From positions 186,001-250,000 of the forward strand of contig JAUPFP010000075.1 of the NCBI GenBank assembly GCA_036925085.1: a DNA stretch of 64,000 nt, in the 5' to 3' direction. The DNA is from Brachycybe producta. Its lineage: Eukaryota; Arthropoda; Diplopoda; Playtdesmida; Andrognathidae. Shown piece by piece: positions 1 to 64,000 of this stretch. Made by a program: the position numbers and the translations under genes. The notes below the pieces were generated by a model. It searched no databases and was not told where the DNA came from. It saw only the letters and a program-made list of their open reading frames with translations. Position 1 is the first letter of the stretch; the number at the start of each line of letters is the position of its first letter.

Positions 1-93
1 GCATTTTCAGTTATTTATATAAAATAAGTGTTCAATTTTATCATGCCAGTTATTAATATATGATTCCCATTATTTAAAAAATAGAAAAAAATT

Positions 94-213
94 ATGCCAA
101 CAACACACAGTATTCCCAGGCAGTCACCCATCCAAGTACTGACTGGGCCCAATGTTGATTAACTTTGGTGATCGGATGAGAACCAGTGTGTTCAACATGG
201 TATGGCCGTTGAC
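94..213 (-). rRNA. 5S rRNA-like unit, type A 3' flank (representative)
   Basis: This is a full-length 5S-like gene. Helix I can form between the 5' GTCAACGGC and the 3' GTTGTTGGC with G:U wobbles. Box C (GGATGGGTGACTGCCTGG) differs from the usual metazoan form mainly by a CpG-to-TpG change. The 3' end runs through GGCATAA directly into a T7 tract, a good RNA polymerase III terminator. No TATA-like element lies 25-30 bp upstream; a palindrome CTTTCGAAAG sits there instead. It may be a functional minor 5S gene or a decayed satellite copy. Confidence 0.8.
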
Positions 214-703
214 ACCCCAAAATGTACAAGTTCAACTTTCGAAAGATCTAAATAAGTTAACTCTCCACTTCAAAAAATACTTATTACAGTTGACTATTAT
301 TGTGTGCATTTTCAGTTATTTATATAAAATAAGTGTTCAATTTTATCATGCCAGTTATTAATATATGATTCCCATTATTTAAAAAATAGAAAAAAATTAT
401 GCCAACAACACACAGTATTCCCAGGCAGTCACTCATCCAAGTACTGACTGGGCCCAATGTTGCTTAAGTTTGGTGATCAGATGAGAACCAGTGTGTTCAA
501 CATGGTATGGCCGTTGACACCCCAAAATGTACAAGTTCAACTTTCGAAAGATCTAAATAAGTTAACTCTCCACTTCAAAAAAATACTTATTACAGTTAAC
601 TATTATTGTGTGCATTTTCAGTTATTTATATAAAATAAGTGTTCAATTTTATCATGCCAGTTATTAATAGATGATTCCCATTATTTAAAAAATGAAAAGA
701 AAT

Positions 704-823
704 ACACCAACAACACCCAGTATTCCCAGGCAGTCACCAGTCCAAGTACTGACTGGGCCCAATGTTGCTTAACTTTGGTGATCGGATGAGAACCAGTGTG
801 TTCAACATGGTATGGCCGTTGAC
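704..823 (-). rRNA. 5S rRNA-like unit, type B 3' flank (representative)
   Basis: This full-length 5S-like unit belongs to the second class. Its 3' end reads GTTGGTGTATTTC rather than GTTGGCATAATTTTTTT, so the terminal helix I pair becomes a wobble and the first T-runs are short (T3, T4), with T6 reached only further on. Box C is also altered here (GGACTGG in place of GGATGGG). Types A and B alternate in the 610 bp dimers at the left edge. Type B looks less likely to be a working gene. Confidence 0.7.
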
Positions 824-3800
824 ACCCCAAAATGTACAAGTTCAACTTTCGAAAGATCTAAATAAGTTAACTCTCCACTTCAAAAAATACTTATTACAGT
901 TGACTATTATTGTGTGCATTTTCAGTTATTTATATAAAATAAGTGTTCAATTTTATCATGCCAGTTATTAATATATGATTCCCATTATTTAAAAAATAGA
1001 AAAAAATTATGCCAACAACACACAGTATTCCCAGGCAGTCACTCATCCAAGTACTGACTGGGCCCAATGTTGCTTAAGTTTGGTGATCAGATGAGAACCA
1101 GTGTGTTCAACATGGTATGGCCGTTGACACCCCAAAATGTACAAGTTCAACTTTCGAAAGATCTAAATAAGTTAACTCTCCACTTCAAAAAAATACTTAT
1201 TACAGTTAACTATTATTGTGTGCATTTTCAGTTATTTATATAAAATAAGTGTTCAATTTTATCATGCCAGTTATTAATAGATGATTCCCATTATTTAAAA
1301 AATGAAAAGAAATACACCAACAACACCCAGTATTCCCAGGCAGTCACCAGTCCAAGTACTGACTGGGCCCAATGTTGCTTAACTTTGGTGATCGGATGAG
1401 AACCAGTGTGTTCAACATGGTATGGCCGTTGACACCCCAAAATGTACAAGTTCAACTTTCGAAAGATCTAAATAAGTTAACTCTCCACTTCAAAAAATAC
1501 TTATTACAGTTGACTATTATTGTGTGCATTTTCAGTTATTTATATAAAATAAGTGTTCAATTTTATCATGCCAGTTATTAATATATGATTCCCATTATTT
1601 AAAAAATAGAAAAAAATTATGCCAACAACACCCAGTATTCCCAGGCAGTCACCCATCCAAGTACTGACTGGGCCCAATGTTGCTTAACTTTGGTGATCGG
1701 ATGAGAACCAGTGTGTTCAACATGGTATGGCCATTGACACCCCAAAATGTACAAGTTCAACTTTCGAAAGATCTAAATAAGTTAACTCTCCACTTCAAAA
1801 AAATACTTATTACAGTTAACTATTATTGTGTGCATTTTCAGTTATTTATATAAAATAAGTGTTCAATTTTATCATGCCAGTTATTAATAGATGATTCGTA
1901 TTATTTAAAAAATGAAAAGAAATACACCAACAACACCCAGTATTCCCAGGCAGTCACCAATCCAAGTACTGACTGGGCCCAATGTTGCTTAACTTTGGTG
2001 ATCAGATGAGAACCAGTGTGTTCAACATGGTATGGCCGTTGACACCCGAAAATGTACAAGTTCAACTTTCGAAAGATCTAAATAAGTTAACTCTCCACTT
2101 CAAAAAATACTTATTACAGTTAACTATTATTGTGTGCATTTTCAGTTATTTATATAAAATAAGTGTTCAATTTTATCATGCCAGTTATTAATATATGATT
2201 CCCATTATTTAAAAAATAGAAAAAAATTACACCAACAACACCCAGTATTCCCAGGCAGTCACCCATCCAAGTACTGACTGGGTCCAATGTTGCTTAACTT
2301 TGGTAATTGGATGAGAACCAGTGTGTTCAACATGGTATGGCTGTTGACACCCGAAAATGTACAATTTCAACTTTCCAAAGATCTAAATAAGTTAACTCTC
2401 CACTTCAAAAAATACTTATTACAGTTAACTATTATTGTGTGCATTTTCAGTTATTTATATAAAATAAGTGTTCAATTTTATCATGCCAGTTATTAATATA
2501 TGATTCCCATTATTTAAAAAATAGAAAAAAAATTATGCCAACAACACCCAGTATTCCCAGGCAGTCACCCATCCAAGTACTGACTGGGCCCAATGTTGCT
2601 TCATTTTGGTGATCGGATGAGAACCAGTGTGTTCAACATGGTATAGCCGTTGACACCCCAAAATGTACAAGTTCAACTTTCGAAAGATCTAAATAAGTTA
2701 ACTCTCCACTTCAAAAAAATACTTATTACAGTTAACTATTATTGTGTGCATTTTCAGTTATTTATATAAAATAAGTGTTCAATTTTATCATGCCAGTTAT
2801 TAATAGATGATTCCCATTATTTAAAAAATGAAAAAAAATACACCAACAACACACAGTATTCCCAGGCAGTCACCAGTCCAAGTACTGACTGGGCCCAATG
2901 TTGCTTAACTTTGGTGATCGGATGAGAACCAGTGTGTTCAACATGGTATGGCCGTTGACACCCCAAAATGTACAAGTTCAACTTTCGTAAGATCTAAATA
3001 AGTTAACTCTCCACTTCAAAAAATACTTATTACAGTTGACTATTATTGTGTGCATTTTCAGTTATTTATATAAAATAAGTGTTCAATTTTATCATGCCAG
3101 TTATTAATATATGATTCCCATTATTTAAAAAATAGAAAAAAATTATGCCAACAACACACAGTATTCCCAGGCAGTCACCCATCCAAGTACTGACTGGGCC
3201 CAATGTTGCTTAACTTTGGTGATCAGATGAGAACCAGTGTGTTCAACATGGTATGGCCGTTGACACCTCAAAATGTACAAGTTCAACTTTCGAAAGATCT
3301 AAATAAGTTAACTCTCCACTTCAAAAAAATACTTATTACAGTTAACTATTATAGTGTGCATTTTCAGTTATTTATATGAAATAAGTGTTCAATTTTATCA
3401 TGCCAGTTATTAATAGATGATTCCCATTATTTAAAAAATGAAAAGAAATACACCAACAACACCCAGTATTCCCAGGCAGTCACCCATCCAAGTACTGACT
3501 GAGCCCAATGTTGCTTAACTTTAGTGATCGGATGAGAACCAGTGTGTTCAACATGGTATGGCCATTGACACCCCAAAATGTACAAGTTCAACTTTCGAAA
3601 GATCTAAATAAGTTAACTCTCCACTTCAAAAAAATACTTATTACAGTTAACTATTATTGTGTGCATTTTCAGTTATTTATATAAAATAAGTGTTCAATTT
3701 TATCATGCCAGTTATTAATAGATGATTCCCATTATTTAAAAAATGAAAAGAAATACACAAACAACACCCAGTATTCCCAGGCAGTCACCCATCTAAGTAC

Positions 3801-4142
3801 TGACTGGGCCCAATGTTGCTTAACTTTGGTGATCGGATGAGAACCAGTGTGTTCAACATGGTATGGCCGTTGACACCCCAAAATGTACAAGTTCAACTTT
3901 CGAAAGATCTAAATAAGTTAACTCTCCACTTCAAAAAATACTTATTACAGTTAACTATTATTGTGTGCATTTTCAGTTATTTATATAAAATAAGTGGTCA
4001 ATTTTATCATGCCAGTTATTAATATATGATTCCCATTATTTAAAAAATAGAAAAAAAATATGCCAACAACACCCAGTATTTCCAGGCAGTCAGCCATCCA
4101 AGTACTGACTGGGCCCAATGTTGATTAACTTTGGTGATCGGA

Positions 4143-7100
4143 TGAGAACCAGTGTGTTCAACATGGTATGGCCGTTGACACCCCAAAATGTACAAGTTCA
4201 ACTTTCGAAAGATCTAAATAAGTTAACTCTCCACTTCAAAAAATACTTATTACAGTTAACTATTATTGTGTGCATTTTCAGTTATTTATATAAAATAAGT
4301 GTTCAATTTTATCATGCCAGTTATTAATAGATGATTAACATCATTTAAAAAATGAAAAGAAATACACCAACAACACCCAGTATTCCCAGGCAGTCACCAA
4401 TCCAAGTACTGACTGGGCCCAATGTTGCTTAACTTTGGTGATCAGATGAGAACCAGTGTGTTCAACATGGTATAGCCATTGACACCCCAAAATGTACAAG
4501 TTCAACTTTCGAAATATCTAAATAAGTTAACTCTCCACTTCAAAAAAATACTTATTACAGTTAACTATTATTGTGTGCATTTTCAGTTATTTATATAAAA
4601 TAAGTGTTCAATTTTATCCTGCCAGTTATTAATAGATGATTCCCATTATTTAAAAAATGAAAAGAAATACACCAACAACACCCAGTATTCCCAGGCAGTC
4701 ACCCATCCAAGTACTGACTGAGCCCAATGTTGCTTAACTTTAGTGATCGGATGAGAACCAGTGTGTTCAACATGGTATGGCCATTGACACCCCAAAATGT
4801 ACAAGTTCAACTTTCGAAAGATCTAAATAAGTTAACTCTCCACTTCAAAAAAAATACTTATTACAGTTAACTATTATAGTGTGCATTTTCAGTTATTTAT
4901 ATAAAATAAGTGTTCAATTTTATCATGCCAGTTATTAATAGATGATTCCCATTATTTAAAAAATGAAAAGAAATACACCAACAACACCCAGTATTCCCAG
5001 GCAGTCACCCATCCAAGTACTGACTGAAACCAATGTTGCTTAACTTTAGTGATCGGATGAGAACCAGTGTGTTCAACATGGTATGGCCATTGACACCCCA
5101 AAATGTACAAGTTCAACTTTCGAAAGATCTAAATAAGTTAACTCTCCACTTCAAAAAAATACTTATTACAGTTAACTATTATTGTGTGCATTTTCAGTTA
5201 TTTATATAAAATAAGTGTTCAATTTTATCATGCCAGTTATTAATAGATGATTCTCATTATTTAAAAAATGAAAAGAAATACACCAACAACACCCAGTATT
5301 CCCAGGCAGTCACCCATCTAAGTACTGACTGGGCCCAATGTTGCTTAACTTTGGTGATCGGATGAGAACCAGTGTGTTCAACATGGTATGGCCGTTGACA
5401 CCCCAAAATGTACAAGTTCAACTTTCGAAAGATCTAAATAAGTTAACTCTCCACTTCAAAAAATAATTATTACAGTTAACTATTATTGTGTGCATTTTCA
5501 GTTATTTATATAAAATAAGTGGTCAATTTTATCATGCCAGTTATTAATATATGATTCCCATTATTTAAAAAATAGAAAAAAATTATGCCAACAACACCCA
5601 GTATTTCCAGGCAGTCACCCATCCAAGTACTGACTGGGCCCAATGTTGATTAACTTTGGTGATCGGATGAGAACCAGTGTGTTCAACATGGTATGGCCGT
5701 TGACACCCCAAAATGTACAAGTTCAACTTTCGAAAGATCTAAATAAGTTAACTCTCCACTTCAAAAAATACTTATTACAGTTAACTATTATTGTGTGCAT
5801 TTTCAGTTATTTATATAAAATAAGTGTTCAATTTTATCATGCCAGTTATTAATAGATGATTAACATCATTTAAAAAATGAAAAGAAATACACCAACAACA
5901 CCCAGTATTCCCAGGCAGTCACCAATCCAAGTACTGACTGGGCCCAATGTTGCTTAACTTTGGTGATCAGATGAGAACCAGTGTGTTCAACATGGTATAG
6001 CCGTTGACACCCCAAAATGTACAAGTTCAACTTTCGAAAGATCTAAATAAGTTAACTTTCCACTTCAAAAAAATACTTATTACAGTTAACTATTATTGTG
6101 TGCATTTTCAGTTATTTATATAAAATAAGTGTTCAATTTTATCATGCCAGTTATTAATAGATGATTCCCATTATTTAAAAAATGAAAAGAAATACACCAA
6201 CAACACCCAGTATTCCCAGGCAGTCACCCATCCAAGTACTGACTGGGCAAAATGTCGCTTAACTTTGGTGATTGGATGAGAACCAGTGTGTTCAACCTGG
6301 TATGGCCGTTGACACCCCAAAATGTACAAGTTCAACTTTCGTAAGATCTAAATAAGTTAACTCTCCACTTCAAAAAATACTTATTACAGTTGACTATTAT
6401 TGTGTGCATTTTCAGTTATTTATATAAAATAAGTGTTCAATTTTATCATGCCAGTTATTAATATATGATTCCCATTATTTAAAAAATAGAAAAAAATTAT
6501 GCCAACAACACACAGTATTCCCAGGCAGTCACCCATCCAAGTACTGACTGGGCCCAATGTTGATTAACTTTGGTGATCGGATGAGAACCAGTGTGTTCAA
6601 CATGGTATGGCCGTTGACACCCAAAAATGTACAAGTTCAACTTTCGAAAGATCTAAATAAGTTAACTCTCCACTTCAAAAAATACTTATTACAGTTGACT
6701 ATTATTGTGTGCATTTTCAGTTATTTATATAAAATAAGTGTTCAATTTTATCATGCCAGTTATTAATATATGATTCCCATTATTTAAAAAATAGAAAAAA
6801 ATTATGCCAACAACACACAGTATTCCCAGGCAGTCACTCATCCAAGTACTGACTGGGCCCAATGTTGCTTAAGTTTGGTGATCAGATGAGAACCAGTGTG
6901 TTCAACATGGTATGGCCGTTGACACCCCAAAATGTACAAGTTCAACTTTCGAAAGATCTAAATAAGTTAACTCTCCACTTCAAAAAATACTTATTACAGT
7001 TAACTATTATTGTGTGCATTTTCAGTTATTTATATAAAATAAGTGTTCAATTTTATCATGCCAGTTATTAATAGATGATTAACATCATTTAAAAAATGAA

Positions 7101-9728
7101 AAGAAATACACCAACAACACCCAGTATTCCCAGGCAGTCACCAATCCAAGTACTGACTGGGCCCAATGTTGCTTAACTTTGGTGATCAGATGAGAACCAG
7201 TGTGTTCAACATGGTATAGCCATTGACACCCCAAAATGTACAAGTTCAACTTTCGAAATATCTAAATAAGTTAACTCTCCACTTCAAAAAAATACTTATT
7301 ACAGTTAACTATTATTGTGTGCATTTTCAGTTATTTATATAAAATAAGTGTTCAATTTTATCCTGCCAGTTATTAATAGATGATTCCCATTATTTAAAAA
7401 ATGAAAAGAAATACACCAACAACACCCAGTATTCCCAGGCAGTCACCCATCCAAGTACTGACTGAGCCCAATGTTGCTTAACTTTAGTGATCGGATGAGA
7501 ACCAGTGTGTTCAACATGGTATGGCCATTGACACCCCAAAATGTACAAGTTCAACTTTCGAAAGATCTAAATAAGTTAACTCTCCACTTCAAAAAAAATA
7601 CTTATTACAGTTAACTATTATAGTGTGCATTTTCAGTTATTTATATAAAATAAGTGTTCAATTTTATCATGCCAGTTATTAATAGATGATTCCCATTATT
7701 TAAAAAATGAAAAGAAATACACCAACAACACCCAGTATTCCCAGGCAGTCACCCATCCAAGTACTGACTGAAACCAATGTTGCTTAACTTTAGTGATCGG
7801 ATGAGAACCAGTGTGTTCAACATGGTATGGCCATTGACACCCCAAAATGTACAAGTTCAACTTTCGAAAGATCTAAATAAGTTAACTCTCCACTTCAAAA
7901 AAATACTTATTACAGTTAACTATTATTGTGTGCATTTTCAGTTATTTATATAAAATAAGTGTTCAATTTTATCATGCCAGTTATTAATAGATGATTCTCA
8001 TTATTTAAAAAATGAAAAGAAATACACCAACAACACCCAGTATTCCCAGGCAGTCACCCATCTAAGTACTGACTGGGCCCAATGTTGCTTAACTTTGGTG
8101 ATCGGATGAGAACCAGTGTGTTCAACATGGTATGGCCGTTGACACCCCAAAATGTACAAGTTCAACTTTCGAAAGATCTAAATAAGTTAACTCTCCACTT
8201 CAAAAAATAATTATTACAGTTAACTATTATTGTGTGCATTTTCAGTTATTTATATAAAATAAGTGGTCAATTTTATCATGCCAGTTATTAATATATGATT
8301 CCCATTATTTAAAAAATAGAAAAAAATTATGCCAACAACACCCAGTATTTCCAGGCAGTCACCCATCCAAGTACTGACTGGGCCCAATGTTGATTAACTT
8401 TGGTGATCGGATGAGAACCAGTGTGTTCAACATGGTATGGCCGTTGACACCCCAAAATGTACAAGTTCAACTTTCGAAAGATCTAAATAAGTTAACTCTC
8501 CACTTCAAAAAATACTTATTACAGTTAACTATTATTGTGTGCATTTTCAGTTATTTATATAAAATAAGTGTTCAATTTTATCATGCCAGTTATTAATAGA
8601 TGATTAACATCATTTAAAAAATGAAAAGAAATACACCAACAACACCCAGTATTCCCAGGCAGTCACCAATCCAAGTACTGACTGGGCCCAATGTTGCTTA
8701 ACTTTGGTGATCAGATGAGAACCAGTGTGTTCAACATGGTATAGCCGTTGACACCCCAAAATGTACAAGTTCAACTTTCGAAAGATCTAAATAAGTTAAC
8801 TCTCCACTTCAAAAAAATACTTATTACAGTTAACTATTATTGTGTGCATTTTCAGTTATTTATATAAAATAAGTGTTCAATTTTATCATGCCAGTTATTA
8901 ATAGATGATTCCCATTATTTAAAAAATGAAAAGAAATACACCAACAACACCCAGTATTCCCAGGCAGTCACCCATCCAAGTACTGACTGGGCAAAATGTC
9001 GCTTAACTTTGGTGATTGGATGAGAACCAGTGTGTTCAACCTGGTATGGCCGTTGACACCCCAAAATGTACAAGTTCAACTTTCGTAAGATCTAAATAAG
9101 TTAACTCTCCACTTCAAAAAATACTTATTACAGTTGACTATTATTGTGTGCATTTTCAGTTATTTATATAAAATAAGTGTTCAATTTTATCATGCCAGTT
9201 ATTAATATATGATTCCCATTATTTAAAAAATAGAAAAAAATTATGCCAACAACACACAGTATTCCCAGGCAGTCACCCATCCAAGTACTGACTGGGCCCA
9301 ATGTTGATTAACTTTGGTGATCGGATGAGAACCAGTGTGTTCAACATGGTATGGCCGTTGACACCCCAAAATGTACAAGTTCAACTTTCGAAAGATCTAA
9401 ATAAGTTAACTCTCCACTTCAAAAAATACTTATTACAGTTGACTATTATTGTGTGCATTTTCAGTTATTTATATAAAATAAGTGTTCAATTTTATCATGC
9501 CAGTTATTAATATATGATTCCCATTATTTAAAAAATAGAAAAAAATTATGCCAACAACACACAGTATTCCCAGGCAGTCACTCATCCAAGTACTGACTGG
9601 GCCCAATGTTGCTTAAGTTTGGTGATCAGATGAGAACCAGTGTGTTCAACATGGTATGGCCGTTGACACCCCAAAATGTACAAGTTCAACTTTCGAAAGA
9701 TCTAAATAAGTTAACTCTCCACTTCAAA
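4143..9728. repeat. 2,744 bp nine-monomer higher-order repeat, two overlapping copies
   Basis: Private variants recur with an exact 2,744 bp offset: GATTAACATC at 4333/7077 and 5858/8602, the CCTGGTATGG variant near 6296/9040, and landmarks 5643/8387 and 6557/9301. Identity with that offset begins after about 4140/6884 and is lost at an A-run difference near 6985/9729. The two copies are nearly identical, indicating a recent unequal exchange or amplification of nine monomers at once. GATTAACATC also occurs once near 16840, a likely stray of the same lineage. Confidence 0.85.
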
Positions 9729-11529
9729 AAAATACTTATTACAGTTAACTATTATTGTGTGCATTTTCAGTTATTTATATAAAATAAGTGTTCAATTTTA
9801 TCATGCCAGTTATTAATAGATGATTCCCATTATTTAAAAAATGAAAAGAAATACACCAACAACACCCAGTATTCCCAGGCAGTCACCAGTCCAAGTACTG
9901 ACTGGGCCCAATGTTGCTTAACTTTGGTGATCGGATGAGAACCAGTCTGTTCAACATGGTATGGCCGTTGACACCCCAAAATGTACAAGTTCAACTTTCG
10001 AAAGATCTAAATAAGTTAACTCTCCACTTCAAAAAAATACTTATTACAGTTAACTATTATTGTGTGCATTTTCAGTTATTTATATAAAACAAGTGTTCAA
10101 TTTTATCATGCTAGTTATTAATAGATGATTACCATTATTTAAAACATAGAAAAAATATTATGCCAACAACACCCAGTATTACCAGGCAGTCAACCATCCA
10201 AGTACTGACTGGGCCCAATGTTGCTTAACTTTGGTGATCGGATGAGAACCAGTGTGTTCAACATGGTATGGCTATTGACACCCCAAAATGTACAAGTTCA
10301 ACTTTCGAAAGATCTAATTAAGTTAACTCTCCACTTCAAAAAATACTTATTACAGTTAACTATTATTGTGTGCATTTTCAGTTATTTATATAAAATAAGT
10401 GTTCAATTTTATCATGCTAGTTATTAATATATGATTCCCATTATTTAAAAAATAGAAAAAAATTATGCCAACAACACCCAGTATTCCCAGGCAGTCACCC
10501 ATCCAAGTACTGACTGGGCCCAATGTTGCTTAAATTTGGTGATCGGATGAGAACCAGTGTGTTCAACATGGTATGGCCGTTGACACCCCAAAATGTACAA
10601 GTTCAACTTTCGAAAGATCTAAATAAGTTAATTCTCCACTTCAAAAAATACTTACTACAGTTAACTATTATTATGTGCATTTTCAGTTATTTATATAAAA
10701 TAAGTGTTCAATTTTATCATGCCAGTTATTAATATATGATTCCCATTATTTAAAAAATAGAAAAAAATTATGCCAACAACACACAGTATTCCCAGGCAGT
10801 CACCCATCCAAGTACTGACTTGGCCCAATGTTGCTCAACTTTGGTGACCGGATGAGAACCAGTGTGTTCAACATGGTATGGCCGTTGACACCCCAAAATG
10901 TACAAGTTCAACTTTCGAAAGATCTAAATAAGTTAACTCTCCACTTCAAAAAATACTTATTACAGTTAACTATTATTGTGTGCATTTTCAGTTATTTATA
11001 TAAAATAAGTGTTCAATTTTATCATGCCATTTATTAATATATGATTCCCATTATTTAAAAAATAGAAAAAAATTATGCCAACAACAACCAGTATTCCCAG
11101 GCAGTCACCCATCTAAGTACTGACTGGGCCCAATGTTGCTTAACTTTGGTGATCGGATGAGAACCAGTGTGTTCAACATGGTATGGCCGTTGACACCCCA
11201 AAATGTACAAGTTCAACTTTCGAAAGATCTAAATAAGTTAACTCTCCACTTCAAAAAATACTTATTACAGTTAACTATTATTGTGTGCATTTTCAGTTAT
11301 TTATATAAAGTAAGTGGTCAATTTTATCATGCCAATTATTAATATATGATTCCCATTATTTAAAAAATAGAAAAAAATTATGCCAACAACACCCAGTATT
11401 TCCAGGCAGTCACCCATCCAAGTACTGACTGGGCCCAATGTTGATTAACTTTGGTGATCGGATGAGAACCAGTGTGTTCAACATGGTATGGCCGTTGACA
11501 CCCCAAAATGTACAAGTTCAACTTTCGAA

Positions 11530-12535
11530 AGATCTAAATAAGTTAACTCTCCACTTCAAAAAATACTTATTACAGTTGACTATTATTGTGTGCATTTTCA
11601 GTTATTTATATAAAATAAGTGTTCAATTTCATCATGCCAGTTATTAATATATGATTCCCATTATTTAAAAAATAGAAAAAAATTATGCCAACAACACACA
11701 GTATTCCCAGGCAGTCACCCATCCAAGTACTGACTGGGCCCAATGTTGCTTAACTTTGGTGATCAGATGAGAACCAGTGTGTTCAACATGGTATGGCCGT
11801 TGACACCTCAAAATGTACAAGTTCAACTTTCGAAAGATCTAAATAAGTTAACTCTCCACTTCAAAAAAATACTTATTACAGTTAACTATTATAGTGTGCA
11901 TTTTCAGTTATTTATATGAAATAAGTGTTCAATTTTATCATGCCAGTTATTAATAGATGATTCCCATTATTTAAAAAATGAAACGAAATACACCAACAAC
12001 ACCCAGTATTCCCAGGCAGTCACCCATCCAAGTACTGACTGAGCCCAATGTTGCTTAACTTTAGTGATCGGATGAGAACCAGTGTGTTCAACATGGTATG
12101 GCCATTGACACCCCAAAATGTACAAGTTCAACTTTCGAAAGATCTAAATAAGTTAACTCTCCACTTCAAAAAAATACTTATTACAGTTAACTATTATTGT
12201 GTGCATTTTCAGTTATTTATATAAAATAAGTGTTCAATTTTATCATGCCAGTTATTAATAGATGATTCCCATTATTTAAAAAATGAAAAGAAATACACAA
12301 ACAACACCCAGTATTCCCAGGCAGTCACCCATCTAAGTACTGACTGGGCCCAATGTTGCTTAACTTTGGTGATCGGATGAGAACCAGTGTGTTCAACATG
12401 GTATGGCCGTTGACACCCCAAAATGTACAAGTTCAACTTTCGAAAGATCTAAATAAGTTAACTCTCCACTTCAAAAAATACTTATTACAGTTAACTATTA
12501 TTGTGTGCATTTTCAGTTATTTATATAAAATAAGT
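11530..12535. repeat. ~1 kb block duplicated from 2990-3995
   Basis: Rare variants occur in the same order and spacing at an 8,540 bp offset (28 monomers): TGACACCTCA at 3261/11801, ATATGAAATAAG near 3374/11914, and TACACAAACAACACC near 3755/12295. Only a few substitutions separate the copies. Similarity in register ends at a T/G difference at 3996/12536. This shows that exchanges between distant parts of the array copy blocks of several monomers. Confidence 0.75.
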
Positions 12536-14099
12536 GTTCAATTTTATCATGCCAGTTATTAATAGATGATTCCCATTATTTAAAAAATGAAAAGAAATAC
12601 ACCAACAACACCCAGTATTCCCAGGCAGTCACCCATACAAGTACTGACTGGGCAAAATGTCGCTTAACTTTGGTGATTGGATGAGAACCAGTGTGTTCAA
12701 CCTGGTATGGCCGTTGACACCCCAAAATGTACAAGTTCAACTTTCGTAAGATCTAAATAAGTTAACTCTCCACTTCAAAAAATACTTATTACAGTTGACT
12801 ATTATTGTGTGCATTTTCAGTTATTTATATAAAATAAGTGTTCAATTTTATCCTGCCAGTTATTAATAGATGATTCCCATTATTTAAAAAATGAAAAGAA
12901 ATACACCAACAACACCCAGTATTCCCAGGCAGTCACCCATCCAAGTACTGACTGAGCCCAATGTTGCTTAACTTTGGTGATCAGATGAGAACCAGTGTGT
13001 TCAACATGGTATAGCCGTTGACACCCCAAAATGTACAAGTTCAACTTTCGAAAGATCTAAATAAGTTAACTCTCCACTTCAAAAAAATACTTATTACAGT
13101 TAACTATTATTGTGTGCATTTTCAGTTATTTATATAAAATAAGTGTTCAATTTTATCATGCCAGTTATTAATAGATGATTCCCATTATTTAAAAAATGAA
13201 AAGAAATACACCAACAACACCCAGTATTCCCAGGCAGTCACCCATCCAAGTACTGACTGGGCAAAATGTCGCTTAACTTTGGTGATTGGATGAGAACCAG
13301 TGTGTTCAACCTGGTATGGCCGTTGACACCCCAAAATGTACAAGTTCAACTTTCGTAAGATCTAAATAAGTTAACTCTCCACTTCAAAAAATACTTATTA
13401 CAGTTGACTATTATTGTGTGCATTTTCAGTTATTTATATAAAATAAGTGTTAAATTTTATCCTGCCAGTTATTAATAGATGATTCCCATTATTTAAAAAA
13501 TGAAAAGAAATACACCAACAACACCCAGTATTCCCAGGCAGTCACCCATCCAAGTACTGACTGGGCCCAATGTTGCTTAACTTTGGTGATTGGATGAGAA
13601 CCAATGTGTTCAACATGGTATGGCCGTTGACACCCCAAAGTGTACAAGTTCAACTTTCGAAAGATCTAAATAAGTTAACTCTCCACTTCAAAAAATACTT
13701 ATTAAAGTTAACTATTATTGTGTGCATTTTCAGTTTTTATATAAAATAAGTGTTCAATTTTATCATGCCAGTTATTAATAGATGATTCCCATTATTTAAA
13801 AAATGAAAAGAAATACACCAACAACACACAGTACTCCCAGGCAGTCACCCATCCAAGTACTGACTGGGCCCAATGTTGCTTAACTTTGGTGATCAGATGA
13901 GAACCAGTGTGTTCAACATGGTATGGCCGTTGACACCCCAAAATGTACAAGTTCAACTTTCGAAAGATCTAAATAAGTTAACTCTCCACTTCCAAAAAAT
14001 ACTTATTACAGTTAACTATTATTGTGTGCATTTTCAGTTATTTATATAAAATAAGTGTTCAATTTTATCATGCCAGTTATTAATATATGATTCCCATTA

Positions 14100-17000
14100 T
14101 TTAAAAAATAGAAAAAAATTATGCCAACAACACCCAGTATACCCAGGCAGTCACCCATCCAAATACTGACTGGGCCCAATGTTGCTTAACTTTGGTGATA
14201 GGATGAGAACCAGTGTGTTCAACATAGTATGGCCATTGACACCCCAAAATGTACAAGTTCAACTTTCGAAAGATCTAAATAAGTTAACTCTCCACTTCAA
14301 AAAATACTTATTACAGTTAACTATTATTGTGTGCATTTTCAGTTATTTATATAAAATAAGTGTTCAATTTTATCATGCCAGTTATTAATATATGATTCCC
14401 ATTATTTAAAAAATAGAAAAAAATTATGCCAACAACACCCAGTATTCCCAGGCAGTCACCCATCCAAGTACTGACTGGGCCCAATGTTGCTTAACTTTGG
14501 TGATAGGATGAGAACCAGTGTGTTCAACATGGTATGGCTGTTGACACCCCAAAATGTACAAGTTCAACTTTCGAAAGATCTAAATAAGTTAACTCTCCAC
14601 TTCAAAAAAATACTTATTTCAGTTAACTATTATTGTGTGCATTTTCAGTTATTTATATAAAATAAGTGTTCAATTTTATCATGCCAGTTATTAATAGATG
14701 ATTCCCATTATTTAAAAAATGAAAAGAAATACATCAACAACACACAGTATTCCCAGGCAGTCACCAATCCAAGTACTGACTGGGCCCAATGTTGCTTAAC
14801 TTTGGTGATCAGATGAGAACCAGTGTGTTCAACATGGTATGGCCGTTGACACCCCAAAATGTACAAGTTCAACTTTCGAAAGATCTAAATAAGTTAACTC
14901 TCCACTTCAAAAAAATACTTATTACAGTTAACTATTATTGTGTGCATTTTCAGTTGTTTATATAAAATAAGTGTTCAATTTTATCATGTCAGTTATTAAT
15001 AGATGATTCCCATTATTTAAAAAAAAGAAAAAAATTATGCCAACAACACCCAGTATTCCCAGGCAGTCACCCATCCAAATACTGACTGGGCCCAATGTTG
15101 CTTAACTTTGGTGATCGGATGAGAACCAGTGTGTTCAACATAGTATGGCCATTGACACCCCAAAATGTACAAGTTCAACTTTTGAAAGATCTAAATAAGT
15201 TAACTCTCCACTTCAAAAAATACTTATTACAGTTAACTATTATTGTGTGCATTTTCAGTTATTTATATAAAATAAGTGTTCAATTTTATTATGCCAGTTA
15301 TTAATATATGATTCCCATTATTTAAAAAATAGAAAAAAATTATGCCAACAACACCCAGTATTCCCAGGCAGTCACCCATCCAAGTACTGACTGTGCAAAA
15401 TGTTGCTTAACTTTGGTGATAGGATGAGAACCAGTGTGTTCAACATGGTATTTCTGGTGACACCCCAAAATGTACAAGTTCAACTTTCGAAAGATCTAAA
15501 TAAGTTAACTCTCCACTTCAAAAAAAATACTTATTACAGTTAACTATTATTGTGTGCATTTTCAGTTATTTATATAAAATAAGTGTTCAATTTTATCATG
15601 CCAGTTATTAATAGATGATTCCCATTATTTAAAAAATGAAAAGATATACACCAACAACACCCAGTATTCCCAGGCAGTCACCAATCCAAGTACTGACTGG
15701 GCCCAATGTTGCTTAACTTTGGTGATCAGATGAGAACCAGTGTGTTCAACATGGTATGGCCGTTGACACCCGAAAATGTACAAGTTCAACTTTCAAAAAA
15801 TCTAAATAAGTTAACTCTCCACTTCAAAAAATACTTATTACAGTTAACTATTATTGTGTGCATTTTCAGTTATTTATATAAAATAAGTGTTTAATTTTAT
15901 CATGCCAGTTATTAATATATGATTCCCATTATTTAAAAAATAGAAAAAAATTATGCCAACAACACCCAGTATTCCCAGGCAGTCACCCATCCAATTACTG
16001 ACTGGGCCCAATGTTGCTTAACTTTGGTGACCGGATGAGAACCAGTGTGTTCAACATGGTATGGCCATTGACACCCCAAAATGTACAAGTTCAACTTTCG
16101 AAAGATCTAAATAAGTTAACTCTCCACTTCAAAAAATACTTATTACAGTTAACTATTATTGTGTGCATTTTCAGTTATTTATATAAAATAAGTGTTCAAT
16201 TTTATCATGCCAGTTATTAATATATGATTCCCATTATTTAAAAAATAGAAAAAAATTATGCCAACAACAACCAGTATTCCCAGGCAGTCACCCATCTAAG
16301 TACTGACTGGGCCCAATGTTGCTTAACTTTGGTGATCGGATGAGAACTAGCGTGTTCAACATGGTATGGCCGTTGACACCCCAAAATGTACAAGTTCAAC
16401 TTTCGAAAGATCTAAATAAGTTAACTCTCCACTTCAAAAAATACTTATTACAGTTAACTATTATTGTGTGCATTTTCAGTTATTTATATAAAATAAGTGG
16501 TCAATTTTATCATGCCAGTTATTAATATATGATTCCCATTATTTAAAAAATAGAAAAAAATTATGCCAACAACACCCAGTATTTCCAGGCAGTCACCCAT
16601 CCAAGTACTGACTGGGCCCAATGTTGATTAACTTTGGTGATCGGATGAGAACCAGTGTGTTCAACATGGTATGGCCGTTGACACCCCAAAATGTACAAGT
16701 TCAACTTTCGAAAGATCTAAATAAGTTAACTCTCCACTTCAAAAAAATACTTATTACAGTTAACTATTATTGTGTGCATTTTCAGTTATTTATATAAAAT
16801 AAGTGTTCAATTTTATCATGCCAGTTATTAATAGATGATTAACATCATTTAAAAAATGAAAAGAAATACACCAACAACACCCAGTATTCCCAGGCAGTCA
16901 CCAATCCAAGTACTGACTGTGCCCAATGTTGCTTAACTTTGGTGATCAGATGAGAACCAGTGTGTTCAACATGGTATAGCCGTTGACACCCCAAAAAGTA

Positions 17001-20000
17001 CAAGTTCAACTTTCGAAAGATCTAAATAAGTTAACTCTCCACTTCAAAAAAATACTTATTACAGTTAACTATTATTGTGTGCATTTTCAGTTATTTATAT
17101 AAAATACGTGTTCAATTTTATCATGCCAGTTATTAATAGATGATTCCCATTATTTAATAAATGAAAAGAAATACACCAACAACACCCAGTATTCCCAGGC
17201 AGTCACCCATCCAAGTACTGACTGGGCCCAATGTTGCTTAACTTTGGTGATTGGATGAGAACCAATGTGTTCAACATGGTATGGCCGTTGACACCCCAAA
17301 GTGTACAAGTTCAACTTTCGAAAGATCTAAATAAGTTAACTCTCCACTTCAAAAAATACTTATTAAAGTTTACTATTATTGTGTGCATTTTCAGTTTTTA
17401 TATAAAATAAGTGTTCAATTTTATCATGCCAGTTATTAATAGATGATTCCCATTATTTAAAAAATGAAAAGAAATACACCAACAACACACAGTATTCCCA
17501 GGCAGTCACCCATCCAAGTACTGACTGGGCCCAATGTTGCTTAACTTTGGTGATCAGATGAGAACCAGTGTGTTCAACATGGTATGGCCGTTGACACCTC
17601 AAAATGTACAAGTTCAACTTTCGAAAGATCTAAATAAGTTAACTCTCCACTTCCAAAAAATACTTATTACAGTTAACTATTATTGTGTGCATTTTCAGTT
17701 ATTTATATAAAATAAGTGTTCAATTTTATCATGCCAGTTATTAATATATGATTCCCATTATTTAAAAAATAGAAAAAAATTATGCCAACAACACCCAGTA
17801 TTCCCAGGCAGTCACCCATCCAATTACTGACTGGGCCCAATGTTGCTTAACTTTGGTGACCGGATGAGAACCAGTGTGTTCAACATGGTATGGCCGTTGA
17901 CACCCCAAAATGTACAAGTTCAACTTTCGAAAGATCTAAATAAGTTAACTCTCCACTTCAAAAAATACTTATTACAGTTAACTATTATTGTGTGCATTTT
18001 CAGTTATTTATATAAAATAAGTGTTCAATTTTATCATGCCAGTTATTAATATATGATTCCCATTATTTAAAAAATGAAAAGAAATACACCAACAACACAC
18101 AGTATTCCCAGGCAGTCACCAATCCAAGTACTGACTGGGCCCAATGTTGCTTAACTTTGGTGATCAGATGAGAACCAGTGTGTTCAACATGGTATGGCCA
18201 TTGACACCCCAAAAAGTACAAGTTCAACTTTCGAAAGATCTAAATAAGTTAACTCTCCACTTCAAAAAAATACTTATTACAGTTAACTATTATTGTGTGC
18301 ATTTTCAGTTGTTTATATAAAATAAGTGTTCAATTTTATCATGCCAGTTATTAATAGATGATTCCCATTATTTAAAAAATAGAAAAAACTTATGCCAACA
18401 ACACCCAGTATTCCCAGGCAGTCACCCATCCAAATACTGACTGGGCCCAATGTTGCTTAACTTTGGTGATCGGATGAGAACCAGTGTGTTCAACATAGTA
18501 TGGCCATTGACACCCCAAAATGTACAAGTTCAACTTTTGAAAGATCTAAATAAGTTAACTCTCCACTTCAAAAAATACTTATTACAGTTAACTATTATTG
18601 TGTGCATTTTCAGTTATTTATATAAAATAAGTGTTCAATTTTATTATGCCAGTTATTAATATATGATTCCCATTATTTAAAAAGTAGAAAAAAATTATGC
18701 CAACAACACCCAGTATTCCCAGGCAGTCACCCATCCAAGTACTGACTGGGCAAAATGTTGCTTAACTTTGGTGATAGGATGAGAACCAGTGTGTTCAACA
18801 TGGTATTTCTGGTGACACCCCAAAATGTACAAGTTCAACTTTCGAAAGATCTAAATAAGTTAACTCTCCACTTCAAAAAAATACTTATTACAGTTAACTA
18901 TTATTGTGTGCATTTTCAGTTATTTATATAAAATAAGTGTTCAATTTTATCATGCCAGTTATTAATAGATGATTCCCATTATTTAAAAAATGAAAAGAAA
19001 TACACCAACAACACCCAGTATTCCCAGGCAGTCACCCATCCAAGTACTGACTGGGCCCAATGTTGCTTAACTTTGGTGATCAGATGAGAACCAGTGTGTT
19101 CAACATGGTATGGCCGTTGACGCCCCAAAATGTACAAGTTCAACTTTCGAAAGATCTAAATAAGTTAACTCTCCACTTCCAAAAAATACTTATTACAGTT
19201 AACTATTATTGTGTGCATTTTCAGTTATTTATATAAAATAAGTGTTCAATTTTATCATGCCAGTTATTAATATATGATTCCCATTATTTAAAAAATAGAA
19301 AAAAATTATGCCAACAACACCCAGTATTCCCAGGCAGTCACCCATCCAAATACTGACTGGGCCCAATGTTGCTTAACTTTGGTGATATTATGAGAACCAG
19401 TGTGTTCAACATAGTATGGCCATTGACACCCCAAAATGTACAAGTTCAACTTTCGAAAGATCTAAATAAGTTAACTCTCCACTTCAAAAAATACTTATTA
19501 CAGTTAACTATTATTGTGTGCATTTTCAGTTATTTATATAAAATAAGTGTTCAATTTTATCATGCCAGTTATTAATATATGATTCCCATTATTTAAAAAA
19601 TAGAAAAAAATTATGCCAACAACACCCAGTATTCCCAGGCAGTCACCCATCCAAGTACTGACTGGGCCCAATGTTGCTTAACTTTGGTGATAGGATGAGA
19701 ACCAGTGTGTTCAACATGGTATGGCTGTTGACACCCCAAAATGTACAAGTTCAACTTTCGAAAGATCTAAATAAGTTAACTCTCCACTTCAAAAAAATAC
19801 TTATTTCAGTTAACTATTATTGTGTGCATTTTCAGTTATTTATATAAAATAAGTGTTCAATTTTATCATGCCAGTTATTAATAGATGATTCCCATTATTT
19901 AAAAAATGAAAAGAAATACACCAACAACACACAGTATTCCCAGGCAGTCACCAATCCAAGTACTGACTGGGCCCAATGTTGCTTAACTTTGGTGATCAGA

Positions 20001-23000
20001 TGAGAACCAGTGTGTTCAACATGGTATGGCCGTTGACACCCCAAAAAGTACAAGTTCAACTTTCGAAAGATCTAAATAAGTTAACTCTCCACTTCAAAAA
20101 AATACTTATTACAGTTAACTATTATTGTGTGCATTTTCAGTTGTTTATATAAAATAAGTGTTCAATTTTATCATGCCAGTTATTAATAGATGATTCCCAT
20201 TATTTAAAAAATAGAAAAAAATTATGCCAACAACACCCAGTATTCCCAGGCAGTCACCCATCCAAATACTGACTGGGCCCAATGTTGCTTAACTTTGGTG
20301 ATCGGATGAGAACCAGTGTGTTCAACATAGTATGGCCATTGACACCCCAAAATGTACAAGTTCAACTTTTGAAAGATCTAAATAAGTTAACTCTCCACTT
20401 CAAAAAATACTTATTACAGTTAACTATTATTGTGTGCATTTTCAGTTATTTATATAAAATAAGTGTTCAATTTTATTATGCCAGTTATTAATATATGATT
20501 CCCATTATTTAAAAAGTAGAAAAAAATTATGCCAACAACACCCAGTATTCCCAGGCAGTCACCCATCCAAGTACTGACTGGGCAAAATGTTGCTTAACTT
20601 TGGTGATAGGATGAGAACCAGTGTGTTCAACATGGTATTTCTGGTGACACCCCAAAATGTACAAGTTCAACTTTCGAAAGATCTAAATAAGTTAACTCTC
20701 CACTTCAAAAAAATACTTATTACAGTTAACTATTATTGTGTGCATTTTCAGTTATTTATATAAAATAAGTGTTCAATTTTATCATGCCAGTTATTAATAG
20801 ATGATTCCCATTATTTAAAAAATGAAAAGAAATACACCAACAACACCCAGTATTCCCAGGCAGTCACCCATCCAAGTACTGACTGGGCCCAATGTTGCTT
20901 AACTTTGGTGATCAGATGAGAACCAGTGTGTTCAACATGGTATGGCCGTTGACACCCCAAAATGTACAAGTTCAACTTTCGAAAGATCTAAATAAGTTAA
21001 CTCTCCACTTCCAAAAAATACTTATTACAGTTAACTATTATTGTGTGCATTTTCAGTTATTTATATAAAATAAGTGTTCAATTTTATCATGCCAGTTATT
21101 AATATATGATTCCCATTATTTAAAAAATAGAAAAAAATTATGCCAACAACACCCAGTATTCCCAGGCAGTCACCCATCCAAATACTGACTGGGCCCAATG
21201 TTGCTTAACTTTGGTGATCGGATGAGAACCAGTGTGTTCAACATAGTATGGCCATTGACACCCCAAAATGTACAAGTTCAACTTTTGAAAGATCTAAATA
21301 AGTTAACTCTCCACTTCAAAAAATACTTATTACAGTTAACTATTATTGTGTGCATTTTCAGTTATTTATATAAAATAAGTGTTCAATTTTATTATGCCAG
21401 TTATTAATATATGATTCCCATTATTTAAAAAGTAGAAAAAAATTATGCCAACAACACCCAGTATTCCCAGGCAGTCACTCATCCAAGTACTGACTGGGCA
21501 AAATGTTGCTTAATTTTGGTGATAGGATGAGAACCAGTGTGTTCAACATGGTATTTCTGGTGACACCCCAAAATGTACAAGTTCAACTTTCGAAAGATCT
21601 AAATAAGTTAACTCTCCACTTCAAAAAAATACTTATTACAGTTAACTATTATTGTGTGCATTTTCAGTTATTTATATAAAATAAGTGTTCAATTTTATCA
21701 TGCCAGTTATTAATAGATGATTCCCATTATTTAAAAAATGAAAAGAAATACACCAACAACACCCAGTATTCCCAGGCAGTCACCCATCCAAGTACTGACT
21801 GGGCCCAATGTTGCTTAACTTTGGTGATCAGATGAGAACCAGTGTGTTCAACATGGTATGGCCGTTGACGCCCCAAAATGTACAAGTTCAACTTTCGAAA
21901 GATCTAAATAAGTTAACTCTCCACTTCCAAAAAATACTTATTACAGTTAACTATTATTGTGTGCATTTTCAGTTATTTATATAAAATAAGTGTTCAATTT
22001 TATCATGCCAGTTATTAATATATGATTCCCATTATTTAAAAAATAGAAAAAAATTATGCCAACAACACCCAGTATTCCCAGGCAGTCACCCATCCAAATA
22101 CTGACTGGGCCCAATGTTGCTTAACTTTGGTGATATTATGAGAACCAGTGTGTTCAACATAGTATGGCCATTGACACCCCAAAATGTACAAGTTCAACTT
22201 TCGAAAGATCTAAATAAGTTAACTCTCCACTTCAAAAAATACTTATTACAGTTAACTATTATTGTGTGCATTTTCAGTTATTTATATAAAATAAGTGTTC
22301 AATTTTATCATGCCAGTTATTAATATATGATTCCCATTATTTAAAAAATAGAAAAAAATTATGCCAACAACACCCAGTATTCCCAGGCAGTCACCCATCC
22401 AAGTACTGACTGGGCCCAATGTTGCTTAACTTTGGTGATAGGATGAGAACCAGTGTGTTCAACATGGTATGGCTGTTGACACCCCAAAATGTACAAGTTC
22501 AACTTTCGAAAGATCTAAATAAGTTAACTCTCCACTTCAAAAAAATACTTATTTCAGTTAACTATTATTGTGTGCATTTTCAGTTATTTATATAAAATAA
22601 GTGTTCAATTTTATCATGCCAGTTATTAATAGATGATTCCCATTATTTAAAAAATGAAAAGAAATACACCAACAACACACAGTATTCCCAGGCAGTCACC
22701 AATCCAAGTACTGACTGGGCCCAATGTTGCTTAACTTTGGTGATCAGATGAGAACCAGTGTGTTCAACATGGTATGGCCGTTGACACCCCAAAAAGTACA
22801 AGTTCAACTTTCGAAAGATCTAAATAAGTTAACTCTCCACTTCAAAAAAATACTTATTACAGTTAACTATTATTGTGTGCATTTTCAGTTGTTTATATAA
22901 AATAAGTGTTCAATTTTATCATGCCAGTTATTAATAGATGATTCCCATTATTTAAAAAATAGAAAAAAATTATGCCAACAACACCCAGTATTCCCAGGCA

Positions 23001-24960
23001 GTCACCCATCCAAATACTGACTGGGCCCAATGTTGCTTAACTTTGGTGATCGGATGAGAACCAGTGTGTTCAACATAGTATGGCCATTGACACCCCAAAA
23101 TGTACAAGTTCAACTTTTGAAAGATCTAAATAAGTTAACTCTCCACTTCAAAAAATACTTATTACAGTTAACTATTATTGTGTGCATTTTCAGTTATTTA
23201 TATAAAATAAGTGTTCAATTTTATTATGCCAGTTATTAATATATGATTCCCATTATTTAAAAAGTAGAAAAAAATTATGCCAACAACACCCAGTATTCCC
23301 AGGCAGTCACCCATCCAAGTACTGACTGGGCAAAATGTTGCTTAACTTTGGTGATAGGATGAGAACCAGTGTGTTCAACATGGTATTTCTGGTGACACCC
23401 CAAAATGTACAAGTTCAACTTTCGAAAGATCTAAATAAGTTAACTCTCCACTTCAAAAAAATACTTATTACAGTTAACTATTATTGTGTGCATTTTCAGT
23501 TATTTATATAAAATAAGTGTTCAATTTTATCATGCCAGTTATTAATAGATGATTCCCATTATTTAAAAAATGAAAAGAAATACACCAACAACACCCAGTA
23601 TTCCCAGGCAGTCACCCATCCAAGTACTGACTGGGCCCAATGTTGCTTAACTTTGGTGATCAGATGAGAACCAGTGTGTTCAACATGGTATGGCCGTTGA
23701 CACCCCAAAATGTACAAGTTCAACTTTCGAAAGATCTAAATAAGTTAACTCTCCACTTCCAAAAAATACTTATTACAGTTAACTATTATTGTGTGCATTT
23801 TCAGTTATTTATATAAAATAAGTGTTCAATTTTATCATGCCAGTTATTAATATATGATTCCCATTATTTAAAAAATAGAAAAAAATTATGCCAACAACAC
23901 CCAGTATTCCCAGGCAGTCACCCATCCAAGTACTGACTGGGCCCAATGTTGCTTAACTTTGGTGATAGGATGAGAACCAGTGTGTTCAACATGGTATGGC
24001 TGTTGACACCCCAAAATGTACAAGTTCAACTTTCGAAAGATCTAAATAAGTTAACTCTCCACTTCAAAAAAATACTTATTTCAGTTAACTATTATTGTGT
24101 GCATTTTCAGTTATTTATATAAAATAAGTGTTCAATTTTATCATGCCAGTTATTAATAGATGATTCCCATTATTTAAAAAATGAAAAGAAATACACCAAC
24201 AACACACAGTATTCCCAGGCAGTCACCAATCCAAGTACTGACTGGGCCCAATGTTGCTTAACTTTGGTGATCAGATGAGAACCAGTGTGTTCAACATGGT
24301 ATGGCCGTTGACACCCCAAAAAGTACAAGTTCAACTTTCGAAAGATCTAAATAAGTTAACTCTCCACTTCAAAAAAATACTTATTACAGTTAACTATTAT
24401 TGTGTGCATTTTCAGTTGTTTATATAAAATAAGTGTTCAATTTTATCATGCCAGTTATTAATAGATGATTCCCATTATTTAAAAAATAGAAAAAAATTAT
24501 GCCAACAACACCCAGTATTCCCAGGCAGTCACCCATCCAAATACTGACTGGGCCCAATGTTGCTTAACTTTGGTGATATTATGAGAACCAGTGTGTTCAA
24601 CATAGTATGGCCATTGACACCCAAAATGTACAAGTTCAACTTTCGAAAGATCTAAATAAGTTAACTCTCCACTTCAAAAAATACTTATTACAGTTAACTA
24701 TTATTGTGTGCATTTTCAGTTATTTATATAAAATAAGTGTTCAATTTTATCATGCCAGTTATTAATATATGATTCCCATTATTTAAAAAATAGAAAAAAA
24801 TTATGCCAACAACACCCAGTATTCCCAGGCAGTCACCCATCCAAGTACTGACTGGGCCCAATGTTGCTTAACTTTGGTGATAGGATGAGAACCAGTGTGT
24901 TCAACATGGTATTTCTGGTGACACCCCAAAATGTACAAGTTCAACTTTCGAAAGATCTAA
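14100..24960. repeat. 916 bp trimer family; 2,748 bp a-b-a super-repeat in 18.4-24.0 kb
   Basis: Landmarks at 18450, 19366, 20282, 21198, 22114 and 23030 are each 916 bp apart (three monomers). Two trimer types are visible. Type a begins with a unit with ATAGTATGG and CTTTTGAAAG, followed by a unit with GGGCAAAATG and GTATTTCTGG. Type b begins with a unit with GATATTATGAG, followed by one with GGCTGTTG and TATTTCAG. The order is a b a a b a, so the larger unit is 2,748 bp, repeated twice. Related trimers appear at 14179 and 15095 and, rearranged, at 23946-24960. Confidence 0.85.
18697..18816 (-). pseudogene. 5S-like unit with damaged 5' end, amplified in the trimer
   Basis: This unit carries GGTATTTCTGGTGAC where normal units have GGTATGGCCGTTGAC. 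On the 5S strand the first 15 nt become GTCACCAGAAATACC, which removes most pairing of helix I and the conserved GGCCATACC start. It also has GGGCAAAATG in place of GGGCCCAATG, which changes the helix II/IV junction. It should not give a normal 5S RNA, yet it has been copied repeatedly (about 15400, 18755, 20590, 21505, 23335; the 5' change alone also near 24910). Confidence 0.7.
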
Positions 24961-27900
24961 ATAAGTTAACTCTCCACTTCAAAAAAATACTTATTTCAGT
25001 TAACTATTATTGTGTGCATTTTCAGTTATTTATATAAAATAAGTGTTCAATTTTATCATGCCAGTTATTAATAGATGATTCCCAATATTTAAAAAATGAA
25101 AAGAAATACACCAACAACACCCAGTATTCCCAGGCAGTCACCAATCCAAGTACTGACTGGGCCCAATGTTGCTTAACTTTGGTGATCAGATGAGAACCAG
25201 TGTGTTCAACATGGTACGGCCGTTGACACCCGAAAATGTACAAGTTCAACTTTCGAAAGATCTAAATAAGTTAACTCTCCACTTCAAAAAATACTTATTA
25301 CAGTTAACTATTATTGTGTGCATTTTCAGTTATTTATATAAAATAAGTGTTCAATTTTATCATGCCAGTTATTAATATATGATTCCCATTATTTAAAAAA
25401 TACAAAAAAAATTATGCCAACAAGACACAGTATTCCCAGGCAGTCACCCATCCAAGTACTGACTGGGCCCAATGTTGCTTCACATTGGTGATCAGATGAG
25501 AACCAGTGTGTTCAACATGGTATAGCCGTTGACACCCCAAAATGTACAAGTTCAACTTTCGAAAGATCTAAATAAGTTAACTCTCCACTTCCAAAAAAAT
25601 ACTTATTACAGTTAACTATTATTGTGTGCATTTTCAGTTATTTATATAAAATAAGTGTTCAATTTTATCATGCCAGTTATTAATAGATGATTCCCATTAT
25701 TTAAAAAAATGAAAAGAAATACACCAACAACACCCAGTATTCCTAGGCAGTCACCCATCCAAGTACTGACTGGGCCCAATGTTGCTTAACTTTGGTGATC
25801 GGATGAGAACCTGTGTGTTCAACATGGTATGGCCGTTGACATCCCAAAATGTACAAGTCTAACTTTCGAAAGATCTAAATAAGTTAACTCTCCACTTCAA
25901 AAAATACTTATTACAGTTAACTATTATTGTGTGCATTTTCAGTTATTTATATAAAATAAGTGTTCAATTTTATCATGCCAGTTATTAATAGATGATTCCC
26001 ATTATTTAAAAAATGAAAAGAAATACACCAACAATACCCAGTATTCCCAGGCAGTCCCCATCCAAGTACTGACTGGGCCCAATGTTGCTTAACTTTGGTG
26101 ATCGGATGAGAACCAGTGTGTTCAACATGATATGGCCGTTGACACCCCAAAATGTACAAGTTCAACTTTCGAAAGATCTAAATAAGTTAACTCTCCACTT
26201 CAAAAAATACTTATTACAGTTAACTATTATTGTGTGCATTTTCAGTTATTTATATAAAATAAGTGTTCAATTTTATCATGCCAGTTATTAATAGACGATT
26301 CCCATTATTTAAAAAATGAAAAGAAATACACCAACAATACCCAGTATTCCCAGGCAGTCCCCATCCAAGTACTGACTGGGCCCAATGTTGCTTAACTTTG
26401 GTGATTAGATGAGAACCAGTGTGTTCAACATGGTATGGCCGTTGACACCCCAAAATGTACAAGTTCAACTTTCGAAAGATCTAAATAAGTTAACTCTCCA
26501 CTTCAAAAAATACTTATTACAGTTAACTATTATTGTGTGCATTTTCAGTTATTTATATAAAATAAGTGTTGAATTTTATTATGCCAGTTATTAATAGATG
26601 ATTCCCATTATTTAATAAATGAAAAGAAATACACCAACAACACCCAGTATTGCCAGGCAGTCACCCATCCAAGTACTGACTGGGCCCAATGTTGCTTAAC
26701 TTTGGTGATTGGATGAGAACCAATGTGTTCAACATGGTATGGCCGTTGACACCCCAAAATGTACAAGTTCAACTTTCGAAAGATCTAAATAAGTTAACTC
26801 TCCACTTCAAAAAATACTTATTACAGTTAACTATTATTGTGTGCATTTTCAGTTATTTATATAAAATAAGTGTTCAATTTTATCATGCCAGTTATTAATA
26901 GATGATTCCCATTATTTAAAAAATGAAAAGAAATACACCAACAACACCCAGTATTCCCAGGCAGTCACCCATCCAAGTACTGACTGGGCCCAATGTTGCT
27001 TAACTTTGGTGATCAGATGAGAACCAGTGTGTTCAACATGGTATGGCCGTTGACACCCCAAAATGTACAAGTTCAACTTTCGAAAGATCTAAATAAGTTA
27101 ACTCTCCACTTCAAAAAATACTTATTACAGTTAACTATCATTGTGTGCATTTTCTGTTATTTATATAAAATAAGTGTTCAATTTTATCATGCCAGTTATT
27201 AGTATATGATTTCCATTATTTAAAAAATAGAAAAAAATTATGCCAACAACACCCAGTATTCCCAGGCAGTCACCCATCCAAGTACTGACTGGGCCCAATG
27301 TTGCTTAACTTTGGTGATCGGATGAGAACCAGTGTGTTCAACATAGTATGGCCGTTGACACCCCAAAATGTACAAGTTCAACATTCGAAAGATCTAAATA
27401 AGTTAACTCTCCACTTCAAAAAATACTTATTACAGTTAACTATTATTGTGTGCATTTTCAGTTATTTATATAAAATAAGTGTTCAATTTTATCATGCCAG
27501 TTATTAATAGATGATTCCCAATATTTAAAAAATGAAAAAAAATACACCAACAACACCCAGTATTCCCAGGCAGTCACCAATCCAAGTACTGACTGGGCCC
27601 AATGTTGCTTAACTTTGGTGATCAGATGAGAACCAGTGTGTTCAACATGGTATGGCCGTTGACACCCCAAAATGTACAAGTTCAACTTTCGAAAGATCTA
27701 AATAAGTTAACTCTCCACTTCAAAAAATACTTATTACAGTTAACTATCATTGTGTGCATTTTCTGTTATTTATATAAAATAAGTGTTCAATTTTATCATG
27801 CCAGTTATTAGTATATGATTTCCATTATTTAAAAAATAGAAAAAAATTATGCCAACAACACCCAGTATTCCCAGGCAGTCACCCATCCAAGTACTGACTG

Positions 27901-30900
27901 GGCCCAATGTTGCTTCACATTGGTGATCGGATGAGAACCAGTGTGTTCAACATGGTATAGCCGTTGACACCCCAAAATGTACAAGTTCAACTTTCGAAAG
28001 ATCTAAATAAGATAACTCTCCACTTCAAAAAAAATACTTATTACAGTTAACTATTATTGTGTGCATTTTCAGTTATTTATATAAAATAAGTGTTCAATTT
28101 TATCATGCCAGTTATTAATAGATGATTCCCATTATTTAAAAAATGAAAAGAAATACACCAACAACACCCAGTATTCCCAGGCTGTCACCCATCCAAGTAC
28201 TGACTGGGCCCAATGTTGCTTAACTTTGGTGATCGGATGAGAACCAGTGTGTTCAACATGGTATGGCCGTTGACACCCCAAAATGTACAAGTTCAACTTT
28301 CGAAAGATCTAAATAAGTTAACTCTCCACTTCAAAAAATACTTATTACAGTTAACTATTATTGTGTGCATTTTCAGTTATTTATATAAAATAAGTGTTCA
28401 ATTTTATCATGCCAGTTATTAATAGATGATTCCCATTATTTAAAAAATGAAAAAAATACACCAACAACACCCAGTATTCCCAGGCAGTCACCCATCCAAG
28501 TACTGACTGGGCCCAATGTTGCTTAACTTTGGTGATCGGATGAGAACCAGTGTGTTCAACATGGTATAGCCGTTGACACCCCAAAATGTACAAGTTCAAC
28601 TTTCGAAAGATCTAAATAAGTTAACTCTCCACTTCCAAAAAAATACTTATTACAGTTAACTATTATTGTGTGCATTTTCAGTTATTTATATAAAATAAGT
28701 GTTCAATTTTATCATGCCAGTTATTAATAGATGATTCCCATTATTTAAAAAATGAAAAGAAATACACCAACAACACCCAGTATTCCCAGGCAGTCACCCA
28801 TCCAAGTACTGACTGGGCCCAATGTTGCTTAACTTTGGTGATCGGATGAGAACCTGTATGTTCAACATGGTATGGCCGTTGACACCCCAAAATGTACAAG
28901 TCCAACTTTCGAAAGATCTAAATAAGTTAACTCTCCACTTCAAAAAATACTTATTACAGTTAACTATTATTGTGTGCATTTTCAGTTATTTATATAAAAT
29001 AAGTGTTCAATTTTATCATGCCAGTTATTAATAGATGATTCCCATTATTTAAAAAATGAAAAGAAATACACCAACAATACCCAGTATTCCCAGGCAGTCC
29101 CCATCCAAGTACTGACTGGGCCCAATGTTGCTTAACTTTGGTGATCAGATGAGAACCAGTGTGTTCAACATAGTATGGCCGTTGACACCCCAAAATGTAC
29201 AAGTTCAACATTCGAAAGATCTAAATAAGTTAACTCTCCACTTCAAAAAATACTTATTACAGTTAACTATTATTGTGTGCATTTTCAGTTATTTATATAA
29301 AATAAGTGTTCAATTTTATCATGCCAGTTATTAATATATGATTCCCATTATTTAAAAAATAGAAAAAAATTATGCCAACAACAACCAGTATTCCCAGGCA
29401 GTCACCCATCTAAGTACTGACTGGGCCCAATGTTGCTTAACTTTGGTGATCGGATGAGAACCAGTGTGTTCAACATGGTATGGCCGTTGACACCCCAAAA
29501 TGTACAAGTTCAACTTTCGAAAGATCTAAATAAGTTAACTCTCCACTTCAAAAAAATACTTATTACAGTTAACTATTATTGTGTGCATTTTCAGTTATTT
29601 ATATAAAATAAGTGTTCAATTTTATCATGCCAGTTATTAATAGATGATTCCCATTATTTAAAAAATGAAAAGAAATACACCAACAACACCCAGTATTCCC
29701 AGGCAGTCACCCATCCAAGTACTGACTGGGCCCAATGTTGCTTAACTTTGGTGATCGGATGAGAACCAGTGTGTTCAACATGGTATGGCCGTTGACACCC
29801 CAAAATGTACAAGTTCAACTTTCGAAAGATCTAAATAAGTTAACTCTCCACTTCAAAAAAATACTTATTACAGTTAACTATTATTGTGTGCATTTTCAGT
29901 TATTTATATAAAATAAGTGTTCAATTTTATCATGCCAGTTATTAATAGATGATTCCCAATATTTAAAAAATGAAAAGAAATACACCAACAACACCCAGTA
30001 TTCCCAGGCAGTCACCAATCCAAGTACTGACTGGGCCCAATGTTGCTTAACTTTGGTGATCAGATGAGAACCAGTGTGTTCAACATGGTATGGCCGTTGA
30101 CACCCGGAAATGTACAAGTTCAACTTTCGAAAGATCTAAATAAGTTAACTCTCCACTTCAAAAAATACTTATTACAGTTAACTATTATTGTGTGCATTTT
30201 AAGTTATTTATATAAAATAAGTGTTCAATTTTATCATGCCAGTTATTAATATATGATTCCCATTATTTAAAAAATACAAAAAAAATTATGCCAACAATGA
30301 CCCAGTATTCCCAGGCAGTCACCCATCCAAGTACTGACTGGGCCCAATGTTGCTTCACATTGGTGATCGGATGAGAACCAGTGTGTTCAACATGGTATAG
30401 CCGTTGACACCCCAAAATGTACAAGTTCAACTTTCGAAAGATCTAAATAAGTTAACTCTCCACTTCCAAAAAAATACTTATTACAGTTAACTATTATTGT
30501 GTGCATTTTCAGTTATTTATATAAAATAAGTGTTCAATTTTATCATGCCAGTTATTAATAGATGATTCCCATTATTTAAAAAATGAAAAGAAATACACCA
30601 ACAACACCCAGTATTCCCAGGCAGTCACCCATCCAAGTACTGACTGGGCCCAATGTTGCTTAACTTTGGTGATCGGATGAGAACCTGTATGTTCAACATG
30701 GTATGGCCGTTGACACCCCAAAATGTACAAGTCCAACTTTCGAAAGATCTAAATAAGTTAACTCTCCACTTCAAAAAATACTTATTACAGTTAACTATTA
30801 TTGTGTGCATTTTCAGTTATTTATATAAAATAAGTGTTCAATTTTATCATGCCAGTTATTAATAGATGATTCCCATTATTTAAAAAATGAAAAGAAATAC

Positions 30901-30915
30901 ACCAACAATACCCAG
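24960..30915. repeat. ~2.44 kb eight-monomer periodicity
   Basis: The variant TTGCTTCACATTGG recurs at about 25475, 27910 and 30350, spacings of 2,435 and 2,440 bp (eight monomers). The GATTCCCAATATTT flank variant recurs in the same register. A unit with AACCTGTATGTTC is also shared at 28822 and 30653 (1,831 bp, six monomers), so more than one exchange is superimposed. Several units have a one-base deletion in box C (GCAGTCCCCATCC). Confidence 0.7.
30912..30915. other. Target-site duplication, left copy
   Basis: CCAG immediately before the 5' LTR, repeated at 41214-41217 immediately after the 3' LTR. Removing the element and one copy restores a normal satellite unit, which confirms the insertion boundaries. 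Confidence 0.85.
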
Positions 30916-31096
30916 TGTAACACCCTGTAAATCGTGATCCCGCCAAAACCATAGCCTGGGGGGTAAACAACTCTCAACCGTCCCTCCCTCCTCTCTGACT
31001 CACCTTTCTGACTCATGCCCAAGTGGCGGATTGATACATAAAGGACCATGGTCACTTGGACCTGGTTACACCTCGCAGGTGTACACAGGTCCAAGG

Positions 31097-31103
31097 TATA
31101 AAA
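31097..31103 (+). promoter_or_regulatory. TATA box of the 5' LTR promoter
   Basis: TATAAAA, followed by GGACCATG, lies about 140 bp before an AATAAA signal, the order expected for U3-R. It is the likely RNA polymerase II promoter of the genomic transcript; initiation is predicted near 31125-31135 (inferred). A weaker TACATAAAGG sequence lies about 60 bp upstream. Confidence 0.65.
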
Positions 31104-31235
31104 GGACCATGTTCCTCTTTGTTCCTCAGTTCTTTCCTTTGCCTGTTTTTGCGATACATTCCAAATCATGGGCCTGAGGATTTCCAGTTAGTATTTTACT
31201 ATTCACCCTTGTATCTGTACTTCTTACAAGGAATG

Positions 31236-31241
31236 AATAAA
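31236..31241 (+). promoter_or_regulatory. Polyadenylation signal AATAAA in the LTR
   Basis: AATAAA in GAATGAATAAAAGTG, followed within 40 bp by GT/T-rich sequence (TGTTGTAA, GTTGTCTC). In the 3' LTR the equivalent is at 40846-40851 and would end the genomic RNA. Confidence 0.6.
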
Positions 31242-31605
31242 AGTGTTGTAACAAGAAGTAGCGTTGTCTCTATGTCTTTATGTTAATAACTTCTCTTCAG
31301 AGGCCGGAGGTTTCATAGGGCAGGAGCTATACGATTCTCAGCAGCTACAACATCTTCTCTAGTCGGAATACCGATGGAGAAGATGTATATCAGCATCAAC
31401 CGGAAGAGAGAGAGATGGCCGCCACTCTCCTGCATCGATTTCACCCCCATGCAGAAGAGTGACTACAATCTATCTCCATCCAGCTCTCTCTACAGCTCGG
31501 ATCTTCTCTGTGCAGGTGTCATACTGCTCAGAGAAGAAACGAAAAGTAGAAAATGTCATCTAAAGGTTGGTAATAAAATATTGGTTGATGTCAAAAGCTC
31601 ACATT

Positions 31606-31621
31606 TGGTGGAGGTGCGGGG
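31606..31621 (+). other. Primer-binding site, tRNA-Ala-like
   Basis: Two bases after the 5' LTR, TGGTGGAGGTGCGGGG is complementary to a tRNA 3' end CCCCGCACCTCCACCA. The GCACCTCCA-CCA acceptor end is that of animal tRNA-Ala genes as I know them. Position and the initial TGG fit minus-strand priming. The assignment to Ala is from general knowledge and was not checked against this genome's tRNAs. Confidence 0.7.
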
Positions 31622-34061
31622 TATAGCTCCATCTGCCTTCTCCGACCTGTAAACAGAAGCCGTCCTTTGTCCTAAGTCTCGTGATTGTGCCTCACGAGGC
31701 TTCGTCCGTCCTTTCTATGTTGGAGCCACGTATGGAGACCCTCGATAGCGTCAAAGTCAACCGCGTGGCGCCTGTCTGTAAAACCGCGTATGGAGACCCT
31801 CGATCACGTCAAAGTCAACCGCGCGGCGTCCTTTGTGTTGGAACCACGTGTGGAGACCCTCGATAGCGTCAAAGTCGACCACGTGGCGCCGTTTGTAAAA
31901 CCGCGTATGGAGGCCCTCGATCACGTCAAAGCCAACCGCGCGGCGTCCTTTGTGTTGGAACCACGTATGGAGGCCCTCGATAGCGTCAAAGCCAACCGCG
32001 TGGCGCCTTTTTTATGTTGGGATCATGTATGGAGGCCCTCGATCACGTCAAAGCCAACCGCATGGTACCGTTTTTGTGGAATCGCGAAAGAGACTTGTGG
32101 CTACACACACCACGTGTCGACCGCGCGATTCTGTGTCCTGTCCTTAGAGACACATGTTAAAGGAACTGCTGCATCGACATCCATCAAGCACGTGGGCAAC
32201 ACCTTGGTAGTAGTTCTTTGACACATGTGTTTCCGTCCGTGTTTTTGTATTTTATGTTTCCATTATCATCACCCACTTTCACCTTTGTTCTTCTTTAATT
32301 TTCAAAGTGAAACTCACACCACGTGGGCAACACTTTAAACAAATTCTTCTTACTCTCCGAGAGGAGTTTGCAGTCTCATTATGAGATGAGCAAACAAATC
32401 TCATCTACTAATCTATTCACCTATTAATAGGCTTTTAAAGGACGTGTGTGTCTTTTAAAATGTCCTATTATCTTCACTCTTCATCTTTAATTTTCAAGCA
32501 AGATTCTCCCTAACTCTATCTCATTGTTAGGGGGCTTACAAGCTTAAAACACACTTTTTCTAGCCACGTGGGACTTTCTTGTCCCCCCTTTTCTTTGTTC
32601 TTTGTTTTTACACTTGTGTTTCCCTTGGGACCCTCTATGTCCCAAGTCATGTTCTTCAGTTTCTTCATCATCATCACCTCAATGCATCATCACATGAACT
32701 TTCTCCATTGGACATCACTGAAGCCCGGCCGCCATCTTGGATCGACCGGACACTCTTCAAAAAGCGCCAACGGAGCGGTTTTTCGCTCCATGTGACTCAT
32801 TGTTGTACCTTCTCTCATCTTTTTGTGTTCTCTTCTCTTTCCTTCTCTTCCAGAGGGTTGCACTCACGCGCCCCCTGGCGGAGTTCCTCTTGTTAGAGAA
32901 AACTTCTCTTTTTCTTTGAATTTTCTCTCTTTTTGTGTCTTTCTCCTGGCCACCATAAAAACGTGCCCCGGAGGAACTTTTCAATCATCAATTTTTGGAC
33001 ATTGCAATAAACTGACCGGAAGTGGCCACCACAGCGCCACCTACGGACTTCTTCATTCTACTCAACATAGTCCCTCACTGGGCACTGACTCTGTCTTTTT
33101 CATCCAGAGCCATCCAGCAGTGAGGACTCAAAATTTCTACGGTCTGAACATTTCTTCTGGTTCACCAAGCATTTAGCTTGTTGAACACACTTCAATTTCT
33201 ACACTGTTTTACTGTTCTTAATAAAACTAAATTAAAACTTTTAATGTGCGGGCACCGCACCTAAGTTTTAAACTTTCTGAGTAAAAACAGCTTTCTTTTC
33301 TTGCTTCTTTGGAGAGTTCAGCCATCTTGAACTTCTCCTTTGTTTGTTCCTTTAAAAAAGTTCAGCCATCTTGAACTTTTTGTTCTTTGTGTGTTCTTTA
33401 CACACACACTCTTCATTCTTGTTTCCAAGTAAAACTAAAAGTGCGGGCACCGCGCTCTAGCTTTACTCTTCGTATTGCTTTCCTCTTCTTCAGGCAACTG
33501 CAATACACTTCATTTCTAATTCACTTTCCACAGTGCAATTTCGATTGGGTGGTGTACCGCGCTCGAGGTTGTATTGTACATCTGCTGTTTCTTTATTGAG
33601 GTTTTTGGAATTCTCGTAACCTCCACGTGGTCGCCAAATACCACGTGTCGAGAGAGATCCTTCCAAAATCTGACGCTCAATAAAGAACTCACGACGCTAC
33701 ACCAGTTGGGAACCAAAACTCGTCACACGCCCAACTGAGAACACGATCAACACGATACAACCATCACCACACTAACGGAGTGAACGGCCACTTCGTTATA
33801 CACGTCACAAGCTTAGGTAATCTATCGTTACTCAGTGTATAAGAGTACGATAGTGTCGGTTGCCGACAAGCACTAAATTGCCAACGCGCAGTGACATCAC
33901 CGACCTACAACTTCACGAACTGAACGAGTCCCATCATACTGGAACCCGAAAGTATAGCTCAGAGTGTACTCGAGAACCCTCGGAGCTGCACACAACGACT
34001 TGGACTTCGCCGGACTCGTTCGTCACCGCATATTCACATTACACAAGCCACTTCATTAATC
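31622..34061 (+). other. Long 5' leader of the retrotransposon
   Basis: This stretch of 2.4 kb lies between the primer site and the Gag start and has no convincing coding frame. It contains the minisatellite at 31732-32088, repeated CACGTG motifs, two copies of TTCAGCCATCTTGAACT (about 33316 and 33361), and two copies of GTGCGGGCACCGC (about 33246 and 33442); the first of the latter is part of a perfect hairpin GTGCGG-GCA-CCGCAC. A leader this long may hold packaging signals or a spliced intron, but no specific signal can be proven here. Confidence 0.5.
31732..32088 (+). repeat. 57-62 bp minisatellite in the leader, six units
   Basis: Six units begin (A/G)TGGAG(A/G)CCCTCGAT at 31732, 31790, 31850, 31907, 31967 and 32029. 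They alternate between a CGATAGCGTC form and a CGATCACGTC form, so the true period is a ~118 bp dimer. They are GC- and CpG-rich (CCGCGTGGCG, CCGCGCGGCG). Spacings of 58 and 62 bp change the reading frame, which argues against a conserved peptide although a 178-codon frame spans the region without an ATG start. Confidence 0.8.
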
Positions 34062-36443
34062 ATGGCTACCTCACACGATAATACGGGGTCCCTGTCTGAT
34101 CACCAGGGTTCGCACGAAGATCTGTTGGAAGTACCCGTGACTACTGATGTGACACCACCGCCGCGGCCGACTGGGGCCGAGTTTGACCACCTGTCACAAC
34201 AAGTGGCTGCACTCCCGACTCGTATGTCTCAGTTCATAGACGACCGATTCACACCGAATCGACCGACTACACCACGGCGGACAACACGCACACACCGACT
34301 TCGCGACGATGACTCGGACGCCTCTTCAGCCCCCTATGTTGGCTACAGAGAGCGTCACGATCGTTACGAAAGACATTACACACCGCACACACGTCATCTA
34401 CCGCGTAACCCTGACTGGCAACAACAAGGGCAGTCAGATGATCCGCGTCACAGAGATGAGCGTGCGGAAATACCGATCACGACACGTGCTGATTCTCCTC
34501 ACTCGCTTGTCCGGGTTGCACGTAGCGGTCGCCGCTCGACACCCCCGGAGCAACAGCCTAGCCAAGGAGCGACACAAGGCACTTCAGTTTACGCGCCACG
34601 TTTTCCACCGCAAGGGGTAGGTCTGATGCCGGCTGGAATGTCAAACGTCCAGGATGGCATCTATCGACCAACCCCCAGAGAACCCTCCGTGGAAGAGTTC
34701 AATAAGAAATACAGCGGTCGCCACCCAGCCGACTCAATCCAAAAATTCAACGGATTGACAGGTTTCCGTCCCTTCCTGGAAGAATTCGAGGAAGTGGCAC
34801 ACCTGTACGGTTGGAAAGACCACCACAAGGAGGAATACATCACGGGGTGTTTCACTGGGGCCGCCCGAACGTGGCTGAGTAAACTGAGGTATGAGCTTCA
34901 GGACATTCCTTGGCCAGCACTGAGAGTACAGATGGTAGATACGTTCGGGAAGCCGAACGAACTAGCCATCTTGGAGAAAAAGTACACAGAGATGCTCCAG
35001 AAGGAAGGTGAGAGTACACAAGCTTTCATCTGGGAGTTTATGATACTCGGCGACCGAGTTTACCCGCAACTTGACGATCAGCTGCTTATAAGCCAGTTGC
35101 GCCGCGCTCTACATCCCACCATACAGAACGCCGCGCATCACGCATCTACGACGTCGTTCAAGGACTTCGCAAACGCCGTCCTCAATATGGAGGTGGTCTT
35201 GCTGTCCTTGGATAAATGGCCGACGGAACCAAAACCCGCAGCTGATTCACAGTCGGGTAAAGGAGTATCGAAGACCGACCAGGAGCCGGCGGCAGCCGCC
35301 AGCCCTAAAGACAAACCACACCGGTCTAGGCATGATAAAAAGCCTAGTCAGACTGCTGCCACCAATTCAAACCGACACTCTGCAGCGGACCCCCAACCAG
35401 AGACCACTCGCACATTCGACAAGAGTAAGTCGACGTGTTATAACTGTGGCAAGTTGGGCCATTTCGTCCGTGAGTGTCGGCAACCAAAGAAGAAGGTCGC
35501 AATCAAGCAGTTTGGGGAGCCGGTTACCGACTATGACATCAAAGGAGAGGTGCCTGAAACGGATATCATCACCGAAGACGGCGTTGAGTTTGCTCTAATA
35601 CGAGTGGCGGGACAAATCCGCCGGATTCCTCTTCCAGCAGCAGACTCAGCCGCCGGAGCACCTACTCCTGATAAACCCGACAACGACAGCTCTGACGACT
35701 CTGAGGACATACCAGTCAAGGTGCTCGACCGGGCTCCTGCACATAAATGGACCCCGGACGAGCTAATCGTTTGGCAGGACACGCTCAACGTCCTTAAACA
35801 ATCCACCAAGGAGGTTGGGTGCCGTGAAAATAAGACAATAGCCGTCATGGCTCCCGGAACCCAATCGCCGACGAAGGGCCACTCCTGCTGCCGAAAACTA
35901 ATGACAACGGTGTATGAGCAGCTGGTAAGCAGCTGCTCACCTCAAGAAGTCGGAGACTACGATGCCAGCGACAAGAACCCACGCATCGCCGTCACGATCA
36001 ATGGAAAGAGTATACGAATGCTCGCAGACACCGGAGCTACGGGCAGCGTTATCACCATTGAACTCGCGCAGGAACACAAGTTCGAAATCGAGCCTGTGTT
36101 AATCCCACCCAACATTCAGGGTGTGGGAGGCCAAAGGATCACCGTGGTGGGACGACTCGCCGCGTCGGTCCAGCTGGGCCCCCACGCTGTGCGAGGGCAC
36201 TTACTAGTGATTACCGGCCGGCACGAAGCCATCTTAGGCCGAGATCTAGGCCGGGCTCTGCACTTAGCTGTGTCCATGACAACAAATAAAGTATACGTGG
36301 AGGACGATCTCTTCGAGTCCACACTCCGACAAAAATGCATCGAAGCACACATCGGATGGGCTCTGGGAGAAACTTCCGGAGAGGCCCCTGGCAAATCTGC
36401 CAGCACCTCTAAGGAAAACCTCGAAACTCCACCCCGTGAGTGA
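34062..36443 (+). CDS. gag-pro: Gag-protease polyprotein of an LTR retrotransposon
   Basis: A 793-residue single frame with a strong start context (A at -3, G at +4) and a TGA stop. Residues 1-200 are low-complexity, rich in R, P, T and H. Residues about 225-360 resemble a Ty3/gypsy-type Gag capsid region, with hydrophobic helices and motifs such as GAARTWL and FIWEFMILGDRV. A CCHC zinc knuckle (C459-x2-C462-x4-H467-x4-C472), followed by basic residues, should bind RNA. A retropepsin-like aspartic protease lies at about 640-745, with DTG at 656-658 and ILGRDLG at 724-730, which would cleave the polyprotein as a dimer. Gag and protease are in one frame without a shift. After the stop only 17 further sense codons follow in frame, and no reverse transcriptase frame exists downstream. 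All key motifs are intact, so particle formation is plausible. Confidence 0.92.
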   Translation: MATSHDNTGSLSDHQGSHEDLLEVPVTTDVTPPPRPTGAEFDHLSQQVAALPTRMSQFIDDRFTPNRPTTPRRTTRTHRLRDDDSDASSAPYVGYRERHDRYERHYTPHTRHLPRNPDWQQQGQSDDPRHRDERAEIPITTRADSPHSLVRVARSGRRSTPPEQQPSQGATQGTSVYAPRFPPQGVGLMPAGMSNVQDGIYRPTPREPSVEEFNKKYSGRHPADSIQKFNGLTGFRPFLEEFEEVAHLYGWKDHHKEEYITGCFTGAARTWLSKLRYELQDIPWPALRVQMVDTFGKPNELAILEKKYTEMLQKEGESTQAFIWEFMILGDRVYPQLDDQLLISQLRRALHPTIQNAAHHASTTSFKDFANAVLNMEVVLLSLDKWPTEPKPAADSQSGKGVSKTDQEPAAAASPKDKPHRSRHDKKPSQTAATNSNRHSAADPQPETTRTFDKSKSTCYNCGKLGHFVRECRQPKKKVAIKQFGEPVTDYDIKGEVPETDIITEDGVEFALIRVAGQIRRIPLPAADSAAGAPTPDKPDNDSSDDSEDIPVKVLDRAPAHKWTPDELIVWQDTLNVLKQSTKEVGCRENKTIAVMAPGTQSPTKGHSCCRKLMTTVYEQLVSSCSPQEVGDYDASDKNPRIAVTINGKSIRMLADTGATGSVITIELAQEHKFEIEPVLIPPNIQGVGGQRITVVGRLAASVQLGPHAVRGHLLVITGRHEAILGRDLGRALHLAVSMTTNKVYVEDDLFESTLRQKCIEAHIGWALGETSGEAPGKSASTSKENLETPPRE

Positions 36444-37945
36444 CGCCGAAAGCAACGGCCACCCACGCTGTCAAGAAACCAAACGCGACGAAAATAAAAC
36501 AATAATTCACCAGTGTTTATTTCATGACTATGGAAATAAACACCAGCAACCATCAAATATCAACAATAGAAGAGCGGGAGGAATTTGAGAATTGTTGTGT
36601 TGAGAAACAACTGAGGACAGTTGTCAAGAGGTGGGGGAGGGGATAAAAGGAACCCCCCAACGAATAAACAACCCCACAGCATCAACAACCCCTCTAAACA
36701 CTCTCAAATAACTCCCAAAACTCTACAAAATTCATACAACTTTAATTTTCGAAACACTTTTAAACTTTTCAAAATGGCCGCCAATATTTACATATTGGCA
36801 ACCATTTCAAACATGCAATAAACTACACCGGAACCACGTGGCCTTCACAAACAACTGTCAACCACGTGGTACACCTGGGAAAAACGCCGAAGGCTAGTCA
36901 AGGACGTTCAGAAGAAAAATCAAGAGCCATAAAAGGGTCAGCAAAAGAAAAACACCGTGCTCCCCTTTATTATGGACGGACGTCATTGACCATGCTGTTG
37001 ACAGTAGAAGGATAGAAACTTCAAAGAGACAATTGCTCTGGGGGCCAGACCGATGCACTGGGACTTCAAAGAAAAAAAAAAAACAACAAAAACTGCTGGC
37101 CATAAACAAATAAAAAAAGGAAGAAAATCAGTTTTGAGGATTTTGTGAGAGCGGACACCTTCAATTAAAAAATAAAATTGAAGAACCTGTCACCCTCTCA
37201 ATTAAGATCGAATTGTGGGACACCAACTCCTGTCCCACTCCCCCCTAAAAATAATAACAAACAGCAAGGTACATTAGTAACCTTGCTGACCTATTCTTTT
37301 CCAAAAAAAAAGGCATTAAGGAAAAAAAAGGGGAGAAAGTTAATGGGCAACTTCACACCTCGGTGTGAAATAAAATAACGGCCCTTCTCCCTCGAGATTC
37401 CTTAGTCCTTTTGTTTATCTAAAAATAATAAACAGGACCGACTCTGATAAGAATTAGATCAACACCTCTCACATCTAATGTCGGTGGGACAACCCCCACC
37501 CCCAATAAATAAAGTCGTGAAGAAACCAATTAGAGTAAGGTGTCTTATTCTAAAAGGAGCCGGCCCTTCTAACTTTTAAAATTAAATAAGAAAAGTGACC
37601 AAACTTGGTCAATTACCACTTGATTTGCTCTCTTCAAAGAAGCACTCGTTTTATTCATCCTGTCATCTCAATTATATTCACCTTCGATTCTTCAAATCTT
37701 CAAGTCCTTTTTGTGCCAAGTTCCAAACTCTAATTTCGGACTTCATCAGTTTTTGTTATTAATCAAAAGCTTGAGTGCCACCTTCAAGCCTTTGAACTCA
37801 CGTGCAGTGCATCAGGCCTTCAGAACTCTTTGGACCTCTTGAAATAATAACAGAGTGATCGGGGACCGATTTCTGTTATTATTTGGAAGTAACCACCAGC
37901 AGCGGGACTTTTGAAAAAGTAAGAACTTTTAAACTCTTAAGAAAT
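36444..37945 (+). other. Non-coding hairpin-rich stretch in place of pol
   Basis: AT-rich 1.5 kb without a credible reading frame, where a normal element would carry reverse transcriptase and integrase. It contains a succession of short inverted repeats, most of them perfect: 36513-36543 (11 bp stem), 36607-36624 (6), 37159-37183 (8), 37215-37238 (7), 37262-37288 (9), 37352-37369 (8, loop of 2), 37405-37438 (11 with bulge), 37453-37479 (7), 37483-37500 (6), 37596-37611 (7, loop of 2), and 37842-37884 (13 plus inner 5). Several AATAAA sequences occur. The region may be structured RNA, relics of small insertions, or sequence captured during pol loss. Confidence 0.7.
37842..37884 (+). other. Two-tier perfect hairpin upstream of the second coding region
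   Basis: The outer stem is a perfect 13 bp (AAATAATAACAGA with its complement) and the inner stem is a perfect 5 bp (ATCGG/CCGAT) closing a 3 nt loop GGA. It ends 62 bp before the ATG at 37946. It could be a structural element that separates or regulates the downstream frame; no known family is recognised. Confidence 0.6.
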
Positions 37946-38683
37946 ATGCCAGGTAGAGGCTCATGGAGAGGAGGCAGAATGATGTCTGCCTCTTCTAGTG
38001 AAGATGAGACGGAGAGTGGAACGGCGGGGACCGCTGAACCCCTCTCTCAATCTACCTGCCAGCTACAGAAGGCGGGCGCCGCCAGTGCTCCAATAACAAG
38101 AAGAGAGTCGCCGAACATAATAGATAGGCGCCGCACCTCCTCCGAACCGGAGAATTTTCACCGGCGTGGGGAGAAGCGCCTAAAAGCAAGCTTCAAGCGA
38201 CCTGCCAATGTCGGGCGCGAAGGGAAGCCTGCTGCTCCAAGCAGCATCGTCCCCTTCGACGTCACGACATCAAAACACTACTGGGAGGAGCGGGAAGACC
38301 GCATCGATATTAATACAATGGCATGGGGGGTTAACCAGGCGTTCCGCGATAGCATCGCGCCTGGTCAACCCATTCCGGGTGGAGCTGAAGCAAGAGGGAA
38401 GCGTGGGGGAGGTGGATCTGTGCCCTCCCCCCTCGAAGACCTCCACTTGGAGCTGCAGAGGGAGGCTGCTCTTCGTCGGGCAGCCAGAGATAAGAAGGAA
38501 GGGGAGGACAATCTGGCGTACCTCCGTGCGGTTTGCGCCCGCCTTGTCGAGCTGGGCTTACCGTGTACGGCGCAACTCCCGAAGGAGGAGCTCCTGCGAA
38601 TCGAGGCCGACTCCAAGAAACCGCCCGAGTTACGTCGTCAGCTACGTCATCATCTCCATCCTCCGACTCGCCAGCAACCCTGA
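37946..38683 (+). CDS. Retrotransposon ORF2a, unknown function
   Basis: A 245-residue frame starting MPGRGSWRGGRMM. The ATG has A at -3; the frame is open a little further upstream but without another ATG. The N-terminus is RGG-like and basic, followed by an acidic Ser/Glu-rich patch (SSSEDETESG), a basic patch (RRRTSSEPENFHRRGEKRLK), and a predicted helical, charge-rich segment near the end (ELQREAALRRAARDKKEGED). There are no cysteine/histidine fingers, membrane segments or enzymatic motifs. Its last 190 nt overlap the next frame, which is in the -1 register, so the two may be expressed as one protein through frameshifting or splicing; no classic slippery heptamer was seen. GC and CpG content resemble gag-pro and differ from the non-coding stretch before it. 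I do not recognise the family. Confidence 0.55.
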   Translation: MPGRGSWRGGRMMSASSSEDETESGTAGTAEPLSQSTCQLQKAGAASAPITRRESPNIIDRRRTSSEPENFHRRGEKRLKASFKRPANVGREGKPAAPSSIVPFDVTTSKHYWEEREDRIDINTMAWGVNQAFRDSIAPGQPIPGGAEARGKRGGGGSVPSPLEDLHLELQREAALRRAARDKKEGEDNLAYLRAVCARLVELGLPCTAQLPKEELLRIEADSKKPPELRRQLRHHLHPPTRQQP

Positions 38684-40122
38684 CAACTGGCCTCTCCACA
38701 TCTCCTTCTCCACCCATAACGCCACCAGAGCCTTTCCAACACTGCTCACCGGTGCCGTCAATCACTCCGCCGCCTCCTCCTCATACACCATTATCGTCAC
38801 CACCAACCTCCCGATGTGCCACGCCTCCACGCAGCGAGGCCGCCACACCAACTCCGACTCCAAAGCTACCTTCCATAGTGGTGGTTCCCCAACCTGTTCG
38901 TGTTCAGGTTCCCACTGGGGCTCGCCCCAAGGAGCCTCAACAGTCCTACAGGGGCCACCACTCTTCTCGAGACTCTCTTCAACGGCCACAACCACGTCGC
39001 TCTTCGCCACGTGGTTCCCATCTTTCGCCCCAACGCCGACCCGACGGAAGAAGTCAGCAGGAACAACGTGGTTCCTCTGGACGCGGCCCTCCGCCGCGTA
39101 ATAACTTCGACCCAAGGGTCAGGCAAGACCTACAGGATCACCGAGTCCAACTGGACCGCGACCATCGCTACGAAACTCGGGGCCCTCCTACTCGGGTCCC
39201 GCATCGCTCTCCTCCTCCGCCACCTCCGGGCCGCCCTTCTGGACAACCTACGCCTACACCTTTGATGCCGCCACCTTCCGCAGAGCGTGCCGCGTTCTTG
39301 AAAAAACAGAAGGCCATCACAAACCTTCTGCAAGACGTCATGCGACAGGGAGGTGACCCCATGGAAGCACTGGGCCGTGCACCAGGAAGTGCCAAGCCAC
39401 TGGAGGCGCTGAGCAGGAAGTCGGCATCGAAGCGACTACGTCAACGGGCCCGCGATATGGCCCGGTCCGCCTTGCGCCATGCCAGGCCTATCACGGGCGC
39501 ATCAGTTTCTTTGGAACCTGCGGCTCCAACACCAGCCCGACCAGCCGCACCGCCCACTGTACCCCATGCCGGGGCTACTCTGGGGCGGTTACCGCTGGAT
39601 CATCCGTTCCGTGCAGCCACCTCCGGCGAGAGGTTGCTCAACAATCGGTGGGTCACTTGGCAGCGCGAAGTGCGCTCTGCCAACACCCTTTACGTAGGAC
39701 ACTTCTCTTTGGAGGAAGGGTTTCCCCGTCTGGACCTCCCTCCCCGGGAGCGATATGTCGTGGGACTCTCCCGCCTAACAAGTGTCCTCATCACCATCGT
39801 CTTCCCAAGAAGACGGATTGTTGAAACCACCAGTTTCGCCGGAGATGCCATCGATGAAGCCACGGAAGCCCTTTTGGGAGCTTTCGTCAACTCCGTCTTT
39901 AGACTGCCAGCTGGACAGACGTTCCGTACCAGTCGTCACTACATTCCGGAACCGGATCCTCGTTACCGAATCGCCGTCTTATGGGACGCCGCTTGGGCTA
40001 CACTGTACAACAAGCGGTCCTCCCGTAAGATTATCGGGGACCGGGACATCTTCAATATCTTCCACCGGGATCTACCTGACGACCAGGGACAATGGCTGTC
40101 TGCCGCATCCAGCTACCGATGA
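38494..40122 (+). CDS. Retrotransposon ORF2b, Pro-rich protein of unknown function
   Basis: The frame is open from 38494 (after a stop at 38491) to a TGA at 40120-40122, about 540 codons. It has no early ATG, so it probably continues ORF2a in the -1 frame or is joined to an upstream exon. Numbering from 38533: residues 50-249 are very rich in Pro, Ser and Arg (runs such as PPPPPP), 250-325 are basic and helical (KSASKRLRQRARDMARSALRHARP), and 370-529 form a more globular segment (WVTWQREVRSANTLYVGHF, RYRIAVLWDAAWATLYNK). No reverse transcriptase, integrase, protease, chromodomain or transmembrane signature is visible. The codon-like composition and length make chance unlikely. It could be a second structural protein or a captured host sequence. 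Function unknown. Confidence 0.55.
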   Translation, partial: EGRGGQSGVPPCGLRPPCRAGLTVYGATPEGGAPANRGRLQETARVTSSATSSSPSSDSPATLTTGLSTSPSPPITPPEPFQHCSPVPSITPPPPPHTPLSSPPTSRCATPPRSEAATPTPTPKLPSIVVVPQPVRVQVPTGARPKEPQQSYRGHHSSRDSLQRPQPRRSSPRGSHLSPQRRPDGRSQQEQRGSSGRGPPPRNNFDPRVRQDLQDHRVQLDRDHRYETRGPPTRVPHRSPPPPPPGRPSGQPTPTPLMPPPSAERAAFLKKQKAITNLLQDVMRQGGDPMEALGRAPGSAKPLEALSRKSASKRLRQRARDMARSALRHARPITGASVSLEPAAPTPARPAAPPTVPHAGATLGRLPLDHPFRAATSGERLLNNRWVTWQREVRSANTLYVGHFSLEEGFPRLDLPPRERYVVGLSRLTSVLITIVFPRRRIVETTSFAGDAIDEATEALLGAFVNSVFRLPAGQTFRTSRHYIPEPDPRYRIAVLWDAAWATLYNKRSSRKIIGDRDIFNIFHRDLPDDQGQWLSAASSYR

Positions 40123-40525
40123 GGCCAGGTCCGGCGGGATTACCCCCCCGTACGGTTCATGGACCCAGGATCCTCCCCACCCTCCGCAGCAGGGATAGCT
40201 GCGCGCCACATGTACTCATGTGGTTGCCACCCATCCGGGTGGCATTATCGAAAAATTTATAAAAAAATAAAATACGTTGCAACTGTTCTTTTCTTTTTAG
40301 ATTCCAATAGCGGCTCGCCACTCAGCGAGCATTAATTATCTTTGTTTTATGTTTTCAGCCTTTTCCAATTTTTAAGGGCGCTGACACTTTGGTGCCAGTG
40401 CCTTTCCATAACCACCTCTGTACACGGTAAGTCCTCAGCCACCCATGTCTCCCCGCTGCGTAACTTGAAAACCTTCCACCCTTGGCTGGAGTACGAGGAC
40501 GTACTCCAAGCAAAGTTGGAGGGTA
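40123..40525 (+). other. 3' untranslated region before the 3' LTR, with hairpins
   Basis: The stretch contains three perfect hairpins in series, 40204-40221 (CCACATG stem), 40223-40242 (8 bp TGCCACCC stem) and 40313-40330 (GCTCGC stem), plus an imperfect one at 40377-40402. Two splice-acceptor-like tracts end at 40300 (TTTTCTTTTTAG) and 40358 (GTTTTCAG), and a donor-like GTAAGT is at 40427-40432; their use is unproven. Confidence 0.55.
40511..40525 (+). other. Polypurine-like tract
   Basis: CAAAGTTGGAGGGTA immediately precedes the 3' LTR, the position of the plus-strand primer. It is interrupted by TT, so it is a weak tract; position is the main evidence. Confidence 0.45.
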
Positions 40526-41213
40526 TGTAACACCCTGTAAATCGTGATCCCGCCAAAACCATAGCCTGGGGGGTAAACAACTCTCAACCGTCCCTCCCTC
40601 CTCTCTGACTCACCTTTCTGACTCATGCCCAAGTGGCGGATTGATACATAAAGGACCATGGTCACTTGGACCTGGTTACACCTCGCAGGTGTACACAGGT
40701 CCAAGGTATAAAAGGACCATGTTCCTCTTTGTTCCTCAGTTCTTTCCTTTGCCTGTTTTTGCGATACATTCCAAATCATGGGCCTGAGGATTTCCAGTTA
40801 GTATTTTACTATTCACCCTTGTATCTGTACTTCTTACAAGGAATGAATAAAAGTGTTGTAACAAGAAGTAGCGTTGTCTCTATGTCTTTATGTTAATAAC
40901 TTCTCTTCAGAGGCCGGAGGTTTCATAGGGCAGGAGCTATACGATTCTCAGCAGCTACAACATCTTCTCTAGTCGGAATACCGATGGAGAAGATGTATAT
41001 CAGCATCAACCGGAAGAGAGAGAGATGGCCGCCACTCTCCTGCATCGATTTCACCCCCATGCAGAAGAGTGACTACAATCTATCTCCATCCAGCTCTCTC
41101 TACAGCTCGGATCTTCTCTGTGCAGGTGTCATACTGCTCAGAGAAGAAACGAAAAGTAGAAAATGTCATCTAAAGGTTGGTAATAAAATATTGGTTGATG
41201 TCAAAAGCTCACA
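40526..41213 (+). repeat. 3' LTR
   Basis: 688 bp, matching the 5' LTR line by line with no difference seen. TATA box at 40707-40713, AATAAA at 40846-40851. It is followed by CCAG, which matches the four bases before the 5' LTR (30912-30915), and then by the interrupted 5S-like unit. Confidence 0.93.
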
Positions 41214-41319
41214 CCAGTATTCCCAGGCAGTCCCCATCCAAGTACTGACTGGGCCCAATGTTGCTTAACTTTGGTGATCGGATGAGAACCAGTGTGTTCA
41301 ACATGATATGGCCGTTGAC
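41214..41319 (-). pseudogene. 5S-like unit split by the retrotransposon (5' portion)
   Basis: The 5' ~100 nt of a 5S-like unit lie here; its last 17 nt are at 30899-30915 on the other side of the element. The insertion point is inside the 3' strand of helix V (near nt 103-106). The box C region also lacks one base (GCAGTCCCC), a variant shared with neighbours at 26060, 26358 and 29100. Confidence 0.8.
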
Positions 41320-44300
41320 ACCCCAAAATCTACAAGTTCAACTTTCGAAAGATCTAAATAAGTTAACTCTCCACTTCAAAAAATACTTATTACAGTTAAC
41401 TATTATTGTGTGCATTTTCAGTTATTTATATAAAATAAGTGTTCAATTTTATCATGCCAGTTATTAATATATGATTCCCATTATTTAAAAAATGAAAAGA
41501 AATACACCAACAATACCCAGTATTCCCAGGCAGTCCCCATCCAAGTACTGACTGGGCCCAATGTTGCTTAACTTTGGTGATCGGATGAGAACCAGTGTGT
41601 TCAACATGGTATGGCCGTTGACACCCCAAAATGTACAAGTTCAACTTTCGAAAGATCTAAATAAGTTAACTCTCCACTTCAAAAAAATACTTATTACAGT
41701 TAACTATTATTGTGTGCATTTTCAGTTATTTATATAAAATAAGTGTTGAATTTTATCATGCCAGTTATTAATAGATGATTCCCATTATTTAATAAATGAA
41801 AAGAAATACACCAACAACACCCAGTATTGCCAGGCAGTCACCCATCCAAGTACTGACTGGGCCCAATGTTGCTTAACTTTGGTGATTGGATGAGAACCAA
41901 TGTGTTCAACATGGTATGGCCGTTGACACCCCAAAATGTACAAGTCCAACTTTCGAAAGATCTAAATAAGTTAACTCTCCACTTCAAAAATACTTATTAC
42001 AGTTAACTATTATTGTGTGCATTTTCAGTTATTTATATAAAATAAGTGTTCAATTTTATCATGCCAGTTATTAATAGATGATTCCCATTATTTAAAAAAT
42101 GAAAAGAAATACACCAACAACACCCAGTATTCCCAGGCAGTCACCCATCCAAGTACTGACTGGGCCCAATGTTGCTTAACTTTGGTGATTAGATGAGAAC
42201 CAGTGTGTTCAACATGGTATGGCCGTTGACACCCCAAAATGTACAAGTTCAACTTTCGAAAGATCTAAATAAGTTAACTCTCCACTTCAAAAAATACTTA
42301 TTACAGTTAACTATTATTGTGTGCATTTTCAGTTATTTATATAAAATAAGTGTTCAATTATATCATGCCAGTTATTAATATATGATTCCCATTATTTAAA
42401 AAATAGAAACAAATTATGCCAACAACACCCAGTATTCCCAGGCAGTCACCCATCCAAGTACTGACTGGGCCCAATGTTGCTTAACTTTGGTGATCGGATG
42501 AGAACCAGTGTGTTCAACATAGTATGGCCTTTGACACCCCAAAATGTACAAGTTCAACATTCGAAAGATCTAAATAAGTTAACTCTCCACTTCAAAAAAT
42601 ACTTATTACAGTTAACTATTATTGTGTGCATTTTCAGTTATTTATATAAAATAAGTGTTCAATTTTATCATGCCAGTTATTAATATATGATTCCCATTAT
42701 TTAAAAAATAGAAACAAATTATGCCAACAACACCCAGTATTCCCAGGCAGTCACCCATCCAAGTACTGACTGGGCCCAATGTTGCTTAACTTTGGTGATC
42801 GGATGAGAACCAGTGTGTTCAACATAGTATGGCCTTTGACACCCCAAAATGTACAAGTTCAACTTTCGAAAGATCTAAATAAGTTAACTCTCCACTTCAA
42901 AAAAATACTTATTACAGTTAACTATTATTGTGTGCATTTTCAGTTATTTATATAAAATAAGTGTTGAATTTTATCATGCCAGTTATTAATAGATGATTCC
43001 CATTATTTAATAAATGAAAAGAAATACACCAACAACACCCAGTATTGCCAGGCAGTCACCCATCCAAGTACTGACTGGGCCCAATGTTGCTTAACTTTGG
43101 TGATTGGATGAGAACCAATGTGTTCAACATGGTATGGCCGTTGACACCCCAAAATGTACAAGTCCAACTTTCGAAAGATCTAAATAAGTTAACTCTCCAC
43201 TTCAAAAATACTTATTACAGTTAACTATTATTGTGTGCATTTTCAGTTATTTATATAAAATAAGTGTTCAATTTTATCATGCCAGTTATTAATAGATGAT
43301 TCCCATTATTTAAAAAATGAAAAGAAATACACCAACAACACCCAGTATTCCCAGGCAGTCACCCATCCAAGTACTGACTGGGCCCAATGTTGCTTAACTT
43401 TGGTGATTAGATGAGAACCAGTGTGTTCAACATGGTATGGCCGTTGACACCCCAAAATGTACAAGTTCAACTTTCGAAAGATCTAAATAAGTTAACTCTC
43501 CACTTCAAAAAATACTTATTACAGTTAACTATTATTGTGTGCATTTTCAGTTATTTATATAAAATAAGTGTTCAATTTTATCATGCCAGTTATTAATATA
43601 TGATTCCCATTATTTAAAAAATAGAAACAAATTATGCCAACAACACCCAGTATTCCCAGGCAGTCACCCATCCAAGTACTGACTGGGGCCAATGTTGCTT
43701 AACTTTGGTGATCGGATGAGAACCAGTGTGTTCAACATAGTATGGCCTTTGACACCCCAAAATGTACAAGTTCAACATTCGAAAGATCTAAATAAGTTAA
43801 CTCTCCACTTCAAAAAATACTTATTACAGTTAACTATTATTGTGTGCATTTTCAGTTATTTATATAAAATAAGTGTTCAATTTTATCATGCCAGTTATTA
43901 ATATATGATTCCCATTATTTAAAAAATAGAAACAAATTATGCCAACAACACCCAGTATTCCCAGGCAGTCACCCATCCAAGTACTGACTGGGCCCAATGT
44001 TGCTTAACTTTGGTGATCGGATGAGAACCAGTGTGTTCAACATAGTATGGCCTTTGACACCCCAAAATGTACAAGTTCAACTTTCGAAAGATCTAAATAA
44101 GTTAACTCTCCACTTCAAAAAAATACTTATTACAGTTAACTATTATTGTGTGCATTTTCAGTTATTTATATAAAATAAGTGTTGAATTTTATCATGCCAG
44201 TTATTAATAGATGATTCCCATTATTTAATAAATGAAAAGAAATACACCAACAACACCCAGTATTGCCAGGCAGTCACCCATCCAAGTACTGACTGGGCCC

Positions 44301-45462
44301 AATGTTGCTTAACTTTGGTGATTGGATGAGAACCAATGTGTTCAACATGGTATGGCCGTTGACACCCCAAAATGTACAAGTCCAACTTTCGAAAGATCTA
44401 AATAAGTTAACTCTCCACTTCAAAAATACTTATTACAGTTAACTATTATTGTGTGCATTTTCAGTTATTTATATAAAATAAGTGTTCAATTTTATCATGC
44501 CAGTTATTAATAGATGATTCCCATTATTTAAAAAATGAAAAGAAATACACCAACAACACCCAGTATTCCCAGGCAGTCACCCATCCAAGTACTGACTGGG
44601 CCCAATGTTGCTTAACTTTGGTGATCGGATGAGAACCAGTGTGTTCAACTTAGTATGGCCTTTGACACCCCAAAATGTACAAGTTCAACATTCGAAAGAT
44701 CTAAATAAGTTAACTCTCCACTTCAAAAAATACTTATTACAGTTAACTATTATTGTGTGCATTTTCAGTTATTTATATAAAATAAGTGTTCAATTTTATC
44801 ATGCCAGTTATTAATATATGATTCCCATTATTTAAAAAATAGAAAAAAATTATGCCAACAACACCCAGTATTCCCAGGCAGTCACCCATCCAAGTACTGA
44901 CTGGGCCCAATGTTGCTTAACTTTGGTGATAGGATGAGAACCAGTGTGTTCAACATGGTATGGCTGTTGACACCCCAAAATTTACAAGTTCAACTTTCGA
45001 AAGATCTAAATAAGTTAACTCTCCACTTCAAAAAAATACTTATTACAGTTAACTATTATTGTGTGCATTTTCAGTTATTTATATAAAATAAGTGTTCAAT
45101 TTTATCATGCCAGTTATTAATATATGATTCCCATTATTTAAAAAATAGAAAAAAATTATGCCAACAACACCCAGTATTCCCAGGCAGTCACCCATCCAAA
45201 TACTGACTGGGCCCAATGTTGCTTAACTTTGGTGATCAGATGAGAACCAGTGTGTTCAACATGGTATGGCCGTTGACACCCGAAAATGTACAAGTTCAAC
45301 TTTCGAAAGATCTAAATAAGTGAACTCTCCACTTCAAAAAATACTTATTACAGTTAACTATTATTGTGTGCATTTTCAGTTATTTATATAAAATAAGTGT
45401 TCAATTTTATCATGCCAGTTATTAATATATGATTCCCATTATTTAAAAAATAGAAAAAAATT

Positions 45463-45582
45463 ATGCCAACAACACCCAGAATTCCCAGGCAGTCACCCAT
45501 CCAACTACTGACTGGGCCCTATGTTGCTTAACTTTGGTGATCAGACGAGAACCAGTGTGTTCAACATGGTATGGCCATTGAC
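45463..45582 (-). rRNA. Diverged 5S-like unit retaining a CpG in loop c
   Basis: The plus strand reads GATCAGACGAGAACC, so the 5S strand has GGTTCTCGTCTGATC, keeping the CTCGTCTGATC typical of animal 5S, whereas most units have CTCATC. It also carries GGGCCCTATG and an altered 3' flank. Its copies are at 54020-54139 and 62270-62389. Confidence 0.6.
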
Positions 45583-46564
45583 ACACCAAAATGTACAACT
45601 TCAACTTTCGAAAGATCTAAATAAGTTAACTCTCCACTTCAAAAAAAATACTTGTTACACTCAACTATTATTGTGTGCATTTTCAGTTATTTATATAAAA
45701 TAAGTGTTCAATTTTATCATGCCAGTTATTAATATATGATTCCCATTATTTAAAAATTAGAAAAAAATTATGCCAACAACACCCATTATTCCCAGGCAGT
45801 CACCCATCCAAGTACTGACTGGGCCCAATGTTGCTTAACTTTGGTGATCGGATGAGAACCAGTGTGTTCAACATAGTATGGCCGTTGACACCCCAAAATG
45901 TACAAGTTCAACTTTCGAAAGATCTAAATAAGTTAACTCTCCACTTCAAAAAATAATTATTACAGTTAACTATTATTGTGTGCATTTTCAGTTATTTATA
46001 TAAAATAAGTGTTCAATTTTATCATGCCAGTTATTAATATATGATTCCCATTATTTAAAAAATAGAAAAAAATTATGCCAACAACACCCAGTATTCCCAG
46101 GCAGTCACCCATTCAAGTACTGCCTAGGCCCAATGTTGCTTAACTTTGGTGATCAGATGAGAACCAGTGTGCTCAACATGGTATGACCGTTGACACCCCA
46201 AAATGTACAAGTTCAACTTTCGAAAGATCTAAATAAGTTAACTCTCCACTTCAAAAAAATACTTATTACAGTTAACTATTATTGTGTGCATTTTCAGTTA
46301 TTTATATAAAATAAGTGTTCAATTTTATCATGCGAGTTATTAATATATGATTCCCATTATTTAAAAAATAGAAAAAAACTATGCCAACAACACCCAGTAT
46401 TCCCAGGCAGTCACCCATCCAAGTACTGACTGGGCCCAATGTTGCTTAACTTTGGTGATCAGATGAGAACCAGTGTGTTCAACATGGTATGGCCGTTGAC
46501 ACACCAAAATGTACAAGTTCAACTTTCGAAAGATCTAAATAAGTTAACTCTCCACTTCAAAAAA

Positions 46565-49500
46565 CACTTGTTACATTTCACTATTATTGTGTGCATTTTT
46601 AGTTATTAATATAAAATAAGTGTTCAATTTTATCATGCCAGTTATTAATAGATGATTCCCATTATTTAAAACATGAAAAAAAACACCAACAACACACAGT
46701 ATTCCCAGGCAGTCACCCATCCAACTACTGACTGGGCCCTATGTTGCTTAATTTTGGTGATCAGACGAGAACCAGTGTGTTCAACTTGGTATGGCCATTG
46801 ACACACCAAAATGTACAACTTTAACTTTCGAAGGATCTAAATAAGTTACCTCTCCACTTAAAAAAATACTTGTTACCCTCAACTATTATTGTGTGCATTT
46901 TCAGTTATTTATATAAAATAAGTTTTCAATTTTATAATACCAGGTATTAATAGATGATTCCCATTATTTAAAAAATGAAAAAAAATATGCCAACAACACC
47001 CCGCATTCCCAGGCAGTCAACCATACAAGTACTGACTAGGCCGAATGTTGCTTAACTTTGGTAATCGGATGAGAACCAGTGCATTCAACATGGTATGGTT
47101 GTTGACACCCCAAAACGTACAAGTTCAACTTTCGAAGGATCTAAATAAGTTACCTCTCCACTTAAAAAATACTTGTTACATTTAACTATTATTGTGTGCA
47201 TTTTCAGTTATTTATATAAGATAAGTGTTCAATTTTATTATGCCAGTTATTAACAGATGATTCCCATTATTTAAAAAATGATTAAAATACACCAACAACA
47301 CCTAGTATTCCCAGGCAGTCACCCATCCAAGTACTGACTGAGCCCAATGTTGCTTAACTTTGGTGATCGGATGAGAACCAGTGTGTTCAACAAGGTATGG
47401 GCATTGACACCCCAAAATGTACAAGTTCAACTTTCGAAGGACCTAAATAAGTTAACTCTCCACTTCAAAAAATACTTATTACAGTTAACTATTATTGTGT
47501 GCATTTTCATTTATTTATATAAAATAAGTGTTCAATTTTATCATGCCAGTTATTAATAGATGATTCCCATTATTTAAAAAATGAAAAGAAATACACCAAC
47601 AACACCCAGTATTCCCAGGCAGTCACCCATCCAAGTACTGACTGGGCCCAATGTTGCTTAACTTTGGTGATCGGATGAGAACCAGTGTGTTCAACATGGT
47701 ATGGCCGTTGACTCCCCAAAATGTACAAGTTCAACTTTCGAAAGATCTAAATAAGTTAACTCTCCACTTCAAAAAATACTTATTACAGTTAACTATTATT
47801 GTGTGCATTTTCAGTTATTTATATAAAATAAGTGTTCAATTTTATCATGCCAGTTATTAATATATGATTCCCATTATTTAAAAAATAGAAAAAAATTATG
47901 CCAACAACACCCAGTATTCCCAGGCAGTCACCCATCCAAGTACTGACTGGGATCAATGTTGCTTAACTTTGGTGATCGGATGAGATCCAGTGTGTCCAAC
48001 ATCGTATGGCCGTTGACACCCCAAAATGTACAAGTTCAACTTTCGAAAGATCTAAATAAGTTAACTCTCCACTTCAAAAAAATACTTATTACAGTTAACT
48101 ATTATTGTGTGCATTTTCAGTTATTTATATAAAATAAGTGTTCAATTTTTTCATGCCAGTTATTAATGGATGATTCCCATTATTTAAAAAATGAAAAGAA
48201 ATACACCAACAACACCCAGTATTCCCAGGCAGTCACCCATCCAAGTACTGACTGGGCCCAATGTTGCTTAACTTTGGTGATCGGATGAGAACCAGTGTGC
48301 TCAACATGGTATGGCCGTTGACTCCCCAAAATGTACAAGTTCAACTTTCGAAAGATCTAAATAAGTTAACTCTCCACTTCAAAAAATACTTATTACAGTT
48401 AACTATTATTGTGTGCATTTTCAGTTATTTATATAAAATAAGTGTTCAATTTTATCATGCCAGTTATTAATAGATGATTCCCATTATTTCAAAAATGAAA
48501 AGAAATACACCAACAACACCCAGTATTCCCAGGCAGTCACCCATCCAAGTACTGACTGGGCCCAATGTTGCTTAACTTTGGTGATCGGATGAGAACCAGT
48601 GTGCTCAACATGGTATGGCCGTTGACTCCCCAAAATGTACAAGTTCAACTTTCGAAAGATCTAAATAAGTTAACTCTCCACTTCAAAAAATACTTATTAC
48701 AGTTAACTATTATTGTGTGCATTTTCAGTTATTTATATAAAATAAGTGTTCAATTTTATCATGCCAGTTATTAATAGATGATTCCCATTATTTCAAAAAT
48801 GAAAAGAAATACACCAACAACACCCAGTATTCCCAGGCAGTCACCCATCCAAGTACTGACTGGGCCCAATGTTGCTTAACTTTGGTGATCGGATGAGAAC
48901 CAGTGTGCTCAACATGGTATGGCCGTTGACTCCCCAAAATGTACAAGTTCAACATTCGAAAGATCTAAATAAGTTAACTCTCCACTTCAAAAAATACTTA
49001 TTACAGTTAACTATTAGTGTGTGCATTTTCAGTTATTTATATAAAATAAGTGTTCAATTTTATCATGCCAGTTATTAATATATGATTCCCATTATTTAAA
49101 AAATAGAAAAAAATTATGCCAACAACACCCAGTATTCCCAGGCAGTCACCCATTCAAGTACTGACTATGCCCAATGTTGCTTAACTTTGGTGATCAGATG
49201 AGAACCAGTGTGTTCAACATGGTATGGCCGTTGACAACCCAAAATGTACAAGTTCAACTTTCGAAAGATCTAAATAAGTTAACACTCCACATCAAAAAAC
49301 ACTTGTTACATTTAACTATTATTGTGTGCATTTTCAGTTATTTATATAAAATAAGTTTTCAATTTTATCATGTCAGTTATTAATAGATGATTTCCATTAT
49401 TTAAAATATGAAAAAAATATGCCAACAACACCCAGTATTCCCATGCAGTCACCGATCCAAGTACTGACTGGGCCCTATGTTACTTAACTTTGGTGATCGG

Positions 49501-50960
49501 ACGAGAACTAGTGTGTTCAACATGGTATGGCCATTGACACCCCAAAATGTACAAGTTCAACTTTCGAAGGATCTAAATAATTTAACTCTCCACTTCAAAA
49601 AAAAATACTTGTTACATTTAACTATTATTGTGTGCATTTTTAGTTATTAATATAAAATAAGTGTTCAATTTTATCATGCCAGTTATTAATAGATGATTCC
49701 CATTATTTAAAACATAAAAAAAAACACCAACAACACACAGTATTCCCAGGCAGTCACCCATCCAAGTACTGACTGGGCCCTACGTTGCTTAACTTTGGTG
49801 ATCAGACGAGAACCAGTGTGTTCAACATGGTATGGCCATTGACACCCCAAAATGTACAACTTTAACTTTCGAAGGATCTAAATAAGTTACCTCCTTACTT
49901 AAAAAAAATACTTGTTACACTCAACTATTATTGTGTGCATTTTCAGTTATTTATATAAAATAAGTTTTCAATTTTATAATACCAGGTATTAATAGATGAT
50001 TCCCATTATTTAAAAAATGAAAAAAATATGCCGACAACAGACTGCATTCCCAGGCAGTCAACCATCCAAGTACTGACTAGGCCCAATGTTGCTTAATTTT
50101 GGTGATCGGATGAGAACCAGTGCATTCAACATGGTATGGCTGTTGACACCCCAAAACGTACAAGTTCAACTTTCGAAGAATCTAAATAAGTTACCTCTCC
50201 ACTTAAAAAATACTTGTTACATTTAACTATTATTGTGTGCATTTTTAGTTATTAATATAAAATAAGTGTTCAATTTTATCATGCCAGTTATTAATAGATG
50301 ATTCCAATTATATAAAAAATGAAAAAAAAATGATAACAACACCCAGTATTACCATGCAGGCACCCATTAAAGTACTGACTGGTCCCAATGTTGCTTAACT
50401 TTGGTGATTGGATGAAAACCAGTGTGTTCAACATGGTATGGCCGTTGACACCCCAAAATGTACAACTTCAACTTTCGAAAGATCTAAATAAATTAACTCT
50501 CCACTTCAAAATAATACTTGTTACACTCAACTATTATTGTGTGCATTTTCAGTTATTTATATAAAATAAGTGTTAAACTTTAATATGCCAGTTATTAATA
50601 GATGATTCCCAGTATTTAAAAAATGAAAAAATATGCCAACAACACCCAGTATTCCCAGGCAGTCACCCATCCAAGTACTGACTGGGCCCAATATTGCTAA
50701 ACTTTGGTGATTGGATGAGAACCAGTGTGTTCAACATGGTTTTTCCATTGACATCCCAAAATGTACAAGTTCAACTTTCGAAGGATCTAAATAATTTAAC
50801 TCTCCATTTCAAAAAATACTTGTTACATTTAACTATTATTGTGTGCATTTTTAGTTATTAATATAAAATAAGTGTTCAATTTTATCATGCCAGTTATTAA
50901 TATATGATTTCCATTCTTTAAAAAATGAAAAAAAAACACCAACAACACCCAGTATTCCCA
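46565..50960 (-). repeat. Strongly diverged 5S-like monomers
   Basis: About 14 units here differ from the main consensus at many more positions: CTTGTTACATTTAACTATT in place of CTTATTACAGTTAACTATT, TTTTTAGTTATTAATATAAA in the spacer, GTGCATTCAACATGG, CCGCATTCCC, CGAAGGATC. Variants are shared by only some units. They look like an older, less homogenised lineage next to the inserted element. The block is duplicated at 54511-58906. Confidence 0.8.
49419..49538 (-). rRNA. 5S-like unit with ancestral-type loop sequence
   Basis: The 5S strand contains CTCGTCCGATCACC, the form usual in arthropod 5S, with both CpGs intact; most other units read CTCATCCGATCACC. Its 3' end is GGCATA followed by a T7 tract. 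Box C has one change (GGATCGG). The copy at 57365-57484 is nearly identical. Confidence 0.6.
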
Positions 50961-51495
50961 GGCAATCACCCATCCAAGTACTGACTGGGCCCAATGTTGC
51001 TTAACTTTGGTGATCAGATGAGAACCAGTGTGTTCAACATGGTATGGCCGTTGACACCCCAAAATGTACAAGTTCAACTTTCGAAAGATCTAAATAAGTT
51101 AACTCTCCACTTCAAAAAAATACTTATTACAGTTAACTATTATAGTGTGCATTTTCAGTTATTTATATAAAATAAGTGTTCAATTTTATCATGCCAGTTA
51201 TTAATATATGATTCCCATTATTTAAAAAATAGAAAAAAATTATGCCAACAACACACAGTATTCCTAGGCAGTCACCCATCCAAGTACTGACTGGGCCCAA
51301 TGTTGCTTAAGTTTGGTGATCAGATGAGAACCAGTGTGTTCAAAATGGTATGGCCGTTGACACCCCAAAATGTACAAGTTCAACTTTCGAAAGATCTAAA
51401 TAAGTTAACTCTCCACTTCAAAAAAATACTTATTACAGTTAACTATTATTGTGTGCATTTTCAGTTATTTATATTGTGACGGACCTTTTTCCACT

Positions 51496-51575
51496 AGTAG
51501 AATCTGCTCTTTTAGTTTAATACGAGCGAGTTTGCACTCGTATTGATAGTGGTTGGCTAGGCCACTAATTCTACT
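51496..51575 (+). other. Three-way-junction-like fold in the solo LTR
   Basis: An 8 bp outer stem (AGTAGAAT at 51496-51503 with 51568-51575) encloses two hairpins: a perfect 8 bp stem AATACGAG at 51519-51544 and a 6 bp stem TAGTGG at 51547-51567. Further stems follow at 51583-51619 (GAGGAC), 51635-51650 (AAGACT) and 51676-51689 (CGGAC). Confidence 0.55.
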
Positions 51576-52033
51576 GGCCCGGGAGGACGATACCAATATA
51601 ACGTCTATTTTATGTCCTCACTAGTCTCTGGCAAAAGACTTCACAGTCTTGAGGATCTTTAATCTCTGTATCTCTCGGACTTTCGTCCGTAAATCTGCCC
51701 TAAGAATCGTGTAAAAATATACTCACTTGTACGTTGCAGGTTTGCACCTGTTGGGACCTTTTTGATGTATCCAAGTAGGTGAAGACCTGCAAATGATGAA
51801 TTCACAATCGCGGAATTTAAGTTTCGAATAAAAAGAAAACACCACTGGTTTAAATATAGAAAAATGGTTTATTTCGCAGATAAAATATAATTTTGGCGAA
51901 CTGGCTTTAAACACAACACATAGAAATATCACTTTGAAAATAATCTTAAAAGAAAAGAACCTAGCCAAAATCGGGCATAGGTTCGGTATTTGGAAAAAAG
52001 CTCTTGAGTACAAAAAAAATGACTCTTTATATA

Positions 52034-52301
52034 CCCTGAGAATCCCAAAGTCGGATTCTCAGGGCCATATTCAACAATTGGTTAAACAATATTTTGGACC
52101 AAATGGACCAATCAAAAGATTGATCCATTTGTCCAAAACCATGATTCATCTCCTGTTGTCACACATAGGTGACAACAGGAGAAACGAAAACAAAATCAAA
52201 CTCTAAACGAATAAAATGAGGGGGGAACGAAAAGATCAGATTGTTATCTCATCACATATGATATCTGGGTCACTTGGTACCAAAAGTACCGAGTGGCCCA
52301 G
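52034..52301 (+). other. Four strong hairpins downstream of the TATA box
   Basis: Hairpins are at 52034-52064 (perfect 12 bp, loop 7), 52092-52138 (8+7+5 bp with one bulge and one mismatch, loop AAAA), 52149-52182 (perfect 14 bp, loop 6) and 52265-52301 (16 bp with two G:T pairs, loop 5). The G:T pairs in the last are allowed as G:U only in plus-strand RNA, which fits transcription from the TATA box at 52028. The AATAAA signal lies in the open stretch between the third and fourth hairpins. Confidence 0.65.
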
Positions 52302-52394
52302 AAGCTACACAAAGTACAGGGTGACGCAAAAAAAAAAACCCCAAAAACGAAAAACGCTAAAGAGCGAAAATAAGCGGCGGGCCCAAACGTCTCA

Positions 52395-55300
52395 TTATTG
52401 TGTGCATTTTCAGTTATTTATATAAAATAAGTGTTCAATTTTATCATGCCAGTTATTAATAGATGATTCCCATTATTTAAAAAATGAAAAGAAATCCACC
52501 AACAACACCCAGTATTCCCAGGCAGTCACCCATCCAAGAACTGACTGGGCCCAATGTTGCTTAACTTTGGTGATCGGATGAGAACCAGTGTGTTCAACAT
52601 GGTATGGCCGTTGACACCCCAAAATGTACAAGTTCAACTTTCGAAAGATCTAAATAAGTTAACTCTCCACTTCAAAAAAATACTTATTACAGTTAACTAT
52701 TATTGTGTGCATTTTCAGTTATTTATATAAAATAAGTGTTGAATTTTATCATGCCAGTTATTAATAGATGATTCCCATTATTTAATAAATGAAAAGAAAT
52801 ACACCAACAACACCCAGTATTGCCAGGCAGTCACCCATCCAAGTACTGACTGGGCCCAATGTTGCTTAACTTTGGTGATTGGATGAGAACCAATGTGTTC
52901 AACATGGTATGGCCGTTGACACCCCAAAATGTACAAGTCCAACTTTCGAAAGATCTAAATAAGTTAACTCTCCACTTCAAAAATACTTATTACAGTTAAC
53001 TATTATTGTGTGCATTTTCAGTTATTTATATAAAATAAGTGTTCAATTTTATCATGCCAGTTATTAATAGATGATTCCCATTATTTAAAAAATGAAAAGA
53101 AATACACCAACAACACCCAGTATTCCCAGGCAGTCACCCATCCAAGTACTGACTGGGCCCAATGTTGCTTAACTTTGGTGATTAGATGAGAACCAGTGTG
53201 TTCAACATGGTATGGCCGTTGACACCCCAAAATGTACAAGTTCAACTTTCGAAAGATCTAAATAAGTTAACTCTCCACTTCAAAAAATACTTATTACAGT
53301 TAACTATTATTGTGTGCATTTTCAGTTATTTATATAAAATAAGTGTTCAATTTTATCATGCCAGTTATTAATATATGATTCCCATTATTTAAAAAATAGA
53401 AACAAATTATGCCAACAACACCCAGTATTCCCAGGCAGTCACCCATCCAAGTACTGACTGGGCCCAATGTTGCTTAACTTTGGTGATAGGATGAGAACCA
53501 GTGTGTTCAACATGGTATGGCTGTTGACACCCCAAAATTTACAAGTTCAACTTTCGAAAGATCTAAATAAGTTAACTCTCCACTTCAAAAAAATACTTAT
53601 TACAGTTAACTATTATTGTGTGCATTTTCAGTTATTTATATAAAATAAGTGTTCAATTTTATCATGCCAGTTATTAATATATGATTCCCATTATTTAAAA
53701 AATAGAAAAAAATTATGCCAACAACACCCAGTATTCCCAGGCAGTCACCCATCCAAATACTGACTGGGCCCAATGTTGCTTAACTTTGGTGATCAGATGA
53801 GAACCAGTGTGTTCAACATGGTATGGCCGTTGACACCCGAAAATGTACAAGTTCAACTTTCGAAAGATCTAAATAAGTTAACTCTCCACTTCAAAAAATA
53901 CTTATTACAGTTAACTATTATTGTGTGCATTTTCAGTTATTTATATAAAATAAGTGTTCAATTTTATCATGCCAGTTATTAATATATGATTCCCATTATT
54001 TAAAAAATAGAAAAAAATTATGCCAACAACACCCACAATTCCCAGGCAGTCACCCATCCAACTACTGACTGGGCCCTATGTTGCTTAACTTTGGTGATCA
54101 GACGAGAACCAGTGTGTTCAACATGGTATGGCCATTGACACACCAAAATGTACAACTTCAACTTTCGAAAGATCTAAATAAGTTAACTCTCCACTTCAAA
54201 AAAAATACTTGTTACACTCAACTATTATTGTGTGCATTTTCAGTTATTTCTATAAAATAAGTGTTCAATTTTATCATGCCAGTTATTAATATATGATTCC
54301 CATTATTTAAAAATTAGAAAAAAATTATGCCAACAACACCCATTATTCCCAGGCAGTCACCCATCCAAGTACTGACTGGGCCCAATGTTGCTTAACTTTG
54401 GTGATCGGATGAGAACCAGTGTGTTCAACATAGTATGGCCGTTGACACCCCAAAATGTACAAGTTCAACTTTCGAAAGATCTAAATAAGTTAACTCTCCA
54501 CTTCAAAAAACACTTGTTACATTTCACTATTATTGTGTGCATTTTTAGTTATTAATATAAAATAAGTGTTCAATTTTATCATGCCAGTTATTAATAGATG
54601 ATTCCCATTATTTAAAACATGAAAAAAAACACCAACAACACACAGTATTCCCAGGCAGTCACCCATCCAACTACTGACTGGGCCCTATGTTGCTTAATTT
54701 TGGTGATCAGACGAGAACCAGTGTGTTCAACTTGGTATGGCCATTGACACACCAAAATGTACAACTTTAACTTTCGAAGGATCTAAATAAGTTACCTCTC
54801 CACTTAAAAAAATACTTTTTACCCTCAACTATTATTGTGTGCATTTTCAGTTATTTATATAAAATAAGTTTTCAATTTTATAATACCAGGTATTAATAGA
54901 TGATTCCCATTATTTAAAAAATGAAAAAAAATATGCCAACAACACCCCGCATTCCCAGGCAGTCAACCATACAAGTACTGACTAGGCCCAATGTTGCTTA
55001 ACTTTGGTCATCGGATGAGAACCAGTGCATTCAACATGGTATGGTTGTTGACACCCCAAAACGTACAAGTTCAACTTTCGAAGGATCTAAATAAGTTACC
55101 TCTCCACTTAAAAAATACTTGTTACATTTAACTATTATTGTGTGCATTTTCAGTTATTTATATAAGATAAGTGTTCAATTTTATTATGCCAGTTATTAAC
55201 AGATGATTCCCATTATTTAAAAAATGATTAAAATACACCAACAACACCTAGTATTCCCAGGCAGTCACCCATCCAAGTACTGACTGAGCCCAATGTTGCT

Positions 55301-58300
55301 TAACTTTGGTGATCGGATGAGAACCAGTGTGTTCAACAAGGTATGGGCATTGACACCCCAAAATGTACAAGTTCAACTTTCGAAGGACCTAAATAAGTTA
55401 ACTCTCCACTTCAAAAAATACTTATTACAGTTAACTATTATTGTGTGCATTTTCATTTATTTATATAAAATAAGAGTTCAATTTTATCATGCCAGTTATT
55501 AATAGATGATTCCCATTATTTAAAAAATGAAAAGAAATACACCAACAACACCCAGTATTCCCAGGCAGTCACCCATCCAAGTACTGACTGGGCCCAATGT
55601 TGCTTAACTTTGGTGATCGGATGAGAACCAGTGTGTTCAACATGGTATGGCCGTTGACTCCCCAAAATGTACAAGTTCAACTTTCGAAAGATCTAAATAA
55701 GTTAACTCTCCACTTCAAAAAATACTTATTACAGTTAACTATTATTGTGTGCATTTTCAGTTATTTATATAAAATAAGTGTTCAATTTTATCATGCCAGT
55801 TATTAATATATGATTCCCATTATTTAAAAAATAGAAAAAAATTATGCCAACAACACCCAGTATTCCCAGGCAGTCACCCATCCAAGTACTGACTGGGATC
55901 AATGTTGCTTAACTTTGGTGATCGGATGAGATCCAGTGTGTCCAACATCGTATGGCCGTTGACACCCCAAAATGTACAAGTTCAACTTTCGAAAGATCTA
56001 AATAAGTTAACTCTCCACTTCAAAAAAATACTTATTACAGTTAACTATTATTGTGTGCATTTTCAGTTATTTATATAAAATAAGTGTTCAATTTTTTCAT
56101 GCCAGTTATTAATGGATGATTCCCATTATTTAAAAAATGAAAAGAAATACACCAACAACACCCAGTATTCCCAGGCAGTCACCCATCCAAGTACTGACTG
56201 GGCCCAATGTTGCTTAACTTTGGTGATCGGATGAGAACCAGTGTGCTCAACATGGTATGGCCGTTGACTCCCCAAAATGTACAAGTTCAACTTTCGAAAG
56301 ATCTAAATAAGTTAACTCTCCACTTCAAAAAATACTTATTACAGTTAACTATTATTGTGTGCATTTTCAGTTATTTATATAAAATAAGTGTTCAATTTTA
56401 TCATGCCAGTTATTAATAGATGATTCCCATTATTTCAAAAATGAAAAGAAATACACCAACAACACCCAGTATTCCCAGGCAGTCACCCATCCAAGTACTG
56501 ACTGGGCCCAATGTTGCTTAACTTTGGTGATCGGATGAGAACCAGTGTGCTCAACATGGTATGGCCGTTGACTCCCCAAAATGTACAAGTTCAACTTTCG
56601 AAAGATCTAAATAAGTTAACTCTCCACTTCAAAAAATACTTATTACAGTTAACTATTATTGTGTGCATTTTCAGTTATTTATATAAAATAAGTGTTCAAT
56701 TTTATCATGCCAGTTATTAATAGATGATTCCCATTATTTCAAAAATGAAAAGAAATACACCAACAACACCCAGTATTCCCAGGCAGTCACCCATCCAAGT
56801 ACTGACTGGGCCCAATGTTGCTTAACTTTGGTGATCGGATGAGAACCAGTGTGCTCAACATGGTATGGCCGTTGACTCCCCAAAATGTACAAGTTCAACA
56901 TTCGAAAGATCTAAATAAGTTAACTCTCCACTTCAAAAAATACTTATTACAGTTAACTATTAGTGTGTGCATTTTCAGTTATTTATATAAAATAAGTGTT
57001 CAATTTTATCATGCCAGTTATTAATATATGATTCCCATTATTTAAAAAATAGAAAAAAATTATGCCAACAACACCCAGTATTCCCAGGCAGTCACCCATT
57101 CAAGTACTGACTATGCCCAATGTTGCTTAACTTTGGTGATCAGATGAGAACCAGTGTGTTCAACATGGTATGGCCGTTGACAACCCAAAATGTACAAGTT
57201 CAACTTTCGAAAGATCTAAATAAGTTAACACTCCACATCAAAAAACACTTGTTACATTTAACTATTATTGTGTGCATTTTCAGTTATTTATATAAAATAA
57301 GTTTTCAATTTTATCATGTCAGTTATTAATAGATGATTTCCATTATTTAAAATATGAAAAAAATATGCCAACAACACCCAGTATTCCCATGCAGTCACCG
57401 ATCCAAGTACTGACTGGGCCCTATGTTACTTAACTTTGGTGATCGGACGAGAACCAGTGTGTTCAACATGGTATGGCCATTGACACCCCAAAATGTACAA
57501 GTTCAACTTTCGAAGGATCTAAATAATTTAACTCTCCACTTCAAAAAAAAATACTTGTTACATTTAACTATTATTGTGTGCATTTTTAGTTATTAATATA
57601 AAATAAGTGTTCAATTTTATCATGCCAGTTATTAATAGATGATTCCCATTATTTAAAACATAAAAAAAAACACCAACAACACACAGTATTCCCAGGCAGT
57701 CACCCATCCAAGTACTGACTGGGCCCTACGTTGCTTAACTTTGGTGATCAGACGAGAACCAGTGTGTTCAACATGGTATGGCCATTGACACCCCAAAATG
57801 TACAACTTTAACTTTCGAAGGATCTAAATAAGTTACCTCCTTACTTAAAAAAAATACTTGTTACACTCAACTATTATTGTGTGCATTTTCAGTTATTTAT
57901 ATAAAATAAGTTTTCAATTTTATAATACCAGGTATTAATAGATGATTCCCATTATTTAAAAAATGAAAAAAATATGCCGACAACAGACTGCATTCCCAGG
58001 CAGTCAACCATCCAAGTACTGACTAGGCCCAATGTTGCTTAATTTTGGTGATCGGATGAGAACCAGTGCATTCAACATGGTATGGCTGTTGACACCCCAA
58101 AACGTACAAGTTCAACTTTCGAAGAATCTAAATAAGTTACCTCTCCACTTAAAAAATACTTGTTACATTTAACTATTATTGTGTGCATTTTTAGTTATTA
58201 ATATAAAATAAGTGTTCAATTTTATCATGCCAGTTATTAATAGATGATTCCAATTATATAAAAAATGAAAAAAAAATGATAACAACACCCAGTATTACCA

Positions 58301-59420
58301 TGCAGGCACCCATTAAAGTACTGACTGGTCCCAATGTTGCTTAACTTTGGTGATTGGATGAAAACCAGTGTGTTCAACATGGTATGGCCGTTGACACCCC
58401 AAAATGTACAACTTCAACTTTCGAAAGATCTAAATAAATTAACTCTCCACTTCAAAATAATACTTGTTACACTCAACTATTATTGTGTGCATTTTCAGTT
58501 ATTTATATAAAATAAGTGTTAAACTTTAATATGCCAGTTATTAATAGATGATTCCCAGTATTTAAAAAATGAAAAAATATGCCAACAACACCCAGTATTC
58601 CCAGGCAGTCACCCATCCAAGTACTGACTGGGCCCAATATTGCTAAACTTTGGTGATTGGATGAGAACCAGTGTGTTCAACATGGTTTTTCCATTGACAT
58701 CCCAAAATGTACAAGTTCAACTTTCGAAGGATCTAAATAATTTAACTCTCCATTTCAAAAAATACTTGTTACATTTAACTATTATTGTGTGCATTTTTAG
58801 TTATTAATATAAAATAAGTGTTCAATTTTATCATGCCAGTTATTAATATATGATTTCCATTCTTTAAAAAATGAAAAAAAAACACCAACAACACCCAGTA
58901 TTCCCAGGCAATCACCCATCCAAGTACTGACTGGGCCCAATGTTGCTTAACTTTGGTGATCAGATGAGAACCAGTGTGTTCAACATGGTATGGCCGTTGA
59001 CACCCCAAAATGTACAAGTTCAACTTTCGAAAGATCTAAATAAGTTAACTCTCCACTTCAAAAAAATACTTATTACAGTTAACTATTATAGTGTGCATTT
59101 TCAGTTATTTATATAAAATAAGTGTTCAATTTTATCATGCCAGTTATTAATATATGATTCCCATTATTTAAAAAATAGAAAAAAATTATGCCAACAACAC
59201 ACAGTATTCCTAGGCAGTCACCCATCCAAGTACTGACTGGGCCCAATGTTGCTTAAGTTTGGTGATCAGATGAGAACCAGTGTGTTCAAAATGGTATGGC
59301 CGTTGACACCCCAAAATGTACAAGTTCAACTTTCGAAAGATCTAAATAAGTTAACTCTCCACTTCAAAAAAATACTTATTACAGTTAACTATTATTGTGT
59401 GCATTTTCAGTTATTTATAT
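52395..59420 (-). repeat. 5S-derived tandem array between the two solo LTR copies
   Basis: About 23 units in the same orientation. The first (to about 54500) are close to the main consensus and resemble 41500-46000; from 54511 the diverged block is repeated. The 29 bp at 52395-52423 repeat the end of the previous arm. Confidence 0.9.
57365..57484 (-). rRNA. 5S-like unit with ancestral-type loop sequence (duplicate)
   Basis: Copy of the unit at 49419-49538, offset 7,946. It keeps CTCGTCCGATC; it differs by reading GAGAACCAG where copy 1 has GAGAACTAG. Confidence 0.6.
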
Positions 59421-60339
59421 TGTGACGGACCTTTTTCCACTAGTAGAATATGCTCTTTTAGTTTAATACGAGCGAGTTTGCACTCGTATTGATAGTGGTT
59501 GGCTAGGCCACTAATTCTACTGGCCCGGGAGGACGATACCAATATAACGTCTATTTTATGTCCTCACTAGTCTCTGGCAAAAGACTTCACAGTCTTGAGG
59601 ATCTTTAATCTCTGTATCTCTCGGACTTTCGTCCGTAAATCTGCCCTAAGAATCGTGTAAAAATATACTCACTTGTACGTTGCAGGTTTGCACCTGTTGG
59701 GACCTTTTTGATGTATCCAAGTAGGTGAAGACCTGCAAATGATGAATTCACAATCGCGGAATTTAAGTTTCGAATAAAAAGAAAACACCACTGGTTTAAA
59801 TATAGAAAAATGGTTTATTTCGCAGATAAAATATAATTTTGGCGAACTGGCTTTAAACACAACACATAGAAATATCACTTTGAAAATAATCTTAAAAGAA
59901 AAGAACCTAGCCAAAATCGGGCATAGGTTCGGTATTTGGAAAAAAGCTCTTGAGTACAAAAAAAATGACTCTTTATATACCCTGAGAATCCCAAAGTCGG
60001 ATTCTCAGGGCCATATTCAACAATTGGTTAAACAATATTTTGGACCAAATGGACCAATCAAAAGATTGATCCATTTGTCCAAAACCATGATTCATCTCCT
60101 GTTGTCACACATAGGTGACAACAGGAGAAACGAAAACAAAATCAAACTCTAAACGAATAAAATGAGGGGGGAACGAAAAGATCAGATTGTTATCTCATCA
60201 CATATGATATCTGGGTCACTTGGTACCAAAAGTACCGAGTGGCCCAGAAGCTACACAAAGTACAGGGTGACGCAAAAAAAAAACCCCAAAAACGAAAAAT
60301 GCTAAAGAGCGAAAATAAGCGGCGGGCCCAAACGTCTCA
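59421..60339 (+). mobile_element. Solo-LTR-like element, 919 bp (copy 2)
   Basis: Copy of the element at 51475-52394 carried by the ~8 kb duplication, not a separate insertion: both flanks match too, including the 29 bp repeat after its end. Three differences from copy 1 were seen (C/A near position 30 of the element, C/T near its end, one A fewer in a homopolymer). TATA box at 59974-59979, AATAAA at 60156-60161. Confidence 0.7.
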
Positions 60340-63300
60340 TTATTGTGTGCATTTTCAGTTATTTATATAAAATAAGTGTTCAATTTTATCATGCCAGTTA
60401 TTAATAGATGATTCCCATTATTTAAAAAATGAAAAGAAATCCACCAACAACACCCAGTATTCCCAGGCAGTCACCCATCCAAGAACTGACTGGGCCCAAT
60501 GTTGCTTAACTTTGGTGATCGGATGAGAACCAGTGTGTTCAACATGGTATGGCCGTTGACACCCCAAAATGTACAAGTTCAACTTTCGAAAGATCTAAAT
60601 AAGTTAACTCTCCACTTCAAAAAAATACTTATTACAGTTAACTATTATTGTGTGCATTTTCAGTTATTTATATAAAATAAGTGTTGAATTTTATCATGCC
60701 AGTTATTAATAGATGATTCCCATTATTTAATAAATGAAAAGAAATACACCAACAACACCCAGTATTGCCAGGCAGTCACCCATCCAAGTACTGACTGGGC
60801 CCAATGTTGCTTAACTTTGGTGATTGGATGAGAACCAATGTGTTCAACATGGTATGGCCGTTGACACCCCAAAATGTACAAGTCCAACTTTCGAAAGATC
60901 TAAATAAGTTAACTCTCCACTTCAAAAATACTTATTACAGTTAACTATTATTGTGTGCATTTTCAGTTATTTATATAAAATAAGTGTTCAATTTTATCAT
61001 GCCAGTTATTAATAGATGATTCCCATTATTTAAAAAATGAAAAGAAATACACCAACAACACCCAGTATTCCCAGGCAGTCACCCATCCAAGTACTGACTG
61101 GGCCCAATGTTGCTTAACTTTGGTGATTAGATGAGAACCAGTGTGTTCAACATGGTATGGCCGTTGACACCCCAAAATGTACAAGTTCAACTTTCGAAAG
61201 ATCTAAATAAGTTAACTCTCCACTTCAAAAAATACTTATTACAGTTAACTATTATTGTGTGCATTTTCAGTTATTTATATAAAATAAGTGTTCAATTTTA
61301 TCATGCCAGTTATTAATATATGATTCCCATTATTTAAAAAATAGAAACAAATTATGCCAACAACACCCAGTATTCCCAGGCAGTCACCCATCCAAGTACT
61401 GACTGGGCCCAATGTTGCTTAACTTTGGTGATCGGATGAGAACCAGTGTGTTCAACATAGTATGGCCTTTGACACCCCAAAATGTACAAGTTCAACATTC
61501 GAAAGATCTAAATAAGTTAACTCTCCACTTCAAAAAATACTTATTACAGTTAACTATTATTGTGTGCATTTTCAGTTATTTATATAAAATAAGTGTTCAA
61601 TTTTATCATGCCAGTTATTAATATATGATTCCCATTATTTAAAAAATAGAAAAAAATTATGCCAACAACACCCAGTATTCCCAGGCAGTCACCCATCCAA
61701 GTACTGACTGGGCCCAATGTTGCTTAACTTTGGTGATAGGATGAGAACCAGTGTGTTCAACATGGTATGGCTGTTGACACCCCAAAATTTACAAGTTCAA
61801 CTTTCGAAAGATCTAAATAAGTTAACTCTCCACTTCAAAAAAATACTTATTACAGTTAACTATTATTGTGTGCATTTTCAGTTATTTATATAAAATAAGT
61901 GTTCAATTTTATCATGCCAGTTATTAATATATGATTCCCATTATTTAAAAAATAGAAAAAAATTATGCCAACAACACCCAGTATTCCCAGGCAGTCACCC
62001 ATCCAAATACTGACTGGGCCCAATGTTGCTTAACTTTGGTGATCAGATGAGAACCAGTGTGTTCAACATGGTATGGCCGTTGACACCCGAAAATGTACAA
62101 GTTCAACTTTCGAAAGATCTAAATAAGTTAACTCTCCACTTCAAAAAATACTTATTACAGTTAACTATTATTGTGTGCATTTTCAGTTATTTATATAAAA
62201 TAAGTGTTCAATTTTATCATGCCAGTTATTAATATATGATTCCCATTATTTAAAAAATAGAAAAAAATTATGCCAACAACACCCAGAATTCCCAGGCAGT
62301 CACCCATCCAACTACTGACTGGGCCCTATGTTGCTTAACTTTGGTGATCAGACGAGAACCAGTGTGTTCAACATGGTATGGCCATTGACACACCAAAATG
62401 TACAACTTCAACTTTCGAAAGATCTAAATAAGTTAACTCTCCACTTCAAAAAAAATACTTGTTACACTCAACTATTATTGTGTGCATTTTCAGTTATTTA
62501 TATAAAATAAGTGTTCAATTTTATCATGCCAGTTATTAATATATGATTCCCATTATTTAAAAATTAGAAAAAAATTATGCCAACAACACCCATTATTCCC
62601 AGGCAGTCACCCATCCAAGTACTGACTGGGCCCAATGTTGCTTAACTTTGGTGATCGGATGAGAACCAGTGTGTTCAACATAGTATGGCCGTTGACACCC
62701 CAAAATGTACAAGTTCAACTTTCGAAAGATCTAAATAAGTTAACTCTCCACTTCAAAAAATAATTATTACAGTTAACTATTATTGTGTGCATTTTCAGTT
62801 ATTTATATAAAATAAGTGTTCAATTTTATCATGCCAGTTATTAATATATGATTCCCATTATTTAAAAAATAGAAAAAAATTATGCCAACAACACCCAGTA
62901 TTCCCAGGCAGTCACCCATTCAAGTACTGCCTAGGCCCAATGTTGCTTAACTTTGGTGATCAGATGAGAACCAGTGTGCTCAACATGGTATGACCGTTGA
63001 CACCCCAAAATGTACAAGTTCAACTTTCGAAAGATCTAAATAAGTTAACTCTCCACTTCAAAAAAATACTTATTACAGTTAACTATTATTGTGTGCATTT
63101 TCAGTTATTTATATAAAATAAGTGTTCAATTTTATCATGCGAGTTATTAATATATGATTCCCATTATTTAAAAAATAGAAAAAAACTATGCCAACAACAC
63201 CCAGTATTCCCAGGCAGTCACCCATCCAAGTACTGACTGGGCCCAATGTTGCTTAACTTTGGTGATCAGATGAGAACCAGTGTGTTCAACATGGTATGGC

Positions 63301-64000
63301 CGTTGACACCCCAAAATGTACAAGTTCAACTTTCGAAAGATCTAAATAAGTTAACTCTCCACTTCAAAAAACACTTGTTACATTTCACTATTATTGTGTG
63401 CATTTTTAGTTATTAATATAAAATAAGTGTTCAATTTTATCATGCCAGTTATTAATAGATGATTCCCATTATTTAAAACATGAAAAAAAACACCAACAAC
63501 ACACAGTATTCCCAGGCAGTCACCCATCCAACTACTGACTGGGCCCTATGTTGCTTAATTTTGGTGATCAGACGAGAACCAGTGTGTTCAACTTGGTATG
63601 GCCATTGACACACCAAAATGTACAACTTTAACTTTCGAAGGATCTAAATAAGTTACCTCTCCACTTAAAAAAATACTTTTTACCCTCAACTATTATTGTG
63701 TGCATTTTCAGTTATTTATATAAAATAAGTTTTCAATTTTATAATACCAGGTATTAATAGATGATTCCCATTATTTAAAAAATGAAAAAAAATATGCCAA
63801 CAACACCCCGCATTCCCAGGCAGTCAACCATACAAGTACTGACTAGGCCCAATGTTGCTTAACTTTGGTGATCGGATGAGAACCAGTGCATTCAACATGG
63901 TATGGTTGTTGACACCCCAAAACGTACAAGTTCAACTTTCGAAAGATCTAAATAAGTTAACTCTCCACTTCAAAAAATACTTATTACAGTTAACTACTAT
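60340..64000 (-). repeat. 5S-derived tandem array, right arm
   Basis: Twelve units continue to the end of the window, starting with the 29 bp repeat. 61730-63371 matches 53480-54510 plus the equivalent of 45950-46564; the diverged block starts again at 63372. The array continues beyond the window. Confidence 0.9.

What the first reader, a model, noticed from the sequence alone, without database searches (positions are those of the whole stretch)
30916..41213. Very young LTR retrotransposon encoding Gag-Pro but no pol
LTRs are identical by eye and all Gag/protease motifs are intact, yet there is no reverse transcriptase or integrase; the space is non-coding. Gag-only or Gag-Pro non-autonomous LTR elements are known mainly from plants. 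A recently mobile one in a probable animal, carrying additional unknown proteins, would be unusual.
Basis: partly seen in the sequence, partly recalled or inferred. Interest (0 to 1): 0.75.

Follow-up and report, generated by a model that had tools for sequence, protein, structure and literature searches.

The report
Retrotransposon split into Gag and Pol
A jumping element in an animal genome carries the shell protein and a protease but no copying enzymes, and the partner found with matching ends carries the enzymes but not the shell core, so the two look like halves of one mobile element that move together.

Summary
Window 30916-41213 is a complete LTR element: identical 688-bp LTRs, 4-bp target duplication, intact Gag-Protease, no reverse transcriptase (RT) or integrase. 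It interrupts a 5S rRNA gene array of an unnamed bilaterian animal. It belongs to a large family (331 Gag-marker sites), so it is not a lone deletion derivative.

The partner exists but is not a normal helper. Copies with the same LTR (0 and 1 mismatch in 688 bp, two copies), leader (92-95%, five copies) and 3' end encode Protease-RT-RNaseH-integrase but no recognisable capsid domain or zinc knuckle. Of 100 listed RT sites (138 in all), 99 have this gag-less N-terminus and the last has a P-type leader end too close to RT for a Gag core. Of 100 listed LTR-PBS junctions, 34 carry the Gag marker, 14 the RT marker, none both, 52 neither. In a leader tree the two types are fully intermixed although their shared proteins are only 36-50% identical, as expected from template switching between co-packaged RNAs. 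Gag, P-type protease, RT-integrase and the P N-terminus show purifying selection.

Best reading: a two-component (split Gag/Pol) Ty3/Gypsy system. Each half is known in plants; I found no reciprocal pair in print. Co-packaging and complementation are inferred.

The parts
30912..30915 (.). target-site duplication CCAG, left
30916..31603 (+). 5' LTR, 688 bp, TGTAAC...CTCACA
   Evidence: 0 mismatches to the 3' LTR
31606..31621 (+). primer binding site TGGTGGAGGTGCGGGG, complementary to a tRNA-Ala-like 3' end (tRNA identity recalled, from no call)
   Evidence: junction pattern with the LTR end found 778 times, sister families included
31604..33867 (+). leader shared with the Pol-bearing partner (92-95% nt identity in five copies)
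31718..32065 (+). tandem 60/117-bp repeats in the leader
33924..36443 (+). Gag-Pro open frame (first ATG 34062, 793 aa)
   Evidence: the 480-aa N-terminal and CA part is open in 10 of 10 copies scored
34839..35114 (+). Gag capsid-type domain (Retrotrans_gag)
   Evidence: weak Arc match E 0.04; pN/pS 0.09
35433..35483 (+). CCHC zinc knuckle
35970..36254 (+). retroviral-type aspartyl protease; protease region 50% identical over 166 aa to that of the Pol partner
36444..37858 (+). non-coding stretch where pol would be
36605..36640 (+). remnant of the 3' end of pol, holding hairpin ACAACT-GAGGAC-AGTTGT (36607-36624)
37859..40122 (+). ORF2/ORF3 region; one 729-754-aa frame in 9 of 12 G copies, frameshifted here
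39580..40119 (+). ORF3 C-terminal domain, about 36% identical to the ORF that follows pol in the partner
40290..40525 (+). 3' end shared with the partner (89-90% over 237 bp), with a purine-rich tract before the LTR
40487..40508 (+). second hairpin with a GAGGAC loop (stem 8), also in the partner
40526..41213 (+). 3' LTR
41214..41217 (.). target-site duplication CCAG, right

Best explanation
The element is the Gag half (G) of a two-component Ty3/Gypsy-type retrotransposon. G elements make Gag, mostly with protease; a second element type (P), with the same LTRs, primer site, leader and 3' end, makes protease, reverse transcriptase, RNase H and integrase but no recognisable capsid or zinc knuckle. 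Shown: the two layouts, their mutual exclusion in the copies examined, shared ends, intermixing of leaders between the types, selection on coding parts of both, and the same 4-bp integration footprint. Inferred: Gag from G builds particles that package both RNAs through shared leader signals; P enzymes copy and integrate both; template switching inside mixed particles keeps the ends alike while the interiors stay distinct. Splitting would also let Gag exceed Pol by copy number (331 versus 138 marker sites) instead of by a recoding signal. The conserved N-terminal part of the P protein is the likeliest candidate for docking Pol to Gag (inference).
For: 16 LTR-paired copies, taken from the best LTR matches, read at their 3' side: 11 G layout, 5 P layout. 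P: protease 6e-15, RVT_1 2e-32, RNase H, H2C2, rve; no Retrotrans_gag or CCHC at E<=1 in the two P 5' pieces scanned; in all five P 5' pieces the only Gag-Pro match by blastn is at the protease; the N-terminal 327 aa of one copy give no Gag family at E<=10; profile comparison with Gag begins only just before the protease. Genome-wide, 331 CA-marker and 138 RT-marker sites; of 100 listed junctions 34 CA, 14 RT, 0 both, 52 neither. Of 100 listed RT sites, 88 have the P N-terminus upstream, 57 at exactly 2172 bp and 86 within 2080-2177; 12 were read: 11 have it, 1 has a P-type leader end about 2.05 kb from RT. Leader tree: 6 P rows among 24 G rows need 6 changes, at least 4 forced by supported branches. 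P LTRs versus window: 0 and 1 mismatch in 688. Exact 4-bp TSDs in 11 of 13 elements, both types. pN/pS: G CA 0.09, G Gag part 0.19, P protease 0.06, P RT-IN 0.20, P N-terminus 0.27, non-coding control 0.57 (Fisher p 0.0021, 0.0004, 6e-5, 0.0012, 0.021, uncorrected). A G2 class seems to have lost the protease too (15 of 42 by marker distance, 2 read), as expected if P supplies enzymes.
Against: No RNA, protein or particle data. 38 of the 138 RT sites and 231 of the 331 CA sites were not listed. Protein and family searches of the genome never ran, so a diverged full Gag-Pol helper is not excluded; pol relatives with Gag exist in other animals, and a sister family with the same primer site has its own Gag. 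One RT site with the P N-terminus lies 3010 bp from it and was not read. G protease (p 0.055), ORF2 (p 0.12) and P ORF3 (p 0.21) are not clearly below the control; the control frame is arbitrary and is itself below 1. Of 5 P copies only 1 is open through both the N-terminal and the RT-IN pieces; the ORF2/3 frame is broken in 3 of 12 G copies, the window copy among them, and the long ORF3 frame in 1 of 5 P copies.
Confidence: 0.72

Rival explanations
1. G is a semi-autonomous passenger of a full Gag-Pro-Pol element that is rare, diverged or missing from the assembly; P is another defective derivative of the same helper.
For: Plant precedents (Wilma/WHAM/Sabrina, Cereba/Quinta). Full Gag-Pol relatives exist in other animals. 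Diverged families in this genome were sampled thinly, and 4 of 20 probed unclassified junctions matched nothing.
Against: No CA+RT copy among 100 listed junctions; 99 of 100 listed RT sites with the gag-less N-terminus and the last without room for a Gag core; Gag in G under selection, not expected if a helper supplied all Gag.
Confidence: 0.18
2. P is autonomous: its N-terminal region is an unrecognised, very different Gag, and G is simply a variant with another Gag.
For: The P N-terminus is conserved (pN/pS 0.27) and faintly resembles the G Gag N-terminus (24% over 119 aa, E 6e-5 without composition correction; no hit with it).
Against: No CA or CCHC by Pfam or profile comparison.
Confidence: 0.07
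3. The identical ends reflect recent common descent, without exchange: G and P split recently by two deletions.
For: Both look descended from a Gag-Pro-Pol-ORF3 ancestor; a pol 3'-end remnant persists in 12 of 12 G copies examined.
Against: Shared proteins are 50% (protease) and 36% (ORF3 domain) identical while ends are 89-100%; P and G leaders intermix; G-type interiors occur in older copies, LTRs about 72-94% identical where measured.
Confidence: 0.03

Closest known systems
RLG_Sabrina_SA and RLG_WHAM of wheat (PMC9744471, passages read)
   Same: Ty3/Gypsy elements encoding Gag plus protease only, no RT or integrase, abundant, co-evolving with a pol-bearing partner.
   Different: The named partner RLG_Wilma encodes Gag, RT and integrase; plants; no reciprocal gag-less partner in the passages read.
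RLG_Quinta / RLG_Cereba of wheat centromeres (PMC11302176, abstract and passages read)
   Same: Gag element with an extra unknown domain, shared LTR termini, primer site and purine tract, pol-bearing partner, recombination ascribed to template switching.
   Different: Cereba encodes a full polyprotein; parts of the LTRs are conserved, whereas here the whole LTR and a 2.26-kb leader are shared.
Athila of Arabidopsis (PMC2410132, abstract and passages read)
   Same: pol-less families with Gag/Env frames under purifying selection; recombination between families; cooperation proposed.
   Different: Other Athila families carry pol, and one recombinant has gag, pol and env; no gag-less pol partner in the passages read.
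BARE2 (PMC3735527, passages read) and Tos17 (PMC3977881, abstract read)
   Same: Elements that cannot make Gag, like the P half; BARE2 RNA is packaged in BARE1 particles.
   Different: Copia superfamily; BARE2 lives beside BARE1, which makes Gag and Pol, and is described as its parasite, not as a reciprocal partner.

Membership tests
Ty3/Gypsy LTR retrotransposon (the pair together) | Identical LTRs with TG...CA ends, PBS next to 5' LTR, short TSD | tested here: met
Ty3/Gypsy LTR retrotransposon (the pair together) | Pro-RT-RNaseH-IN order with RT before IN | tested here: met
   P element; absent from the window element
Ty3/Gypsy LTR retrotransposon (the pair together) | Gag with Retrotrans_gag and CCHC | tested here: met
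   G element only; not found in P
Semi-autonomous Gag-Pro element (Sabrina_SA/WHAM type) | Intact Gag-Pro, no RT/IN | tested here: met
Semi-autonomous Gag-Pro element (Sabrina_SA/WHAM type) | Partner element encodes a complete Gag-Pol | tested here: not met
   the only pol-bearing partner found lacks the Gag core: (100 of 138 RT sites examined)
Gag-less pol element (BARE2/Tos17 type), for the P half | pol present, Gag absent | tested here: met
LARD/TRIM | No coding capacity | tested here: not met
Endogenous retrovirus with env | Envelope glycoprotein with membrane-spanning segment after pol | tested here: not met
   ORF3 highest 19-residue hydropathy 1.3 (G) and 1.2 (P); no Pfam family
Two-component system | Co-packaging and mutual complementation | not testable with these tools
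   inferred

The most novel reading that the evidence does not exclude
An obligate bipartite LTR retrotransposon in an animal: neither half can move alone, both are kept by selection, and continual template switching keeps their regulatory ends the same, like a segmented virus genome inside the chromosomes. Since a sister family (2 of 2 copies sampled) also shows Gag-Pro with pol reduced to an integrase tail, the split may be older than both families.
Probability: 0.6. Interest if true: 0.86.

Novelty: new variant of a known kind. Interest (0 to 1): 0.74.

Why it matters
It would be a natural retroelement whose structural and enzymatic genes have parted into two mutually dependent mobile units. 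That makes testable how cooperation between transposons stays stable, how Pol can be packaged without a Gag-Pol fusion, and whether a Gag:Pol ratio can be set by copy number. Segmented genomes are well known among RNA viruses (recalled); the searches listed in the report found none described for LTR retroelements.

Tried and rejected
Lone deletion derivative: rejected, 331 CA-marker sites and 11 of 16 LTR-paired copies with the same layout. Assembly artefact: unlikely, each copy examined has its own flanks. 5S rDNA as a preferred target: not supported, only the window's own loci matched the array among the loci held then. Gag-Pro and ORF2/3 against the large protein set: no hit at E<=0.001 among the candidates scored, so relatives and host could not be named that way. 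ORF3 domain fold: AlphaFold mean pLDDT 52.9, not used for a fold search. ORF3 as envelope: no membrane segment. Host as chaetognath: considered because of the divergent 18S; the published Paraspadella assembly (257 Mb, 2.4-Mb Hox cluster; PMC12460157, passages) does not obviously match; species left open. Paper searches in which no paper held all terms.
Full report
What is in the window. The window lies in an unnamed 295-Mb assembly of 442 contigs and is a 305-bp-period 5S rRNA gene array on the minus strand, broken once by the element at 30916-41213. Both 688-bp LTRs are identical, the ends are TGTAAC/CTCACA, and a 4-bp duplication CCAG flanks it. Joining the flanks restores a 5S gene. The host appears to be a bilaterian: 9 of the 11 IWFQNRRM homeobox sites found lie on one strand within 0.72 Mb of one contig, and the two sites read look like DBX- and GBX-type homeoboxes (names recalled). 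The species is unknown.

Coding content. The Gag-Pro frame has a Retrotrans_gag domain, a CCHC knuckle and an aspartyl protease. No RT or integrase: the family's own RT and RNaseH-IN proteins give no tblastn hit in the window element at E<=1. The region after Gag-Pro is non-coding for 1.4 kb except for a remnant of the 3' end of pol (local score 49; best of 300 shuffles 36), present in 12 of 12 G copies. The unknown ORFs form one 729-754-aa frame in 9 of 12 G copies; it is broken in the window copy and two others. Its C-terminal domain is about 36% identical to an ORF that follows pol in the partner. No Pfam family and no membrane segment were found.

The family. The LTR-end/PBS junction pattern occurs 778 times (up to 2 mismatches; reversed-pattern control 0); this includes sister families with another LTR (3 of the 30 loci taken from contig C1). 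All 40 LTR matches scored (of 2218 candidates) were close to 100% identical; older copies also exist. Sixteen LTR-paired copies, chosen from those best matches, were read on their 3' side: 11 have the window's layout (G) and 5 have pol (P). LTRs of the two P pairs compared differ from the window LTR by 0 and 1 of 688 bases, and within each pair by 0. The 2.26-kb leader is 92-95% identical in the five P copies and the last 237 bp 89-90%.

The partner lacks Gag. Its frame runs from an N-terminal part of about 327 aa into protease (6e-15), RT (2e-32), RNase H and integrase, without Retrotrans_gag or CCHC (two P 5' pieces scanned). In all five P 5' pieces the only blastn match to Gag-Pro is at the protease. 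Profile comparison with Gag starts just before the protease. Of the 100 listed RT sites (of 138), 88 have the P N-terminus upstream: 57 at exactly 2172 bp, 8 at 2163 and 6 at 2160 (multiples of three apart), 86 within 2080-2177, outliers 1685 and 3010. The other 12 were read for 251 bases each: 11 match the P N-terminus and one matches the P-type end of the leader about 2.05 kb from RT, which leaves no room for a Gag core. Of 100 listed junctions (of 778; contigs C1-C3, perfect matches), 34 have a listed CA marker, 14 a listed RT marker, none both, 52 neither (marker lists are capped at 100 sites). Of those 52, 20 were probed: 12 G-type, 1 P-type, 2 sister family, 1 with ORF2 only, 4 without a match. 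Five older G copies were read further down: 4 have the G-type non-coding stretch, 1 no match, and RT was not found.

Exchange and selection. In a tree of the first 1.4 kb of leader (30 rows: the window, 16 paired copies and 13 of the 30 C1 loci, those of the young type whose class was known, one duplicate left out), the 6 P rows need 6 changes, no fewer than shuffled labels, and supported branches force at least 4; the nearest row to the window copy is a P copy (bootstrap not fully settled). Shared proteins are only 50% (protease region, 166 aa) and 36% (ORF3 domain) identical. pN/pS: G CA 0.09, G Gag part of 480 aa 0.19, G protease 0.33, ORF2/3 0.36, ORF2 part 0.37, ORF3 C-domain 0.17, P N-terminus 0.27, P protease 0.06, P RT-IN 0.20, P ORF3 0.40; non-coding control 0.57. 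Against the control (raw variant counts, uncorrected), G protease, the ORF2 part and P ORF3 are not significant; the others have p of about 0.02 or less. Two G copies (L069, L070) dropped out of the Gag counts because their pieces were too short, and two (L039, L043) out of the protease counts because they lack it. The 480-aa Gag part is open in 10 of 10 copies scored; one of 10 has a stop in the protease region.

A third class. Distances from the CA marker to the hairpin described below fall, on C1-C3, into two groups: 1533-1597 bp (26 of 42) and 907-1020 bp (15 of 42), with 1 of 42 lacking it. The two short copies that were read (L039, L043) have lost the protease; for the rest this is inferred from the distance. 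Enzymes would then come wholly from P.

Cis signals. Two hairpins share the loop GAGGAC, one in the pol remnant and one before the 3' LTR; both occur in the three P 3' pieces scanned. Dinucleotide-shuffled elements gave at least one such hairpin in 2 of 200 and two in 0 of 200. The motif was chosen after seeing it, so a role in packaging is only a suggestion. The first hairpin's 19-mer occurs 600 times in the genome with up to 1 mismatch, and next to 41 of 42 listed CA and 16 of 17 listed RT sites on C1-C3.

Deeper history. A sister family with the same 25-bp LTR-end/PBS junction but other LTRs has CA, CCHC and protease and then, in 2 of 2 copies sampled, a C-terminal integrase stretch without room for RT (directly adjoining in one copy; in the other a gap of about 600 bp was not read). 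So G-type layouts recur or are old.

Comparison. Gag-Pro elements (Sabrina_SA, WHAM), Gag elements (Quinta), pol-less but selected Athila families, and gag-less pol elements (BARE2, Tos17) are known in plants. In the passages read, the partners of WHAM/Sabrina and Quinta encode complete Gag-Pol and BARE2 lives beside BARE1; Tos17 was read as an abstract only. Searches for a reciprocal pair did not reveal one in the titles and abstracts listed or the passages read; the library lacks most subscription papers.

Limits. 

Noticed in passing
window 1-30915 and 41214-64000: 5S rRNA gene array of about 305-bp units on the minus strand, with higher-order duplication (hits of equal score repeat at about 7.9-8.6 kb spacing between 44 and 64 kb).
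   Followed up: partly
L113 (C57:641120 region) and other 18S sites: 18S sites in tandem lie mostly about 30 kb apart; the 18S is divergent, and the stretch after it holds 18S-like partial duplicates (by eye).
   Followed up: no
L076 (C1:12431773-12432673): A 251-aa frame that looks like a Polinton/virus-type packaging ATPase (by eye, name recalled) downstream of a sister-family junction.
   Followed up: no
G000:C3:11088588-11088697: Three copies of the LTR-PBS junction within 110 bp, a small tandem repeat of the junction.
   Followed up: no
L017, L020, L021 (C1): Sister LTR family with a different LTR but the same 25-bp LTR-end/PBS junction.
   Followed up: partly
C27:1552418-2271782: Nine IWFQNRRM homeobox sites on one strand in 0.72 Mb, probably a Hox cluster.
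   Followed up: no
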